This document shows positions 1 to 64,000 of a DNA stretch of 64,000 nt, piece by piece. Origin of the DNA: Pseudomonadales bacterium (GTDB lineage: Bacteria; Pseudomonadota; Gammaproteobacteria; Pseudomonadales; Azotimanducaceae). The DNA is taken from the NCBI GenBank assembly GCA_016763855.1, contig JAESSY010000148.1:1-64000 (forward strand). Direction: 5' to 3'. Position numbers and translations under genes: made by a program. How positions within the stretch are numbered: the first letter of the stretch is position 1; each line of letters starts with the position of its first letter. The notes beneath the pieces were generated by a model. The model made no database searches. It was not told where the DNA came from and saw only the letters and a program-made list of their open reading frames with translations.

Positions 1-88
1 TGAAGAAATAGAAGCATTATTGCCTTGGAATGTTGATTTACAGAAGTGAAGATGGCGCTGGCAGATACGCGGAGTAATTGGCGCTTAC
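1..88 (+). mobile_element. Right end of an IS66-family element (truncated by window edge)
   Basis: Two independent signs mark this as the end of an insertion sequence. Positions 2-49 encode the tail EEIEALLPWNVDLQK followed by a stop, which resembles the C-terminal element of IS66 TnpC transposases and aligns with the tail ADLEKLLPHKL of the complete IS66 transposase later in the window. Downstream, the sequence ending at 88 is TTGGCGCTTAC; its complement starts GTAAGCG, the same seven bases that open one terminal repeat of the intact element at 53154-55594. If 88 is the true end, the 8-bp target duplication would be 89-96. The body of the element lies outside the window. Confidence 0.65.
2..49 (+). 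CDS. IS66 transposase TnpC, C-terminal fragment (cut by window edge)
   Basis: Only the last 15 codons are visible (EEIEALLPWNVDLQK, then TGA). The LLPW signature near the end is characteristic of the IS66 C-terminal element, and the gene ends about 40 bp before the presumed terminal repeat, similar to the roughly 25 bp seen for tnpC in the intact IS66 of this window. Its sequence differs clearly from that element, so the two are different IS66-type elements. Whether the gene is intact cannot be seen here. Confidence 0.55.
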   Translation, partial: EEIEALLPWNVDLQK

Positions 89-142
89 GTTATAAGTATT
101 ACGCTACTATTTTGCATATTGGTCAGAGTAACGAAGTATAAA

Positions 143-943
143 TTAGTAAATAAGATCTCTAGGTTTTAGTTTGTATTTTTCGATTACTTCATCTGCATAG
201 GTGATCATACCGGAAACCTCACTCACCTCACCGTGAACCAATCTTAGACAAGCTTCTGCCATGTCCTCAACAGGTGTCACGGCATCATCAGGGGTCGCAT
301 CGGTAATGAGCTTGTGATGAACCACACCGGGTGTGGCGACCAATCCTGGGGAAATAACGTTAACGCAAATATTGTCTCGATAGACTTCAGAGGCTAATCC
401 CGTTGTATATCTTTCCAAAGCCGCTTTACACATTCCGTAGACGGTACTACCGCGAGCCAAAACATCCTTTTTGGGATGTAATGCCGCATGAGAGGATATA
501 TTCAGTATCCATCCGGACTGCCTTTCGATCATTGAGGGCAGTATAAGCTGTGACAAATGAAACGGCGCTTTAACCTGAACCTCAAACATGAGATCAAATC
601 GATTCATTTTAAAATCCTTCACATTTAGGAAATAAGTTACGGCAGCATTGTTAACCAGAATGTCAACCGGCCCAAAAGTCTTTTCGGTTTCCGCGATCAA
701 GTTTATCCGATGATCTTCTAGAGCGAGATCGCAGCGCACAGCATGGGCCATTCCGCCACCATCATTAATACGTTTGACAACGGAATTAATACCGCCGGAG
801 AGTACATGGTCGCCGTCGTCCATCGTTCGCGCAGCTACCACAACCGATGCTCCTTCCATAGCGTAGCGAATCGCAATAGCTTCACCTATCCCACGACTGG
901 CCCCAGTCACCACAACCACCTTCCCTACAAGTAATCCTGTCAT
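143..943 (-). CDS. SDR family NAD(P)-dependent oxidoreductase
   Basis: A 266-residue classical short-chain dehydrogenase/reductase. Visible motifs are the nucleotide-binding TGASRGIG (residues 13-20), NNAA (98-101), the catalytic serine in NISS (about 150) and the Y169-x3-K173 pair in YGMCK. The PG motif typical after the active site is also present (VISPG). The ATG at 943 is preceded by GAGGGATGT, a good ribosome-binding site. The substrate cannot be told from sequence. It stands alone, transcribed toward the IS66 remnant, with the divergent cyclic-nucleotide-binding gene upstream. Confidence 0.85.
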   Translation of the reverse strand: MTGLLVGKVVVVTGASRGIGEAIAIRYAMEGASVVVAARTMDDGDHVLSGGINSVVKRINDGGGMAHAVRCDLALEDHRINLIAETEKTFGPVDILVNNAAVTYFLNVKDFKMNRFDLMFEVQVKAPFHLSQLILPSMIERQSGWILNISSHAALHPKKDVLARGSTVYGMCKAALERYTTGLASEVYRDNICVNVISPGLVATPGVVHHKLITDATPDDAVTPVEDMAEACLRLVHGEVSEVSGMITYADEVIEKYKLKPRDLIY

Positions 944-1080
944 ACATCCCTCTTGTTGCTTTCTTCAGACTCAGTCAATGTAACAGGTCTTAGGGCTTAA
1001 ACTCACGTCTTATTGATCTCGACTACACTTTATAGAGATATCCCGCTAAATCACCGAATACTGTCTCTTAGAAAACGAAC

Positions 1081-1551
1081 ATGAAACGACTGGAACCTAT
1101 AACAAGTAGCCGCGCCTTGGACATACTGAACAAGGTTCATTTTTTTGATACTTTCAGCAGCATAGAGAAAGAAATAATTACGGGGTTCCATTCACACTTT
1201 TTTCTAGTAAAAAAGGGTACGTATATCATTCGACAAGGTGGACAGGATCAGTCCTTCTACATTTTGTTAACTGGGAAGGTCGCTGTAAAAAGGAAAGATT
1301 CGCACGTTATACTAGCGAATCTGACACCGGGAGATTTTTTTGGAGAAGTTTCTTTTCTCACTGAAAGACCTAGAACCACCACTATCATTTCCATAGAAGA
1401 CTGTATTGTATTTGAGATCGACAAAGCGACGTTAAACCATCTTGATATTTGCATCAGAGAAAAGCTAAAAGACAATATTATTAAGGTTCTCGTCAACAGG
1501 CTTGATAAATTAAATGAAACCATTGTCAAGCTGCAGCAGACGGCGATTTAA
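1081..1551 (+). CDS. Cyclic nucleotide-binding domain protein (Crp-like, no DNA-binding domain)
   Basis: A 156-residue protein made almost entirely of one cNMP-binding fold. The phosphate-binding cassette is visible at residues 84-100 (PGDFFGEVSFLTERPRTTT, with G88, E89 and R98 in the ligand positions). The domain is followed by a short helical tail, and there is no room for the helix-turn-helix of CRP/FNR proteins, so it is probably a stand-alone sensor or a regulatory subunit and not a transcription factor. Its last 26 bp overlap tail-to-tail with the acetyltransferase gene on the other strand. The ligand and partner are unknown. Confidence 0.8.
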   Translation: MKRLEPITSSRALDILNKVHFFDTFSSIEKEIITGFHSHFFLVKKGTYIIRQGGQDQSFYILLTGKVAVKRKDSHVILANLTPGDFFGEVSFLTERPRTTTIISIEDCIVFEIDKATLNHLDICIREKLKDNIIKVLVNRLDKLNETIVKLQQTAI

Positions 1552-2002
1552 GAACTAAGACCAATTTTAGAGAACTACAGTTCCGTCTAAGATAGGAGAA
1601 ACCCATTTTTTCGTAAAGCGAAATTGCTTCTTTGTTGGAGCGGATAACTTCCAGTTTAATTGTCTTAGCGTTCAAGTCTGTGCTCTGTTTAATGATCGCC
1701 GAGGTCAGCATTTCACCAATTCCTTCGCGTCGATACTTCTCTGAAACAAAAAGCCCGAATAAAGTAAATTTCTTATCCATCCATCCTAGGGACACCATCC
1801 CTACTAATTTATCATTCGTGAATGCACCAATAACAATTGTATTTGTACTCACCACTAGCCGTTGCGCTTCATTTTGGGTGAGGCCATTTTCAGGGTCCCT
1901 ATTTCCACGGTAGTTTTTATCTGTATTTGCTTCTTTTCTTAAAACAGAATAAACATTAGCATCTGTATCACTTAGTCTTCGGATTTCTATTAAGTGAGAC
2001 AT
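1526..2002 (-). CDS. GNAT family N-acetyltransferase
   Basis: A 158-residue Gcn5-related acetyltransferase that would transfer an acetyl group from acetyl-CoA to an amine. Motif A is clear (LFVSEKYRREGIGEMLTSAI, with the RREGIG acetyl-CoA pyrophosphate loop), followed by the NKEAISLYEKMGF motif B typical of RimI-like members. The substrate is not predictable. The 3' end overlaps the convergent cyclic-nucleotide gene by 26 bp. It starts two bases after the stop of the upstream transporter gene on the same strand, so the VOC, transporter and acetyltransferase genes probably form one transcript. Confidence 0.85.
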   Translation of the reverse strand: MSHLIEIRRLSDTDANVYSVLRKEANTDKNYRGNRDPENGLTQNEAQRLVVSTNTIVIGAFTNDKLVGMVSLGWMDKKFTLFGLFVSEKYRREGIGEMLTSAIIKQSTDLNAKTIKLEVIRSNKEAISLYEKMGFSYLRRNCSSLKLVLVLKSPSAAA

Positions 2003-2004
2003 GA

Positions 2005-3216
2005 TTAATCGTAATCGTGATTTTTTTCAGCATATTTGCTTAGCGGGAATATTAGCGCTAACCACAATAAGGCTGCCGCTAGTCCAGCAGCCAAAAAGTA
2101 ATTATTAACCAAAACCCCTGCTCTCTGCAGAATGACAATAACTACTGAAGATGCACCTTTACCCGTTCTGTATGCAAATACATCTATAATTTGTTTAGTC
2201 CTATAACGTTCATCAAAACTAAGAGGGACGTAGAGGACTTCCTTTGCCGCCCGAAATAGGGAATAGTCAAAAGCTTTAAAGAGGAAAAAAGCTAAACCAA
2301 CACTAAATATACTTGGATCATAGACCGCATATCCGATTGCAAACAGATGGATGCTAGGCATAAGAAAGTGTGTCCATCTAAGACCAACAAAACTCAACAA
2401 CAGTGGCACAATGACAAATTGTAATATTAACACCGAACTATTCAGTGTTCCCCAGAACCATCCCTGGAAGGCTGTTTCATCATCAACTCTTCCCGCAAAT
2501 TCTATAGATAATAGTGATTGGAACTTCAGATCTAATACGACCGATAGGAGCTGGGAAAGCAATACAACCACTAACAAATAGGCAAGTGTTGGATTCCTTT
2601 TAAGCCAATGCCAACCCATTTGATCACTACTATTTCCAGGATCATTGATAGGTTCGCCACCTAATCGATAGGTGTAATTTGAGACCAACACAGCAGGTAA
2701 AAGAAACAGCGCAGCGATGAGCACCATAGTTTCACTCCCCCAAGTACCAGCCATAACACCCACTAAGGTTCCACCTAATGCACCGCCTAAACCTGCAATG
2801 CCTGTTATCGGTCCATTTAATTTTTTGGCATTCTTTGGAGATAAAGTCGAGTTGATATAACTCCAATATTGTTCAATCAAAAGCACGATATAGAGTTCTT
2901 TTGTAAGGTATAAGAATGGCGTGACGGCTTTACTCCCGTTGATTAACAGCAAATAGCAAGAAAATATTATAAGAGATGATCCTAGCGACGTGACAATGAG
3001 TGTTCTGCGCGGGCCGAGGATACTCAGTATCTTGTTATATATTGCTAATCCTAAAAGTACCACCACAGGCATCAAAGCCATGACCAATGGTAGATTCTCT
3101 GCTCCGTAGGCAGATTTAAATAATACAGTTGCAGCAGAGCGAACAAATTCATAGCCCGTAAGCGTAAAGGCTGCCGCTATTGCCATCAAACCTGCAACTT
3201 TATATTCCGAATTCAT
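2005..3216 (-). CDS. ATP/ADP translocase-like (NTP/NDP exchange / MFS-like) transporter
   Basis: A polytopic inner-membrane protein of about 403 residues with some 10-12 hydrophobic segments. The motifs EQYWSYINS, FKAFDYSLFRAAKEVLYVPL and YRTKQIIDVFAYRTGKG resemble the bacterial relatives of plastid/rickettsial nucleotide carriers (TlcC/Npt-like). Free-living bacteria carry such proteins with unknown substrates, so nucleotide exchange should not be assumed. A longer reading from a TTG at 3234 is possible, but the ATG at 3216 overlaps the stop of the upstream VOC gene in an ATGA arrangement, which indicates translational coupling and was chosen as the start. Confidence 0.75.
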   Translation of the reverse strand: MNSEYKVAGLMAIAAAFTLTGYEFVRSAATVLFKSAYGAENLPLVMALMPVVVLLGLAIYNKILSILGPRRTLIVTSLGSSLIIFSCYLLLINGSKAVTPFLYLTKELYIVLLIEQYWSYINSTLSPKNAKKLNGPITGIAGLGGALGGTLVGVMAGTWGSETMVLIAALFLLPAVLVSNYTYRLGGEPINDPGNSSDQMGWHWLKRNPTLAYLLVVVLLSQLLSVVLDLKFQSLLSIEFAGRVDDETAFQGWFWGTLNSSVLILQFVIVPLLLSFVGLRWTHFLMPSIHLFAIGYAVYDPSIFSVGLAFFLFKAFDYSLFRAAKEVLYVPLSFDERYRTKQIIDVFAYRTGKGASSVVIVILQRAGVLVNNYFLAAGLAAALLWLALIFPLSKYAEKNHDYD

Positions 3217-3551
3217 CGAGGATGATCTTCCCAATAGACTTCAAAAACATTCCCTTCCGGATCTTGGGCTTTAAAGGCGCAATAGTTTTCAGCATCTTTA
3301 AATTTAAGCTCAAATTTTTCCGCCAAATTAATTACACTTTCTTTATCAGTACAGCGAAATCCAAAATGGCTTTTACCTTTGTAGTCTAATGGTTCGCCTT
3401 TTTCAAAAACTAAGAGCGTTCCAAAACCAAAAACAAATCCCCCTTCAGACCTAAATCCGAATTTTTTTGCATACCATTCAGCTAACCACTCTGGTTTTCG
3501 AGCTGGCAAATTGACATGATCCAAACGAATTTCAGGTGTTTCACTCATCAT
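3213..3551 (-). CDS. VOC family protein (glyoxalase/bleomycin-resistance fold)
   Basis: A 112-residue single-domain protein with the paired beta-alpha-beta-beta-beta pattern of the vicinal oxygen chelate superfamily: an N-terminal LDHVNLPAR strand with a candidate metal-ligand His, an FGFRSEGGF turn, and a C-terminal FEVYWEDHP strand with a candidate Glu ligand. Members include dioxygenases, glyoxalases and resistance proteins, so the reaction is open. It is the first gene of a coupled set with the downstream transporter (4-bp overlap). The start could be either of the two adjacent ATGs (MMSE). Confidence 0.8.
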   Translation of the reverse strand: MMSETPEIRLDHVNLPARKPEWLAEWYAKKFGFRSEGGFVFGFGTLLVFEKGEPLDYKGKSHFGFRCTDKESVINLAEKFELKFKDAENYCAFKAQDPEGNVFEVYWEDHPR

Positions 3552-3726
3552 GAGGTCAAATTATTTAGGGGATTAAAGTACTAACAAGAGAATACCATGT
3601 AAGAAGCCTTAAACTTTAGCACCCGCCTTACATGAATTAATTAAATAGGCGGGATGAATCTAAATCCTTGGTAGTCTTCGACATCATCAGCTATCGTGCC
3701 AATTAAACTACCACTAGATCAATGTC

Positions 3727-4881
3727 ATGCAAAGACCCACAAACAAACCCAATAACCCTAGATTTTCTTCAGGGCCCACCTCAAAACGACCTGGTTGGTC
3801 CATAAAAAAATTAGACACATCTAGCCTTGGTAGATCCCACAGAGCTAAAACAGAAAAAGCAAAGCTAAAAGAAGTCATCGATCTGAGCAAAAAACTACTT
3901 GGCATTCCCAATGACTATCTTCTGGGAATCGTCCCTGGATCTGACACGGGTGCCTTTGAACTCGCACTCTGGTCAATGTTAGGACAAAGATCCGTCGATG
4001 TAGTTTCCTGGGAAAGTTTTGGTCAGGGGTGGCGTACAGACATTCAGAAACAACTAAAGCTCGATGATGTTCGTGACATCTCAGCAGATTATGGTGACCT
4101 GCCGATACTCAGCGATGTTGATTGCAATCGGGATGTTGTTTTCACTTGGAACGGCACTACATCAGGTGTCAGAGTACCAAATGCAGACTGGATCACCGAA
4201 GACAGACAGGGACTAACTTTCTGTGATGCGACATCCGCGGTTTTCGCAATGCCCATCGACTGGAAAAAACTCGATGTTGTCACCTGGTCATGGCAGAAGG
4301 TATTAGGGGGTGAAGCGGGTCAAGGTATGTTGGCACTTTCACCGCGGGCCGTTGAACGCTTGGAAAGTTATGTACCACCATGGCCTTTACCGAAGATATT
4401 TCGTCTTACCAAAAATGGTAAACTGAATTTAGATATATTTAATGGCGCAACAATTAATACGCCTTCGATGATGGCAGTTGAAGACCAGTTAGATGCGCTA
4501 CAATGGGCAACCGAAATTGGCGGTTTGAAAGGCCTGATTTCACGTTCGAGTAAAAATCTTGATGTTATAACACGCTGGATTGACCAATCGGACTGGGCAG
4601 ATTTTCTTGCATCCAATGTGAAATTCCGATCTTCTACTTCAATTTGTATTAAAATAATTGATCCATGGTTCCTTTCATTGGATTCAGAAATGCGACAGAC
4701 CTTTGTCAAAAAAATAGTACAATTGTTAGATAGGGAAGGCATTGCCTTTGACATTGGTGGTCATAGGGACGCTCCTACCGGTCTTCGAATTTGGGGTGGC
4801 GCAACAATTGAAAGTTCAGACATAACAAGTTTAATGCCCTGGTTAGACTGGGCATTTTTTACACTAAAGTCTGACGCGTAA
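3727..4881 (+). CDS. serC: Phosphoserine aminotransferase
   Basis: A 384-residue PLP-dependent class V aminotransferase that converts 3-phosphohydroxypyruvate and glutamate to phosphoserine and 2-oxoglutarate in serine (and pyridoxal phosphate) synthesis. The N-terminal [12 protein letters not shown] and LGRSHRAK segments and the overall length match the SerC branch seen in methanogens and many alphaproteobacteria, which differs from the E. coli type. D167 (CDATS) should contact the PLP pyridine nitrogen and K191 (SWQK) should form the Schiff base. It is a single gene followed by a hairpin terminator. Confidence 0.88.
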
Positions 4882-4904
4882 AAAAGATAAACAAAGCTAT
4901 AGAG

Positions 4905-4944
4905 AACTACCGAACACAAGTACGTTCGTACTCGGTAGTTTTTT
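4905..4944 (+). terminator. Rho-independent terminator after serC
   Basis: An 8-bp outer stem AACTACCG/CGGTAGTT encloses a second perfect stem AGTACG/CGTACT with a two-base loop, and the structure is followed by TTTT. It lies about 23 bp past the serC stop. Its far edge touches the stop codon of the small minus-strand gene. Confidence 0.8.
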
Positions 4945-5050
4945 AAGGGCGAGTTTTAACTTTATCCCGCTTCTCTTTTCTTTTCTCCTTTAATGTTTTT
5001 TGCGCCTTTGATTTATCGTTACTTTTGCGCTTATCTTTACCTTTTGCCAT
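4943..5050 (-). CDS. Small lysine-rich basic protein (35 aa)
   Basis: An ORF of 35 residues in which about two thirds are charged (MAKGKDKRKSNDKSKAQK at the start, then a TLKEKRKEKRDK segment). It has a clear ribosome-binding site, AGGAGATAATTT before the ATG at 5050, which argues that it is translated. Short basic proteins with a TLKEKR-type motif occur in many proteobacteria and are annotated as hypothetical. Nucleic-acid or ribosome binding would fit the charge but is inference. It ends exactly at the serC terminator. Confidence 0.6.
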   Translation of the reverse strand: MAKGKDKRKSNDKSKAQKTLKEKRKEKRDKVKTRP

Positions 5051-5629
5051 AAATTATCTCCTATAAACTAATATTGATTCATTACTTAAAGGCTTAATTA
5101 TTCATTATCAGGTTCCTCCCGCGTCAATATAGCAGTATCTATGATTTCAATATTTATGAAGTTCACAAAATAGGAAAATGTGAGCAGTGAAGTAGTATGC
5201 AGAACTACTGATGTGATTTAGTTTACAACCCTTATTTAAGTGATTGGTGACTTCAACATAGTAGGCTCAAAGCTTAAGAATTTAGCATAATTTTAATCGT
5301 TTTGTTTAGATTGTCAATTACCTTCTTTTCTCTCCTACGCTACATAATTAATTATCACTTGCCACTCTTGCTCTAAAATACTAAGGTGTAAGAAATAACC
5401 ACTGGCTAGGAGGCTCTTAATGATAGTGATAAATATTACAATGAGAAGCGCTTCTGTGCTCAGTGGACTTGGCTGAATTTAATCAATTAATTCGCTCGGG
5501 ATTTCACCTCGGCACCTTAAGCAATGCTGCTCTCTCTTTTCTCTTGTTTCAAATTTCATGTCTGTGAGATGTGTACCAACTGAAGCAATTGTTATCTGTG
5601 ACTCTTTACTTGTGCAGCATAGAGTCTAA
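5051..5629. other. 579-bp intergenic region without a convincing gene
   Basis: Contains the upstream region of the small basic protein (minus strand) and of rsgA (plus strand). The one notable item is an 18-codon ORF at 5420-5476 preceded by CTAGGAGGCTCTTA, a strong ribosome-binding site, with a perfect 10-bp palindrome GAAGCGCTTC inside it. No tRNA, riboswitch or insertion sequence was recognised. Confidence 0.5.
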
Positions 5630-6727
5630 TTGAAGGTGGAAAATACATTGGAACAAACATTTACATTAGCTCAATTGGGTTGGAAAAATTTCTTTCAACA
5701 GCAACTTGAAGCTGACAACACATTAATACCCGCTAGAGTCTGTCGTCAGGATAGAAGTGGCTATCAACTTATGTCTGAGCACGGGATTTTGTTAGGCTCC
5801 CTACCTGGTATCTCACGTTTAGAGGTACGATCAAAAGCAGAGTTACCCACTGTTGGAGACTGGGTCTTAGTTCGAAAGGTAGAAGCTGATAATCCTAACC
5901 AAGTCATTATTCACACAACACTAGAACGATCAACAAAATTTAGTCGTAAGGAAGCAGGCGAAAAGTTTGGCGAACAAGTCGTTGCTGCCAACATCGATAC
6001 TATTTTTATCGTAACCGGTCTAGATGACAATTTTAACGTCAAAAGGATAGAACGTTATTTACTGCTTACCTGGGCGAGTGGTGCAACACCGGTAATCGTG
6101 CTTAACAAAGCTGATCTGTGCTCGAATCTCGAAAAGAAACTCGATCAAGTAGCCCAAGTTTCAATGGGTACCGTAACTCTCGTCGTATCAGCCATGAATG
6201 ATGAAGGTATGGATGATCTCAAGGAATGGATAACAGAGGGAACAACTGTTGCTGTTTTAGGATCATCCGGTGTCGGCAAATCCACAATTATCAATCGCCT
6301 ATTAGGCTACTCGCATTTTAAAACGGGAGATGTCCGAGAAGGAGATAGTAAAGGCCGACATACGACTACCCACAGAGAATTATGCTTGATCGATACGGGT
6401 GGTCTAGTGATTGATACACCCGGTATGAGAGAGATACAGTTTTGGGTTGATAAAAATTCATCACTTTCGAGCTATGATGATGTAGAAAGCATCGCAATGA
6501 CCTGTCGTTTTAACGATTGTGTACATGAAGCTGAACCTGGATGTGCCGTAAAAAAAGCGATGGAGTCAGGGGAGCTTGGTGAGGATCGATTTAATAGTTA
6601 CATTAAATTTCAGAAAGAAATTGCCTTTTTTGAAGAACAACAAAACGCAAGCCTAAAGCTGGAAAGAAAAAACGAACATAAACGATTTACTAAACTTATT
6701 CGTCACAGACCAACTAAAAGAGACTAA
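5630..6727 (+). CDS. rsgA: Ribosome small subunit-dependent GTPase A
   Basis: A 365-residue circularly permuted GTPase that checks late 30S subunit maturation. An N-terminal OB-like region is followed by the G motifs in permuted order: NKAD (159-162), VSA (G5), the P-loop GSSGVGKS (211-218) and DTPG (262-265). The C-terminal zinc-binding knuckle is also present (C292, C297, H299, C305). The reading starts at TTG 5630. A TTG at 5648 with AAGGTGG eight bases upstream is an equally good or better start, giving 359 residues. The opening LAQLGWKNFF is typical of this RsgA subgroup. Confidence 0.9.
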   Translation: MKVENTLEQTFTLAQLGWKNFFQQQLEADNTLIPARVCRQDRSGYQLMSEHGILLGSLPGISRLEVRSKAELPTVGDWVLVRKVEADNPNQVIIHTTLERSTKFSRKEAGEKFGEQVVAANIDTIFIVTGLDDNFNVKRIERYLLLTWASGATPVIVLNKADLCSNLEKKLDQVAQVSMGTVTLVVSAMNDEGMDDLKEWITEGTTVAVLGSSGVGKSTIINRLLGYSHFKTGDVREGDSKGRHTTTHRELCLIDTGGLVIDTPGMREIQFWVDKNSSLSSYDDVESIAMTCRFNDCVHEAEPGCAVKKAMESGELGEDRFNSYIKFQKEIAFFEEQQNASLKLERKNEHKRFTKLIRHRPTKRD

Positions 6728-6740
6728 TAAATTGCAAATA

Positions 6741-6766
6741 AAAAAGGACGCATTGCGTCCCTTTTT
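6741..6766. terminator. Bidirectional terminator between rsgA and the TonB2 operon
   Basis: The hairpin GGACGC-ATT-GCGTCC is flanked by AAAAAG on the left and CTTTTT on the right, so it can end transcription from both strands. It sits between the rsgA stop and the 3' end of the convergent TPR-protein gene. Confidence 0.85.
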
Positions 6767-6811
6767 AACTATATATAAATCTACTTACAAAACTATCTAC
6801 GAAAACTACGT

Positions 6812-8161
6812 TTAATCACCTTCAACCATTTCTTTAAGTGCAGCAAGACGTTTCTTTTCACTGTTTATGTAACGAATATACTGGCGTGAGCTTTTTGCCT
6901 TAGATTTATCTTTTGCAGCAGCACGAAATGCTTTGGTAGCATCCGACCAATCCTGAGTCTGCATCAAAGAAATACCCATCCAAAACTGCACATCTTCCTC
7001 ACTTTTTAGGTCACCCGCATCGAGCGCACTCTGATATGCGTTAGACGCTTCTTTATGACGATCTTCATTTGCTAAAGCTTGCGCAAGCCTATAGAAAACT
7101 TCTCCGTCTTCAGCATATTGAGTTGCTTGCTTCCAGGTATCAATCGCTTTGCTATGTTCTTGCGCCATCGTATAAGCCGTCGCAAGAATTCGAATGTTCT
7201 TTTCATTTTTTTCGACTAGTTCTTCTTCAAAACCCTTTTCAAGAATAGAAGCAGCTTCTATAGGAACTGAGGCATTAAGTAAGCGTTGTGACAACATAAC
7301 GACTTCACTTTCTTTAGCAAACATACCCTGAATATAAGCTGCGTAGTAAGCAGAAAGCGCTTTATCTTCCCAATCTTTCTCAGCATACATACCTGCTAGG
7401 TGCATCCAGTATTGTTTCTTCGGAAATTCTACGACCATTCTTTCTAAAACTTTAATTACATTGTCGTAATCTTTAAGTTCGTTATAGAGGACAACATACA
7501 AATATAACCAGTTTTCTTTCATTTCCTTTTCAAGAAGGACGGTAAATTCCTCCACCACTTTTACTTGGGCTAGTGATTTATGAAATTGTTCAAGTTCGTA
7601 ATACGCACTCGCTTTAATAAAAGCAACATTAGTGTCAGGCCTATCGTTTAACACTTCCCATCGATTCATATAGTCGATAGCTTTTTGATATTGCTCACCG
7701 GCATAGTACAACTGAAATAATGCCCGAACTGCAGAAAGTTCTAAACCGAGAGATATTTCCATTTGAGGCAATTTTAATACACTCTCATAAGCCTTGATTG
7801 TATTTGGCGTATCTTCAAGTATGTAGTATGCAAAAGCTTTAGTATTCCAGATCTGAGCAATTTCATAAGGGCTATTGCCACGACGACCTAATAATCTTTC
7901 GAGTAGTTTTATTGCGGCAGCTGGATCAGCCTTTGGCAATACTTCAGGTTTTTTACCTTCGTCATATTGTACCGAGTCTGGATCAATCAATGCTTGTGCT
8001 TCTGCTAAAACTTTGTAGGTTCTTTCTTTGAGTGGGGCGACACGACGTTTCTGTTTTTTCTTTTCAGCGGCAGAAACACTGCTACCTAAAGTCAATGATG
8101 TGATATTTTCAAGAGCGACAGGACCTACCAATATTAAAATTGCGATAATTAGATATTTCAT
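6812..8161 (-). CDS. TPR-repeat protein of the TonB2 system
   Basis: A 449-residue periplasmic or envelope protein. An N-terminal hydrophobic signal peptide (about residues 1-31, ending around SVSAA) is followed by a lysine-rich stretch and many helix-turn-helix repeats of the tetratricopeptide kind (for example AFAYYILEDTPNTIKAYESV, FYRLAQALANEDRHKEASNA, FWMGISLMQTQDWSDATKAF). It is the last gene of the TonB2-type operon, nine bases after tonB, a position where gammaproteobacteria often carry a TPR gene. The role is probably scaffolding of the energy-transducing complex; no enzymatic motif is seen. Confidence 0.8.
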   Translation of the reverse strand: MKYLIIAILILVGPVALENITSLTLGSSVSAAEKKKQKRRVAPLKERTYKVLAEAQALIDPDSVQYDEGKKPEVLPKADPAAAIKLLERLLGRRGNSPYEIAQIWNTKAFAYYILEDTPNTIKAYESVLKLPQMEISLGLELSAVRALFQLYYAGEQYQKAIDYMNRWEVLNDRPDTNVAFIKASAYYELEQFHKSLAQVKVVEEFTVLLEKEMKENWLYLYVVLYNELKDYDNVIKVLERMVVEFPKKQYWMHLAGMYAEKDWEDKALSAYYAAYIQGMFAKESEVVMLSQRLLNASVPIEAASILEKGFEEELVEKNEKNIRILATAYTMAQEHSKAIDTWKQATQYAEDGEVFYRLAQALANEDRHKEASNAYQSALDAGDLKSEEDVQFWMGISLMQTQDWSDATKAFRAAAKDKSKAKSSRQYIRYINSEKKRLAALKEMVEGD

Positions 8162-8170
8162 ATTGCCCTC

Positions 8171-8815
8171 TTATTCTTCTAATTCAAAGATGATCTTGTT
8201 TTGGACACCTGCAGTTTCTACAGGCTCACCATCAATCACTTTTGGCTTATATTTAAATTTCGAAGCAGCTCTTAATGCAGATTTATCAAACACACTATTC
8301 GGAGAATCAACACATTGGCCTTGACTCTTATTCTTAGTCCAACCGCAATTAGCTACAATCAAAGCGTCTTTTACTGTTCCCTGGGCGCTTACGGTAAACT
8401 CAACGATCGCCCAACCTGTCATACCACGAGATAATGCTCGACGCGGGTATTGAGGTGAAACCTTAACGATAGGTAAATATTCACCATCACTGATGCCAAA
8501 GCCTCCTCCAGCAATATCAATACCTGCTGTTGCATCAACACCGCTCATAGAAAAAGCCGTTGCGTCAACCGCAACACTCAAATTGACCTGAGGTACATCC
8601 GGTGGTGGCTCATCTGGTGGTGGCGGCTTCTTCGCTTTTCTTTTCTTGGTCTGTACATCATTGTCCTTCTTGACGCGGACAATATCGACAATCGTGCCAC
8701 CGGGGTCATCGTCCAAAGCTAAATGGTTACCAATGATCAGAGATTGCATCAGGTAAAACAAAGCTAGGGTAACTAAAGCACCAACAAAGATAGATAAACT
8801 GAATCTAATAGCCAT
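8171..8815 (-). CDS. tonB2: TonB2-type energy transducer TonB
   Basis: A 214-residue protein with the layout of TonB: an N-terminal membrane anchor (about residues 7-29), a periplasmic spacer with a KKPPPPDEPPPDVP proline-rich stretch, and a C-terminal TonB domain (YPRRALSRGMTGWAIVEFTV, then ALRAASKFKYKPKVIDGEPV). It passes proton-motive energy from ExbB/ExbD to outer-membrane siderophore, haem or B12 receptors. It lies five bases downstream of exbD. The presence of ttpC and DUF3450 in the operon marks it as the TonB2 type and not the TonB1 type. Confidence 0.88.
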   Translation of the reverse strand: MAIRFSLSIFVGALVTLALFYLMQSLIIGNHLALDDDPGGTIVDIVRVKKDNDVQTKKRKAKKPPPPDEPPPDVPQVNLSVAVDATAFSMSGVDATAGIDIAGGGFGISDGEYLPIVKVSPQYPRRALSRGMTGWAIVEFTVSAQGTVKDALIVANCGWTKNKSQGQCVDSPNSVFDKSALRAASKFKYKPKVIDGEPVETAGVQNKIIFELEE

Positions 8816-8820
8816 AATAC

Positions 8821-9219
8821 TTAGCCCTCCTCCCCAGCAATCGCAACTTGACTGATTCCAATGTTCTTCGCTGCATCCATAATGGCAAGCACTTTCTCAA
8901 TTTTTGAATCAGCATCAGCCTGAATGACCAAGCCCCCTTTTGGATTCTCAGAATGTAAACGTTCCATAATTGGACGTACATTTCGAATATCGACCTTCTT
9001 TTTGTCGATCCAAATTGTACTATCAGCTCCAACGGCAACGAGTAGAGAGACTGTCTTCTTCTTTTCTGCCGTTAAAGTATCAGGTCGATTCACTTCCACA
9101 CCTGTTTCTTTAATGAAGGTCGCTGTGACGATGAAGAAAATAAGCATAATAAACACCACATCAAGCATCGGTGTTAAATCTGCTACCTTCTCCTCTTCTT
9201 GAATTCTTCTTTTTCGCAT
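8821..9219 (-). CDS. exbD: Biopolymer transport protein ExbD
   Basis: A 132-residue inner-membrane protein with one N-terminal membrane helix (about 15-38) and a periplasmic domain. The essential membrane aspartate is visible as D20 in LTPMLDVVFIMLIFF. With ExbB it forms the proton channel that drives TonB. It is followed after five bases by tonB. The 110-bp gap from exbB upstream is unusual for this operon and contains a short tandem repeat. Confidence 0.9.
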   Translation of the reverse strand: MRKRRIQEEEKVADLTPMLDVVFIMLIFFIVTATFIKETGVEVNRPDTLTAEKKKTVSLLVAVGADSTIWIDKKKVDIRNVRPIMERLHSENPKGGLVIQADADSKIEKVLAIMDAAKNIGISQVAIAGEEG

Positions 9220-9299
9220 TTTTATTATCTCGATCTAATCAAGTGTATCAACGCCCTATTCCCTCTACCAACGTTTGTATTTGAAAATGGGGTTTGATC

Positions 9300-9340
9300 A
9301 ATGATCCGCTTTCTTAATGATCCGCTTTCTTAATGATCCA
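9300..9340. repeat. 16-bp tandem repeat (about 2.5 copies) over the exbB stop codon
   Basis: The unit AATGATCCGCTTTCTT occurs at 9300-9315 and 9316-9331, followed by a partial copy at 9332-9340. The last copy contains the exbB stop codon and final codons, so the tandem duplication has copied the end of the gene downstream without changing the protein. It may be a recent slippage event. Confidence 0.85.
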
Positions 9341-9845
9341 TAGTCAGTGTGTCTTCCATATAGTCCGACTCTGATTGTACTTTTGAGCTTATAAAGGTAT
9401 TCGCAAGCACTCCCGAGAGAGTGGCGACCATTCCAGACATCGTAGGAATAGTGGCTGCAGAAACACCGGCTGCCATGGAACGTGCATTACCACCACCATA
9501 GCTCATAGCTTCAAAAACCTGAACCATACCCGTTACTGTGCCTAGTAGTCCCAATAGGGGTAAAAGTGATATCAGCGTTTTAATAAAGGGCATATTCATT
9601 TTTAAACGCATATTGACTTCTGAGATCAGTCTTAAGCGAATCATGTGCGCATGCCATGATCTTCGCTCATTTCTACTTTCCCAATAACTCAGTGCGTTAC
9701 TCACATCGCGCTTGTGGTCAGTATTAATGTACCAGACGCGCTCAAATATAATTGCCCACATAATAAAGGTCGCACCAGCGATGTACCAAAGTACATCGCC
9801 TCCTGCTTCCATAAAGGCTCTAAGGCCAGTTATTAGTGCGTCCAT
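9330..9845 (-). CDS. exbB2: ExbB-type proton channel subunit (MotA/TolQ/ExbB family)
   Basis: A 171-residue three-helix membrane protein, the short ExbB2 type. A first membrane helix (about 15-33) precedes a cytoplasmic loop, then two helices with the family signatures LISLLPLLGLLGTVTGMVQVF and the threonine-containing AAGVSAATIPTMSGMVATLSG. It assembles with ExbD as the proton-conducting motor for TonB. It lies five bases downstream of ttpC. The stop codon lies within a 16-bp tandem repeat. Confidence 0.9.
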   Translation of the reverse strand: MDALITGLRAFMEAGGDVLWYIAGATFIMWAIIFERVWYINTDHKRDVSNALSYWESRNERRSWHAHMIRLRLISEVNMRLKMNMPFIKTLISLLPLLGLLGTVTGMVQVFEAMSYGGGNARSMAAGVSAATIPTMSGMVATLSGVLANTFISSKVQSESDYMEDTLTMDH

Positions 9846-9850
9846 AAGGC

Positions 9851-11220
9851 TTATTTACCTGCTTCTTCAGCATGCTCAGCGATAAGCCCAGCACTCTGCT
9901 CCGTAAGGATATGCATGATGACATTACTACGTGATTGCACAATGGAGTGCATCAATACTGTAGGAATCGCGACACAAAGCCCCAGCACTGTCGTCATCAA
10001 GGCGGAAGAAATACCTCCTGCCATTGTCTTAGGATCACCTGTACCAAAGAGCGTAATTGCCTGGAAGGTCAGGATCATACCGATTACCGTACCTAGTAGT
10101 CCGAGTAAGGGTGCAACCATGGATATAATCTTGATGAAGGCAATTCTTGCGTTGATCGCCGGCTGCTCTTTCAAAATAGCTTCATCCAGTTTTAATTGAA
10201 GCGTCTCAGGATCAACACCCTTATTGTCATGGTAAATTTGCAATACACGACCCAGAGGGTTCGTTGCATCTGGAGAGCCCGGATTTTTAGCCTGAGCTCG
10301 TACTTTCCCAGCCGTCATAGACAGCGTAACAATACGCTCAATAGACAATATCAAAGCCACGATGCCGAGTGCGATGATAACGAATCCCACCTCTTTACCT
10401 TGTGCAATTCTCTCTTTTATAGAAGGAATCTGATTTTGAAGTTCGAGTAATTGACCTCTAGTTGGGTCAAGACCTACAGCAACAAAACCACTAGTAGCTG
10501 CTTGCAACGCAGCCGCAGAACTGACAAATCGACCAGCAGGCTGAGCGGGTAACTCTTTCACTACCTTATTAGCGATGTCATAGGTGACATATTTGCCTTC
10601 GCTGATCAGGTTATAAGACCCGATACGGACAATTTCTTGATCTTGGACCTGGCCATCAAGGCGATTCACCTTAGCGGTAAATCGTGTGATTTTACCAGAC
10701 TCAGTCATTTCGCGTTGCACTTCGAACCAAAGACGTTCGATTTCTTCAATGGTTGCAAGCTTAGAGCTCTTACCCATGTCTTGTGCAAACTGAGATAACC
10801 ACTTAGTTCGACCGGGGTATTCAGCGCTCACAATAGAACCTTCAAATATACCTTGAGTGTCACCACTGATTTGCTGAAGAACGCCGAACAGTTCACGTAA
10901 GGAACCGAGTCTTTTCTTCAGGATCTCATCGAGTGCAGCGATATCTGTTCATTCTTCTCGAATGTACTTTCTAAGCGCTCACTGCGTATTTCTTCCTCAC
11001 GTTGTTGACGTTCAGCATCCCTTACACCTTTTGCTTGATTAGCCTTATCACGCTGAAAGTCATCTTCTCGCTTTGAATTTCTATCCAGGTTAATGAGCTT
11101 GCCGTCTTTAACCATTTGCAATAACTGAGAAAGGGAAGCAGCTTTAATTTCATCTGCTGCAAAGGTGGGTGCCGAGAATGCCACACTACATGCAGCAACT
11201 ATTAAGATTATTTTTTTCAT
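9851..11220 (-). pseudogene. ttpC: TtpC-like MotA/TolQ/ExbB family protein, interrupted by one frameshift
   Basis: Two reading frames together make one TtpC protein. 10918-11220 encodes a signal peptide (MKKIILIVAACSVAFS...) and the start of a charged coiled coil. 9851 up to about 10948 encodes the rest, with LGSLRELFGVLQQISG, the EELERLWF-like segment (EEIERLWFEVQREMTESGK) and the three-helix ExbB-like channel (IISMVAPLLGLLGTVIGMIL). The frame changes near 10948: inserting one A in GAACA restores KNE-T-DIAALDEIL and an intact protein of about 455 residues. TtpC is needed by TonB2 systems in Vibrio. A base-call error is as likely as real inactivation, because the rest of the operon is intact. 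The 3' part alone could start at a GTG at 10831 but would lack the signal peptide. Confidence 0.8.
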
Positions 11221-11224
11221 TTTT

Positions 11225-11998
11225 TTATTCTCCCGGTGCTGCTACTGGTAAACGAACGATATCAGCTGTCGCTGTTTTACGTGCCATGCGCACGGCATCT
11301 CGAATACCACCACTGTATGAGCCATCTAGAATTTCCCAGCCTCTCGCTTTGTTATCCCACACACCGCTCACTGCGCCATCAGGTGTTTGGAATACTAGAG
11401 AAACCCGACCCCATTTGAGAATATCAACCTGGCGATCTGCTCCATCTAGCTGAATGATGTCAGAGTATGCTTCTAATGTTGAACCGTAAGCATTTTCAAT
11501 TTGATAAGCCTGCATGACCTGACTGAACTTTTCAGATACTGATACATCCGCTCTATCTAAGGTATCTCTCAAAAATACAATTCTCTCGCGACGCTCAGTT
11601 ATCAAAAACGGTGAGTCAAGCTCAATGAATTTTTCGAGATTAGAAATCATTCTTTCGATCAGCGGCGTGATTTGTCGCTCAACTTCGCTGACGTTGTCTA
11701 TCGACTCGTTCAACTCGCGCATTTCTGTCACTTGATTTCTGATCAAACGTTCTTGTTGGAGGTTATAGACTTTTAAACCGTCTACGATCTTCATTACCTG
11801 TTTGAACTGTGTCAATAAATCACGAGTTTGGTCTGTTAATGCATCTATCTTCAGTTGAGACTTTCGTCCGTCAACCGTTGTTGATGCCCTTACCCCCAAA
11901 ACTTCGTCAAGGTTCTGTGCTGACACGCTAGTGCCAAGGACAGACACGAAACCAAACGCCACAGCGAATAGCACATGTCTAATCTGAAATTCTTTCAT
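11225..11998 (-). CDS. DUF3450 family periplasmic coiled-coil protein
   Basis: A 257-residue exported protein with a signal peptide (about residues 1-27, cleaving near SVSAQN), a long coiled-coil segment (about 45-125, rich in leucine/glutamate heptads) and a conserved C-terminal region with LVFQTPDGAVSGVWDNKARGW. This matches the DUF3450 family, which is routinely encoded first in TonB2/TtpC operons of gammaproteobacteria. The stop is four bases before the ttpC start. Its function is not established; the coil suggests it bridges the complex in the periplasm. Confidence 0.85.
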   Translation of the reverse strand: MKEFQIRHVLFAVAFGFVSVLGTSVSAQNLDEVLGVRASTTVDGRKSQLKIDALTDQTRDLLTQFKQVMKIVDGLKVYNLQQERLIRNQVTEMRELNESIDNVSEVERQITPLIERMISNLEKFIELDSPFLITERRERIVFLRDTLDRADVSVSEKFSQVMQAYQIENAYGSTLEAYSDIIQLDGADRQVDILKWGRVSLVFQTPDGAVSGVWDNKARGWEILDGSYSGGIRDAVRMARKTATADIVRLPVAAPGE

Positions 11999-12210
11999 GC
12001 TGATACCTACTAGGAATTGTTGCTTTTATAATATTCTAATAAAATTTTTTGGCTAGAAGACACCTAATAATTCATATTAAGAACCTACTCACCGTGGGCC
12101 AAAGAATGTAGAAGCCACGGGGCTTTGTCAAGCTATGGCTAGGATTTTCTTTGAAAAAAATAACATGTTGAACTTTCGACATTCCAAAGAGACCTATCAT
12201 CTAGCGAATT

Positions 12211-15186
12211 TTATATTTGCTTGATCACAAAAGTGGAGGGCAAATTCTTTAATCCGTTTTCATTCATGACTATCGCACGAGCAACTGGCCCTTTTAAATA
12301 GTCATTTGCAACACGCCTAACGTCTTCAACCGTCACCCCAAGGATGTTGTTACGTTTGGTAGATCGAAACTGTCCACCTCTTCCAAATAAGGTATTGTGA
12401 AATGCCTGTTGCGCTTCTCCAGACGGCGAGCCCGGCGCATCGATGCCACTAATCACGCCCAAAATAGCTTCTTCTATAGCATCGAAACCTAATTTTGTCT
12501 CAAGAACCCAATCAACAGATGCCTCAAAGGTGCCAAATGTTTTCATAAGGTTGGGATCTCGAAAAGAGTAGAAACGAAATATACCGTTAGAGGCATCATG
12601 TCCTGCCCCGCCCCCATATGCGCCCCCTTGCTCTCGAATTCTTTTGTGCAGATAACCATTACTCAATACACCGGCTAAAATAGTTAGAGGCGCAGAGTCA
12701 ATGTGATCTTCCGATACCGTCGGAAAGGCACTTGCGCAAAAGTTGACTTGTGTTGTGGTTATCCAAGCTTGATCCATCGGGCTTTCTGAAAACCGGGAGT
12801 TAATACTGCCGCTGGACATCGGTTTAATCGGATTGATGTATTCTGACCAGGTGCTTATGAGTTCTTTTGTGGCAGTTTCCGCAAAATTGGGTTCAGCCAC
12901 TAGAAACAGTTCAAATGGCATGGCTATCAACTGATCCCGAATAACTTTGAAAATACCCAAAAGTTTATCCAGTTCACCTGTATTATCGAGCAAGGCATCA
13001 AGCTGTTTCAGCTTACTGATACCTTCTAGTCCGCTTAATTCATAGTTTAATCTGGACACAGGCCTAAAATAAGCTGCCGCCGCAGATATAGCTAAACCAT
13101 GACCATTCTGACTCACGCTAGATAAACGTCTTATAGTGATTTGTTTAATCAGATCTCTTATTCTCTGAGGTTCCTTAAAATTAGGGCTTTCAAAAGTATC
13201 TTTCAAGATACTCATCATTTCTGCTGTATTTGAATTCAATCCCCGACTAGAAAAGGTAATGTGAGCCTGGACAAGATCGGGGTTAGACGCCTGGCCCCGA
13301 ATCGCAGTGTAGGCACCTACTCCACCACAAAGACTATGTTGAATATGTTGCGTCTCTAAATACCCTCTTTCTCTCGATCCTATCTCACTCACTATCTGGG
13401 TGTATAACGGTAATCGCTGTAAACATTCCTGATCAAGTTCAGGAAAATCCGAAACGATCTGGTGATAGACGATTCCGTTTGTTCCCGCACTATATCGCGT
13501 TAGTTTCGGAAAACCCTCAAGAAAAACATCCTTTGGATCTATAACATCAGCGTTAGGCACAGTTAATTTTTTCGGTATATCTGACAACCCTACTTTAGGA
13601 AGAACCTCCAATGGCTCATCGCTTTCTTGTCTTTCCTGTAAAGCCTTCGTTAAACGAATGACTTCCTCTTTCTGCTTTGAGCTCATCCCTTCTTTAATTT
13701 TCCGTAGACTAGACTTTTCGGCAGAAATTCTGTTTTGACTGAGTTCAGCATCTGGAAACAAACACAAGCGGATACGATGTTGATTCCCAAGAAGAAGTTC
13801 ACTGACTAATTGAGCAATAAAGTCAGGCGCCTTAATATCTTCACGAAGTTGTATCAAGGCTGAATTAAGATCTAACAATTCAATAGGATCACCGCGGTGA
13901 ATCGCTGCGGACATGCATGAATAAATCAGTTGTAGACCAAATGGTCCTCCATCACCACCAATTTCTCTTTGATTAAGCTCTAGTTGATGTAGACAAGCTT
14001 CTACTTTTTCCTGTGAGACCCCCTTCTTTGCAACATCTTCCAAAGTCGCCATGATGAGGCTTTCAATATCGTCTGCAGATTTAAGTTCACTTCCTTGAAT
14101 ACCACAGAGGAAGCTCATTTCCCTATTGGTTTCTTCGAGGCCGCAGAGTGGTGAAGGCGCTCCGCCCAACTCAGTATTTTCAAGTGCTTTGCGTAAAGGT
14201 GAAGCAGCGGTATCTAACAATACGTCTGAGAGGAGGTTACATTTTAATAACAATGCCAAATCAGTGTTAGGGCCCAAGAGCCAGGCCATAACGATATGAG
14301 TCTTTTTATCCAAGCCTTCCGATTCATCTACAGCGTAAGGTTCTACGATACGCTTAGTCTCAAAAAACCGTTCTTCAGGCAACACTTCAATGACATCAGG
14401 TGAACGTTCAAAACGAGAAAGTGCTTTGTCTTCGAATTCACTTTGTAGATCCTTGGCTGATCTGTTGCCAAAAGTCATAAAAATTGCGTTGCTAGGATGG
14501 TAATGTGATTGATAAAACTTCAGCATTTCCTCATAGCTTAAGTCAGGAATGTGTTCAGGATCTCCACCACTATTATAATGGTAGGTAGTGGTTGGGAACA
14601 GATGCTTCTTAACAGCATCATAAAGTACTGAAATTGCAGAACTTGTATCGCCTTTCATTTCATTGAAAACGACACCTCTGTAAACTAGATCACTCGTGGG
14701 ATCATCCGGTATTTCAAACTCCATTCTATGACCTTCTTGCATGAAATCCAGCGGATCAAGGCGAGAGAAAAATACAGCATCCAGATAAATATCCAACAGA
14801 TTGCCAAAGTCTTTAGCGTTTTGACTCGCAAAGGGATATGCAGTGTAATCACTCGTCGTGAAGGCATTCATATAAGTATTCAAAGAACGCCTGATCATCA
14901 AAAAGAATGGATCCCTAACCGGGAATTTTTCACTACCACACAGCGCGGTATGCTCAAGAATATGCGCAACGCCAGTTGAGTTCATCGGCACCGTACGAAG
15001 TGCGACCATAAACACATTTTCCTCATGCTCACTTTCGAAGTGATAATGCATCGCGCCAGTTTTGATATGTTCAAATTCATGAACATTGACGTCTAGGGTA
15101 TCAATCAATTGGGATCTAAGATGTTTGAATGCATAGTGGTTAATTGGCTCGTTTTCACTCACATCAGCTTTAATGTTAGATGTCAT
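12211..15186 (-). CDS. M16C family zinc metalloprotease (insulinase/PreP-like)
   Basis: A 991-residue peptidase with two M16 halves. The inverted zinc motif is H75-I-L-E78-H79 in AHILEHTALCGS, followed by NTYMNAFTTSDYTAYPFAS and by the third zinc ligand region GVVFNEMKG. The size and the ALCGSEKFPVRDPFF context fit the presequence-protease/falcilysin branch (M16C), which degrades unfolded peptides in a closed chamber. No signal peptide is seen, so a cytoplasmic site is likely. It follows the SDR gene by 13 bp and is probably cotranscribed with it and the symporter. Confidence 0.9.
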   Translation of the reverse strand: MTSNIKADVSENEPINHYAFKHLRSQLIDTLDVNVHEFEHIKTGAMHYHFESEHEENVFMVALRTVPMNSTGVAHILEHTALCGSEKFPVRDPFFLMIRRSLNTYMNAFTTSDYTAYPFASQNAKDFGNLLDIYLDAVFFSRLDPLDFMQEGHRMEFEIPDDPTSDLVYRGVVFNEMKGDTSSAISVLYDAVKKHLFPTTTYHYNSGGDPEHIPDLSYEEMLKFYQSHYHPSNAIFMTFGNRSAKDLQSEFEDKALSRFERSPDVIEVLPEERFFETKRIVEPYAVDESEGLDKKTHIVMAWLLGPNTDLALLLKCNLLSDVLLDTAASPLRKALENTELGGAPSPLCGLEETNREMSFLCGIQGSELKSADDIESLIMATLEDVAKKGVSQEKVEACLHQLELNQREIGGDGGPFGLQLIYSCMSAAIHRGDPIELLDLNSALIQLREDIKAPDFIAQLVSELLLGNQHRIRLCLFPDAELSQNRISAEKSSLRKIKEGMSSKQKEEVIRLTKALQERQESDEPLEVLPKVGLSDIPKKLTVPNADVIDPKDVFLEGFPKLTRYSAGTNGIVYHQIVSDFPELDQECLQRLPLYTQIVSEIGSRERGYLETQHIQHSLCGGVGAYTAIRGQASNPDLVQAHITFSSRGLNSNTAEMMSILKDTFESPNFKEPQRIRDLIKQITIRRLSSVSQNGHGLAISAAAAYFRPVSRLNYELSGLEGISKLKQLDALLDNTGELDKLLGIFKVIRDQLIAMPFELFLVAEPNFAETATKELISTWSEYINPIKPMSSGSINSRFSESPMDQAWITTTQVNFCASAFPTVSEDHIDSAPLTILAGVLSNGYLHKRIREQGGAYGGGAGHDASNGIFRFYSFRDPNLMKTFGTFEASVDWVLETKLGFDAIEEAILGVISGIDAPGSPSGEAQQAFHNTLFGRGGQFRSTKRNNILGVTVEDVRRVANDYLKGPVARAIVMNENGLKNLPSTFVIKQI

Positions 15187-15199
15187 GTTAAGTTTGAGA

Positions 15200-15976
15200 T
15201 CATGTTAGATAATGTCCGCCATCTAATATCAAGTATTGCCCAGTTGTCACGCCATGGCCGACGGCAAATGCTACGATTGATTCAGCCACATCCTCCGCAG
15301 TACAAGTCAGATTTAAAGGAGCGGCATTTTCATAACTTGACCTAATTCGTTCATAGTTGTCTGTTCCGATGCCCTTTTTAAGCCACTCTCCTTGAATAAA
15401 TCCAGGGCAAATCGCATTAACCCTAACTTCCGGCCCCATCACTCTGGCTAGGGATTGCGTCATCGTTAGTAGCGCACCTTTTGATGCAGCATAGGCGATA
15501 GAACTTCCAACCCCCCGGACACCCGCGATGGATGCCACGTTAACGATTGAACCTGCGCTGCTTTTTCTAAGCGCAGATTCCGCTGCTCTCACCATCTGAA
15601 ATGGACCAATAACGTTGACGCCATAAATATTTAGAAAATCCTCTTTATCCAAACCAGCGAGATTTTTATGTTCTACAAATTTGGTCGTCCCCGCATAATT
15701 AATCAAAATGTCAATTTTCCCCCAGGTGTTCATCACTTCATTGACTAAATTTTTACAGTCTTTGTCATCGCTAACATCAGCACGACAAATCAAAACCTCA
15801 GCTCCAAGCGCTTCACATTCTGCAGCAACAACCTTTGCAGGTTCTTCACTGTGGGCATAGTTAATGACGATGCGACAACCCATGCCTCCTAACAATCTAG
15901 CAGTGGCAGCGCCAACACCTGAGGACGACCCTGTAATTATTGCAACCCGACCACTCAAATCAGTTTTCATATCCAT
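15200..15976 (-). CDS. SDR family oxidoreductase (FabG-like)
   Basis: A 258-residue classical short-chain dehydrogenase with TGSSSGVG (15-22), NYAG (93-96), the catalytic S149 and the Y162-x3-K166 pair in AYAASKG. The ending YLILDGGHYLT resembles 3-oxoacyl reductase-like members, but the substrate is unknown. The start has GAGGTAA directly before ATG. It lies 22 bp after the sodium symporter gene and 13 bp before the M16 protease gene, suggesting an operon. Confidence 0.87.
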   Translation of the reverse strand: MDMKTDLSGRVAIITGSSSGVGAATARLLGGMGCRIVINYAHSEEPAKVVAAECEALGAEVLICRADVSDDKDCKNLVNEVMNTWGKIDILINYAGTTKFVEHKNLAGLDKEDFLNIYGVNVIGPFQMVRAAESALRKSSAGSIVNVASIAGVRGVGSSIAYAASKGALLTMTQSLARVMGPEVRVNAICPGFIQGEWLKKGIGTDNYERIRSSYENAAPLNLTCTAEDVAESIVAFAVGHGVTTGQYLILDGGHYLT

Positions 15977-15998
15977 TTACCTCTCATTTACCTTTCGT

Positions 15999-17696
15999 TT
16001 ATTTTTCTTCTTTTTCTGTTTTTACTCGTTTCTTTGGAAATGCTTGATCAAATCTGAGCCAATAGTCTTCTATATCTTGCTTCATTTCCTTGCGCAACAT
16101 CAACATAGAAAATAAGTTAGGTAAGGTCATAAAAGCAATAGTAATGGCAGAAAACAACCAAACAAGCGTGGTGTCCACAACCGCTGCAACAAAGAATCCG
16201 AGGATATATACGACACGATAAGCAAATACAGATTTAACACCAAAGAGATAAGTCATTGCTCTGTCACCATAATAAGACCAGGCAACTGCCGTGCTAAAAG
16301 CAAAAAGAATCAATCCAACGGAAACGATATATCGGCCATACTCACCAAGATAACCTCTCGTAAAAGCTTCCATTGTCAGGTCAACAGAATGAATCAAAGA
16401 CTTACCAGAGAGGCTAATACCCTCCTCAATATTGCCGTTGTTAACCATGACAATTCCCGTATAGGCGTTACCCGCCTTGCTGTAGATCACTGATTCAGCC
16501 ACAGATCGATTATGGATAATGGTAAATCCAGGCGTGATTGCACGCCCATTAAGTACTTGGATTTCTCCCGTAAAAGAATCTACAGGATCATCAGCAGAAC
16601 CAAAGCTCAAATGTTTGAATAAGGCTTCTCGCTGTTCGGGAACATGTTCGCTGTAGGTTCCGGCCACAAATTCAGTGTCAAAAGTTTGGAACTTGTTCTC
16701 GAATTTCTCTGTCCAGACCCCTGACGATAAGATCACCAAGCCCGTTACTGTACAAATGACAATAGTATCGATAAAAGGCTCAAGAATTGAAACCATACCC
16801 TCAGAGATTGGCTCATCGGTTTTTGCTGCTGCGTGGGCTATGGGTGCAGATCCTTGACCCGCCTCATTTGAAAACAAGCCTCTGTTAACGCCGCGATTGA
16901 ACGCATAGGCAAAAGTCGCTCCCAGAAAACCACCCGTGGCGGCGGAGCCAGTAAAGGCAGTACTAAATACAGATACAAATGAAGGGATGATTTGATCGAT
17001 ATTATAAAAAATGACCGTCATGGCGCCGAATAAATAAATAACCGCCATGAAAGGAACGATTTTTTCGGCAACCTGAATAATGCGCGAAATACCACCTAAG
17101 ATCACAGCCGCTAGAGCCAGAGATAGAATCGTACCCGTAATCCAGGGCTCAATACCGAACGCAGACTCAACACCACTAGCAATATTATTGCTTTGCGGCA
17201 TGTTGCCGGTTCCAAATGAACTCACGACAGTCGCAACGGCAAAAAATACAGCCAGCCACTTCATATTGAGCCGTTTTTCCATCACATACATTGGCCCACC
17301 GGCAATATGGCCTTCCGCATCAGTTTCTCTGTACTTGTGTGACAGGCTAACTTCTACAAATTTACTTGTCATACCCAAAAAGGCTGTCATCCACATCCAA
17401 AATAAAGCAGCAGGTCCCCCTAGATAAATCGCCAATGCGACTCCCCCGATATTACCGGTTCCAACAGTTCCGGATATCGCTGTAGTGAGCGCCTGAAAAT
17501 GAGTTGCATCACCTACGTCATCAGGTTTGTCATACTTACCTCTGACAATTCGCCAAGCATGATTAAAGAATCTTATTTGAGGGAATTTCAAATAAAGGGT
17601 TAGAAATAGCCCCGTGCCCAGAAGAAGAAAAGGAAAGTATTGGGCAGAGCCCAGAAACGAATCAAATAGATTCAGGATGTCAGTCATAATATCCAA
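15999..17696 (-). CDS. Sodium:alanine/glycine symporter (AGCS family)
   Basis: A 565-residue inner-membrane carrier. The family signatures [39 protein letters not shown] and [20 protein letters not shown] are present, with roughly 10-11 membrane segments. It differs from the usual 450-residue members by a soluble insertion of about 120 residues (about 330-450) between two late helices. It imports alanine or glycine with Na+. The alanine dehydrogenase and Lrp regulator at 28637-30376 could use the alanine, though the loci are not linked. No glycine riboswitch is visible upstream. Confidence 0.9.
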
Positions 17697-17792
17697 TTGT
17701 AATAAGCCTCAATTGCCTCAGAGTAAGGCGCAGACCATATCAAATATCGTTCTGCAACGCACTGTCGACATATTGAAGCTGAATACTTAGTG

Positions 17793-19172
17793 CTAGACTG
17801 AAACTGGATCTCGCATGGTGACAAATTCTTCAGCGGATGTCGGGTGAATACCTACCGTCGCATCGAAAACTGCTTTTGTTGCCCCTGCTTTTATCGCAAT
17901 TGCAATCCCTTGAATGATTTCACCTGCTTCCGCACCTACCATATGGACACCAATTACCTTATCAGATGCACGATCAACGATGATTTCCATCATGCTCAGC
18001 TCATCGCTACCAGACAAGGTATGTTTCATTGCTCGAAATTTTGATCGGTAAATATCGATATCACCATATTGGTCACGAGCTTCTGCTTCGGTCAGGCCCA
18101 CAGTACCGATATTTGGCTGACAAAACACTGCAGTAGCAATGTCATCATAATCCATCCTGTGGGGCTGATCTAAGAATTGGGTTTGAGCGAATGCCATCGC
18201 CTCTTTAATGGCCACCGGCGTCAGTTGAATTTTATCGGTAACGTCTCCTAATGCAAAAATACTGGGTTCTGAGGTTCTAAAGGCATCATCAACAATAATA
18301 GCGCCATTTTTTCTTAATTTGACATTGACATTTTCAAGCCCGATATCATCCACCGCAGGTGCCCGACCGGTAGCATACATTACAACATCAACTTCAAGTT
18401 CATCACCTTCTTTAAATTTGACATGGAAACACCCATCTTCATTTTTTTCAATGCTCGCCACATTTGAATTAAAGCGAAGATCGATGTGTTTTTTAGCTAG
18501 TTCCTCCGCAACAATTTCTCGGATATCCTGATCGAAATTCCGCAAAAATAACGGACCCCTATAAGACAGATGAGTTTCTGCCCCTAATCCTGCGAAAATG
18601 CCAGCAAACTCAACTGCGATATAACCCCCTCCAACAATGAGCGTTCTCTTAGGTAAGTCTTTTAGAAAGAAAGCTTCGTTCGACGTAATAACATGTTCTG
18701 ATCCTGGAAACACTGGTACTGTGGGCCAGCCCCCAGTGGCAATGAGTATTTTTTCTGTGGAAACCACTTTATTGTTAATGGAAATATGATGAGCATCGAC
18801 AATACGAGCCCTTCCATCGAAATGCGTTACACCCGCGTTATCGAGCAATCCCTGATAAATTCCGTTCAGGCGTTTAATTTCCGTATTTTTGTTTTCCAAG
18901 AAGGTAGGCCAATGAAATTTAGGCCTTGATTTCTGCCAACCAAATCCTTCGGCATTTTCATAATCTTCCGAAAAATGAGAGGCGTAAACCATGAGCTTTT
19001 TGGGGACACAACCGACATTTACGCAGGTTCCACCCATAAATTTGTCTTCAGCCGTGGCAACACGGGCACCATAATTTGCACTCATCCTTGCGGCTCTTAC
19101 ACCACCAGAACCAACGCCTATCACAAACAAATCATAATCGTATTGATTATCTACGTTTTTCATTACAGACAT
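17793..19172 (-). CDS. gor: Glutathione-disulfide reductase
   Basis: A 459-residue flavoprotein that reduces oxidised glutathione with NADPH. Seen are the FAD-binding GVGSGGVRAA (about 19-28), the redox-active disulfide GGTCVNVGC (C50, C55), the second dinucleotide motif GGGYIAVEFAG and the C-terminal active-site H443/E448 in GIHPTSAEE. Together with the selenocysteine glutathione peroxidase at 32970-33440 it would form a peroxide-removal pair, although the genes are about 14 kb apart. Confidence 0.93.
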   Translation of the reverse strand: MSVMKNVDNQYDYDLFVIGVGSGGVRAARMSANYGARVATAEDKFMGGTCVNVGCVPKKLMVYASHFSEDYENAEGFGWQKSRPKFHWPTFLENKNTEIKRLNGIYQGLLDNAGVTHFDGRARIVDAHHISINNKVVSTEKILIATGGWPTVPVFPGSEHVITSNEAFFLKDLPKRTLIVGGGYIAVEFAGIFAGLGAETHLSYRGPLFLRNFDQDIREIVAEELAKKHIDLRFNSNVASIEKNEDGCFHVKFKEGDELEVDVVMYATGRAPAVDDIGLENVNVKLRKNGAIIVDDAFRTSEPSIFALGDVTDKIQLTPVAIKEAMAFAQTQFLDQPHRMDYDDIATAVFCQPNIGTVGLTEAEARDQYGDIDIYRSKFRAMKHTLSGSDELSMMEIIVDRASDKVIGVHMVGAEAGEIIQGIAIAIKAGATKAVFDATVGIHPTSAEEFVTMRDPVSV

Positions 19173-19242
19173 TTTCTTTCCCTATTACCCAATCTGGTAA
19201 ACTAACATATAACAATTCACATAAACTCACATAAACTATTCA

Positions 19243-19785
19243 ATGACACAATTTAAACTCAAACCCTTTGTTCCGAACAAAGCGATAAAGTCAGTTACGG
19301 GGCAAATTTCGAGCGTTTTGAATCAGAAGACCTATTCCTTGTCTCTGTCTTTTAATGTCGCTGGAAATATTGAAAGCCTTAAATTGCCCAAGGCCGTAGA
19401 TCAGCCTCATAGAGAAGATGAACTTTGGAACGCAACCTGCTTCGAGCTCTTTTTATCTCGGGACAATCTGCCTCGATATCATGAATTCAATTATTCGCCT
19501 TCTGGTCATTGGCAGAGTTATAGCTTCATTCAATATCGCGCAGGCAAGAATGAATGTAAACATCTCACATTAATTAAAAGCCATTTAAAAAAAGAGTCCA
19601 ACACACTGCGCATCAACTTGGAACTAGCGTATGCGAGCCATGATATTGTTACACACAATATGAAAATCGGTATTTCATGCATATTACAAGATCTGTCAGG
19701 AGCCTATCATTACTACTCCCTAGGACACGCTCTAAAAGCAGATTTCCATAACAAGCGTTTCCATCTATTAAATTTAATTTCCTGA
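19243..19785 (+). CDS. DOMON-like domain protein
   Basis: A 180-residue beta-rich protein with the carbohydrate/haem-binding DOMON-like features: LWNATCFELFLSR, YHEFNYSPSGHWQSY and a late GISCILQDLSGAYHYYSLGHA strand pair. No signal peptide is seen. It lies 15 bp before the NamZ-like gene and is probably cotranscribed with it. In this family the fold is often found near cell-wall or sugar-processing genes; the ligand is unknown. Confidence 0.78.
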   Translation: MTQFKLKPFVPNKAIKSVTGQISSVLNQKTYSLSLSFNVAGNIESLKLPKAVDQPHREDELWNATCFELFLSRDNLPRYHEFNYSPSGHWQSYSFIQYRAGKNECKHLTLIKSHLKKESNTLRINLELAYASHDIVTHNMKIGISCILQDLSGAYHYYSLGHALKADFHNKRFHLLNLIS

Positions 19786-19800
19786 GAGCGAATTGGATAT

Positions 19801-21003
19801 ATGAGCTTCCAAACCGGCATTGATCAATTACTAAACTCCGAAGATCTATTAACGCAATTGAAAAACAGATCTTGCGCACTTGTCGCGCACCCCGCATCTA
19901 TCACATACGAATATACTCACAGCCTTGACGCTCTCATCAGAAAAGGATGCTCGATAAAAAAAGCATTTGGTCCACAACATGGTATGCGTGGAGACAAACA
20001 AGACAACATGATTGAGACGGAAGATTATCTTGATAGCAGGCATCAGATTCCTGTGGTTTCTTTATACGGCGCTCATCGCAAACCCACTGAGGAAATGCTT
20101 GCAGGTATTGATCTGATTCTATTTGATCTTCAAGATGTAGGTTGCAGGATATACACGTACATCACTACATTGCTGTATTTTCTCGAGGCATGTAGTGAAA
20201 ATGATATTGAAATTTGGGTGCTCGATCGCCCCAACCCTGCCGGTCGGCCAATTGACGGTTTAACGCTGATAAAAGGAGAAGAAAGTTTTGTAGGTTGTGC
20301 ACCCATCCCGACTCGACATGGTCTAACGATAGGAGAATTAGCTAATTGGTTAGTGGCGCATAATGCACTATCAACCAATCTCAAGGTGATTGAAATGGTT
20401 AATTATGCCCCCGAATCACCTGTCGGACATGGTTGGTCTGAGACCAGACCCTGGATCAACCCAAGCCCCAATGCAAACAGTATTAACATGGCGCGATGTT
20501 TCGCTGGCACGGTACTATTGGAAGGCGTAAATTTATCCGAAGGAAGGGGGACAACAATCCCTCTCGAAGTTATTGGGGCGCCTCACCTACCCATTAACGA
20601 AATGCTTGACCTTCTAAATAACCAAGCAAATGAATGGACGCAGGGTGTCTATTTGAGAACCTGTTATTTTGAACCCACCTTCCATAAATTTCAGGGGGAA
20701 ATGTGCGCCGGACTTCAAATACACACCGATATTGAAAGTTACGCCCATGAAACGTTTAAACCTTATAGACTCATCGCGGGTTTATTGAAAGCCTTAAAAC
20801 TCATTCAGCCTAGCATTAATTTGTGGCGGAACCACTACTATGAATATGAGCATCATCGCTTACCTATCGACGTCATAAATGGAGGATCCGAATTACGGTT
20901 TTGGATCGACAACGGGCAGAGCGATTTTGATGAATTTGATAAGCGATTAACCCTTGATGAAAAGGCATGGAAATCTGAGAGAGAAGCCTTCCTTATCTAT
21001 TAG
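19801..21003 (+). CDS. namZ: DUF1343 / NamZ-like exo-beta-N-acetylmuramidase
   Basis: A 400-residue protein with the DUF1343 signatures AFGPQHGMRGDKQDNM, VVSLYGAHRKPTEEML, DLQDVGCRIYTYITT and ETRPWINPSPNANS. Characterised members (NamZ of Bacillus) cleave terminal N-acetylmuramic acid from peptidoglycan fragments. No signal peptide is apparent, which suggests use in muropeptide recycling inside the cell. It is coupled with the DOMON-like gene. The gene symbol is by family resemblance only. Confidence 0.82.
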   Translation: MSFQTGIDQLLNSEDLLTQLKNRSCALVAHPASITYEYTHSLDALIRKGCSIKKAFGPQHGMRGDKQDNMIETEDYLDSRHQIPVVSLYGAHRKPTEEMLAGIDLILFDLQDVGCRIYTYITTLLYFLEACSENDIEIWVLDRPNPAGRPIDGLTLIKGEESFVGCAPIPTRHGLTIGELANWLVAHNALSTNLKVIEMVNYAPESPVGHGWSETRPWINPSPNANSINMARCFAGTVLLEGVNLSEGRGTTIPLEVIGAPHLPINEMLDLLNNQANEWTQGVYLRTCYFEPTFHKFQGEMCAGLQIHTDIESYAHETFKPYRLIAGLLKALKLIQPSINLWRNHYYEYEHHRLPIDVINGGSELRFWIDNGQSDFDEFDKRLTLDEKAWKSEREAFLIY

Positions 21004-21133
21004 TTCTCTAACAGTTATCAGCCCAAAATCCTTTTCTGGACGCATTGATAAATCCTTTTCATCGTAGGCATAACTGACCGGCTCTCCATTAGTCATGGTA
21101 GCATTCGTTTCTTTTAAATGACGGAAAAAACAC

Positions 21134-22237
21134 ATGGCTAAACGAATTGCCATACTAGCCGGTGACGCTATCGGACCAGAAATAATGACTCAAGCTATTA
21201 GAGTGTTTGATGTTCTAGAAAAGCATCGTGATGTTAAATTCAAATTAGTCGAAGCGCCGTTTGGTGCAAGCGCCTACTTTTCTCATGGCAAAGCTTTCCC
21301 TGATGAAACAAAAGTGGTATGTGACGAAGCAGATGCGATACTCAAAGGGCCTGTTGGCTTGAGTTTTGAAGCATCTCAGAAAATTCCAGTGGAAGAACAG
21401 GCTGAACGAGGCGCCATTTTACCCCTACGAGCAAGGTACAACACTTATGCTAATTTTCGACCCATTTTTCTTAGCAAAGACATGGTTCATTTCTCCCCCC
21501 TTAAAAGAGAAATCATTCCAGAAGGGATAGATATTCTACTGATACGGGAACTTGTCGGAGGATTGTACTTTGGGGAAAAAGAAAGAGGTGTAGACAAGAC
21601 GGGAAAACGTTTTGTCAAAGAAGTACTTGAGTATACCGAAGATCAGGTTCGGCAAATTCTCATCATTGGTTTTAAACAAGCACAAAAACGTAAAGGCATA
21701 CTACATAATATTCATAAAAGTAACGTGCTTATGTCCAGCGTCTTTTGGAATGAAATACTCGCCGAAGTTCACAAGGACTTTCAGGACGTTGAAGTAAAGA
21801 ATATTCTGGTCGATGCTGCAGCAACTGCCCTCTGCCTTAACCCATCACAATTTGACGTCATGGTCATGGAAAATATGTTTGGTGACATTCTTAGTGATCA
21901 GGGTGGTGGTATTCTCGGCTCACTAGGTCTGATGCCTTCTGCATGTATAGGGCCAGAGAAAGCGTATTACGAGCCCTCACATGGATCTGCACCGGATATT
22001 GCGGGTAAGAATATTGCTAATCCTTATTCAATGATTGGATCTGTGGCCATGATGCTAGAAATGAGCTTCAATATGGTAGAAGAATCAAAAGCAGTCTGGC
22101 AGGCAATGCAAAGTGTATTCGAAAAAGGCTACTCCACTTCAGATCTCTCATCAGCAGAGAAGGGAAATATCGTTAGCACGATTAAATTTGGTGATCTCGT
22201 TATGCAGGAACTCGATAAGCTCCTGATGAATTCTTGA
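21134..22237 (+). CDS. leuB: 3-isopropylmalate dehydrogenase-type decarboxylating dehydrogenase
   Basis: A 367-residue member of the isocitrate/isopropylmalate dehydrogenase family. It shows the N-terminal ILAGDAIGPEIM, the substrate-site YFGEKERGV, the metal-binding VMVMENMFGDILSDQGGG and the NAD-binding EPSHGSAPDIAGKNIANP. The length fits LeuB, which oxidises 3-isopropylmalate in leucine synthesis. There is no leuC/leuD or leuA neighbour, so another beta-hydroxyacid substrate cannot be excluded. Confidence 0.82.
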   Translation: MAKRIAILAGDAIGPEIMTQAIRVFDVLEKHRDVKFKLVEAPFGASAYFSHGKAFPDETKVVCDEADAILKGPVGLSFEASQKIPVEEQAERGAILPLRARYNTYANFRPIFLSKDMVHFSPLKREIIPEGIDILLIRELVGGLYFGEKERGVDKTGKRFVKEVLEYTEDQVRQILIIGFKQAQKRKGILHNIHKSNVLMSSVFWNEILAEVHKDFQDVEVKNILVDAAATALCLNPSQFDVMVMENMFGDILSDQGGGILGSLGLMPSACIGPEKAYYEPSHGSAPDIAGKNIANPYSMIGSVAMMLEMSFNMVEESKAVWQAMQSVFEKGYSTSDLSSAEKGNIVSTIKFGDLVMQELDKLLMNS

Positions 22238-22272
22238 TGAATTAATAGCGTTTAGAGACTCCTTTTAGGCAC

Positions 22273-22440
22273 CTACAAGGCAGAGATAGAAGAATAGAGA
22301 CTCGAAAACATCACTAGCATCGCGATCCATCCCCATCCAATGAAAGCCCACATGACCAAAGTTTGTTCAAACAGATCACCGAGGATGTTTACAGTAGAGT
22401 CCACGAACAGAAATTTAAGAATGCCTAGAATGAAGTCCAT
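22273..22440 (-). CDS. Small membrane protein (55 aa), hypothetical
   Basis: A 55-residue ORF starting at the ATG at 22440. The first half is MDFILGILKFLFVDSTVNIL and the second half a hydrophobic helix (about residues 30-48, VMWAFIGWGWIAMLVMF). It fills the space between leuB and the DUF3806 gene. The ribosome-binding site is weak (CAGG). Reading-frame integrity and a single good membrane helix are the only support; no family is recognised. Confidence 0.45.
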   Translation of the reverse strand: MDFILGILKFLFVDSTVNILGDLFEQTLVMWAFIGWGWIAMLVMFSSLYSSISAL

Positions 22441-22529
22441 AATATTTGCCTGATAAAGTCTTGCCTAAAAATGTTTTCTGTTTTGCTATTTTAGCCTACT
22501 AAAAGCTTAGTTTAGCCTAATAGTTTATT

Positions 22530-23114
22530 TTAACTTGGTTTGAGTCCATTTGGGAGCTTTGGTTTCAATTCCCATGCCTTAAATGCCGCTACATCATCTG
22601 CGAGTTTATTATAGATCGCTTGTACATCAATTTTATCATTATACCCTACCCTTTTTGAAAACATGATAACAGGAAACATAAAGTTATCTGTTCGCCGGAA
22701 GCGTAGCGCTTTACTAAGCCCATATTTGTCTTCATACCGAACCCAAGTCATATTGAATTCGCGGGCTAACACATCCCCAAACAAAATCCCCAAGGCCTGC
22801 CATTTTTGGACTTCATCCTTGCGCAGAATTTTTTGATCAATAATTAGTTGTAAGAGCGGAATATCATCCTTTGTGCCGTTAATTGACAATATGCCGAGAT
22901 GCCGAGCAAAGAGCATTTTTGCGTCATCTCTATAAGTATTCAGGATGTGTAATTGACCAACGGACAACTCACCAACGACAAAGCGATCTTCCTCCACCTC
23001 AAATGGGTAATATTTTAGATCTTCCTGGATAAATGAAGGGACTTCTCCCGGTTGATCTTCGGCATATAAATAAGGTCCAAAGCCTAGGCAGAGGAGCATT
23101 AAAACAAGCTGCAT
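22530..23114 (-). CDS. DUF3806 domain exported protein
   Basis: A 194-residue protein with a short signal peptide (MQLVLMLLCLGFGPYLYA, cleaving near AED) and the DUF3806 region: KWQALGILFGDVLAREFNMTW followed by VRYEDKYGLSKALRFRRTDN and VIMFSKRVG. Proteins of this domain are of unknown function. It is a single gene reading away from the 23327 gene. Confidence 0.75.
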   Translation of the reverse strand: MQLVLMLLCLGFGPYLYAEDQPGEVPSFIQEDLKYYPFEVEEDRFVVGELSVGQLHILNTYRDDAKMLFARHLGILSINGTKDDIPLLQLIIDQKILRKDEVQKWQALGILFGDVLAREFNMTWVRYEDKYGLSKALRFRRTDNFMFPVIMFSKRVGYNDKIDVQAIYNKLADDVAAFKAWELKPKLPNGLKPS

Positions 23115-23326
23115 AAATTGACTCTATTGATGAAAAGACTGAATGAAGTTTAACTTATTTATTTAACGTTCACTCAAGCGTTTTGGGTTTCGGCCGCTAT
23201 AATTAATAAGCAGAGGAAGGTAAAGGAAGTCCCATCCTCTAGAAGTTCTTCAGTATAAGCCTGGCATGGCCGATAAGGGTCATTCTTTAACAAAAAAGAA
23301 GGCTCAGTAAAAAAGGATGAGAACCC

Positions 23327-23569
23327 ATGAACATAATTCCACCAACAGGATACGGACGCGCTGCTATCCCGATAAGAAACCCGACAAGAACCCCCCCAAG
23401 ACGCCTAAGTGCTACAAACAATAACAAATGTTCGTATACTCAGGGAGAAAGACGCCGCCATGAAGAACGGAGACAACACGCCAGCACGCGGCAAAATGCC
23501 GAATTTTCAATGGAAATGCGGCAAGTAGGAGATCGGCGCAGTTCAAACCGACTATTCGTTACAACTTAA
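23327..23569 (+). CDS. Arginine-rich hypothetical protein (80 aa)
   Basis: An 80-residue basic protein of unknown family. It carries two similar charged clusters, GERRRHEERRQ (about 40-50) and VGDRRSSNR (about 67-75), separated by a polar linker, and a proline/arginine-rich start. AAGGATGAGAACCC precedes the ATG, a plausible ribosome-binding site. The stop lies 21 bp before the CinA-like fusion gene, so the two may be cotranscribed. Low-complexity composition makes the gene call less certain. Confidence 0.5.
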   Translation: MNIIPPTGYGRAAIPIRNPTRTPPRRLSATNNNKCSYTQGERRRHEERRQHASTRQNAEFSMEMRQVGDRRSSNRLFVTT

Positions 23570-23590
23570 CGACCCAACATAGGGTAAGCT

Positions 23591-24751
23591 GTGCCGTCAC
23601 ACAAGTTCTCGAATAAAACGGCACGAAAAAGCGGCATGTCCACACTTGATTCCACTGAAAACCTTAAGATAAACAGGCTGCATCAACATACTTGCGCTTT
23701 TGTACTCGCAGTAACAGGCGGAGGTAGTCGGGCAATTTCTGATTTACTGGGTGTCCCTGGCGCCTCCAACACCTTATTGGAATGTCTCGTTCCCTATAGT
23801 AATTCATCCCTAGCTAATTTCATTGGGACTAACCCAAAACAAGCTTGTTCAGCGACAACAGCTCGCAATATGGCAATGAAAGCCTATGAACGTGCACTGT
23901 TATTATCTGATGACACCCAGCAAAAAAGTGAAATTTATGGCCTAGGCTGCAGCGCAGCCATTGGTACACTACGGGAGAGAAAAGGCAGTGACCGCTGTTT
24001 TGTCGCTATTCAGTCCACTCGGTCTACTATGCTCTTTAGCCTTGCGCTGGACAAAACGCTTTCTCGTACTGACCAAGAAACATTGTGCAATAAAGTCATC
24101 ATTGGAGGAATGTGTCTTGCCACTGGCTTGGAAAAGCAGATATCCATTAACGAGCTTAAAATTGAAATGTTTACTGCCCCACTCGACTGGCAAAAATTGA
24201 TGTCTGGAGAGGCGCATAAAACGGAAGTCGCCCTAGGCGGGAGCTCATTAATATTTCCAGGTGCATTTAACCCGCCCCATGAAGGACATAGAAAAATCGC
24301 AAAAATTGCCGAGCAAATGACGGGAATGGCTCTCACTTACGAAATTTCTATTTCAAATGTCGATAAAATTAATATTGATTTTCTGGACATGGCGGCCCGA
24401 CAAAAATACTTCAGTGGCAGCAAACTGATCTTCACCCGTGCAGCGACTTTCGCGGAAAAATCAGATTATTTTCCCGGCGCTACATTTATTGTTGGTGTAG
24501 ATACAATTTGCAGAATTGCTGAGACCCGATACTACAAGAACGACGTGGCGCTTCGCGATATCGCGATCAATAAGCTAGCTGACAATGGGCATCGGTTTTT
24601 AGTATTTGGGAGATTGGACAAAACAAAATTTCTGACACTGTCCGATATAGAACTGCCTTCAGTGTTGCGTGAGTTATGTGAAGAAATTACAGAAGACGAG
24701 TTTAGAGAAGACAGCTCATCTTCTGAATTCAGATCAAATCAAAACCATTGA
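23591..24751 (+). CDS. CinA-like / nucleotidylyltransferase fusion protein
   Basis: A 386-residue two-domain protein. The N-terminal half (about 30-190) has CinA-C-like features, AVTGGGSRAISDLLGVPGASN and later GLGCSAAIGTLRERKGSDRC; CinA-C enzymes hydrolyse nicotinamide mononucleotide. The C-terminal half (about 215-365) is a cytidylyltransferase-like fold with FPGAFNPPHEGHRKIA, containing the H-x-G-H nucleotide-binding motif, and FIVGVDTICRIAE. Similar fused proteins are known in plants. A role in NAD salvage (deamidation, then adenylylation) is an attractive inference but untested. GTG at 23591 is the longest start; an ATG at 23636 is an alternative. Confidence 0.72.
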   Translation: MPSHKFSNKTARKSGMSTLDSTENLKINRLHQHTCAFVLAVTGGGSRAISDLLGVPGASNTLLECLVPYSNSSLANFIGTNPKQACSATTARNMAMKAYERALLLSDDTQQKSEIYGLGCSAAIGTLRERKGSDRCFVAIQSTRSTMLFSLALDKTLSRTDQETLCNKVIIGGMCLATGLEKQISINELKIEMFTAPLDWQKLMSGEAHKTEVALGGSSLIFPGAFNPPHEGHRKIAKIAEQMTGMALTYEISISNVDKINIDFLDMAARQKYFSGSKLIFTRAATFAEKSDYFPGATFIVGVDTICRIAETRYYKNDVALRDIAINKLADNGHRFLVFGRLDKTKFLTLSDIELPSVLRELCEEITEDEFREDSSSSEFRSNQNH

Positions 24752-24825
24752 ACGATTCGCAGACCTTTATTGATATTTATAGTCCTTTAACTGATATTAC
24801 TAGGTATCTATTGATACACAGACCT

Positions 24826-26262
24826 CTACTGGTAAGGGAGCAGACTTTCCACTGTCCTAACATGAGATTGTTCGTCCAAAATAAGTCCCCTGGCCAGCGG
24901 AGCTGACAAGTTGATGTTCTCGCACCAATTGGTGCCGACAGCCATCTGACTCGGCGCAGGCATATCATCCAAAGATGCTTGTACCGCATCCGCAATCTCT
25001 GGTATCAACGCACGTACGGTGTACATTGATCTGGCCTGAACACTGGGATTACCAATTCGATTTCGCTGCCCCCAGCTAACCAGATATTGGTCGCAAAAAT
25101 TAGAGTCAGGAAAATTGGTAACCGCCACATCCCGAGAAATACCGTAGCTGTGGTACATCATCGCTTCTTCGAAGGCCATCGCTAAATCTTCAAACCGAGT
25201 ATGAAAATTGTAGTAGTCGTTCGCGACGTCTCCGGGGAATTCATTGGCTATGTCTTCAGAAGTCAATATTCTTTGGGATTCAGTTGCAGTCTCACCTCTG
25301 AATGAAACTCTGGCTAAACCCCTCATTGTTGATGAAGCCAAAGGAAATCTGCCTCCCAAGCCATCAGATTCTATCGACGCTATTGCATGAATGGGTGCAA
25401 CAGTTCTATCAATGAAATTAACGCGACTGGGTGAAAAGAAATCATTGGCGTGTGCCAGTTCATGGAACAACAATGCTGCTGTTCTGAGGCTCACTAATGA
25501 TAAATCCCGATTAAAAGATCGAATATCAGTATTACCCTGAACATAACGCCAAAGAATAATAAATTGTAACTGAGAGCCGAATTCACCTCTAAAGTCCGGT
25601 GTTTCATCAATGACTGCTTTCTCCTCCTCAGTTAACCACATTCCATCGGGGTCAAGGTAAATTGCGCCGGAAAAGGGAGAGTAAAAGGAGGGACGAATAT
25701 CGTAGGAAATAACGATTGCCGTCAGACCTCGGGTCATGAGTAACACCGATGGAGGCATTTGTTCTAAAATCTCTCGAAAACGAACTCGCATCCAATCGTG
25801 GGATACAACGACTCTGGCCATGACATCATCGATAGTAGGATTGGTTGTCTCCATCCCAATAAGCGGCAATGTTTCGAAATTACACCCCTGGCGTTCACGT
25901 ATATGGGCCGTACAGGTCAACACAGATTGGCCCAATACACTTGTGGCATCTGGTGCAATGAGCGCTCTCGACCCAGACGAAAGTAGAAATGGCTCATCGG
26001 AAAATTCCGGAATAGGAACGGGTGCAACGATAGTGCCTAGACTCGGTGTTGTCGGTGGCGCTGCAGGAGGAGGTGTAACAGGTGGTGGAGGCGCGGCTGC
26101 CGGGGGTGCTGCTGGTGGGGGCGGGGTCGAACTACTACCGCCCCCTGAGCAAGCGGTTAAAAATGCGGCCATCATCAAGGTACTGACTAGGCGGCTTAGC
26201 TTACTACTTATATTGCTTTTAACAGCACTTTTCACAGTGCTTTTTACATTACTACAAAGCAT
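24826..26262 (-). CDS. Putative lipoprotein with a zinc-metalloprotease-like HELAH motif
   Basis: A 478-residue protein with a lipobox (AAFLTAC, acylated Cys) after a hydrophobic stretch, a glycine/serine then proline/alanine-rich linker of about 40 residues, and a large domain of unknown family. The domain contains LLFHELAHANDFF, an HExxH motif with the look of a zincin active site; a third ligand is not assignable by eye. It should sit on the outer membrane or in the periplasm. A longer reading from 26292 exists, but AAGGAGCAAC directly before the ATG at 26262 decides the start. The gene converges with the CinA-like fusion. Confidence 0.7.
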   Translation of the reverse strand: MLCSNVKSTVKSAVKSNISSKLSRLVSTLMMAAFLTACSGGGSSSTPPPPAAPPAAAPPPPVTPPPAAPPTTPSLGTIVAPVPIPEFSDEPFLLSSGSRALIAPDATSVLGQSVLTCTAHIRERQGCNFETLPLIGMETTNPTIDDVMARVVVSHDWMRVRFREILEQMPPSVLLMTRGLTAIVISYDIRPSFYSPFSGAIYLDPDGMWLTEEEKAVIDETPDFRGEFGSQLQFIILWRYVQGNTDIRSFNRDLSLVSLRTAALLFHELAHANDFFSPSRVNFIDRTVAPIHAIASIESDGLGGRFPLASSTMRGLARVSFRGETATESQRILTSEDIANEFPGDVANDYYNFHTRFEDLAMAFEEAMMYHSYGISRDVAVTNFPDSNFCDQYLVSWGQRNRIGNPSVQARSMYTVRALIPEIADAVQASLDDMPAPSQMAVGTNWCENINLSAPLARGLILDEQSHVRTVESLLPYQ

Positions 26263-26365
26263 GTTGCTCCTTCCCCTAAAATCGTCTTGCACGCGGCAAC
26301 TATTCTACTTGATACGACCTGTATAACAGCTGGTTCATTGCAAAGCTAAGAATATTGTAGGTTTA

Positions 26366-28507
26366 TCAACCCGAATCACCCAGAAGATCGAGGATAAATG
26401 CATACTCTCGAGCATCCGCCTGATATTGGTCATATCGGCCCGAAGCCCCTCCGTGCCCTGTTTCCATATCGATATCCAAGAGTAAACGATTGTGATCAAG
26501 TTTCAAACTTCGCAATTTTGAAACCCATTTAACGGGTTCAAAATACTGGACTTGAGAATCATATAATCCTGTCGTGACATACATGTTCGGATAGTCTTGG
26601 ACTTTTACCTGATCATAAGGTGAATATGAAATCATATAATCGTAAGCACTTTTATCCTTTGGATTGCCCCATTCTGTGAGTTCACCTGATGTCAGAGGAA
26701 TAGATTCATCCAACATGGTCGTCACAACATCAACAAAAGGGACATGTGCAATGATGCCCAGATAAGACTCTGGTGCTTCATTGGCGATAACCCCCATCAA
26801 CAATCCTCCCGCTGATGCACCCATGGCGAACACTTTGTTTTTATCCCCATATCCCTGATTGACCAGACTATGGGTCGCATCAATAAAGTCCCAAAAAGTA
26901 TTGCGCTTGTTCAACAGTTTACCGGCTTCATACCATTGTCGCCCAAGGTCTTCACCTCCCCTTACGTGAACCATTGCGTAGATAAATCCTCTATCCAGTA
27001 GAGACAGACGCTTCGAATCAAAGGTAGCTTCAGTACTGTATCCATAGGCGCCGTAGGCATAGAGATAAAGCGGATTATTCCCTTTTAAAAACTGATCCTT
27101 TCTATAGACAAGAGAAACAGGAATAAGCGTGCCATCCCGTGCTTCAATATTCATCCTCTCAGACTGATACAAAGCACTGTCAAAGTCCCCGATCACTTCA
27201 TCTTGTTTCAACATCTTTGAATGATGATTATCCATATCATATTCATAAATTGTTTTTGGTAGGGTTAGGCTTGAGTATGCGTATCTGAGCTTTCTCGCCT
27301 TAACCTCAGGATTAGAATGTAATCGAGCATGATAACTTTTATCAGGAAATTCTATGTGATGAGATTGGCGGGTGTTGAGGTTTATAACCCTAATTTTCGA
27401 CAAGCCATCATATAGTTCATCCACCACTAGGAAATTTTCAAAGATTTCTACATCTTGGAGCAGGACAGATTCTTGATGGCCTATAACCTCGCGCCACTTT
27501 GATTTATCACCAATTTCATTGTCGTTAACAGACATTAAGCGAAAATTTTCTGCTTCCCAATTAGTCAGAATATAAAATGTTCCCTTAATGTGCCGAATTC
27601 TAAATTCATGATTGTTTTCCCGCGCCAATAACATGATAGTTTTACTTTTTGGTACGTTTGCATCAATCAAACGAATCTCGGTGGAATCCGTACTAGAGGA
27701 CGTGATGACAACAAATGATTCACTACGTGTCGTATATACCGATACCGAGAACGCCTGATCTAGCTCTTCGTAAACGACAGTGTCTGAAGATGCAGGTGTT
27801 CCTAATACATGGCGTTTTACTTTGTAGGGCAAGAGTGTCGTCAAATCTTTTTCGATATAGAAAAGTGTTTTATTGTCATTAGCCCAAGCGAGGCTGGTAT
27901 GGGCATTTTCAATGATATCGGGAAGCAGTTCTCCGGTATCCAGATCTTTAAATCGAATTCGATGAATTCTACGGCTCACATCATCAGAAGCGTATGCCAG
28001 TATATTTGCCTTCGTATTAACTACCCAATTACCCACACTGAAGTAATCATGGCCTACCGCAAGCTCGTTAACATCAAGAATGATTTCAGCATTTTGCTCA
28101 TCAAGTTTGCGTCGCAAATAAATAGGATATTCACCCCCAAGTCGATATTCTTGGTGATAGTCATACCCACCTAGCGTCACGGGTACTGTACTGTCATTTG
28201 TAGTCAAACGATGAGTTATCTCTTCGAAAAGTTGTGTTTGAAGTGCCGATGTATGGGCAAGCACCTTTTCCGTGTATTCGTTCTCTTCCTTAAGCAGTGC
28301 TAACATTTCTGGATCAGATCGCTCGTCATCTCTGATCCAATAATAGTTATCAATTCTTTCCTCTCCGTGGAGGCTCATTGTATGAGTTTTCACTTTTGCA
28401 ATTGGAGGTGCCGGCATTGAATCAGTCCTGTTTAAGTTCCAACAAGCGGACAAAAGCAAACTCATCACCACCATGATGCTTAGCCTAAAGGAGGTTTTTG
28501 AAAACAT
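26366..28507 (-). CDS. ptrB: Oligopeptidase B-type S9A serine peptidase, lipoprotein
   Basis: A 713-residue prolyl-oligopeptidase family enzyme: a beta-propeller N-terminal half and an alpha/beta hydrolase C-terminal half. The catalytic triad is visible as Ser in GASAGG (about 564), Asp in TGLYDSQV (about 649) and His in GHGGASG (about 686). Oligopeptidase B cuts after Arg/Lys in short peptides. Unlike cytoplasmic PtrB of E. coli, this one begins with a lipoprotein signal (MSLLLSAC lipobox), so it should act in the periplasm or on the outer membrane. Confidence 0.9.
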   Translation of the reverse strand: MFSKTSFRLSIMVVMSLLLSACWNLNRTDSMPAPPIAKVKTHTMSLHGEERIDNYYWIRDDERSDPEMLALLKEENEYTEKVLAHTSALQTQLFEEITHRLTTNDSTVPVTLGGYDYHQEYRLGGEYPIYLRRKLDEQNAEIILDVNELAVGHDYFSVGNWVVNTKANILAYASDDVSRRIHRIRFKDLDTGELLPDIIENAHTSLAWANDNKTLFYIEKDLTTLLPYKVKRHVLGTPASSDTVVYEELDQAFSVSVYTTRSESFVVITSSSTDSTEIRLIDANVPKSKTIMLLARENNHEFRIRHIKGTFYILTNWEAENFRLMSVNDNEIGDKSKWREVIGHQESVLLQDVEIFENFLVVDELYDGLSKIRVINLNTRQSHHIEFPDKSYHARLHSNPEVKARKLRYAYSSLTLPKTIYEYDMDNHHSKMLKQDEVIGDFDSALYQSERMNIEARDGTLIPVSLVYRKDQFLKGNNPLYLYAYGAYGYSTEATFDSKRLSLLDRGFIYAMVHVRGGEDLGRQWYEAGKLLNKRNTFWDFIDATHSLVNQGYGDKNKVFAMGASAGGLLMGVIANEAPESYLGIIAHVPFVDVVTTMLDESIPLTSGELTEWGNPKDKSAYDYMISYSPYDQVKVQDYPNMYVTTGLYDSQVQYFEPVKWVSKLRSLKLDHNRLLLDIDMETGHGGASGRYDQYQADAREYAFILDLLGDSG

Positions 28508-28636
28508 TGTTTCGTATCAGTTGATAATCCGCGACACTATGCAGGCAGGAAGTCATTTGGTCAATAAATTCTAGCGTAAAGCGCTCTACAAATGCGCGTT
28601 ATTAAGTCTCCTTACAAAAAGAAACTTTTCGTAGCC

Positions 28637-29755
28637 TTAGGCTGCTACCGCATCTCGCGGATCAACAAACTTAATATCGTGAGCAGCACCAACTGATTGA
28701 TTGGTCACCGCTCCCTTGAACACATTCAATCCATTCATTAAGTGGGCATTATCGAGTAGCGCTTTGTTAACACCTTTATTTGCGAGTTCCAGAACATAGG
28801 GCAAGGTCGCATTGTTCAAAGCTGCAGCTGAAGTTCTTGCCACGCCCCCCGGCATATTTGCAACACAATAGTGCACGATATCATCGACAATATAGGTAGG
28901 GTTATCGTGAGTTGTTGCATGGGATGTTTCAAAGCATCCGCCTTGGTCGATCGCGACATCAACCATGACAGTTCCTGCCTGCATCTCTTTTACCATTTCT
29001 TTTGTAATGAGTTTTGGGGCTGATGCACCCGGTATTAACACAGCGCCAATGATTAAATCAGCAGCCATTGCCATTTCTTCAACAGCATCCTGAGTTGAAT
29101 ACAGCGTCTGAATTTTGTTTCCAAATAGATTGTCCAGCCGACGTAATACGTCTAATGAACGGTCTACAATGGTGACTCTTGCCCCCATACCCACAGCCAT
29201 TTGAGCTGCATTTTGGCCAACTACGCCGCCACCGAGTATGAGAACTTGCCCTTGAGCAACACCCGGAACGCCCCCTAACAATATACCTCGACCACCATGA
29301 GATTTTTCCATACACATCGCACCTGCCTGAATGGACATTCTTCCTGCCACTTCTGACATGGGTGCCAAAAGAGGCAATCTTCCCATTGCATCCGTTACGG
29401 TTTCATAAGCAATGCAAGTAGAACCACTTTCGATCAAATCTGTAGTTTGGGGAAGGTCTGGAGCTAAATGCAAGTAGGTGAATAGCGTCTGTTCGGGACG
29501 TAACATTTTGCGCTCAATTGCCTGAGGTTCTTTTACTTTTACGATCATATCCGCGAGGCTAAATACTTCCTCCGCAGTTTCAATGATCGCAGCCCCGGCA
29601 GCGATATAGCTTTCGTCATAGTACCCAATACCAGCACCTGCATTGCGCTGTACGAAAACCTCGTGTCCACTCAATACAAGTTCCTTTACACCAGCAGGTA
29701 TCAAACCGACCCGGTATTCATGATTCTTTATTTCTGAAGGTACACCTACGCGCAT
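28637..29755 (-). CDS. ald: Alanine dehydrogenase
   Basis: A 372-residue NAD-dependent enzyme that interconverts L-alanine with pyruvate and ammonium. It begins MRVGVPSEIKNHEYRVGLIP, the hallmark start of Ald, with the substrate-site lysine in IVKVKEPQ, the histidine in LFTYLHLAPDL, and the NAD-binding VLILGGGVVGQNAAQMAVGMG. A longer reading from 29785 exists, but the ATG at 29755 follows GTGGAGACAAAT and gives the standard length. It is divergent from the Lrp-type regulator, which probably controls it. Confidence 0.94.
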   Translation of the reverse strand: MRVGVPSEIKNHEYRVGLIPAGVKELVLSGHEVFVQRNAGAGIGYYDESYIAAGAAIIETAEEVFSLADMIVKVKEPQAIERKMLRPEQTLFTYLHLAPDLPQTTDLIESGSTCIAYETVTDAMGRLPLLAPMSEVAGRMSIQAGAMCMEKSHGGRGILLGGVPGVAQGQVLILGGGVVGQNAAQMAVGMGARVTIVDRSLDVLRRLDNLFGNKIQTLYSTQDAVEEMAMAADLIIGAVLIPGASAPKLITKEMVKEMQAGTVMVDVAIDQGGCFETSHATTHDNPTYIVDDIVHYCVANMPGGVARTSAAALNNATLPYVLELANKGVNKALLDNAHLMNGLNVFKGAVTNQSVGAAHDIKFVDPRDAVAA

Positions 29756-29887
29756 ATTTGTCTCCACTAGCCATGAGCTAACCATGAATTAAGAACATGC
29801 AGTATATTCAATTATAAATAGTTGATCTCACTTATATATTATTTGATAATAGGTAATTACTTCTAATTTTAATCAATAGTTATAGTT

Positions 29888-30376
29888 ATGCCCTATTTTG
29901 ATAAAGATATGCAGTTTAAATCACTAGACCGAGTTGATCGTCGAATTCTGCGGGAACTACAAACCAATGGACGTATTACAAATACGCAACTCGCAAAACG
30001 CATCAACCTCAGCGCTACACCTTGTGCAGAGCGGGTCAAGCGCCTTGAAAAACAAGGCCATATTCAACAATACCAAGCAAAGCTCGACCCAAAACTACTA
30101 AACTTGGGTTTATTAGTCTTTGTTGAAATTTCTTTACTAAGAACATCACCCGACGTATTTGCCGAATTCACAGAGGCTGTCATGAAACTACCACAGCTTT
30201 TGGAATGCCATTTAGTCTCCGGTAATTTCGATTATCTAATCAAAGCCAGAGTTGCGGATATGAAGGCCTACAGAAAGCTCTTGGGCGAAACCTTATTGAC
30301 CTTACCTGGGGTCAGTGATTCTCGAACTTACGTTGTGATGGAAGAAGTCAAAGAGACTCAAATGCTCCCTATTTAA
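29888..30376 (+). CDS. Lrp/AsnC family transcriptional regulator
   Basis: A 162-residue regulator with an N-terminal helix-turn-helix (DRVDRRILRELQTNGRITNT, QLAKRINLSATPCAERVKRL) and a C-terminal RAM effector domain (about 80-155). It is closest in layout to leucine-responsive regulatory proteins. Divergent placement from ald with a 132-bp AT-rich gap strongly suggests alanine-dependent activation of ald, as known for AldR/BkdR-type members, but this is inferred from position. Confidence 0.9.
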   Translation: MPYFDKDMQFKSLDRVDRRILRELQTNGRITNTQLAKRINLSATPCAERVKRLEKQGHIQQYQAKLDPKLLNLGLLVFVEISLLRTSPDVFAEFTEAVMKLPQLLECHLVSGNFDYLIKARVADMKAYRKLLGETLLTLPGVSDSRTYVVMEEVKETQMLPI

Positions 30377-30440
30377 ACAATGTCTATTTTGACAATACTG
30401 CTGACCAAGATTTCTAAATTTTTCTTGCCCGATCTAAATA

Positions 30441-30460
30441 TACTGTATATATTTACAGTA
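30441..30460. promoter_or_regulatory. LexA (SOS) box of imuAB
   Basis: TACTGTATATATTTACAGTA is almost identical to the E. coli LexA consensus, with the invariant CTG-N10-CAG. The final A of the box is the A of the first possible imuA ATG (30460), so repressor would sit directly on the start. ImuAB cassettes are LexA-controlled in many proteobacteria. Confidence 0.93.
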
Positions 30461-31317
30461 TGTCGAATAAAAGATCCACACTAGAAAAACTGATCATGAG
30501 TAATGATATCTGGCGTGCATCAAGCATTAATGCGGATGTTCACAACGGTATACCCAGTACTTACTCTCTGCTCGATCAACATTTATACGGCGGGGGCTGG
30601 CCACAAGATGGTTTAACAGAGTTATTACTCAACAAACTCGGCATTGGTGAATTGAGATTATTAACACCTGCCCTTGCCAAATTGAGCCAGGAGCAAAACC
30701 GTTGGTTATTGTGGGTCTCTCCACCACATATACCCTATGCTCCAGCCTTGGCCAAAGCCGGTATCGATTTAAGCAAGATTCTTATTGTTAATACCACCAG
30801 CCATGTGGACATGCTTTGGGTGCTTGAAAAAGCCCTTTCTTCAAAAAGCTGTTCCGCCGTCCTCGCATGGCCAGACTTTTTGTCAGCAGAGAAGGCATCG
30901 ACAGAGAAGAAATCGACAGAAAAGGCCCGGACAAAGCAGATTCCGCAACTAGAAAAACATTTGCGACGACTGCAAATTGCCAGCAAAGAAGGTCAATGCC
31001 TTGGCATTTTATTCCGAAACAACAGCGCTGCCAAAAATGCTTCTCCTGCAGAACTCAGAATTCAACTACAGGCACAAGTCGCAGTGAGTGAACATTCACG
31101 ACTCAAAGTAAAGGTTTTAAAACGCAAAGGTGGCTGGCCGAGTGACTTCTTAGATATCGAATTTAATGACCACCTTAATCTTATGACACCGGATTTTTCG
31201 GAGCTACAAATCAATAATCATTCAGATAGCTTACCAGACTGTCTATCACCAAAAGACGCGCAAAAGAACGCACCGATAGACACATACTCAAGCCACCACC
31301 TAAACCCGCATTTATGA
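30460..31317 (+). CDS. imuA: Translesion synthesis accessory protein ImuA
   Basis: A 285-residue RecA/SulA-like protein of the ImuA family. Family features are IWRASSINADVHNGIPSTYS, LDQHLYGGGWPQDGLTELL and the region LRLLTPALAKLSQEQNRWLLWVSPP. It works with ImuB and the DnaE2 polymerase in damage-induced mutagenesis. A lysine/glutamate-rich low-complexity insertion (about 140-165) is unusual. The ATG at 30460 abuts the LexA box; an internal ATG at 30496 could be the true start if transcription begins inside the box. It overlaps imuB by 4 bp. Confidence 0.87.
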   Translation: MSNKRSTLEKLIMSNDIWRASSINADVHNGIPSTYSLLDQHLYGGGWPQDGLTELLLNKLGIGELRLLTPALAKLSQEQNRWLLWVSPPHIPYAPALAKAGIDLSKILIVNTTSHVDMLWVLEKALSSKSCSAVLAWPDFLSAEKASTEKKSTEKARTKQIPQLEKHLRRLQIASKEGQCLGILFRNNSAAKNASPAELRIQLQAQVAVSEHSRLKVKVLKRKGGWPSDFLDIEFNDHLNLMTPDFSELQINNHSDSLPDCLSPKDAQKNAPIDTYSSHHLNPHL

Positions 31318-32891
31318 CGACTAATACGCGCAATAATATAAGCAATAACACCCCTTTATGGATGTGTTTGCATTTTACAAAACTTCCTTTGGAAGTTTTT
31401 TTAAGGTCGAACACTTCAGAAGAAAATGCCGGGGACCATGCAGTCGTTATTGATAAAAAACAACCAGTTGTTATTACTGAAAAACAACGTGTGTTTCATA
31501 TGAACGATATGGCAAAAGAAGTAGGCATTCAAATTGGCAATAGCATGGATACCACTTACACCTTTAGTAACAATGTACTTTGCTTTGAACGAGATGATGA
31601 TAGAGAAACGAGCACCCTTGCCCATCTTGCTCAATGGGCTTATCAATTTACACCAAAAGTTTCTATCAGATCACCAGATTGTTTGTTACTCGATATCGGA
31701 GGTTGTTTAAAATTATTTAAAGGATTAAACAATCTAATCGTCAGTATTGAACAGGGTTTACATAAATTAGGCTACCAGGCACTCATCGCCACTAATACCA
31801 CACCCCTTTCAGCTCTAATTATTGCCCGGGCGCATGCCACAAATTTAATACATACGGATCATGACAAACTCGAAAATAGTATTGGCCAATTATCTGTTCA
31901 AAATTTGCAGGCAGAAGAAAAAATTATCATCGCTTTGAAACAAATGGGGATCACTAATCTCCACACCTTACTTGGATTACCTGCCGAAGGAATCAGTCGT
32001 CGTCTCGGCACTTACTTTAATGATTATTTACTGAGGCTAAAGGGAGAAAAGGCAGATCCACAAAAAATTATCAATCCCAATGCCAGATTCTTATCCAGTA
32101 TCAACTTCCTCTTTGATATTACAAACTTAAACTCCTTGATCTTCCCCATAAAGAGATTGTTGGGCGAACTTTCAGATTTTTTAAAGGGACGACAGCTCAC
32201 CATTAACCATTTCACCTGGCACCTATCCCATCGAAAATCACCTTACAGTGATTCATTGCACAAAAAGCACTTCAAAAAAACCTTCAGCATTTCACTAGCA
32301 AGCCCCATAAATGAAACGCGTGTTTTTTTAGCGTTAACACAACTTAAACTGGATCAAATTAACGATGTAAAAGAAGTTGATAGTATCACCCTCATCGCTA
32401 ACCGCTTTTATCCACTTAGTGCTGACAGTAAAAGTTTATTTCGAGATAGTTACACACCATCGAGAGATTTTAATGAACATAATTCGGAACACAATGATCA
32501 ACTACTTAACATCCTTAATGCTAAACTAGGCTCAGGACAATATTTTGGTTTATCGCAATCTGATGATCATCGGCCTGAAAAAGCATGGAAAAAAGTAAAC
32601 TTGAGCAAAAAGCATCATTGGTCCCCAGAAAAACAGGATTCGCTATTAAGACCCAGCTTTTTACTCACTACACCAAAAGCATTGGCTATGTCCGGTGATA
32701 TGCCCCACCTAGCAGGCCAGCTAACACTACTCAAAGGACCGGAGAGAATTGATTATGGTTGGTGGGATGAAACCGAAAATAAACCACTAACCCGAGATTA
32801 CTATATTGCTAGTCAAAAGGATGGCACGCTTTATTGGATATTTAAATATATCACTATGGATCAATGGTACTTACACGGTATATTCTCTTAA
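31314..32891 (+). CDS. imuB: Y-family polymerase-like protein ImuB
   Basis: A 525-residue DNA-polymerase-IV-like protein that acts as an adaptor for DnaE2. The N-terminal region CLHFTKLPLEVF lacks the catalytic Asp present at the equivalent place in active Y-family polymerases, as expected for ImuB. Also visible are LLLDIGGCLKLFKG, the thumb-region ALKQMGITNLHTLLGLP, and the C-terminal GPERIDYGWWDE and RDYYIASQKDGTLYWIF typical of ImuB. It overlaps imuA by ATGA. No dnaE2 follows, so that gene must be elsewhere if the system is complete. Confidence 0.9.
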   Translation: MTTNTRNNISNNTPLWMCLHFTKLPLEVFLRSNTSEENAGDHAVVIDKKQPVVITEKQRVFHMNDMAKEVGIQIGNSMDTTYTFSNNVLCFERDDDRETSTLAHLAQWAYQFTPKVSIRSPDCLLLDIGGCLKLFKGLNNLIVSIEQGLHKLGYQALIATNTTPLSALIIARAHATNLIHTDHDKLENSIGQLSVQNLQAEEKIIIALKQMGITNLHTLLGLPAEGISRRLGTYFNDYLLRLKGEKADPQKIINPNARFLSSINFLFDITNLNSLIFPIKRLLGELSDFLKGRQLTINHFTWHLSHRKSPYSDSLHKKHFKKTFSISLASPINETRVFLALTQLKLDQINDVKEVDSITLIANRFYPLSADSKSLFRDSYTPSRDFNEHNSEHNDQLLNILNAKLGSGQYFGLSQSDDHRPEKAWKKVNLSKKHHWSPEKQDSLLRPSFLLTTPKALAMSGDMPHLAGQLTLLKGPERIDYGWWDETENKPLTRDYYIASQKDGTLYWIFKYITMDQWYLHGIFS

Positions 32892-32969
32892 AGAACCTCA
32901 GACAGGCTCCTAGCCTCTTCTCATGAACAAAAATCGGAAACTAAAAAGACTGAACTAAAAGGAAAGGTT

Positions 32970-33440
32970 ATGGATATTTACCAGCTCGAAATGGAAGGCA
33001 TTAAGGGCGAAACAATCAACTTTGCAGACTATCGAAATGAAGCCTTACTGATTGTAAATCTAGCAAGCCAATGAGGCTTAACCGATCAGTATGCAGGTCT
33101 GCGTACTTTGCACGACAATGCCAAAGGATTAACAGTTATGGGATTCCCCTGTAATCAATTTGGGGCTCAAGAGCCCGGATCAAATGCCGAAATATTAGAA
33201 TTTGCCCAAACTAAGTATTCCGTTACTTTTCCCATGTTTGCCAAGATCGATGTCAACGGAGCAGATGCAGCACCGCTCTTTCAATGGCTGAAAACAGAAA
33301 AACAAGACGAAGAAGGCAAAGAGGATATCGCCTGGAATTTCGCCAAATTTCTAATCAACTCTGAGGGAAAAGTTGTAAAACGATTTCACCCTAAAACGAC
33401 TCCAGAAGAGATAGCAGCTCAATTAGAAAGCCTCTTATAG
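32970..33440 (+). CDS. Selenocysteine-containing glutathione peroxidase (TGA = Sec at codon 35)
   Basis: A 156-residue glutathione peroxidase that reduces hydroperoxides with glutathione or another thiol. Translation from ATG 32970, after AAAGGAAAGGTT, reads NLASQ, then TGA (33072-33074), then GLTDQYAGL. This is the family active site NVASxCG with TGA in place of the peroxidatic Cys codon. The rest of the catalytic tetrad is intact: Q63 in FPCNQFGAQEPG, and W122 and N123 in WNFAKFLI. A SECIS hairpin follows the TGA (33088-33107) and tRNA-Sec is in the window, so readthrough as selenocysteine is far more likely than a nonsense mutation. A caller ignoring Sec would start at TTG 33108 and lose the active site. 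Confidence 0.92.
33088..33107 (+). promoter_or_regulatory. Bacterial SECIS element in the glutathione peroxidase mRNA
   Basis: A perfect 8-bp stem AGUAUGCA/UGCGUACU (one U-G pair) closes a four-base loop GGUC. The loop begins 22 bases past the UGA. The tip GCAGGUCUGC is the same as I recall for the E. coli fdhF SECIS, where SelB binds. Position and shape fit a functional SelB-binding element. Confidence 0.88.
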
Positions 33441-33639
33441 AGGCTATTCGAATGGCTATTAATAAGCTCACCGCTCCGAGTTAGACGGAATTCACCAATA
33501 CACCATAACCTGGAACTCATCTTCAAATTTTAACCTTGTCGCAACAGAAATCCTCCACAAATGCGTTTCTATAGATGCCGAACTGAGATAAATACACCGA
33601 ACGGATGCTGATACGACAAAGAAATAGTAAAATAGACAG

Positions 33640-34422
33640 ATGAAAGACAACACCTACATGTCCTACGCGGAAAAAAAAGCCCTCTTTGATCGCATGTTGA
33701 CATTATATGGACGTAAACCCGTACACGAAGCATTGTTATTGCCAGAGATTTCCCCCTATCGATTGCACTTGGCAGAAAGCAACAAACTAGGTGGGATAGT
33801 GCAAACCATCTCAGAATTGGCAAAAACACGCGGTGTCGAGATCCAATACCATAGCCGTCAGGCACTTTCACGTATCTCAAAGAATAGTAAACAAGATCAA
33901 GGGGTTGTGTTAGATATTGAGGCTCCGGGATACCAACCAATAGATGTCTTGAGCCCCGCTCAAAATCAAGAATTTATCGCGCTTGAAAATGTCACCAATC
34001 CCCAGAATGTCGGGATGACAATTCGTACGGTTGGTGCCTCGCCCTGTGCTGGTTTGATTTTACCGAAAAAAGGGAATGCCAATATTGACGCACTTGTGAT
34101 TAAGGCGAGTGCAGGAACAGCCTTAAAAGTGCCAATTTATCATTGCTCTGAAGCAATTAGTGGGCTGAAAAGATTGAAAGATAGCGGCTTCACGATAGTC
34201 GGGCTATCATCTTATGGTGAAAAACCCCTCAATGAGTTCAAACCCAGTACTGGAACCATATTCGTGCTTGGAAACGAAACCAAAGGTTTATCAAAGGAAA
34301 TGCTGTCACTTTGCGATGTTTTAGTACAAATACCCCTGAATCATGATGTGGAATCCCTCAATGTCAGTATTACAGCAGGTATCCTTGCTTTCCGATCTAT
34401 TTTTCAAACTCCATATAGCTAG
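33640..34422 (+). CDS. SpoU/TrmH family RNA 2'-O-methyltransferase
   Basis: A 260-residue SPOUT methyltransferase that would methylate a ribose in rRNA or tRNA using AdoMet. An N-terminal substrate-binding region is followed by the SpoU motifs: ALENVTNPQNVGMTIRTVGA (motif 1), FVLGNETKGLS (motif 2) and IPLNHDVESLNVSITAGI (motif 3). The target (for example 23S G2251 for RlmB or tRNA G18 for TrmH) cannot be assigned. The gene stands alone. Confidence 0.88.
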   Translation: MKDNTYMSYAEKKALFDRMLTLYGRKPVHEALLLPEISPYRLHLAESNKLGGIVQTISELAKTRGVEIQYHSRQALSRISKNSKQDQGVVLDIEAPGYQPIDVLSPAQNQEFIALENVTNPQNVGMTIRTVGASPCAGLILPKKGNANIDALVIKASAGTALKVPIYHCSEAISGLKRLKDSGFTIVGLSSYGEKPLNEFKPSTGTIFVLGNETKGLSKEMLSLCDVLVQIPLNHDVESLNVSITAGILAFRSIFQTPYS

Positions 34423-34522
34423 TACCCATCCAGAAACCGTGATTTCTTTTGACCAATGACCGCCATTGAATTATTGTTGCGCCCTGCATTCTAACCCCTT
34501 ACATAAATCACAAGTTGTAACT

Positions 34523-35848
34523 ATGACACGATCCACATTACTGATTCTGCTTCTTAGCAGCCTCTTCTTGCTAACTTCTTGCGGTGAGGATGATGGTTTT
34601 ACTATCGAGCCGGTTCCAACGGCCTTTATTGTATTTGTGAATGCGATACCTGATTCACCTGAGTTATCGATCACCTCCAGAGGCTCCTTAGTCAGTAGAG
34701 TACAATTTGGAGCAGCCACACTTACATTAACTGTATTGCCTCAGGTTTCTCTGGAATACAGTGCTGACTTTTTGAGCGATGGAAATATTGTCAATTCGTT
34801 GATTACAACAAATGAAAATATAGCTATCGGTGATACTCGTCTGGTTATTTTTAGCGGTACTATGGATGCCCCCAAAGTGACAAGTCTGACCAGTGCTGCA
34901 GCCGACGCTTCTACTACGGAAAGCCAAGTGATTTTTCTGAATGCCAGTACATCCGCCAACAATGTAAACCTGACGCTGACCAATCCAAATGCAAGTACTC
35001 AGACCATTAACTTACCTGTCGATGTCGTTTCAGAAGCGATTCAAGTGCTTACCGGTGCTGGTTCAAAAATTGAAGTACGAGACGCTGCCAATAATGAAAT
35101 ACTTTGGGACTCTGGTGAATTCAACTTTACCGCAGTTACCCAAAGGTTGATCGTTCTCGTAGACTATTTTGGACCTGGTAACAATACAGTTCGTATGTTC
35201 AGCATAACGGAACAAGCAGGAGCCGGCCTATTTGTTAATGAACAGGTAGAAAGCCAAATTCGTTTTGCCAATATGACCGCTGACAGGGGGGCACTGGACG
35301 TACTTGCGGATGGCATTCTTGCAGCAGATGTATTGAATTTTGGCGACATAACAAATTATCAGGATACAGAAACTGATGTGATTAATTATCGGTTTGTCAC
35401 CTCAGGCGATCCCGACGATGTGATCTCTACTGAAAGCCGCGCGATACTACCCGGCAACTTTTACACGCTCGCGGCATCAGGGATTGGTACAACCAATGGA
35501 ACCACGTTGATATTAGATGACCGACGACGAGTCCCCTTGAGATCCGTATTAAACATCGCACGACTCGCCCCAAGCTCAGGATTGTTAGACATCTATCTAC
35601 TTGAACCAGGTGAAGGAATCTCGAGATTTCCTTTAGTATCGCAGTTAGGAGATTCAACCGCTCTGACAATTGATCTGGTACCGAGCTCTTACGATCTTCT
35701 GCTGACCGCACCCGGCCAATCAGATTCACTATTTGGACCAGAACCCATTACACTAAGTCCCAACGGTATTTATTCATTATTCATCACGGATACAGAAGGT
35801 GGTGGTGGTCCAATCAGAGTACAATTTCTGGACGACTTTACAAACTAA
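34523..35848 (+). CDS. DUF4397 domain lipoprotein
   Basis: A 441-residue lipoprotein with an N-terminal signal ending in the lipobox LLTSC, followed by GEDDGF. The mature part holds two tandem DUF4397-like beta-sandwich repeats, with FVNAIPDSPELSIT near the start and IARLAPSSGLLDIYLLEPGE in the second half. Function unknown; surface or periplasmic location expected. A TTG 57 bases upstream gives a longer frame, but only the start at 34523 places the signal peptide at the N-terminus. Confidence 0.8.
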   Translation: MTRSTLLILLLSSLFLLTSCGEDDGFTIEPVPTAFIVFVNAIPDSPELSITSRGSLVSRVQFGAATLTLTVLPQVSLEYSADFLSDGNIVNSLITTNENIAIGDTRLVIFSGTMDAPKVTSLTSAAADASTTESQVIFLNASTSANNVNLTLTNPNASTQTINLPVDVVSEAIQVLTGAGSKIEVRDAANNEILWDSGEFNFTAVTQRLIVLVDYFGPGNNTVRMFSITEQAGAGLFVNEQVESQIRFANMTADRGALDVLADGILAADVLNFGDITNYQDTETDVINYRFVTSGDPDDVISTESRAILPGNFYTLAASGIGTTNGTTLILDDRRRVPLRSVLNIARLAPSSGLLDIYLLEPGEGISRFPLVSQLGDSTALTIDLVPSSYDLLLTAPGQSDSLFGPEPITLSPNGIYSLFITDTEGGGGPIRVQFLDDFTN

Positions 35849-35926
35849 GAAAGGTCTGAATAAGCCAGGTTTTCTCCTGACATCTTACCGGATCTTTCAC
35901 TGAAATGATTTCAGAAAGAGGATCAA

Positions 35927-36799
35927 ATGATGAACTTGCAAGTAAAGAAACTATCAGGTGTGATTGGTGCCGAAGTCACTGGCTTATCCCTCGCGGCAGT
36001 GGAAAAAGAAGCATTAAGAGAGATCAATGCACTACTGCTCGAACATCTCGTTTTGTTCTTCCCAGAGCAACACTTAGATCAACAAAGTCACGTATCTCTG
36101 GGTAGGCATTTTGGAGACATTGAAGGACATCCCAACCTCGGAGTGCCCTACCCTGAATATCCCGAGATTTTTGAGTTAGTCGCGACTACTGGCGGCGTTG
36201 CGGATGAATGGCATACGGATATCACCTTTCAAGAACAGCCCGCCAAAATGTCCATCCTGAATATGACGAAATGCCCAACTGTAGGTGGAGATACAATGTG
36301 GACAAATTTGTATGCCGCTTACGATGAGTTATCAGCCCCTATGAAAGAAATGTGCGATGGCCTAACGGCACTTCATGATGCAGCACCACACAATAAGCCA
36401 GAGAAAACTGCAATACATCCCGTTGTCAGGCTACATCCTGTCACTAAACGAAAAGCGCTTTATGTTAACGAACACTTCACACGCCGGATCGTCGAAATGA
36501 ACGCCTATGAGAGTAATGCGCTACTACCCTTTTTAACAACTTGGGTGAGTAACCCTCGCTTTACGGTACGCTATCAGTGGACCCCGGGTACCATTTGCAT
36601 GTGGGACAATCGTTGTACCCAGCACTTTGTTCTAAATGATTTTGATGGAGAACGAATTATACAACGCGTGACGATCATGGGAGATGAAGTTGAAGGCTGT
36701 AGTGGCCAAAAATGGGACCCCTATATTCGGCCAGGCAGACTCTCTGCTACTAGCCGACATGACAGGCAGTTATTTTTCCACGTTAATCGCGAAAGTTAA
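35927..36799 (+). CDS. TauD/TfdA family Fe(II)/2-oxoglutarate dioxygenase
   Basis: A 290-residue non-haem iron dioxygenase. The iron ligands are visible in the HxD motif WHTDITF and in the distal histidine of NRCTQHFVLNDF; the 2-oxoglutarate-binding arginine is in ERIIQRVTI. The start LQVKKLSGVIGAEVTGLSL is typical of taurine or 2,4-D dioxygenase relatives. Substrates in this family range from taurine to sulfate esters and herbicides, so the true one is unknown. Two adjacent ATGs are possible starts. Confidence 0.88.
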   Translation: MMNLQVKKLSGVIGAEVTGLSLAAVEKEALREINALLLEHLVLFFPEQHLDQQSHVSLGRHFGDIEGHPNLGVPYPEYPEIFELVATTGGVADEWHTDITFQEQPAKMSILNMTKCPTVGGDTMWTNLYAAYDELSAPMKEMCDGLTALHDAAPHNKPEKTAIHPVVRLHPVTKRKALYVNEHFTRRIVEMNAYESNALLPFLTTWVSNPRFTVRYQWTPGTICMWDNRCTQHFVLNDFDGERIIQRVTIMGDEVEGCSGQKWDPYIRPGRLSATSRHDRQLFFHVNRES

Positions 36800-36945
36800 A
36801 TCGAGCTAGCAGGTCAAACCCAACTCGAGCCATAGACCACTTGTTTAGTTGCCTCAGTCAGTCAATCAATCTCATTGCTAACGAGCAATCAGCCATTGGA
36901 TAGATCCTGATTTAACCCACCTTAATCAAGTACACTAGAAACTTC

Positions 36946-38184
36946 TTGATAATTAGCGTGAGAATAATTTTGGTAGCACCACTCGAAGGAATCACCGTTA
37001 TAGAAATAGATAATTGGATGGCAGCACCCAGTGCGGCCGCCATTCTCAGCGACATGGGTGCTAGGGTGATCAAGATCGAACCCCTCAGAGGCGATCCTAT
37101 GCGAGGTATGTCCAGACCGCCTAAAGTTGAGGACGAAAAGCTTAAAAGTTATGACTTTCAATTTGATGTCGATAATCGAGGCAAACAGTCAATTTGTATC
37201 GATCTCACCACGGCTAAAGGGATCGCACTTGTTCACAAATTTTGTCGGGATGCAGATATCTTTATCTGCAACTTACTCACACGTCGTCAGAAAAAATATT
37301 CCTTAGATCCAGAAGCATTATTGGAAATTAACCCAAAAATTGTACACGCAACTTTAACTGGCTACGGCACAAGTGGGCCGGAGTCTGAGCGCCCTGGGTA
37401 TGATGTCACAGCATTTTTTGGTAGATCCGGTCTCTATGATGCTATGCGAGAAGGTTCCACAGGCGTTGTACCCATGGCGAGGCCGGCTCAAGGAGATCAC
37501 ACCGCAGGCTTAGCTTTAGTCAGCGCCATTCTTGCTGGACTTCGAGTCGTAGACAAGACAGGTGAAGGCCAGGTGGTTGAGACTTCCTTATTCGAAACTG
37601 CAATTTGGACTCAAGCTACGGATTATGCAACCACCGCTGTAGATCAGGCTCCTGTGAGACGACGAGCACGTGACGAGATGTTTTTACCCACAGCAAATCG
37701 ATATCCCTGTGGTGATGGCAAATGGGTTGTTTTCAATATGCCGGAGGCTTCAGGTTGGCCACGTTTTTGTAAGGCCTTGGGCAAGGAAGATTGGCTTGAG
37801 GACGAAAGACTTCAGGACGTCAGAAGTCGATTCAGGCTGATGCACGAATTGGTGCCACAGATTGATGAAGTGTTAGCAACTAAAAGCAGGGACGAATGGG
37901 GTGAGATTTTTGATGCTGAGAATTTGATCTGGGGGCCCGTACTCTGTCTACATGAAGTACCTGACGACCCTCAATCATTAGCTATTAATATGTTTCCGCT
38001 CATTGAGCATGAAGAACTTGGGTCATATCGTACAGTTTCTATTCCCATGCGGTTCCAGAATGCAGACGTCAAGCCACGGGGTCGTTCTCCCAGGATTGGA
38101 GAACATACAAACAGTCTACTGAGGGAATTCGGTTTAGAGGAAGAAGAATTGGCTATGCTGAAAACACAATCAGTCATAAATTAG
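36946..38184 (+). CDS. CaiB/BaiF family (class III) CoA transferase
   Basis: A 412-residue class III CoA transferase moving CoA between carboxylic acids. Features are APLEGITVIEIDNWMAAPSA, the GARVIKIEPLRGDPMRG motif, and the GYDVTAFFGRSGL region carrying the likely catalytic Asp. The start is uncertain: TTG 36946, GTG 36958 or TTG 36970 all lie in frame before the conserved APLEG, and none has a strong ribosome-binding site. It precedes the aldo/keto reductase-lar cluster by 75 bp. Confidence 0.87.
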   Translation: MIISVRIILVAPLEGITVIEIDNWMAAPSAAAILSDMGARVIKIEPLRGDPMRGMSRPPKVEDEKLKSYDFQFDVDNRGKQSICIDLTTAKGIALVHKFCRDADIFICNLLTRRQKKYSLDPEALLEINPKIVHATLTGYGTSGPESERPGYDVTAFFGRSGLYDAMREGSTGVVPMARPAQGDHTAGLALVSAILAGLRVVDKTGEGQVVETSLFETAIWTQATDYATTAVDQAPVRRRARDEMFLPTANRYPCGDGKWVVFNMPEASGWPRFCKALGKEDWLEDERLQDVRSRFRLMHELVPQIDEVLATKSRDEWGEIFDAENLIWGPVLCLHEVPDDPQSLAINMFPLIEHEELGSYRTVSIPMRFQNADVKPRGRSPRIGEHTNSLLREFGLEEEELAMLKTQSVIN

Positions 38185-38259
38185 CCTAGGAGCCACAATC
38201 AATCTATCATGACCCCAACGAAGATGATGGCGATTTCCATTCACAATTAAGGAATATCT

Positions 38260-39481
38260 ATGACGACTGATGATAAAAACCAAATCAATCGACGTGCTTT
38301 CTTGAAACTGAGTGCCCTGAGTAGCCTTGCTCCCACTGTTCTGGCAGATCAGGGTAATTCAAATAGAAAAGATGGTGTCAAAAAGTATGCGCGCTTAGGT
38401 CGTACAAATCTGAAAATTTCCGATATTTCCTTCGGCTCTAGCCAACTTAAAACAGGCCAGGAGCAGCTTGTACACCATGCCAATTCAAAGGGAGTCAATT
38501 ATTTTGATACGGCGGATAGTTACACCCAAGGAGATTCAGAACTTGTTCTCGGTAATGCGCTTAAAAAATACCGCCATCAAATAATCATCGCTACAAAGAT
38601 GAAAGCAGGATCTCGCACTAGTCAAAAAGAGATGATGAGAAGCCTAGACCAAAGTCTCACTAGGCTTCAAACTGACCATGTTGAAATTCTTTTTAACCAC
38701 GCTGTCAATAACAAATCGAGATTGAAAAATGAAGAATGGTTTACATTCACAGAAAAGGCAAAGCGCTTAGGGAAGATCAGATTTACCGGTATTTCGGGTC
38801 ATTCAGGAAACTTAATTGAATGCGTAGACTACGCACTTGATAACGATCTTGTTGATGTCCTATTGTTAAGTTATAACTTTGGCCAAGATCCAGCATTTTA
38901 TGAACAATTCGTTCGCTCCTTTGATTGGGTTGCAGTTCAACCAGAAATGAAAAGAATTATCACCAAGGCTAAGCAAAAAGATATCGGAACTATCGGCATG
39001 AAAGTATTAAGAGGGCAAAACTAAACGATATGAGACCTTTCGAACGTGATGGGTATACTTATGCGCAAGCGGCCTTCAAATGGGCTCTCTCTAATACCGA
39101 TCTTGACGCCACCATTATATCAATGACCTCCAAAAATAGGATCGATGAGTATTAGGTGCTTCAGGTAAAAGGCAGGTCAGCCAAACAGATTTTAAATTAC
39201 TTGAGCAATATGCCCGCTTAACAGACATGACTTACTGTAGACATGCCTGTAACGATTGCATTGGTGCCTGCCCATATAATGTACCCATTTCTGATGTTCT
39301 AAGAACAAGAATGTATGCTACGGATTACAATAATCTTAAGTTCGCTAAGGATGAATATGCTCAACTCGATATTAGTGCTGACGCTTGCCTTACGTGTGAT
39401 GGCAAACCTTGTAGAGATGCTTGCAGCCATGGAATCAACATCGCACAGTTGTGCGGACCGACTCACGTGATGTTGGCATAA
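38260..39481 (+). pseudogene. Tat-exported aldo/keto reductase with ferredoxin-like C-terminus, two frameshifts
   Basis: Three consecutive frames make one protein. 38260-39024 has a twin-arginine signal (NRRAFLKLSALSSLAPTVLA) and the aldo/keto reductase barrel with D/Y in FDTADSYTQGDSEL, K in ATKMKAG and H in LFNHAVNN. The middle frame (about 39015-39153) continues KLNDMRPFERDGYTYAQAAF. The last frame, to 39481, is a cysteine-rich tail (CRHACNDCIGACPYNVP, CLTCDGKPCRDAC) of the 4Fe-4S type. One base is missing near 39013-39015 (GGG) and one near 39153 (TT). Restoring them gives about 407 residues. The stop lies one base before larC, so it belongs to the lar operon. Base-call errors are as likely as real decay. 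Confidence 0.8.
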
Positions 39482-39482
39482 C

Positions 39483-40667
39483 ATGCACCTACATTTCGAT
39501 CTCATCGGAGGAATATCAGGTGATATGTTTATTGCGGCAATGCTGGATAGCTGTCCTGAACTAGCTTCTGAACTTGAACCTCAAATAGAACTTGCAGGAT
39601 TTCCAAATCTTGTCTCTCTTCAGCTAGAAAACTTCAATGATGGCATATTGACCGGTAAGCGTTTCAAGGTAGAAGCAGGCTCAAACGCAGAAGGACACGA
39701 ACATCGACACTACAGCGAAATAAAGTCCCTGATACTAAACTCAAATCTCGATACTAGAACAGCTGAAATAACCCTTGAAATATTTCAAATTATCGCGATT
39801 GCCGAAGCTGAAATTCATGGTAAAGCAGTTGATGAGATCGCCTTCCATGAAGTCGGAGCATGGGACTCGATTGCCGATATCATTTGTTCAAGTTACTTAA
39901 TCGCAAAAAGCAAAATCAAGTCAATCTCTCACTCTAGCTTACCTTTGGGTGGAGGGAGAATTAAATCTGCTCACGGATTACTACCCATACCCGCTCCTGC
40001 TACTTCCCTAATACTTAAAGGATTCGATTTTCATGATGACGGGATATCAGGGGAAAGAGTTACCCCCACTGGAGCCGCGATACTAAAATATCTTTGCACT
40101 CATTTTGAAACAAGAAATCGTGGAGGTAAACTAGCATCTCAGGGTTTTGGATTTGGTTCAAAAAAATTCAATGGTGCATCCAACGTGCTTCGGATACTAC
40201 GGTTTCAAGATGGGGTCTCACACCAAAACCTAATAGAGATAATTGAATTCGAAATTGACGATCAAAGCCCCGAAGAATTAGCCATTGGACTGGAAAAAAT
40301 AAGAGCAACGGAAGGTGTTATTGATGTAATTCAATATGCTATTTTAGGGAAAAAGAATCGCATGGGTTCATCAATTCGCATTCTATGTAGTAGAGAAGCA
40401 AGCGAGACCGTCGCCCTCGCCTGCTTTCGTTATAGCACGACCCTTGGTTTAAGACATTCCGTAATACATCGATCACTACTCGAAAGAAAAAAATCAATAG
40501 TCACGCTTAACAACAAAAGCTACCATGTAAAAACCGCAATTCGTCCTGAGGGGAAAACAGCCAAGGCCGAAATTGATGATTTGATTACAACTAAAAGTCA
40601 GGGAGAACTCGCTGACTTAAAGCAAGCCATCGAGCATGCCCAACTAGATAAAGAAAAAAAGACATGA
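39483..40667 (+). CDS. larC: Nickel pincer cofactor synthase LarC
   Basis: A 394-residue LarC (DUF111) protein that inserts nickel into the pyridinium bis-thiocarboxylate precursor using CTP. The family start is clear (LHFDLIGGISGDMFIAAMLD), as are the histidine-rich FHEVGAWDSIADII and the GGGRIKSAHGLLPIPAPAT motif. In Lactobacillus plantarum LarC needs a ribosomal frameshift; here it is one continuous frame. It starts one base after the aldo/keto reductase stop and overlaps larE by 4 bp. Confidence 0.93.
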   Translation: MHLHFDLIGGISGDMFIAAMLDSCPELASELEPQIELAGFPNLVSLQLENFNDGILTGKRFKVEAGSNAEGHEHRHYSEIKSLILNSNLDTRTAEITLEIFQIIAIAEAEIHGKAVDEIAFHEVGAWDSIADIICSSYLIAKSKIKSISHSSLPLGGGRIKSAHGLLPIPAPATSLILKGFDFHDDGISGERVTPTGAAILKYLCTHFETRNRGGKLASQGFGFGSKKFNGASNVLRILRFQDGVSHQNLIEIIEFEIDDQSPEELAIGLEKIRATEGVIDVIQYAILGKKNRMGSSIRILCSREASETVALACFRYSTTLGLRHSVIHRSLLERKKSIVTLNNKSYHVKTAIRPEGKTAKAEIDDLITTKSQGELADLKQAIEHAQLDKEKKT

Positions 40668-41509
40668 GCTTGAGAATCAAACTCGAAAAATATTTAAGTG
40701 AAATGGGTCCAATAGCAATTGCTGTCAGTGGCGGCGTCGACAGCATGACCCTGGCAGTTTTGGCAAATAGAAGTAATCCGGCGACCCAAATTTTTCATGC
40801 GAAATCTCCTGCTGTACCTGAACAAGCCACTGAACGTGTTAAGCGCTATGCAAAGCAAGAGAATTGGGAGCTATCAATTCTAAATGCGGGTGAGATAAAC
40901 GATGTCCGTTACCGAGCCAACCCGGTCAACAGATGTTATTTCTGCAAATCAAATTTGTATCGTGAACTGTCTAGCAATACATCACATCAAATCTTGTCAG
41001 GAACAAATTTAGATGACTTGGGCGATTATAGACCGGGCTTAATAGCAGCGAAAGAGAATAATGTATGCCATCCTTACGTTGAATTGGGTATAGACAAAAA
41101 TACCCTTCGTCTATTTGCTAAAGAATTAAACCTAGATGATTTGTACCAACTGCCTTCCGCACCTTGCCTTGCTAGTCGGGTTGAAACCGGCATCGCCATT
41201 GACGCAGAAATGTTACCCCTCATTAACCAAACCGAAGAAGCAATTTGGACAGCCTTAAAGGGGAGAATCGCACTAAAGGGTGTGAGGTGCAGAATGCGTA
41301 AAGCCGGTATCACAATTGAACTAGATTTAGAGGGTGAGGGAGAGAGCAACACCAATATCGACCATGAAGCAAGCTATGCTAGGGAATCACGAGAAATCGC
41401 GTTACATAATTTCTCTGATTCAAAATGGAAAATTAATGCTTCCGACATTACAATCGATTCCTATAAACGCGGCAGCGCATTTCTAATTGAGGCATTGGAA
41501 CTTGGATAA
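40664..41509 (+). CDS. larE: Sulfur transferase LarE (nickel pincer cofactor)
   Basis: A 281-residue PP-loop ATPase that converts the two carboxylates of the cofactor precursor to thiocarboxylates. The ATP-binding SGGVDS is at residues 22-27. Cysteines C91 and C94 (RCYFCKSNLY) and C168 (SAPCLASR) form a three-cysteine set. LarE proteins with one such Cys sacrifice its sulfur, while three-Cys versions can carry a 4Fe-4S cluster and act catalytically; the pattern here suggests the latter. It overlaps larB by 23 bp. Confidence 0.92.
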   Translation: MSLRIKLEKYLSEMGPIAIAVSGGVDSMTLAVLANRSNPATQIFHAKSPAVPEQATERVKRYAKQENWELSILNAGEINDVRYRANPVNRCYFCKSNLYRELSSNTSHQILSGTNLDDLGDYRPGLIAAKENNVCHPYVELGIDKNTLRLFAKELNLDDLYQLPSAPCLASRVETGIAIDAEMLPLINQTEEAIWTALKGRIALKGVRCRMRKAGITIELDLEGEGESNTNIDHEASYARESREIALHNFSDSKWKINASDITIDSYKRGSAFLIEALELG

Positions 41510-42173
41510 AGATAATGTTAACGCAGAAAAAGAAGTCCTCCTCGACCTTAACCGAAGAAATAGAACCGGATTGTCAGAAGCTGTCTTTTGTGAAGGTAAG
41601 AGTCTGGCGCAACTCAGTGAGATATGCACAACAATACAAGAAAAAAACCTTTCTATGTTGTTTACGCGACTATCAAAAACACAGTTTTCTCATATAGATA
41701 GCCTCTACCCGAATCTAGTTACCTATGATGAAGTTTCACGCATGGGTTTATGTCGTCCCCCGTCTCTAACAAATAACATCCAAGTTGCCATAGTCGGCGG
41801 TGGTAGTTCCGATGCTTCAGTAATGAAAGAAGCAAAATTAACGCTCAGATACTACGGTATTAATTGTCTCGAAATCCACGATGTCGGCGTAGCGGGATTA
41901 TGGCGCCTAACTGAGCGCCTAAAGGAAATCGGAGGTATGAAAATCGTAATCTGCATCGCCGGTATGGATGCCGCCCTACCCACAGTTCTGGCCGGCCTAA
42001 TTCCCTCTATCATTATTGCCGTGCCTACCTCTGTCGGTTACGGTGTCACTCGAAATGGAGAAACTGCCCTGGCTGCGCTTCTAGTAAGCTGTGCTTCGGG
42101 AATGACGGTTGTCAACATCGACAACGGCTATGGAGCGGCTTGTGCTGCCATAAGAACACTAAATCAGCTTTGA
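41487..42173 (+). CDS. larB: Nicotinate-adenine dinucleotide carboxylase LarB
   Basis: A 228-residue LarB that carboxylates and hydrolyses nicotinic acid adenine dinucleotide, the first step of nickel-pincer cofactor synthesis. The C-terminal PurE-like domain is clear (VAIVGGGSSDASVMKEA, VCIAGMDAALPTVLAGL, VPTSVGYG, NIDNGYGAACAA). The N-terminal LDLNRRNRTGLSEAVFCEGK segment is typical. The start is probably one of two in-frame TTG codons (41487 or 41502), inside the end of larE. It is the last gene of the operon. Confidence 0.92.
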   Translation: MRHWNLDKDNVNAEKEVLLDLNRRNRTGLSEAVFCEGKSLAQLSEICTTIQEKNLSMLFTRLSKTQFSHIDSLYPNLVTYDEVSRMGLCRPPSLTNNIQVAIVGGGSSDASVMKEAKLTLRYYGINCLEIHDVGVAGLWRLTERLKEIGGMKIVICIAGMDAALPTVLAGLIPSIIIAVPTSVGYGVTRNGETALAALLVSCASGMTVVNIDNGYGAACAAIRTLNQL

Positions 42174-42199
42174 TTCTCACAGCTCACTAACGTCACAGA

Positions 42200-43090
42200 T
42201 TAAACATTTTCTTTTTGGCCTCGAATAAACAGTGGTTTTTGCGCGTACGATTGCGCGTCGAGCGCTATTTTCTCATCCAATCCATCGACCTTTGAATAAT
42301 CAAATTCTTGCGCTGCGCTTAATATAGACCTTAACAGGGTCGCGTCGCTACTTGAATTCAAGAACAAACCCTTTCGACTGAAGACCCAAAATACGGCTCG
42401 ACGAATGGCACTTTCATCCCGAAGCGGTTCGTACCAAGAGAATTTCTTGGTTTTGTCTCCTTCTTGCCAACGTCGACGAGCAATTGCCTTAATCGTTTGC
42501 ATCGCTACGTTTTTGTCCTGGCAAAGTGAATACAATGTTTCGAATTCATCCTGATATTGTTTATCCTGCAAAGACATGTAGCTATAAGGTAATAATACAG
42601 AAGCAAAATCAAATGCTGCTAGACTCCTCAAATGCATTGCAGCAATTTGGGTACCATGGCCGGTGACACCAATGAACCTGACAAGTCCTTGATCTCTTGC
42701 TTGAATAGCCGCTTCTAATGCCCCTCCTGCCCCCATCACCTGCAACCAATCCTTTTCATTGTTTAGATTGTGAAACTGTATCAGGTCCAATTGCTGAATT
42801 CGCATGCGCTCTAAAGAGCGTTCAATACTGGCAAAAGCGCCATCTCTATCTCGATCTCCTGTTTTTGTCGCGAGGAATATTTCCGCTCTATGATCTTGAA
42901 GGAAAGGAGCAAGGCGTAATTCCGCATCGCCATAACTTGCCGCGACATCAAAGTGATTAAGACCATATTCCATCACAGTTGAAAGCACCTTATCCGCCTT
43001 TTCTTGACGCATACCTCCCAGAGCGGCTGCACCAAAAATAATTCGTGTGCTTTGGTGTCCAGTTATACCGAATTCGATTTTCTCTATCAT
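42200..43090 (-). CDS. Aldo/keto reductase
   Basis: A 296-residue NAD(P)H-dependent oxidoreductase with the (beta/alpha)8 barrel pattern. Catalytic residues are visible as D and Y in HFDVAASYGDAEL, K in LATKTGD and H in LIQFHNLNN. The family is broad, so the substrate is unknown. It ends 26 bp from the convergent larB and is not part of the lar operon. It differs from the Tat-exported reductase at 38260 in lacking both signal peptide and cysteine-rich tail. Confidence 0.88.
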   Translation of the reverse strand: MIEKIEFGITGHQSTRIIFGAAALGGMRQEKADKVLSTVMEYGLNHFDVAASYGDAELRLAPFLQDHRAEIFLATKTGDRDRDGAFASIERSLERMRIQQLDLIQFHNLNNEKDWLQVMGAGGALEAAIQARDQGLVRFIGVTGHGTQIAAMHLRSLAAFDFASVLLPYSYMSLQDKQYQDEFETLYSLCQDKNVAMQTIKAIARRRWQEGDKTKKFSWYEPLRDESAIRRAVFWVFSRKGLFLNSSSDATLLRSILSAAQEFDYSKVDGLDEKIALDAQSYAQKPLFIRGQKENV

Positions 43091-43237
43091 TTAGTCCTTC
43101 CTGTTGAATCAAGTATACAGAATGAAAAGCTAGGTATTGGTATCATACAGACAAAATCCCATCCATGAAGATTCTCATTTATTATTTGTTCAGACTCATT
43201 TAGGATACGGGATAAAAAAGGGGCTCGTTTAACTTAA

Positions 43238-44473
43238 ATGGCAAGAATTGCAATAGTTGGAAGTGGTATATCTGGACTCGTGTGTACCTATTTATTAGGT
43301 TCCAAACACGAAGTCACATTATTTGAAGCCAACGATTACCTAGGGGGTCATACACACACACATAACATCAGTGTCCGTGGTCAAAATATCACCGTTGACA
43401 CAGGCTTTATTGTCTACAACGATAGATCTTATCCTAACTTCACCAAATTGTTAGATCAATTATCCTGCGAAGGCATACCGACAGAAATGAGTTTTTCAAT
43501 GCGTGATGACAAAGGAAACCTCGAATACAACGGTCACACGCTCAACACGCTTTTTGCTCAACGTAGAAATATACTAAGACCCAGTTTTTTACGTTTAGTA
43601 CGGGATATCGTACGATTCAATCGGATTGCCAAAGAAGTAGCGGAAAATGACCTATCAACTTTGGATGAATACCTCGATAAACATCATTTTTCGTCAGAAT
43701 TTAAGTCACAATACCTTATACCTATGGCCGCTGCTATTTGGTCTACAGGGGATAGTAGTGTTGGTGAATTTCCTATTCGAGCCTTTGCAAATTTTTTCAA
43801 TAATCACGGCCTCCTCGACCTCAAAAACAGACCTCAATGGTATGTTGTAAAAGGAGGGTCAAATGCCTATATCAAAGCAATGGAAAAGAAACTCGGAAAC
43901 TACCAACTTAATACACGAGTATCATCCATCCAAAGATTTGAAAATCACGTGGGTATTGTAGCCAATGGTCAAATCCAAAAATTTGACGAGGTCATCATTG
44001 CGACTCATAGCAACGAAGCATTAAACATGCTTGCTGAGCCGACAAAAGCTGAAAGTGAAATACTCGGTGCCATTCGATTTACAAAAAATACTGCATGCTT
44101 GCATACAGACGTAAATCAACTACCCAAGAGACCCCTAGCCAGAGCGAGCTGGAACTATCTAAAAGATGACAACAGACAAGATTTTGCCACACTTACCTAC
44201 TATATGAATATCTTACAAAAGATAGAGTCTGACGATCATATTTTAGTCACGCTAAATGATAACCAACAAATAGATCCAGCATTAATTATTAAAGAATTTG
44301 AGTATTATCATCCACTCTATAACCGAGATACCTTAGAAGCTCAAAGGCGGCACGATGAAATATCAGGCGCTCAAGGCACCCATTACTGCGGTGCATACTG
44401 GCACTACGGATTCCATGAAGATGGCGTAAAGAGCGCCTTACGGGTGTGTGAAAAATTTGGAGTAACACTTTGA
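43238..44473 (+). CDS. FAD-dependent oxidoreductase (NAD(P)-binding Rossmann, amine-oxidase-like)
   Basis: A 411-residue flavoprotein with an N-terminal dinucleotide-binding fold (IAIVGSGISGLVCTYLLG, then LFEANDYLGGHTHTH) and an amine-oxidase-like substrate domain. It is the first gene of a four-gene operon with a DUF1365 protein and two CFA-type methyltransferases. This arrangement is widespread in proteobacteria and is tied to modification of unsaturated membrane fatty acids. Its last bases overlap the DUF1365 gene. Confidence 0.88.
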   Translation: MARIAIVGSGISGLVCTYLLGSKHEVTLFEANDYLGGHTHTHNISVRGQNITVDTGFIVYNDRSYPNFTKLLDQLSCEGIPTEMSFSMRDDKGNLEYNGHTLNTLFAQRRNILRPSFLRLVRDIVRFNRIAKEVAENDLSTLDEYLDKHHFSSEFKSQYLIPMAAAIWSTGDSSVGEFPIRAFANFFNNHGLLDLKNRPQWYVVKGGSNAYIKAMEKKLGNYQLNTRVSSIQRFENHVGIVANGQIQKFDEVIIATHSNEALNMLAEPTKAESEILGAIRFTKNTACLHTDVNQLPKRPLARASWNYLKDDNRQDFATLTYYMNILQKIESDDHILVTLNDNQQIDPALIIKEFEYYHPLYNRDTLEAQRRHDEISGAQGTHYCGAYWHYGFHEDGVKSALRVCEKFGVTL

Positions 44474-45213
44474 AAAGTTGCATCTACAGAGGCTCGGTTT
44501 TTCATAAAAGATTCAGGCCTATAGAACACAGTTTTAATTATACTCTTGACTACATTTATCTAAACTTAGAAGAAGTTGAATCCGTCTTCTCATTTTCTCG
44601 GTTTTGGTCTGCAAACAAGCCTAACTGCGTTAATTTTCGACGACAAGACTATCTCCCTTCAGATCTTGATCTGATAACAGAAGTCAAACAGCAAATACAT
44701 TCTATTTCAGGGGAAGACTTCGAAGGCGAGATCTTCCTTCTAGCGACTTTGAGAAGTCTTGGATACTGCCTTAACCCCATCGCGTTGTTCTATTGCTTTA
44801 ATGCCCAATGCGAACTAGAACATGTCTTGGTGGAAGTTCACAATACCCCCTGGAACCAAAGATATACCTATCTCATTAGCGGGCCAGATTTCAATACCGA
44901 AACGCATAAGGCTTTCCATGTCTCCCCTTTTATGCCAATGGACACCCAATACAATTGGGCCTTTAGTGATCCAGATTCCAAGCTAAACGTATCCATAAAA
45001 GTTCAACAAAAAGGTCATCCTCTGTTTAATGCGAGTATGACCCTCGATCGAATTGAGATAACCTCGAGTAATGTTGTTCAGCTTATTGTAAGTCACATGA
45101 AACAAGCTTTTAGAATGACAACTGGGATATACTTTCATGCACTGAAACTATGGTTCAAAAAGGTGCCGTTTTATAAACACCCTGACAAAACCACTGACAC
45201 AGACGCTCAATAA
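44470..45213 (+). CDS. DUF1365 family protein
   Basis: A 247-residue DUF1365 member: CIYRGSVFHKRFRPIEHSFNY at the start, LRSLGYCLNPIALFYCF, and the VSPFMPMDTQYNWAFSDP motif. The likely start is a TTG at 44470 that overlaps the stop of the oxidoreductase, implying translational coupling. The family is nearly always beside the oxidoreductase and CFA-type genes, and its biochemical role is not settled. Confidence 0.88.
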   Translation: MKSCIYRGSVFHKRFRPIEHSFNYTLDYIYLNLEEVESVFSFSRFWSANKPNCVNFRRQDYLPSDLDLITEVKQQIHSISGEDFEGEIFLLATLRSLGYCLNPIALFYCFNAQCELEHVLVEVHNTPWNQRYTYLISGPDFNTETHKAFHVSPFMPMDTQYNWAFSDPDSKLNVSIKVQQKGHPLFNASMTLDRIEITSSNVVQLIVSHMKQAFRMTTGIYFHALKLWFKKVPFYKHPDKTTDTDAQ

Positions 45214-45283
45214 AAAGAGCTGGAAATTAGAAAAACGATATATAAACAGAAATCAACTAAATCAGTTAATGAGAAACTAAACA

Positions 45284-46573
45284 TTGAAAACTCTGACCTT
45301 AGATTATGCACCCAAGCAAGTGCAAAAAAGAAATGACTGGTTAGCAAATAAAATCAGAGAAAAAATCAGACGCAATGTTAAAACCAGATTCTATGAGAAT
45401 CTTATGCGCATAGATTTTGGCCAAATTACCTTTATTGATCAGGGTGAAGAAATAGTCTGTGGGCAGGGCCAACCTCAGACAACCATCGTTGTCGTTGACC
45501 AAAGATTTTATTCGTCCCTTGCTTTTGGTGGTGCTATAGGGGGTGCGGAATCTTACATAGAGGGTTGCTGGACTTGCGAACAACTTACTGATCTCGTCCG
45601 AATTTTACTTCGAAATCGATCTGTATTAAAAGCTCTCGACCAAACAGCCGTTAAAAAAGCCTTCTTCAAAATCTTGCATTACCTCAATAGGGATACTGAA
45701 ATCGGTAGCAAAAAAAATATAGCTGCTCACTATGATCTTGGCAACAAATTTTTCGAATTATTTCTGGATCCTAGCTTAACTTATTCGTCAGGCATCTTTA
45801 ACTACGACACTCAGAGTATGGAAGAAGCTTCCGTTGCGAAGCTCGACCTTATTTGTAAAAAACTAAATCTAAATAAAGAAGACAATATTATAGAAATAGG
45901 CACGGGCTGGGGATCTTTTGCCATTCATGCAGCCTCACACTATGGTTGTCACGTAACCACAACAACAATATCTCAACAACAATATAATGTGGCAAAATCA
46001 CGTGTTAAAAAAGCAGGTTTAGAAGACAAAATCACTTTACTAAAAGAAGACTATCGCAACCTCTCTGGCACTTTTAGTAAGTTAGTTTCGATTGAAATGA
46101 TCGAAGCCGTTGGCTTAAACTTTTTGGAAGGATACCTTAAGAAATGTGCGTCTTTACTCAAACCAGAAGGCAGTATGTTAATTCAATCGATTACAATCGC
46201 AGACCAACATTATGAAAAGGCAAAAAGAAGTGTCGACTTTATACAACGTTATATCTTTCCCGGTGGCGCTCTGCCCTCAGTAACTGCACTCACATACATC
46301 GCTACCAACTGTACTGATCTAAGGATTTATGCGCTCGATGATATTACCGAGCATTACGCCATGACCTTAAGACGATGGAGGGAAAGGTATTACAAAAATA
46401 TAGAAGAGATAAAGAAACTCGGATATAACAATAAGTTCTTGAGAATGTGGGAATATTATCTTTGTTATTGCGAAGGTGGTTTTGACGAGAGGGCTATCGG
46501 TTGCATACAAATCGAATTTCATAAACCCCTTTATAGTACCTCAATTCAAGACCAGAGAAATACGGATATTTAA
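45284..46573 (+). CDS. Cyclopropane-fatty-acyl-phospholipid synthase-type methyltransferase
   Basis: A 429-residue SAM-dependent enzyme of the CFA synthase family, expected to methylenate or methylate double bonds of membrane phospholipid acyl chains. Seen are AHYDLGNKFFELFLDPSLTYSSG, the SAM-binding IIEIGTGWGSFAIHAA, and QRYIFPGGALPS; the C-terminal CYCEGGFDERAIG is conserved in this subgroup. A TTG codon (45284) is the best start. The stop overlaps the next gene's ATG (TAATG). Confidence 0.88.
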   Translation: MKTLTLDYAPKQVQKRNDWLANKIREKIRRNVKTRFYENLMRIDFGQITFIDQGEEIVCGQGQPQTTIVVVDQRFYSSLAFGGAIGGAESYIEGCWTCEQLTDLVRILLRNRSVLKALDQTAVKKAFFKILHYLNRDTEIGSKKNIAAHYDLGNKFFELFLDPSLTYSSGIFNYDTQSMEEASVAKLDLICKKLNLNKEDNIIEIGTGWGSFAIHAASHYGCHVTTTTISQQQYNVAKSRVKKAGLEDKITLLKEDYRNLSGTFSKLVSIEMIEAVGLNFLEGYLKKCASLLKPEGSMLIQSITIADQHYEKAKRSVDFIQRYIFPGGALPSVTALTYIATNCTDLRIYALDDITEHYAMTLRRWRERYYKNIEEIKKLGYNNKFLRMWEYYLCYCEGGFDERAIGCIQIEFHKPLYSTSIQDQRNTDI

Positions 46574-47607
46574 TGGCTGCACCAATAGACCTCGTTGAAC
46601 AAGGATATGTACCGGATTGGATCACCCGTGTCGGTATACGAAGACTCCTTAAGAAGCGCCTCAATCAAGAAAAAAGGAAATTCAAGGCAGAACATGCGCT
46701 TCAATCATTGATAAACGAAATGAATAACAGTGCACTCGCGATCAATACGCAAGATGCCAACAAACAACATTATGAAGTGCCCACAGAATTCTATGAACGC
46801 ACATTGGGAATTCACAAAAAATACAGTTGTGGATATTTCAATACTCATGTCACAAATCTATCGACGGCTGAAGAAGAAATGCTCAGCATTAGCTGCGAAA
46901 GGGCTGGACTAGTAGACGGTATGGATATTCTAGAATTAGGATGCGGCTGGGGTTCTTTAACTTTGTGGATGGCATTGCACTATCCAAATTCCAAAATAGT
47001 GGCGGTCAGTAACTCAAGTACACAAAAGGAATTCATTGACGCTACTACCGTACAAAGAAACTTGAATAATATTGAGATTATCACCTCTGATATGAATGAT
47101 TTTAGTACAGCGACTAAGTTCGATAGAGTGGTTTCAATTGAAATGTTTGAACACATGAGAAACCACCAACTGCTTTTTCAACGAATAGCGCAATGGTTAA
47201 AACCTGAAGGTAAATTGTTCTTCCATATTTTTTGTCACAAGAATATTCCTTATTTTTTCGAGACAAAGGGTAAGTCAGATTGGATGGCTGAACACTTTTT
47301 CACTGGAGGTCTCATGCCGAGTTATGACCTTCCACTGGCAATTGAAAGCGATCTCAATCTCGAAAATAGATGGATTGTAAACGGTAAACACTACGCGAAA
47401 ACAAATCGAGCATGGTTAGATCAATTGGACTCGAATCAAGATCAAATTCTGAATATTCTGAAGAAGAGCAAGGATCCGACACCCGAAATTATTCAAATGA
47501 ATCGTTGGCGTATCTTTTTTATGGCCTGCGAAGAACTATTCGCTTATAACCAAGGTAAGGAGTGGCATGTCGGACACTATCTTTTTGGTAATAAAAAAGG
47601 CAATTGA
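46573..47607 (+). CDS. SAM-dependent methyltransferase, CFA-synthase/coclaurine N-methyltransferase-like
   Basis: A 344-residue second CFA-family enzyme from a different subgroup. Its opening VEQGYVPDWITRVGIRRLLK and the motifs QHYEVPTEFYERTLG, KYSCGYF, LELGCGWGSLTLWMA, VSIEMFEHMRN and FFTGGLMPSYDLP match bacterial proteins related to plant coclaurine N-methyltransferases. Whether it acts on lipids or on an amine is unknown; operon context favours lipids. It is coupled to the preceding gene by a one-base stop/start overlap. Confidence 0.85.
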   Translation: MAAPIDLVEQGYVPDWITRVGIRRLLKKRLNQEKRKFKAEHALQSLINEMNNSALAINTQDANKQHYEVPTEFYERTLGIHKKYSCGYFNTHVTNLSTAEEEMLSISCERAGLVDGMDILELGCGWGSLTLWMALHYPNSKIVAVSNSSTQKEFIDATTVQRNLNNIEIITSDMNDFSTATKFDRVVSIEMFEHMRNHQLLFQRIAQWLKPEGKLFFHIFCHKNIPYFFETKGKSDWMAEHFFTGGLMPSYDLPLAIESDLNLENRWIVNGKHYAKTNRAWLDQLDSNQDQILNILKKSKDPTPEIIQMNRWRIFFMACEELFAYNQGKEWHVGHYLFGNKKGN

Positions 47608-47709
47608 CCGACGAGTGGTCGTATATTGACAATCTACGCACTTTAAACTATTCGGTAATCTTCTAGAATACTGAGTATAAACTGGAAAATACTTTTTGAG
47701 GATCCCGCC

Positions 47710-48438
47710 ATGCCATTTTCAATAGCTGGACCTTCTGGACCTGCACTACCCTCCTTGGATGGAATAAACAAAGCTTCGGACAGCATTAGCAGCGGACAGC
47801 GGGCTAATTATCAAAATAACGCAGCCGAAGCTGCTATCACTGGTCGACTGGATACTGCTCTCGGCGAATCGACAATCGTAATTCGCAACGCAACTAATCA
47901 AATATCTTCCCTACAAAAAGCCGATCAAACTTTGGGCCAGGCAACGGAACTTGTTGAACGAATCCAAGCGTTGCGCGTACAAGAAGGTAGCGGTGCTCTA
48001 TCTAAAAGTGATAAGGATATCATCAATAGGCAACAACAAAGCCTTATAAAAGATACGACTAATCTATTGGATGATGCTAATTTTAATGATCAAGCACTGT
48101 TCTCTGAATCAGGAATCAACATAGAAAGTTTAAAAGCTAAACTAGATTCATTACGAAGCAGTGGTGTTACAAACGAAAGCCTAGATAACATTCAAGCTGA
48201 AATAAGTAACGCTAGATCTGAAATTGGTGCCGAACAAAATGTATTAAGCTCTTCCATTGGCAGCCTCGAAGGGGAATTACAATCCACCAAAGAAAGTCGC
48301 AGTAGCCTTAGTGACACGGATTTTGCCAACGAATTTGCCAATTTGATTCAACAAGAAATACTATTTGAAGCCAATGTGAAAGTTTTCAATCACAGGTTAC
48401 TTGCAGAAGAGTCACTTCTTAACTTATTGACTGGATAG
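47710..48438 (+). CDS. Orphan flagellin-like protein
   Basis: A 242-residue protein with flagellin-like helices. The N-terminal part (about 20-120) resembles the D1 domain: DSISSGQRANYQNNAAEAAI, QISSLQKADQTLGQATELVERIQALR and DDANFNDQALFS. The C-terminal EFANLIQQEILFEANVKVFN segment resembles the flagellin end helix. The D2/D3 regions are absent and no flagellar genes are nearby. It may be a minor or diverged filament or hook-associated protein, or a flagellin-derived surface protein. A strong terminator follows. Confidence 0.65.
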   Translation: MPFSIAGPSGPALPSLDGINKASDSISSGQRANYQNNAAEAAITGRLDTALGESTIVIRNATNQISSLQKADQTLGQATELVERIQALRVQEGSGALSKSDKDIINRQQQSLIKDTTNLLDDANFNDQALFSESGINIESLKAKLDSLRSSGVTNESLDNIQAEISNARSEIGAEQNVLSSSIGSLEGELQSTKESRSSLSDTDFANEFANLIQQEILFEANVKVFNHRLLAEESLLNLLTG

Positions 48439-48440
48439 AT

Positions 48441-48476
48441 AAAAAAAAAGCGAATCCCAAAGGATTCGCTTTTTTT
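48441..48476. terminator. Bidirectional terminator between the flagellin-like gene and cspA
   Basis: The stem GCGAATCC/GGATTCGC has the loop CAAA, preceded by a run of A and followed by a run of T. With the A/T runs paired, the stem reaches about 14 bp. It can stop transcripts from both convergent genes. Confidence 0.92.
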
Positions 48477-48519
48477 CGGTATCTCTAAAAAGCTTGCGCC
48501 AAAATTGACGAATAAGCTA

Positions 48520-48729
48520 TTAGACTGCAGTAATGTTCTCTGCTTGAGGACCTTTCTGGCCTTGAGTTACAACGAACTCTACCTTTTGGCCTTCTGCCAG
48601 AGTTTTAAACCCTGTACCAACGATGTTGCTATGATGAGCAAAGACGTCAGGACCAGAATCTTGTTCAATAAAACCAAAACCTTTTGATTCGTTGAACCAC
48701 TTAACAGTACCAGTTACAGTATCAGACAT
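48520..48729 (-). CDS. Cold-shock protein (CspA family)
   Basis: A 69-residue single-stranded RNA-binding protein of the CspA family. The two RNA-binding motifs are visible: KGFGFIEQ (RNP1) and DVFAHHS (RNP2), after the [10 protein letters not shown] start. A consensus sigma-70 promoter lies about 150 bp upstream, which gives a long untranslated leader as in E. coli cspA, where the leader controls cold induction. Confidence 0.93.
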
Positions 48730-48870
48730 AATTTTTTCCGTTTATTCATTAGTAATTGTACCCAAATGGGCGTTTTGCTGGAAGTTTGCTATTACTTATG
48801 AAAATCAGGACAAGGTACTAAAGCACAGAGTTTGAAATGGTGTACATAAATATAAAACCTACTTACAGGC
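48730..48870 (-). other. Long 5' untranslated leader of the cold-shock gene
   Basis: About 140 nt between the predicted start of transcription and the ATG contain no ORF. The length matches the 159-nt leader of E. coli cspA, which folds differently in the cold. No exact cold-box was identified by eye. Confidence 0.5.
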
Positions 48871-48876
48871 AGGGCG

Positions 48877-48904
48877 ATTATATATAGCTTTGTAGCGGTG
48901 TCAA
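48877..48904 (-). promoter_or_regulatory. Consensus sigma-70 promoter of the cold-shock gene
   Basis: On the minus strand, TTGACA (48904-48899) and TATAAT (48882-48877) are both perfect consensus hexamers with a 16-bp spacer. Transcription should begin near 48870. Confidence 0.85.
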
Positions 48905-49026
48905 TTTAATTGAGGCTATGAAGGGCAAGTTATGTCCATAAGCTGCATATTTGGTACAATTTCTATACGAAAAGTCCCATTTCTTAAGAAAAGAGTTTAT
49001 TGAAAAACGAGTATAGGCATAAAATT

Positions 49027-49227
49027 ATGAGCGAAAATGAAAAATCACCCACAATACTGCAAATTGCCAAGAGTGTCGTAGCAGCAGCATTTGGTGTTCA
49101 GTCCAGTAAAAATCATGAACGAGACTTCGCTAGAGGTAATCCACTAGCATACATATTAGGAGGCATTATCTTCACAGTGCTATTCGTTCTAGCAATTATG
49201 GGTGTAGTTTCTCTCGTTCTTCCGTGA
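49027..49227 (+). CDS. DUF2970 family small membrane protein
   Basis: A 66-residue protein with the DUF2970 pattern: QIAKSVVAAAFGVQSSKNHERD, then GNPLAYILGGIIFTVLFVLAI forming one membrane helix near the C-terminus. Members are common in gamma- and betaproteobacteria and have no known function. A longer reading from TTG 49000 adds nine residues but is less likely than the ATG at 49027. Confidence 0.8.
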   Translation: MSENEKSPTILQIAKSVVAAAFGVQSSKNHERDFARGNPLAYILGGIIFTVLFVLAIMGVVSLVLP

Positions 49228-49368
49228 TAACCGGGGTAAATAACAGAAAAACCTTACTTTTTGTTATATCGCCATCTATCGTCAGTCTATACCTTACACC
49301 GGTCTGATTGTCACATTCTTGAGCTATAACATTACCGATAGCGCTCAACTAGCAATTGCTATCAAGAC

Positions 49369-49485
49369 TTATTGGTTGCTAAGCCAATAAATAACGGCGC
49401 ACACAGCAATCAATATACCTACAACAATCGATACTGCATCTACGTAACTATCGGATTCTGCCTCTGTTCTTTCTTCATTACTCAT
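49369..49485 (-). CDS. Tiny single-span membrane protein (38 aa)
   Basis: A 38-residue ORF from the ATG at 49485, with an acidic start (MSNEERTEAESDSYVDA) and a membrane helix (about 18-35, VSIVVGILIAVCAVIYWL). A ribosome-binding site, AAAAGGATCGTAAAA, precedes the ATG. No family is recognised. It sits between the DUF2970 gene and a 17-bp tandem repeat. Confidence 0.55.
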   Translation of the reverse strand: MSNEERTEAESDSYVDAVSIVVGILIAVCAVIYWLSNQ

Positions 49486-49520
49486 TTTTACGATCCTTTT
49501 CTGTTACTTATTTCTATCAT

Positions 49521-49559
49521 CAACTCATTTCTACTATCAACTCATTTCTACTATCAACA
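49521..49559. repeat. 17-bp tandem repeat upstream of the antiporter gene
   Basis: The unit CAACTCATTTCTACTAT occurs twice back to back (49521-49537 and 49538-49554), followed by CAACA and preceded by a diverged partial copy (about 49507-49520). It lies between two divergent genes and could be slippage-derived. Confidence 0.85.
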
Positions 49560-49763
49560 GTTTGAATTCAATAGGCTACGATATAGAGATCATAGCGAAA
49601 TATTTACAGTGTAGTATACGGTGAGCAAGGGTTATTTGGTACAGTATTCCCTTTAAGAGCGGTAGGAGGGGATTTTCTTATCACTTTTCTTATTGTGGTT
49701 CGTATTATTATGACAGCTGATATCAATATCACATTCCTAAAACAATGCTAGAACAAGGATTTA

Positions 49764-50945
49764 GTGAGATCTAAAATGGAAAGCGACCCTCTTTTATTTT
49801 CATTCTTCCTCATATTCACGTCGGCAGCCGCCATGGCTACCCTTGCTTTATTAACTCGCCAACCACTCATTGTTTCTTACATCGCAATTGGTGTCATACT
49901 AGGGCCTTCTGGTTTCGCTCTAGTATCAGATCCAACACTGATTAGCAGTATTGCTAAAATTGGTATTATCTTTTTTCTCTTTTTACTCGGGTTGGATATG
50001 CAACCCTCAAAACTAGGCAATATGTTAAAAGATGCCCTATTTGTCGGCATTACAAGTTCACTGGTATTTCTAGCTATAGGAATCGTCATTGGTTTAGGGT
50101 TTTCTTACACCCTACCCGAAAGCGTTATCATCGGTGTCTGCCTAATGTTTTCAAGTACCATCATTGGCATAAAATTATTGCCAACAACCGTACTACACCA
50201 TAGAAGAACAGGTGAGCTCGTTGTCAGTTTGTTATTAATTCAAGATATGATTGCAATCATTGTATTGTTGGTGATAACCGGTGGTCTTTTTGACTCAACA
50301 GGGTATCTGAAAATTGTCAAAGTACTGATAGCATTTCCCTTACTCATCATTGGGGCAGGCATATTTGTAAAATTTGTACTACTTCGGTTTCTGGCAAAAT
50401 TTGATGCTATTCATGAATATATTTTTCTGATGGCAATAGGCTGGTGTTTAGGACTTGCGGAGCTTGCGCACTATATCGGTCTATCTCATGAAGTGGGTGC
50501 CTTTATCGCCGGGATTACGGTAGCCACTAGCCCTATTTCGCTTTATATTGCTAATCACTTAAAACCACTGAGAGCCTTTTTTCTTGTCTTGTTTTTCTTT
50601 TCATTAGGGGCGGGCTTTCATCTGGATCTGCTTGGTGCCATTATCGTACCTGCCCTTGTTTTAACTGCACTCGTACTTATCCTCAAACCCGTGGTCTTTA
50701 GATTATTGCTCTTTCGTATCAGTGAAACATCAGAAAGATCTTGGGAAATTGGTTTCAGACTAGGTCAAATAAGTGAGTTTTCTCTACTCATCGCCTTTAT
50801 TGCAACGAGCAATGCAATCATCAGTACGAACGTATCTCATTTAATCCAAGCTACAGCGATTCTAACTTTCCTTTTTTCTTCCTATATCGTTGTCTTTCGC
50901 TTTCCGACCCCGATTGCAGTTTCGGAAAAGCTCCGAAGAGACTAG
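49764..50945 (+). CDS. Cation:proton antiporter (CPA2/Kef-like)
   Basis: A 393-residue inner-membrane protein with about 12 hydrophobic segments typical of the Na+/H+ exchanger CPA2 group. Signatures are IAIGVILGPSGFALV, FFLFLLGLDMQPSKLG, SSTIIGIKLLP and GAFIAGITVATSP. It lacks the cytosolic nucleotide-binding (RCK/TrkA-N) domain of KefB/KefC, so glutathione gating is not expected. Start is GTG 49764 or ATG 49776. It ends 6 bp from the convergent acuI gene. Confidence 0.85.
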   Translation: MRSKMESDPLLFSFFLIFTSAAAMATLALLTRQPLIVSYIAIGVILGPSGFALVSDPTLISSIAKIGIIFFLFLLGLDMQPSKLGNMLKDALFVGITSSLVFLAIGIVIGLGFSYTLPESVIIGVCLMFSSTIIGIKLLPTTVLHHRRTGELVVSLLLIQDMIAIIVLLVITGGLFDSTGYLKIVKVLIAFPLLIIGAGIFVKFVLLRFLAKFDAIHEYIFLMAIGWCLGLAELAHYIGLSHEVGAFIAGITVATSPISLYIANHLKPLRAFFLVLFFFSLGAGFHLDLLGAIIVPALVLTALVLILKPVVFRLLLFRISETSERSWEIGFRLGQISEFSLLIAFIATSNAIISTNVSHLIQATAILTFLFSSYIVVFRFPTPIAVSEKLRRD

Positions 50946-50951
50946 CGAAGC

Positions 50952-51941
50952 TTAACCAACCTTAACCAAGGTTCGGCCACTACCCAGCCCTGCTAATAAC
51001 TTTTCCGTGGTTTCACCCAAGCCTGACAAAGTAATTTCGTTGCTAAGGGATGAAAGATGAGAAAGCTTCCAATCCGATGCTAAGCGATCCCAGATTCTAT
51101 TTTTAGCATCAATAGGAATCTCTACAGAATCAATACCAAGGACATTCACACCACGTAAAATAAATGGCAAAACTGTAGCTGAAAATCCTGGAGATGCGAC
51201 GAGACCACAAATTGCAACGCTACCTTGAGGGCTCAATTCCTTGATGATGTTGCTGAGTATTTCTCCCCCAACACAGTCGATTGCATGCGCCCAGCGCGGC
51301 GCTAAAACAGGTCGCTTATTTGGCTCTGAAAGCTCAGCCCTATCAAGTATTGATCCTGCACCAAGATCCATGAGGAAAGCTTTCTTTTCCGTTTTACCGG
51401 TACAAGCAACGACCTCATACCCCAACTGAGATAGCAACATCACACAAATAGAACCCACTCCACCTGTTGCCCCTGTTACCAACACGGGACCGTCTTCAGG
51501 CGAGGCGCCCATCAACTCGAGCTTTTCCAAACAAAGGGCTGCCGTGAAACCCGCTGTACCGATTATCATACTGTCTTTAAGGCTTAAACCTTCAGGCAGT
51601 TTTGAAATCCACTTAGAAGGAACACGAATATACTCACCAAATCCCCCTGAAGTATTCATGCCCAGATCATAGCCAATGCAAATGATCTCGTCTCCTGGGG
51701 AAAAATTTCCATCCGTCGATTCAGCTACAACACCCGCTGCATCTATTCCAGGCGTATGAGGATATTGCCGTGTTACGCCAGGCACTCCCGTCATCGACAT
51801 TGCATCTTTATAATTAACAGATGAGAAACTCACCTTTATCAGGACTTCGCCTTCCGGCAAATCATTAGTATCGAGTTGAACAAGACTATGGCTCATTCCC
51901 TCCTCACTTTTTTCAACGACTAATGCAGTGTATTTGCTCAT
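50952..51941 (-). CDS. acuI: Acryloyl-CoA reductase (YhdH/AcuI family)
   Basis: A 329-residue zinc-free MDR-superfamily reductase that reduces acryloyl-CoA to propionyl-CoA with NADPH. The start MSKYTALVVEKSEEGMSHSL, SVNYKDAMSMTG, PHTPGIDAAGVV and the NADP-binding GATGGVGSICVMLLSQLG match YhdH/AcuI. In marine bacteria the enzyme detoxifies acrylate released from DMSP, but no dmd or ddd genes are adjacent. Stand-alone gene, convergent with the antiporter. Confidence 0.87.
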   Translation of the reverse strand: MSKYTALVVEKSEEGMSHSLVQLDTNDLPEGEVLIKVSFSSVNYKDAMSMTGVPGVTRQYPHTPGIDAAGVVAESTDGNFSPGDEIICIGYDLGMNTSGGFGEYIRVPSKWISKLPEGLSLKDSMIIGTAGFTAALCLEKLELMGASPEDGPVLVTGATGGVGSICVMLLSQLGYEVVACTGKTEKKAFLMDLGAGSILDRAELSEPNKRPVLAPRWAHAIDCVGGEILSNIIKELSPQGSVAICGLVASPGFSATVLPFILRGVNVLGIDSVEIPIDAKNRIWDRLASDWKLSHLSSLSNEITLSGLGETTEKLLAGLGSGRTLVKVG

Positions 51942-52035
51942 CTTATAAAGCCTTTTATTTTTAACGATTTTGATTTATACAGTTTTAATAAGTAGGATTG
52001 GACTAAGTCAGTAAACTGGGTTTCCAGTCGTTAAT

Positions 52036-53109
52036 CTAGAAAGTATGTCGACCTTGAAACTGGAAGTCTTCACGGCCAGTAAGTTTAATCATTAACGTCG
52101 TCATGCGATCCAAAATTTTGTCCATTTTACTCTTATCTTCAACATATTTAATATGATAGACATCTGCGTCCTGACATCGATCAAAAATATAAGCATCGCT
52201 GGTTTCTAATGCATCGACCAGTTTATGTTCCAGCGCTCTCTTACCATACCAAGCTTCTCCCGTGCCAACGGCTTCTGCATCAACAATAGGTCTGTTCTCA
52301 TGTACGAAATCTTTAAATAATGTATGAATGTCTTCTAGCTCTTCAACAAACTTCTCGCGACCTTTCTCAGTATTTTCACCAAACATCGTCAGGGTTCTTT
52401 TGTATTCACCTGCTGTTAATATTTCAACATCAATGTCTTTATTTTTGAGTAGGCGATGAAAATTGGGTATCTGAGCGACAACCCCGATGGAACCCAGTAT
52501 GGCGAAAGGTGCTGCAATCAATTTATCCGCAATACAAGCCATCATATAACCACCACTTGCAGCGACCTTGTCGACTGCGATAGTCAGTTGTATTTTTTTA
52601 TCAACAATCCTACTCAGTTGAGATGCTGCAAGACCATACCCATGTACCACGCCTCCCGGGCTCTCTAAACGTAGGACAACCTCATCTTGTTCTTCTGCAA
52701 TTGACAGCACCGCTGTCACCTCTTCTCTTAATTGGGAAACCGCGCTTGCCTGGACATCACCTTCAAAATCCAGAACATAAACCCGTTGCTTACGGCTTGA
52801 TTCTCCTGCCTCGGATTCTTTCTTTAGTTCACTTTTTAGCGCTTTCTTATTTTCCTTTTTTTCAGATTTCAGCCTTTTCTTTTCAGCTTTGTGTTCTATT
52901 TTCAGCGTCTCGGCATTCATCACAACCTCTTTTAAGGTCTCGGTTAAGTTTTCAAACTTTTCATTGATATTGGTCACTTGTATATGACCCAGTTCAGGAG
53001 ATCGTGACTTGTGATTTAATCCCACGACAACAATAACAACAAGCAAGATACTGACTATCAGGGTAATGGCTTTCGCCAAGAATAAGCCGTATTCAAAAAG
53101 AAATTCCAA
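52036..53109 (-). CDS. sohB: Inner-membrane peptidase SohB (S49 family)
   Basis: A 357-residue S49 protease with an N-terminal membrane helix (about 10-32), a lysine-rich coiled segment (about 72-105) and the ClpP-like catalytic domain. The nucleophile Ser lies in VAASGGYMMA and the general-base Lys in TAGEYKRTLT. SohB suppresses DegP defects in E. coli. The IS66 element has inserted 44 bp upstream of its start codon and may have separated it from its promoter. Confidence 0.9.
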   Translation of the reverse strand: MEFLFEYGLFLAKAITLIVSILLVVIVVVGLNHKSRSPELGHIQVTNINEKFENLTETLKEVVMNAETLKIEHKAEKKRLKSEKKENKKALKSELKKESEAGESSRKQRVYVLDFEGDVQASAVSQLREEVTAVLSIAEEQDEVVLRLESPGGVVHGYGLAASQLSRIVDKKIQLTIAVDKVAASGGYMMACIADKLIAAPFAILGSIGVVAQIPNFHRLLKNKDIDVEILTAGEYKRTLTMFGENTEKGREKFVEELEDIHTLFKDFVHENRPIVDAEAVGTGEAWYGKRALEHKLVDALETSDAYIFDRCQDADVYHIKYVEDKSKMDKILDRMTTLMIKLTGREDFQFQGRHTF

Positions 53110-53145
53110 TGCTTTTTAACCTCAATTTTTAAAGCAAGATATGCT

Positions 53146-53153
53146 ACCACACT
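53146..53153. repeat. IS66 target-site duplication, left copy
   Basis: ACCACACT directly abuts the left IS end and is repeated exactly at 55595-55602 on the right. An 8-bp duplication is the IS66 family standard, so insertion occurred in one event and is fairly recent. Confidence 0.9.
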
Positions 53154-53176
53154 GTAACCGCTCTATCTCCCCACCT
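53154..53176. repeat. IS66 terminal inverted repeat (tnpC side)
   Basis: Starts GTAACCGCTCTATCTCC; differs from the complement of the other end only at base 5 (C versus G). Confidence 0.92.
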
Positions 53177-53178
53177 AC

Positions 53179-54753
53179 CTATTCTTTCTCAAATGTGATT
53201 GGCGATAGCTTGTGAGGTAATAGTTTTTCCAGATCAGCCTCATTCGTTGTCGGTAACTTTTCCAGTAAGTAATTTAGATAGTGCCAGGGTTCATGTCCTG
53301 AGCGTTTCGCTGTCTCTATGATTGAGTAAATATTGGCACTGGCCTCAGCACCCGCCTGACTATGAGAGAACAACCAATTTTTGCGCCCTATCACAAAGGG
53401 TCTAATCGCATTCTCACAGGGATTATTATCAATCGGCAATCTGCCATCTCCGACATAATGGATCAGCCGCGGCCACTCGTTGGCAAGATAATGTAAAGCT
53501 TTGCCCAAAGCTGATTTTGGCGGCACTTGATGTAATGATTTATCCAACCATATCTTCATCTTATCTAATATAGGCCCCGCTCTTGCTTGGCGTATGGCTA
53601 ACCTTTCATCAACGGGTTTCTCCGCTATTTGTCGTTCAATGGCATAGAGCTTCTGTATTTCACTTAGAACCAATTGCGCCTTACCTGTGATCTTTGACTT
53701 ACCCTGTACCTTTACAGCTTCCATGAACTTACGCCTGGCATGCGCCCAACAACCAATACCCGTAATAGCGTGTTTCGTCACAGCGCCATAACCCGCATAA
53801 GCATCTGTCATAAGGTGCCCCTCAAACCCATCTAGTAATCTAAGCGGTACTTCGCTACTTCTTGATGGGTCATAATCAAATAACACAATGGGATGATCGG
53901 TATTGCCACCCATTCGCACCCACATATAAGATTGGCTTTCAGGTTTTCTATTCGGTTCATTCAGTACCTGGACTGGTGTCTCATCCATGTGGATCACATC
54001 ACCCGATAACAGTGCTTGTTCCAGTAAAGCGATAACAGGCCCTAATACCTTGCCAACGTGCACCATCCAGAACGCAAGCGTAGCTCGGGAGATATCCACC
54101 CCAATACGTTTAAACATCTGTTCCTGTCGATATAAAGGGAGTGCATCGGCATATTTGCTGACCGCAACGTAGGCGAGTAAACCTGATGTCGCCATGCTCT
54201 TGGGGATCAATTGTGTGGGCATCGCGGCTGTTTTTACGCCAGTCTCACACGCCCTGCATCCATACTTGATACGGATATTGCGGACCACCCGGATTTGGGC
54301 TGGGATAATCTCTAACTGTTCAGATACCTCTTCACCGATCTTATGCAAAACATGACCGTCATGATCGCAAACCCTATCCGCCTCATCCAAATCATGAATC
54401 ACCTCCACTCTAGGCAGGTGTTCGGGCAAAGCTTTGCGGCCTCTTGTTTTACGCGAGTGAGCAGGCGCTTCAATGATGTCGGCGTTATCTGATACCTTAT
54501 CGGTAAGATCGATCTCTTGTTCAAGGACATCCTCTGGCTCATCAAACAGCTCATGTTGACCAGGATGTTTCTCGCTGGTTTTACCGAAGCGGTGATGCAG
54601 TGCCAGATTGAGTTGTTCCTGTAGGAGTTTGATCTCAAGGTCTTTTGCTGTGAGTTGTTTTTCTTTTAACTCTAACTGATTTTCTTGGTCGAGTAGAAGC
54701 GCTTTTAGATGGCGTGGATCATCAGATAGTGACTTGATATCGGTGCTTTGCAT
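53179..54753 (-). CDS. tnpC: IS66 family transposase TnpC
   Basis: A 524-residue DDE transposase. An N-terminal leucine-zipper-like coil (about 18-50) precedes a zinc-finger region (YGCRACETGVK), then the catalytic domain with D in VIHMDETPVQVL (about 252), D in LMTDAYAGYGAV (about 316) and E in NPCENAIRPFVIGRKNWLFS (about 446). The C-terminal IS66 element (DLEKLLPHKL) is present. Length and motifs suggest it is functional. Confidence 0.95.
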   Translation of the reverse strand: MQSTDIKSLSDDPRHLKALLLDQENQLELKEKQLTAKDLEIKLLQEQLNLALHHRFGKTSEKHPGQHELFDEPEDVLEQEIDLTDKVSDNADIIEAPAHSRKTRGRKALPEHLPRVEVIHDLDEADRVCDHDGHVLHKIGEEVSEQLEIIPAQIRVVRNIRIKYGCRACETGVKTAAMPTQLIPKSMATSGLLAYVAVSKYADALPLYRQEQMFKRIGVDISRATLAFWMVHVGKVLGPVIALLEQALLSGDVIHMDETPVQVLNEPNRKPESQSYMWVRMGGNTDHPIVLFDYDPSRSSEVPLRLLDGFEGHLMTDAYAGYGAVTKHAITGIGCWAHARRKFMEAVKVQGKSKITGKAQLVLSEIQKLYAIERQIAEKPVDERLAIRQARAGPILDKMKIWLDKSLHQVPPKSALGKALHYLANEWPRLIHYVGDGRLPIDNNPCENAIRPFVIGRKNWLFSHSQAGAEASANIYSIIETAKRSGHEPWHYLNYLLEKLPTTNEADLEKLLPHKLSPITFEKE

Positions 54754-54818
54754 GGTTGCTTATGTTAGCACAAATAATCATAACTAACGAGTAATACAAG
54801 GGGTTTTTAAGACTATTT

Positions 54819-55175
54819 TTAAGTGATTGCACGGTATTGAGGTAGCGGTTTTGGCATAAGATGTTTAATGTTTAAACCATCGAGCAACCAGTTGAGTTGC
54901 TGCCCTGTCAGGGTCACGACTTCATCTTCAAGATGCCTTGGCCAGTGGAACTGTTTCTGCTCCAAGCGCTTATAGTAAAGACAAAAGCCGTTATCTTCCC
55001 AGAACAGGATCTTTAAGCGATTGCGGCGTTTATTGATGAAGACATAAAGTTGTTTGGAGAAAGGGCTGTGCTGCATCTCCAACTCAACAATGGCTGAGAG
55101 ACCATCAATGGATTTACGAAAGTCAACGGGCAAGCGATGTAAAAAAACTTCGGGCAACTCTGTATCAGGACGCAT
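54819..55175 (-). CDS. tnpB: IS66 accessory protein TnpB (Orf2)
   Basis: A 118-residue TnpB of the IS66 type, with VFLHRLPVDFRKSIDGLSAI and the conserved LYVFINKRRNRLKILFWEDNGFCLYYKRLE block (given here only as landmarks at about 44-72). It is required with TnpA for IS66 transposition; its biochemical role is unclear. It overlaps the end of tnpA by 11 bp, which suggests coupled translation. Confidence 0.94.
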   Translation of the reverse strand: MRPDTELPEVFLHRLPVDFRKSIDGLSAIVELEMQHSPFSKQLYVFINKRRNRLKILFWEDNGFCLYYKRLEQKQFHWPRHLEDEVVTLTGQQLNWLLDGLNIKHLMPKPLPQYRAIT

Positions 55176-55518
55176 GATTTAATCCCATCAAGGATTGTAG
55201 CCAAGCGACATCGGTGCCTACCGGACATTCGATCACAAAACCACTGGGATGAACTATCCGTATGGGGTTCAATGATGGACTCTGAGAAACTTTAACCGGC
55301 GCAAACCGGGGCGTTGAAATTCGCCGACTAGGCTTGAGCTTGCGCTGCCAGTAATAAAAGCTACTTAAGGTAAGGTCATGTTTATGTGCATAGGCGCGCT
55401 GGGAAAGCCCTGATGTTTGCCAGGCTTTCACATGCTGTTTCCAATGGACTGAGTTAGCATCAGGATTACGGGGCGATATGGGGTTTGATTGATCGAGTTG
55501 GTTGTTGACTGTATCCAT
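55165..55518 (-). CDS. tnpA: IS66 accessory protein TnpA (Orf1)
   Basis: A 117-residue helix-turn-helix protein with the IS66 Orf1 pattern WKQHVKAWQTSGLSQRAYAH and SSFYYWQRKLK. The C-terminal half ends IRIVHPSGFVIECPVG. It is the first gene of the element, beginning 54 bp inside the right inverted repeat. Confidence 0.92.
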   Translation of the reverse strand: MDTVNNQLDQSNPISPRNPDANSVHWKQHVKAWQTSGLSQRAYAHKHDLTLSSFYYWQRKLKPSRRISTPRFAPVKVSQSPSLNPIRIVHPSGFVIECPVGTDVAWLQSLMGLNHAS

Positions 55519-55571
55519 TGTTGTTCTCCTTTGAAAACAGGAGAGGATAAGGGTTGAGTCAGATAAATTTA

Positions 55572-55594
55572 AGGTGGGGAGATAGAGCGCTTAC
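55572..55594. repeat. IS66 terminal inverted repeat (tnpA side)
   Basis: Complement starts GTAAGCGCTCTATCTCC; 22 of 23 bases match the opposite end. It carries the more typical IS66 outer sequence. Confidence 0.92.
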
Positions 55595-55602
55595 ACCACA
55601 CT
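55595..55602. repeat. IS66 target-site duplication, right copy
   Basis: ACCACACT, identical to 53146-53153. Confidence 0.9.
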
Positions 55603-55661
55603 TGCTTGTCCTCTAGTGATAGACTCGATCTTATATATCGAAGGAATATAGGCTAAATCAA

Positions 55662-56018
55662 TTGAACCCTCAGGTACTACAAGAAAGGAAGAAACAGCTC
55701 CAAGCCCATTTTAAACCTGGCTTTTTGGATAGGCCACTTACCATATTCCAATTTCTATTTGATGAAGGCGTACCTTTTCATTTAGTTGTCACCAATGATG
55801 ATTTTGTTTTTCTAGAAGGCATTCACAACACACCTACCCTGACTCTCAATATCAAAGACCACGCTAGTTGCTGGGGCCTATTAGAAGGACGCATTGACGG
55901 GATGGACGCATTTATGTCAGGAATTTATCGGGCAGATGGTAATATCGTTTTGAGCCAGCTAATTTTATACCTCTTTAAAAGTAACGACCCAACTATCATC
56001 TACGAAGTTCAAGATTAG
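55662..56018 (+). CDS. SCP2-like sterol-transfer domain protein
   Basis: A 118-residue protein with the SCP2 fold pattern: VPFHLVVTNDDFVFLEG, PTLTLNIKDHASCWGLLEGRIDG and MDAFMSGIYRADGNIVLSQLI. The domain binds lipids or acyl-CoA. A TTG at 55662 is the only plausible start, with AAGGAATATAGG upstream. It converges with the P450 gene, 6 bp away. Its own promoter region now begins at the IS66 edge. Confidence 0.72.
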   Translation: MNPQVLQERKKQLQAHFKPGFLDRPLTIFQFLFDEGVPFHLVVTNDDFVFLEGIHNTPTLTLNIKDHASCWGLLEGRIDGMDAFMSGIYRADGNIVLSQLILYLFKSNDPTIIYEVQD

Positions 56019-56024
56019 AGGATA

Positions 56025-57302
56025 TTAGAGCCGGTGTAACTTCACAGGTAGCTTTGTGTACCCTTTTACAAAAGTTGAAAAAGTACGTTCGGGTTCTTTG
56101 ACAACTTCTATCCAAGAAAAACGCTTCATAATTTCTTCCCAGAGTACTCTCAATTGCATTTCAGCCAAACGATTTCCCATACAGCGATGAATACCATATC
56201 CAAAGGCGATATGTTGCCTGGCTTTCTTGCGATCGATTAAAAACGCGTTTGCATTTTCAATTGCTTCTTCATCCCGGTTTCCAGAGACATGCCACATCAC
56301 CAACTTATCACCCGCTTTAATATTTTTACCCCCAACCACAGTGTCAACCAATGCAGTACGCCTCATGTGGGCTAAAGGTGTTTGATATCTAATAATTTCT
56401 GACACCATATTGGGAATAAGATCAGGGTTATTACGCAATTTATCGTACTCCTTAGGATTCTTATTAAGAAAATAGACGCCGCCTGAAATAGAGTTTCTGG
56501 TCGTATCATTGCCCCCAACTATCAGTAAGAGTAAGTTACCCAAGAACTCAAAAGGGCTCATATCTTTTGTATCTTTACCGTGGGCTAATAAAGAAATCAA
56601 GTCTGGCTTTGGTGGTGCATTAACACGCTCATTCCAAAGTCTAGTAAAATATTCTAAACACTCTATGAGTTCTGCGCGTTTATGTTCTGATGATTCGACA
56701 ATGCCTACACCCGGAGGCGTCGTTGCAATATCCGACCATCTCGTTAGTTTTCGTCGATCTTCAAAAGGAAAATCAAATAGCGTTGCCAGCATTTGCGTTG
56801 TGAGTTCTATAGAAACAAGATCTACCCAGTCGAACACTTCTCCTACGGGCAGAGAATCCAGAATACCCGCAGCTCTCTCCCTAATTGTATCTTCAAGAAT
56901 TGCCAGGTTTTGCGGTGCAACCACAGAAGTAACCGTCGCTCTTTGTAAATCGTGCTTCGGCGGATCCATTGCAATAAACATCGAAAAGCCATCCCACTTT
57001 TTGTCTGAATCCTCCGCATTAGCTTGTGGCACACCACCCAGACCGCCGACAGTAATACCCTGTGCTGAAGAAAATATTTCATGATTGGTATCAACATCAA
57101 ATATGTCTTTGTACTTTGTAAGAGACCAATACGGACCGAATGCACTATCTGCACAGAAATGCACAGGATCTTCATTTCTGAGGCGTTCAAAGTAAGCCCA
57201 ATGGGCATCTTCTTGAAACAAAATAGGTTGCGCAACATTAATCTGATCCAGAGGGATAGAATAGGGATCTGGGATATCCTTGCCATGTATTTTCTGTCTC
57301 AT
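56025..57302 (-). CDS. Cytochrome P450, CYP153-type alkane hydroxylase
   Basis: A 425-residue soluble P450. Seen are the I-helix GGNDTTRNSISGG, the ExxR of EIIRYQTP, the haem-binding FGYGIHRCMG (Cys about 376) and family-specific FIAMDPPKHDLQRATV and NMVSEIIRYQTPLAHMRR. The similarity to CYP153A medium-chain alkane omega-hydroxylases runs along the whole protein. No ferredoxin or ferredoxin reductase partner is adjacent, so electrons must come from elsewhere. A nearby acyl-CoA synthetase (62319) could act further down the alkane pathway, but the genes are unlinked. Confidence 0.9.
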   Translation of the reverse strand: MRQKIHGKDIPDPYSIPLDQINVAQPILFQEDAHWAYFERLRNEDPVHFCADSAFGPYWSLTKYKDIFDVDTNHEIFSSAQGITVGGLGGVPQANAEDSDKKWDGFSMFIAMDPPKHDLQRATVTSVVAPQNLAILEDTIRERAAGILDSLPVGEVFDWVDLVSIELTTQMLATLFDFPFEDRRKLTRWSDIATTPPGVGIVESSEHKRAELIECLEYFTRLWNERVNAPPKPDLISLLAHGKDTKDMSPFEFLGNLLLLIVGGNDTTRNSISGGVYFLNKNPKEYDKLRNNPDLIPNMVSEIIRYQTPLAHMRRTALVDTVVGGKNIKAGDKLVMWHVSGNRDEEAIENANAFLIDRKKARQHIAFGYGIHRCMGNRLAEMQLRVLWEEIMKRFSWIEVVKEPERTFSTFVKGYTKLPVKLHRL

Positions 57303-57436
57303 ATTGAGTCCTTTTTGTTTTCTAATGTTTTTAGTGCAGACACAAAATTAAAGAAATTGTCTGTTCATGCCTTGATCGATTAAGTAAAAATAAATAAAGT
57401 TCTAAGTACGTATAGTTTTTATATACGTAATCAAAA

Positions 57437-57790
57437 TTAAGGTAAAAGATCAATCCCAAATCTTTTGAGACCTAAAGCAAAAAGAACATAAAAACAGAAC
57501 GTGATCGCCATACTGGCAAGTAAGGCAGGCCAAAAACCTATCCTTTCCAGAAATTTAGGAAAAAGCAAAAACATTGGCAGCGTAGGTATGACATACCAAA
57601 AGGTATAGTAAGCATGATTCGCAATCTTCGTTGTGGACTGACCTTCTACGGATAACCAAATAAGTGTCAATATAGTGATCAAAGGCATTGCAGCAAGAAA
57701 GGCACCAAGCTTGTCACTACGCTTTGCGAGTTCAGAAACCAAAACAATCAAGCCTGCAGTGATCAGGTATTTTGAAGCTATCCAAATCAT
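57437..57790 (-). CDS. DUF3147 family membrane protein
   Basis: A 117-residue protein with four predicted membrane helices and the DUF3147 pattern: YLITAGLIVLVSELAKRSDKLGAFLAAMPLITIL. Function unknown. It follows two other small membrane-protein genes on the same strand, 64 bp behind the nearest. Confidence 0.82.
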   Translation of the reverse strand: MIWIASKYLITAGLIVLVSELAKRSDKLGAFLAAMPLITILTLIWLSVEGQSTTKIANHAYYTFWYVIPTLPMFLLFPKFLERIGFWPALLASMAITFCFYVLFALGLKRFGIDLLP

Positions 57791-57854
57791 TCACACTTCC
57801 TATAAATTTCGATCATAATAATCGATGGTGTTTTGCCTACGAATCTATCTAACA

Positions 57855-58265
57855 CTAAAACCAGTTTATTAAGGTGCGGACGTCTAGAAAGATCGAAATA
57901 GACAATAATAAACTTGCCCAAGATATCCAGATCACATACATTTTTTCAAAATTATTAGAACTATACCATTCTAAAATCGGCGGTTTTCTCCAAATAAGGA
58001 TTAAAATTGCAGGCCAAAACATGAGATGTACAGAGGTACCAATCATCGAGCGACTTGCCTCTGGAAAAAGCAATTTCCCGCTTATCAGACCTATTATATT
58101 TAGTACCAATGCTAACAATATCCATCTCGCTGCAGGTTTAGAATAAACAAATATAAGACTGGCGAGAAAGCTTAAGCCCATCACTTTCATCCAAATTTGC
58201 ACTCCTCGGGGATATTGTGTTGTTTCCCCTTGCAAGCTATTCCACGCGTCTAGGATGGTATCCAT
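57855..58265 (-). CDS. Hypothetical membrane protein (136 aa)
   Basis: A 136-residue protein with four hydrophobic helices (about 27-42, 46-62, 76-92, 108-126) and a WMKVMGLSFLASLIFVYSKPAARW segment. No family is recognised. It starts nine bases after the DoxX-like gene ends, so the two are probably cotranscribed. Confidence 0.65.
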   Translation of the reverse strand: MDTILDAWNSLQGETTQYPRGVQIWMKVMGLSFLASLIFVYSKPAARWILLALVLNIIGLISGKLLFPEASRSMIGTSVHLMFWPAILILIWRKPPILEWYSSNNFEKMYVIWISWASLLLSISIFLDVRTLINWF

Positions 58266-58274
58266 AAATAGTTC

Positions 58275-58691
58275 CTAATTTTCTTCTTGTTGTTGTTGAG
58301 AAGAAGGTTGATCTTTATCCGAATCAAGCCGTGTTGACCACCAAATCAACGCAATCAGAAAAACCTGGATAATTAATCTTATGCCGAGCAAGTCTGGTGA
58401 TACTTCTGGAAACAATTCTGGATGCATCCACATATGAACATTGGCAGGTGTCACCGCCAGTGTCAGCGCGATAATACCCCAACCCACCATAGGCCTGATC
58501 TTTTTAACAAAGAGAAGAACAGCGAGCAAAATCTCAATCAGACCACTGACATAAACTGCAGCTAATGGATAAGGCACCCAAGGTGGCACGATGGCTACAA
58601 AGAAATCAGTGTTGAGGAAATGGCCTATTCCACCCCCAAAAAACCAGAGAAAAATAAAGGCGAGTCCCGCTAACCTAAGATAATGTTTCAC
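58275..58691 (-). CDS. DoxX-like family membrane protein
   Basis: A 138-residue protein with four membrane helices and DoxX-like features: GIGHFLNTDFFVAIVPPWVPYP and VYVSGLIEILLAVLLFVKK. The C-terminus is glutamine-rich. Members of this family are poorly defined; some are linked with quinone or thiosulfate redox. It heads a three-gene membrane-protein cluster. Confidence 0.83.
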   Translation of the reverse strand: MKHYLRLAGLAFIFLWFFGGGIGHFLNTDFFVAIVPPWVPYPLAAVYVSGLIEILLAVLLFVKKIRPMVGWGIIALTLAVTPANVHMWMHPELFPEVSPDLLGIRLIIQVFLIALIWWSTRLDSDKDQPSSQQQQEEN

Positions 58692-58935
58692 ATCTTGTCC
58701 TTTTTCATAGTTTGCAAGAGTATACAGTGGACACCAATGAGGTGTTAAATTCTCTGTTTAAGGTACTGGGTTCAGACTATCCTAGTCAAGAGAAGTATTA
58801 TCTGACACCACTGAAATTGCCATACCCACATAAATAATGTCAGATAATAACTTTTAAAAATTTGAAATTCGAAAGGTGATGTAGAAATCATGATGTATAA
58901 TTTTGTTACTGCGACTTCTTGGTCAAGGGTAAATA

Positions 58936-59355
58936 TTACGGCGCAAAGCTGGAACGTGCTTGAATTCCCCATTGCTCCTTGATCTTGGTCACAATCCACA
59001 TTGAGGGATAAACCCCTATTGCCTTTGCATCTTTTTGATAGCGGGTAAACTGAACCGCAAAGTGTACTTTGTCTGAAGTACTTTGGATCGCATGCCTATA
59101 GTCCCAAAGGCTATATTCCCAAGCTGTTTGTGCTATAAATTTTTGAAAGAATTGATCATCGTGCACTCCTCTTTCTATAGTATGCACCCGCCCACTTGCA
59201 ATTCTTATGTGAGGAAAATGTAAAGTACTATCCAGTCCAGAAATGTCTCTGGCATTCCAACAATCCATATACTCATTCACAACATTCAGCGCATCTCTTT
59301 CAGTGCTGGTTTTAGCGACAATATCCTTGTTATGTAATTCAGTATAATCTTTCAT
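58936..59355 (-). CDS. NTF2/SnoaL-like fold protein
   Basis: A 139-residue protein with the cone-shaped alpha+beta pattern of NTF2-like proteins: ERDALNVVNEYMDCWNARDI at the start, then HFAVQFTRYQKDAKAIGVYP and a final WIVTKIKEQWGIQARSSFAP strand pair. These folds bind or isomerise small ligands; the function here is unknown. It is divergent from the hybrid kinase, about 117 bp apart. Confidence 0.7.
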   Translation of the reverse strand: MKDYTELHNKDIVAKTSTERDALNVVNEYMDCWNARDISGLDSTLHFPHIRIASGRVHTIERGVHDDQFFQKFIAQTAWEYSLWDYRHAIQSTSDKVHFAVQFTRYQKDAKAIGVYPSMWIVTKIKEQWGIQARSSFAP

Positions 59356-59472
59356 TTGCTTGTCTCAGCGTCTTAAAGTGGTCTAAAAGGGAATAAATTA
59401 AATTTAGTCTACAAGGCATTACCTTAGGTAGATAGTCGTTGAACATCTCAGCATGCAGGTTCAATATAGTCC

Positions 59473-62186
59473 TTGGTGAACTACAATAAACCTTATCAAT
59501 ACCAGCCAAAAATGGAGAATCGTTTGTCACGATCGAATAACAGTTGTCATTCAACACTTCGGTCAGTCCGTAACACATTGATATTCGCCCTATTGTACCC
59601 TTTCACTTTAGTGGCTGAAGAATCCGATTCTTATCCTCTGGGCGCTGTAATACTTGAGCTGAAATGGAAACACGCATTTCAATTTGCTGGTTATTACGCC
59701 GCAGTTGAGAAAGGGTTCTACCGGGAAGCTGGCATAAATGTAACACTAGCTCAACACCTAACGGCCAAATCTCCAACTGATGTACTTTTGGAAGGTGGAG
59801 CAGATTATGCGACTACCGGTATGGAGGTAGTCATTCATCGAGCCAACAATGAGCCAGTCGTTGCGCTCGCGGCAATTTTTCAGCACAGCCCTATGGCATT
59901 CCTTGTAACTGATGCCAGTGGTATTGAACGTGCTGAAGAATTCAGGGGGCGCCGTCTAATGATTCAAAAAACTTATCAGGATATTGCCTTGATGGCGACA
60001 CTTCGTAAAGTTGGAATTTCAGAGAATGACTACCAACATATCCCGACTACTTTTGATGCATTATCGTTAGTAAGAGACGAAGCCGATGTTTTTGGCGGAT
60101 ATATCACAGACCAAGGTTTTTACCTAGCTGAAATGGGCACTCCGAATCATTATATCTTACCCCGGCACTATGGTATTGATTTTTATGGGGATGTACTCGT
60201 TACAAGTGAAAAGGAAATTGCAAATCATCCCAAAAGAGTGAGCGAGTTTTTAAAAGCATCACTAAAGGGTTGGGAATATGCCTTACGCCATCAAGAAGAA
60301 ATAATAGAACTCATTCTAGAGAAATACAATACACAGAACAAATCTCGTGAGCATTTACAATTTGAAGCTCGGGAGAGCCGTGACCTTATACAACCCATTC
60401 TGGTGGGAATCGGACATATGAATCCTGCAAGATGGGAACACGTTCGAAAAGTGTTCGTTGAACTGGGCTTACTCGATACTCAAAGTGATATTAGCGGTTT
60501 GATGTACCAAGACCAGAATTCAAACAAGGGGAATTGGATTACAAAAAATTGGCTTATACTCACAATAAGTATGGCGCTATTCACATTCGTTTCCCTACTT
60601 GCTTTCGCTTTTCAACTTCGTCGATTAGTCACAAAACGTACCCAGGAACTCATAAATAGTGAATCTGAATTGCGGGCGCTAATCAATATACAACCTGCAA
60701 TTATCATGACTGCAGACAGGCAGGGAAAGATATTGTCGATCAACAAAACCGGATTGACAATGATCAATGCCAAATCCTCTGAGGAGGTTTACCGGACACC
60801 ATTAGAAAATTTCGTTGATGGTAACCTCAGTACCTACCAAGAAACAATGGATAAAGTTTTTAGTGGGAACCTTGTCAATATCGTAATAAAAGCCCGTAAA
60901 ATGGACGGAACACTAATCTGGCTTGACCTTCATGCGGTTCACTTCGCAATCCGAACTTACAAATTTCCAGAATACTAATAGTGTGTTACGACATAACAGA
61001 CAAAATAAAAACTAAAGGTGACAAAGCAAGATTACAAACTGAACTACAAGTAGCGAGAAAGATGGAAGCTTTAGGTCATCTTACCGGAGGAATCGCCCAT
61101 GACTTTAACAATCTACTGGCCATTATTCTCGGCTACTCAAACATAGCGCAACAAGACAGCGACGGCGATGACCGAGCCGAACTACTCCAGTATTTTGAAA
61201 ACATCAGTCACGCAGGGGAGAGAGCTAAGAATCTTGTTGATCAAATGCTCACCTTTAGCCGAGGTGACACAGGAGAATCTACATCTGTCGAACTAGGCGC
61301 GCTAATTAAAAGTGATTTGAAAATCTTAACAGCTGCCCTACCCTCTAGCATCATCTTCGATACCCAAATAGAATCCAACCTACCTTCTGTACAACTTACA
61401 CACACACAATTTAGCCAGATCCTCATGAATATTACGATTAATGCTCGGGATGCGATGAGTGGTCAAGGAACGCTATCTATAAAGTTAGCGCTATCTATGA
61501 TTACAAACAATTTCTGTAGTGCATGCCACAAAATAATTAGCGGTAACTGGGTTGAGCTTTCTATTTCGGATACTGGCACCGGGATCAACCCAACAATCAT
61601 AGAAAGAATGTTCGAACCCTTCTTCACGACAAAAGTCGTTGGAAAAGGCAGTGGTATGGGACTCTCTGTTATTTACGGTATCGTCCATAACAAACAGGGA
61701 CATATTATTGTAAATTCTGAAGAAGGCGTGGGTACAACATTCAGAATTCTTTTCCCTGCGGACAACAATAAGGAGATTGTCGTAGCAGAAGAACCCAATA
61801 TCCTCATCAAACCCCAGGGCAAGGGGGTAGAAATTTTAGTAATAGATGATGAAGTTGATTACGGCGATTTTATGAAAAAACTATTAGATCAAAATGGCTA
61901 TAATACGTTTACTACTAACGATCCAATAAGTGCCTTACAGCTATTCAAATCAGATCCAGATCGCTTTAAAATTATTATAACCGATCAAACAATGCCAGAG
62001 ATGACAGGTGTTGAATTAATCGATAATATTCGGGAAATCAGACCAAATATTCCTATCATTCTATGTACTGGTTACAGTGAACACCTTTCAAAAGAGGATG
62101 CGGAGAAAATAAAGGTAAGCTATTTATCTAAACCAGCCAGAATAGAAACACTACTGTCTAAGATGGACAAATTACTCAAAATGTAG
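59473..62186 (+). pseudogene. Hybrid sensor histidine kinase with NMT1-like periplasmic domain, one frameshift
   Basis: Two frames encode one kinase. 59473-60978 has a signal/anchor, an NMT1/THI5-like solute-binding domain (VILELKWKHAFQFAGYYAAVE, LEGGADYATTGMEVVIH), a membrane helix (WLILTISMALFTFVSLLAFA) and a PAS domain. 60981-62186 continues with VCYDITDKI, the H-box HLTGGIAHDFNNLLAIIL, an ATPase domain (GTGINPTIIERMFEPFFTTK) and a receiver domain (Asp in IIITDQTMPEMTG). Adding one C near 60945 joins them (VHF-RNPNLQISRILIVCYD). The bound ligand may be a pyrimidine, sulfonate or nitrate-type solute. ATG 59512 is the likeliest start. A sequencing error is likely. Confidence 0.82.
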
Positions 62187-62202
62187 TTTGGTCATGTAGA
62201 CT

Positions 62203-62296
62203 TGGCGGTAGAGGTAGGAGTCGAACCCACCAATCACCTCTTCGGCAACTCAACGGCTTTGAAGACCGCGCGCTCCACCGGGAGCGACGCTCTACC
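62203..62296 (-). tRNA. selC: tRNA-Sec (anticodon TCA)
   Basis: The minus strand folds into a tRNA-Sec: acceptor GGTAGAG/CTCTACC, 6-bp D stem CGCTCC/GGAGCG with loop CGGT, anticodon loop CTTCAAA (TCA), a long variable arm AGTTGCC/GGTGATT, the T loop TTCGACT, discriminator G and an encoded CCA. Long extra arm and 6-bp D stem are diagnostic. The 3' side of the acceptor/T branch is one base shorter than in E. coli, so only 7+5 pairs form instead of 8+5; this could be a missing base. It begins 22 bp after the acyl-CoA synthetase stop. Confidence 0.93.
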
Positions 62297-62318
62297 GCTG
62301 CGCAGTCTATCAAATTAT

Positions 62319-63935
62319 CTAGCTTAAGGCAGCTTCTGCAAACTCTTTAATCAATTTATAATTCGCTTTGCCGTTTGCGGCTCGCTCTAGATCATCTTTA
62401 ATTAATATTCTTTTTGGGATTTTATAGGCCGCCAAATGTTCTCTTGAGAACTGCCTGAGTTCTGCTTCACTCATTGTATGTCCTTCCAGCACCTCTACAA
62501 CTGCTGTTATTGATTGACCCCACTTTTCATCTGCGAGACCAACAACAAGGCAGTCACTAATACTTTCGTGACGCTTTAATGCTTCTTCTACTTCTTCCGG
62601 GAAGACCTTTTCACCCGCAGTATTAATACAATTACTTCCTCTTCCCAGCAGTACTAAACTGCCGTCAGCAAGCACTTCAACATAATCCCCAGGAATAGAA
62701 TATCGAGTACCATCAAAGACTTTAAAGGTACTGTCTGTTTTTGCTTGATCCTTGTAATAGCCGTCAGGAAGAAACCCTGAGACCGCGACCATGCCCTTTT
62801 CTCCAGAGCCCGCAATTACTTCTGTTCCATCATCTTTAAAGACCTTACAAGCTGGCCCAAGTGTAAATTTAGCGACATCAATAGATTCATCTTTTGTCAT
62901 GATTGAGGATCCCAAGCCAATCGCTTCAGAGGAGGAAAATCCATCAAGTAAAATGAGATTCTCATTGTGACGCAACAGCCCTTCTTTGACCTCACGAGTC
63001 CACATCACACCACTTGACGTTATGGCCAAAACAGAAGAAAAATCACCGAGATAATTGTTATCCAGTGCTTCCACTAAAGGTCTTGCGAAGGCATCGCCCA
63101 CAATTGAGACTGTCGTCACTTTATGCTTGTCTATTTCAGCTAGCGCAAGATTCGCCTCAAAATTTCTTGAAGTCAGCGTGATGCAGGTTCCACCACTACC
63201 CATTGCCATTAAGGCTGACAATAAACCTGTGCCATGCATTAAAGGAGGGAGTGGCAAAGCAACTGTTGGCATAGGATTGTTAGTCACACGGCCAAGATGT
63301 TCAGTTAAATCTTCACATGGCGGTATACCCATTCTTGGGTTTCCACCCGCTCCTAATACATTCCAAAGCGCATCATGACTCCACATAACACCTTTGGGCA
63401 ATCCGGTGGTTCCGCCAGTGTAAATAAACAGCTGGTCACTGGGTTCACGATTCATGTCACTTAATGCTTGTCCGTTTCCCTTACTAGCAAAATCCTCATA
63501 GGCAATCACATCTTTTAAACCAAGGGTGCCATCTTCTACCTGAACCCATTGCTTTACTTTAGGCAATTTATCCCGAATTTTAGATACTTGTTCCGCAAAC
63601 TCAGCAGAAAAAATGCAAACTGTTGCATCTGAATTGTCTAACAAATAAATGAGTTCATTTTCGATATAGCGATAGTTAACGTTTACATGAGACAAACGGG
63701 CTTTGAATCCAGCCACCATTCCCTCGGTGTATTCGGGACAATTTCGTAAATAAAATGCTATTTTGTCGCCGATTTTTGCACCGTTATCTAAGAGATTACG
63801 TGCTAGATTGTTGCTTCGGGCAGTAAATTGTTGCCAACTAACTTCGCGATCACCATGGATTAGTGCGGTACGATCACGAGGTACAGCCTCTGCAAGCGCG
63901 TCAAAAATATCCCCTAAATTCCAACTCGATGTCAC
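62319..63935 (-). CDS. AMP-dependent acyl-CoA synthetase
   Basis: A 538-residue ANL-superfamily enzyme that activates a carboxylic acid, probably a fatty acid, to its CoA ester. The AMP-binding loop YTGGTTGLPKGVM, the A5-like DGFSSSEAIG, the GDYVEVLADGSLVLLGRG motif and the C-terminal lysine in PNGK-like AANGKANYKL are visible. A GTG at 63935, preceded by GGGGGATTATA, begins just before the conserved WNLGDIFDALAEAVP. An upstream ATG at 63995 adds 20 unconserved residues. It is followed by tRNA-Sec. Confidence 0.85.
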   Translation of the reverse strand: MTSSWNLGDIFDALAEAVPRDRTALIHGDREVSWQQFTARSNNLARNLLDNGAKIGDKIAFYLRNCPEYTEGMVAGFKARLSHVNVNYRYIENELIYLLDNSDATVCIFSAEFAEQVSKIRDKLPKVKQWVQVEDGTLGLKDVIAYEDFASKGNGQALSDMNREPSDQLFIYTGGTTGLPKGVMWSHDALWNVLGAGGNPRMGIPPCEDLTEHLGRVTNNPMPTVALPLPPLMHGTGLLSALMAMGSGGTCITLTSRNFEANLALAEIDKHKVTTVSIVGDAFARPLVEALDNNYLGDFSSVLAITSSGVMWTREVKEGLLRHNENLILLDGFSSSEAIGLGSSIMTKDESIDVAKFTLGPACKVFKDDGTEVIAGSGEKGMVAVSGFLPDGYYKDQAKTDSTFKVFDGTRYSIPGDYVEVLADGSLVLLGRGSNCINTAGEKVFPEEVEEALKRHESISDCLVVGLADEKWGQSITAVVEVLEGHTMSEAELRQFSREHLAAYKIPKRILIKDDLERAANGKANYKLIKEFAEAALS

Positions 63936-64000
63936 TATAATCCCCCAATAAAAATTGACAGATAATAGTATCAACAAGTCACATCGGATGGGCAAGTGTT

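Follow-up and report, generated by a model that had tools for sequence, protein, structure and literature searches.

We identified a gene, gpx (32970..33440, forward strand), that is very probably a functional bacterial selenoprotein gene belonging to the glutathione peroxidase (GPx) family; we infer the incorporation of selenocysteine (Sec) at its in-frame TGA. The gene lies in the window, the 64,000-nucleotide stretch of DNA that we analysed, and encodes 156 amino acids followed by a TAG stop at 33438-33440. A Shine-Dalgarno-like run, AAAAGGAAAGG (32957..32967, forward strand), can be read upstream of its ATG. The frame at 32970-33437 (forward strand) contains NLASQ-TGA-GLTDQ, and its sole internal stop is the TGA at 33072-33074 (forward strand), which comparison with homologues places at the peroxidatic position and which would be read as Sec35. 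The read-through protein matched Pfam GSHPx (PF00255) over the full length of the model (1-108) with an E-value of 5.2e-39 and 132.6 bits (cut-off 27), and its best solved natural relatives include yeast Hyr1, poplar Gpx5 and human GPX4. The TGA occupies the catalytic place of an otherwise intact GSHPx, which favours the selenoprotein reading. This bears out the original prediction of an in-frame TGA at the catalytic cysteine with both flanks intact, and also its expectation that ordinary ORF calling would report a start-truncated peroxidase: plain calling yields a 110-aa fragment alone, which starts at TTG 33108, 3' of the TGA.

We scanned the whole window for frames of at least 90 codons interrupted by a single TGA, with at least 20 codons before it and at least 30 after. 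Among the 11 candidates, gpx was the only one less than half overlapped by an ORF of ≥ 150 aa.

Active site and probable reductant

We compared 98 GPx sequences, 34 with Sec and 64 with cysteine, comprising 30 fetched loci (best matches first) of a 58-genome search and 68 of the 80 named loci listed. The other 12 named loci did not fit the gene-cutting motif and were left out of the stem, tree and residue counts; weaker stop-free GPx matches of the 58-genome search (e.g., in G010 and G013 of the window's family), which may be additional returns to Cys or paralogues, are absent from the 98 rows. The alignment with Cys homologues, one of the checks proposed for this gene, showed Sec/Cys pairing at the TGA position. 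Positions 35, 67, 122 and 123 are invariant in all 30 homologue rows. We take Sec35, Gln67 (33168..33170), Trp122 (33333-33335) and Asn123 (33336-33338, all on the forward strand) to be the GPx catalytic tetrad known from GPX4.

The Sec and Cys forms differ at position 79. Here 60 of the 64 Cys-GPx rows carry a cysteine, the resolving one, and the four that lack it are exactly the Cys forms that fall inside the Sec clade described below. None of the 34 Sec forms has Cys79 (Ala in 33, Val in one). gpx itself encodes Ala79 (33204..33206, forward strand) and so lacks the resolving cysteine that defines the thioredoxin-type 2-Cys GPx. Sec35, held by Gln67, Trp122 and Asn123, would reduce hydroperoxides to the alcohol or water and become a selenenic acid. 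Two thiol molecules, probably glutathione, would then most likely reduce it back directly, as they do in monomeric GPX4. Direct regeneration by two thiols is likelier than a disulfide/thioredoxin route, which many Cys-GPx use, because the resolving cysteine is absent. We infer both substrate and reductant, and the reductant is most likely glutathione. A true selenoprotein that draws on thioredoxin or a protein thiol instead is the strongest of the alternatives, although we consider it rather unlikely: many non-mammalian Cys-GPx are functionally thioredoxin peroxidases, according to PMC7763103, but none of the 34 Sec forms has the resolving cysteine, and the organism's own genome has a glutathione synthase gene. 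It also has a glutathione-reductase-like gene in the window (17793..19172, reverse strand) with Pyr_redox domains, which scores 462 bits against TIGR01421, below the cut-off of 556. This gene is a possible source of reduced glutathione.

One of the closest known systems is mammalian GPX4, a Sec-GPx of similar length with 42-45% identity that is not known to have a resolving cysteine either. The predicted structure (pLDDT 88, modelled with Cys in place of Sec) had a TM-score of ~0.9 to GPX4, and likewise to poplar Gpx5 and a schistosome GPx in a fold search. gpx and GPX4 differ in that GPX4 has its SECIS element in the 3'UTR, whereas that of gpx lies in-frame directly after the UGA. Bacterial Cys-GPx, yeast Hyr1 and poplar Gpx5 share the fold and overall sequence of the gpx protein but use Cys and mostly keep the resolving Cys.

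Relatives, decoding machinery and the SECIS hairpin

We searched 58 genomes, including the organism's own, and found some gpx match in 51. A match with exactly one TGA occurred in 27, and in all 27 the TGA is at the catalytic position. The window's family, with 37 genomes in the search, accounts for 26 of them, and the remaining one is a genome of family f4 (G039). An order-wide search of 390 genomes returned one-TGA matches in at least 11, of which at least nine belong to the window's family; those listed outside it are G039 and G285 (family f47, 6% contamination). Two further genomes, G345 and G411, each consisting of one contig, have a match with one TGA somewhere inside it. In a phylum-wide search of 398 genomes at a strict E-value of 1e-48, 10 genomes matched and the TGA form was found only in the organism's own. 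Among the matches listed in a scan of named genomes, at least seven further Sec forms were present in the 68 readable of 80 loci: four are titled Gammaproteobacteria or Pseudomonadales, two Acidimicrobia and one Deltaproteobacteria. The acidimicrobial and deltaproteobacterial forms may reflect either gene transfer or misbinned contigs.

Because the same TGA gene occurs in 27 of 58 genomes, the TGA of gpx is not due to chance or a base error. The genome is a draft in 207 contigs, and a sequencing or assembly error hiding a true cysteine codon could be imagined; with the identical codon at the identical place in 27 separate genomes, and a SECIS element in register, we regard this as extremely improbable.

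The organism encodes what is, by sequence, a complete bacterial Sec decoding set (selA, selB, selC and selD). The tRNA-Sec gene (selC, anticodon TCA) lies in the window at 62204..62297 on the reverse strand, as identified by ARAGORN and by Rfam RF01852 at 64.9 bits. On the same contig, ~0.9 kb past the window end, a profile search located selD on the reverse strand (L134:3379-5547) as a 722-aa NDH-SelD fusion (E-value 2.4e-80), in which SelD is joined to a pyridine-nucleotide oxidoreductase domain. It is located apart from selA (1.9e-175, 460 aa) and selB (2.1e-135, 621 aa), which share a four-base overlap on contig C12 of the genome. The search for selA, selB and selD, on whose absence the Sec reading was to be given up, thus found all three as well as tRNA-Sec. 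Reassignment of UGA to Cys or Trp would be compatible with the cysteine that Cys homologues carry at the TGA position, but it is most improbable given this decoding set and the ordinary use of TGA as a stop in the window, where it ends 11 of the 48 ORFs that reach 150 aa.

Across the 58 genomes, the TGA gene is clearly associated with the decoding genes, though with exceptions. selB was above the cut-off in 24 of the 27 TGA genomes and in 12 of the remaining 31 (Fisher p = 1.1e-4, uncorrected for relatedness). The corresponding counts, again ignoring relatedness, were 25 of 27 versus 13 of 31 for selA and 23 of 27 versus 13 of 31 for tRNA-Sec. We counted tRNA-Sec at ≥ 59 bits and took matches of 48-50 bits (G013, G042 and G015), which are above the Rfam cut-off, as chance; G013 and G015 were still counted through a better match. 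Two TGA genomes, G003 (87% complete) and G031 (85%), had neither selA nor selB above the cut-off and no tRNA-Sec at ≥ 59 bits, and selD, searched alongside, was also missing from G003. G021 had no selB, no tRNA-Sec and a partial selA, and G025 lacked only tRNA-Sec. For G003, a chance assembly gap is an uncomfortable explanation because in its near relative G004 these genes span three contigs. A real loss of the machinery that left an orphan TGA gene is possible in G003 and G031. The G003 locus itself (L004) retains a TGA-GPx with an intact hairpin, though the genome is without selA, selB, selD and a strong tRNA-Sec. Among the matches listed, selB was above the cut-off in all nine genomes of the named clade loci (seven Sec, two Cys); in those of L057, L061 and L063, the acidimicrobial and deltaproteobacterial forms, the match covered <60% of the model, at 257-288 bits against a cut-off of 242.

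Downstream of the UGA, the gpx mRNA can form a hairpin, AGUAUGCA-GGUC-UGCGUACU, identified by folding and homologue comparison at 33088..33107 (forward strand). It has an 8-bp stem and a GGUC loop (33096-33099), spans nt 14-33 downstream of the UGA, with its loop separated from the UGA by 21 nt, and on its own folds at -8.3 kcal/mol. These values are within all the bacterial SECIS limits given in PMC13188914 (loop of 3-9 nt with G in the first two places, stem of 4-16 bp, 16-37 nt from the UGA and a minimum free energy of -7.5 or lower). The E. coli fdhF SECIS has the same core, GCAGGTCTGC, after UGA codon 140; it differs in the bases flanking the core, and its pairing beside the core is interrupted. 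By this hairpin, SelB carrying Sec-tRNA-Sec would bind 14-33 nt past the UGA and the ribosome would insert Sec35 and not stop.

Only 0.36% of 20,000 synonymous recodings of gpx had a stem of ≥ 8 bp in an allowed place. An unbroken stem of ≥ 7 bp was present in 31 of 34 Sec genes versus three of 64 Cys genes, although stem length is a crude measure because the proven E. coli fdhF hairpin scores just 4 bp. The hairpin is conserved and in register among the TGA relatives. It spans codons 40-46, and in the Sec genes Gln40 is CAG in 34 of 34 and Tyr41 is TAC in 33 of 34, whereas both codons vary in the 64 Cys genes (CAA 35 and CAG 28; TAC 28 and TAT 22). Codons 42 (Ala) to 45 (Arg) of gpx occupy 33093..33104 (forward strand), and residues 42 and 45 lie opposite each other in the stem and covary in relatives. 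The Sec forms have either Ala/Arg (29) or Thr/Cys (5) at these residues and never a mixture; the switch replaces a G-C pair with an A-U pair and preserves the stem. These residues change only together, as RNA pairing in the stem would require. Two distinct parts of the clade show Thr42/Cys45 (L004 and L005; L012, L020 and L055). Arg45 is found in none of the 64 Cys-GPx, of which 60 have Glu or Gln there.

Folding energy and covariation by themselves are not convincing for a SECIS. The energy of the 54-nt stretch at the gpx hairpin is unremarkable against shuffled sequences (z = -1.16; 26 of 200 fold equally well). After the catalytic codon, Sec genes fold at a mean of -11.5 (range -17.3 to -9.1) and Cys genes at -8.9 (range -16.3 to -2.2), so the two overlap. 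A single pair of the hairpin changed on both sides, giving a covariation score of 0.130 with 95.8% of cells paired; sliding the register by -2 raised the score to 0.151 but left 72.5% of cells paired. An Rfam search at a permissive threshold gave three chance-level matches, none of them at the gpx hairpin.

The proposal that Sec replaces the peroxidatic Cys is supported by the Sec genes, by Sec/Cys pairing with homologues and by the SECIS hairpin. The same data leave a negligible chance that gpx is a pseudogene produced by a nonsense mutation of a Cys-GPx. A 3' fragment alone is what plain ORF calling yields, but the same TGA recurs in 27 of 58 genomes, both the hairpin and the half of the gene after the TGA are conserved, and the Sec machinery is present. 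We rejected pseudogene, base error and reassigned code alike on the conserved TGA and frame, the tRNA-Sec and Sel genes, and the use of TGA as a stop.

A SECIS model built from the gpx family (R1) and searched against the organism's own genome recovered gpx at 4.6e-13 and everything else at an E-value of 0.28 or worse, and therefore finds no other selenoproteins there. The genome also encodes an AhpC/TSA-type redoxin with the sequence ASW-TGA-GCRNDLP, its TGA at L002:1588-1590 (G000:C126:9755-9757). Downstream of this TGA, CTTGCC and GGCAAG can pair around a CGGGT loop that lies 20 nt from the TGA, and the predicted fold of the stretch (-10.5 kcal/mol) contains this hairpin. From its sequence, the redoxin is a probable second selenoprotein, with a UGC motif like that of the 'Prx-like (UGC-containing)' family in the GOS survey. 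SelD genes with one in-frame TGA occur in three genomes of the window's family (G022:C210, G015:C33 and G005:C37) and possibly encode Sec-containing SelD.

Probable returns to cysteine within the Sec clade

We placed the 98 GPx sequences in a maximum-likelihood tree, with a bootstrap that had not completely converged. One clade, supported at 100/98, consists of all 34 Sec forms together with four Cys forms (L011, L026, L054 and L058). The Sec/Cys label requires four changes on this tree, three of them forced by well-supported branches, whereas shuffled labels need 28. By parsimony on this one tree, Sec would most simply have been gained once and given up for Cys two or three times. The candidate returns are L011, L058, and L026 with L054, which are joined at 99/70. 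Two is the safer count because L011 sits at an unresolved fork and could fall outside the Sec forms.

The hairpin is missing from all four of these Cys forms (stems of at most 2-4 bp; folding energies between -2.7 and -5.0 kcal/mol), and the AGGTCT core remains in L026 and L054. Such SECIS remnants appear in the 2006 survey (PMC1794560) for FdhA and a HesB-like protein. A 2026 review describes bacterial Sec-to-Cys changes as rare and documented mainly for FdhA and SelD.

Bacterial Sec-GPx have already been described, and gpx adds a member: five sequences were reported from the Sargasso Sea, 40 from the GOS survey and one from the 2006 genome survey (PMC1794560). The 2026 review lists a GPX-like selenoprotein family (PF00255) with the motif UxxT. 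The suggestion that bacterial Sec forms of this enzyme are uncommon was therefore overstated. gpx shares PF00255 and the UxxT motif (here U-G-L-T) with the listed family, compared by description only. A Sec-GPx that recurs regularly through one gammaproteobacterial family, reversion of this enzyme to Cys and a link to imuAB were not among the features that we met in the passages and search listings consulted.

The imuA-imuB neighbourhood and what the family offers

Upstream of gpx, on the same strand, lie two genes that we name imuA and imuB from their place and family. The imuA-like gene (30460..31317, forward strand; Pfam SulA) is followed by the imuB-like gene (31314..32891, forward strand; Pfam IMS), which ends 78 bases upstream of gpx. 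A LexA-like box, CTGTATATATTTACAG (30443..30458, forward strand), sits ahead of imuA-imuB-gpx within TACTGTATATATTTACAGTA; no other exact match to CTGTN8ACAG occurs in the window. Allowing one mismatch gives 12 sites there against an expectation of 19, and since this is fewer than expected, only the exact box carries weight. Across the 80 named loci listed (496,626 bases in all), the exact motif occurs once.

We examined the gpx neighbourhood at 36 loci (29 of L003-L031 and seven named). imuB was found at nine. It is directly upstream on the same strand at eight (L003, L004, L005, L007, L020, L021, L026 and L055), 40-99 bases from the alignment end, and lies by gpx on the opposite strand in L006. 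We did not see it at the other 27, where flanks were mostly 1.5 kb. We extended the loci of five relatives further upstream, picking ones in which imuB stands ahead of gpx, and all five have the order imuA-imuB-gpx. The LexA-like box precedes imuA in six of six loci; the window and L151-L154 have it in exact form, whereas L155, a Cys form, has one mismatch. The distance from the box to the imuA alignment start ranges from 1 to 314 bases, and L153 has an additional exact site between imuB and gpx.

No terminator-like site was found on the forward strand in the 78 bases between imuB and gpx. Two forward-strand promoter-like sites precede gpx, one at 30425-30453, overlapping the box, and the other inside imuB; the overall number of promoter-like sites, seven versus 7.7 expected, is not above chance. 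This arrangement tentatively suggests that LexA might repress imuA-imuB-gpx as one transcript and that DNA damage might induce the Sec peroxidase together with the mutagenesis factors ImuA and ImuB, a reading that we hold with some reserve. Such control would apply to only part of the family (imuB linkage at 8 of 36 loci). Our literature search found nothing joining imuA or imuB to glutathione peroxidase, and nothing joining selenoproteins to the SOS response or LexA, which is no proof of absence from print. Should the link hold, selenium use in some members of the family would be coupled to their response to DNA damage.

Related bacteria carry the gpx enzyme either with Sec or with regained Cys, and together they form a dense natural series. 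All its Sec forms have given up the resolving cysteine, which is missing also in the four Cys forms of the clade, and the hairpin visibly dictates two amino acids of the GPx. The two or three apparent returns from Sec to Cys concern GPx, whereas the 2026 review names mainly FdhA and SelD. With this natural Sec/Cys series, the question of why Sec is used and not Cys therefore becomes testable in one background.
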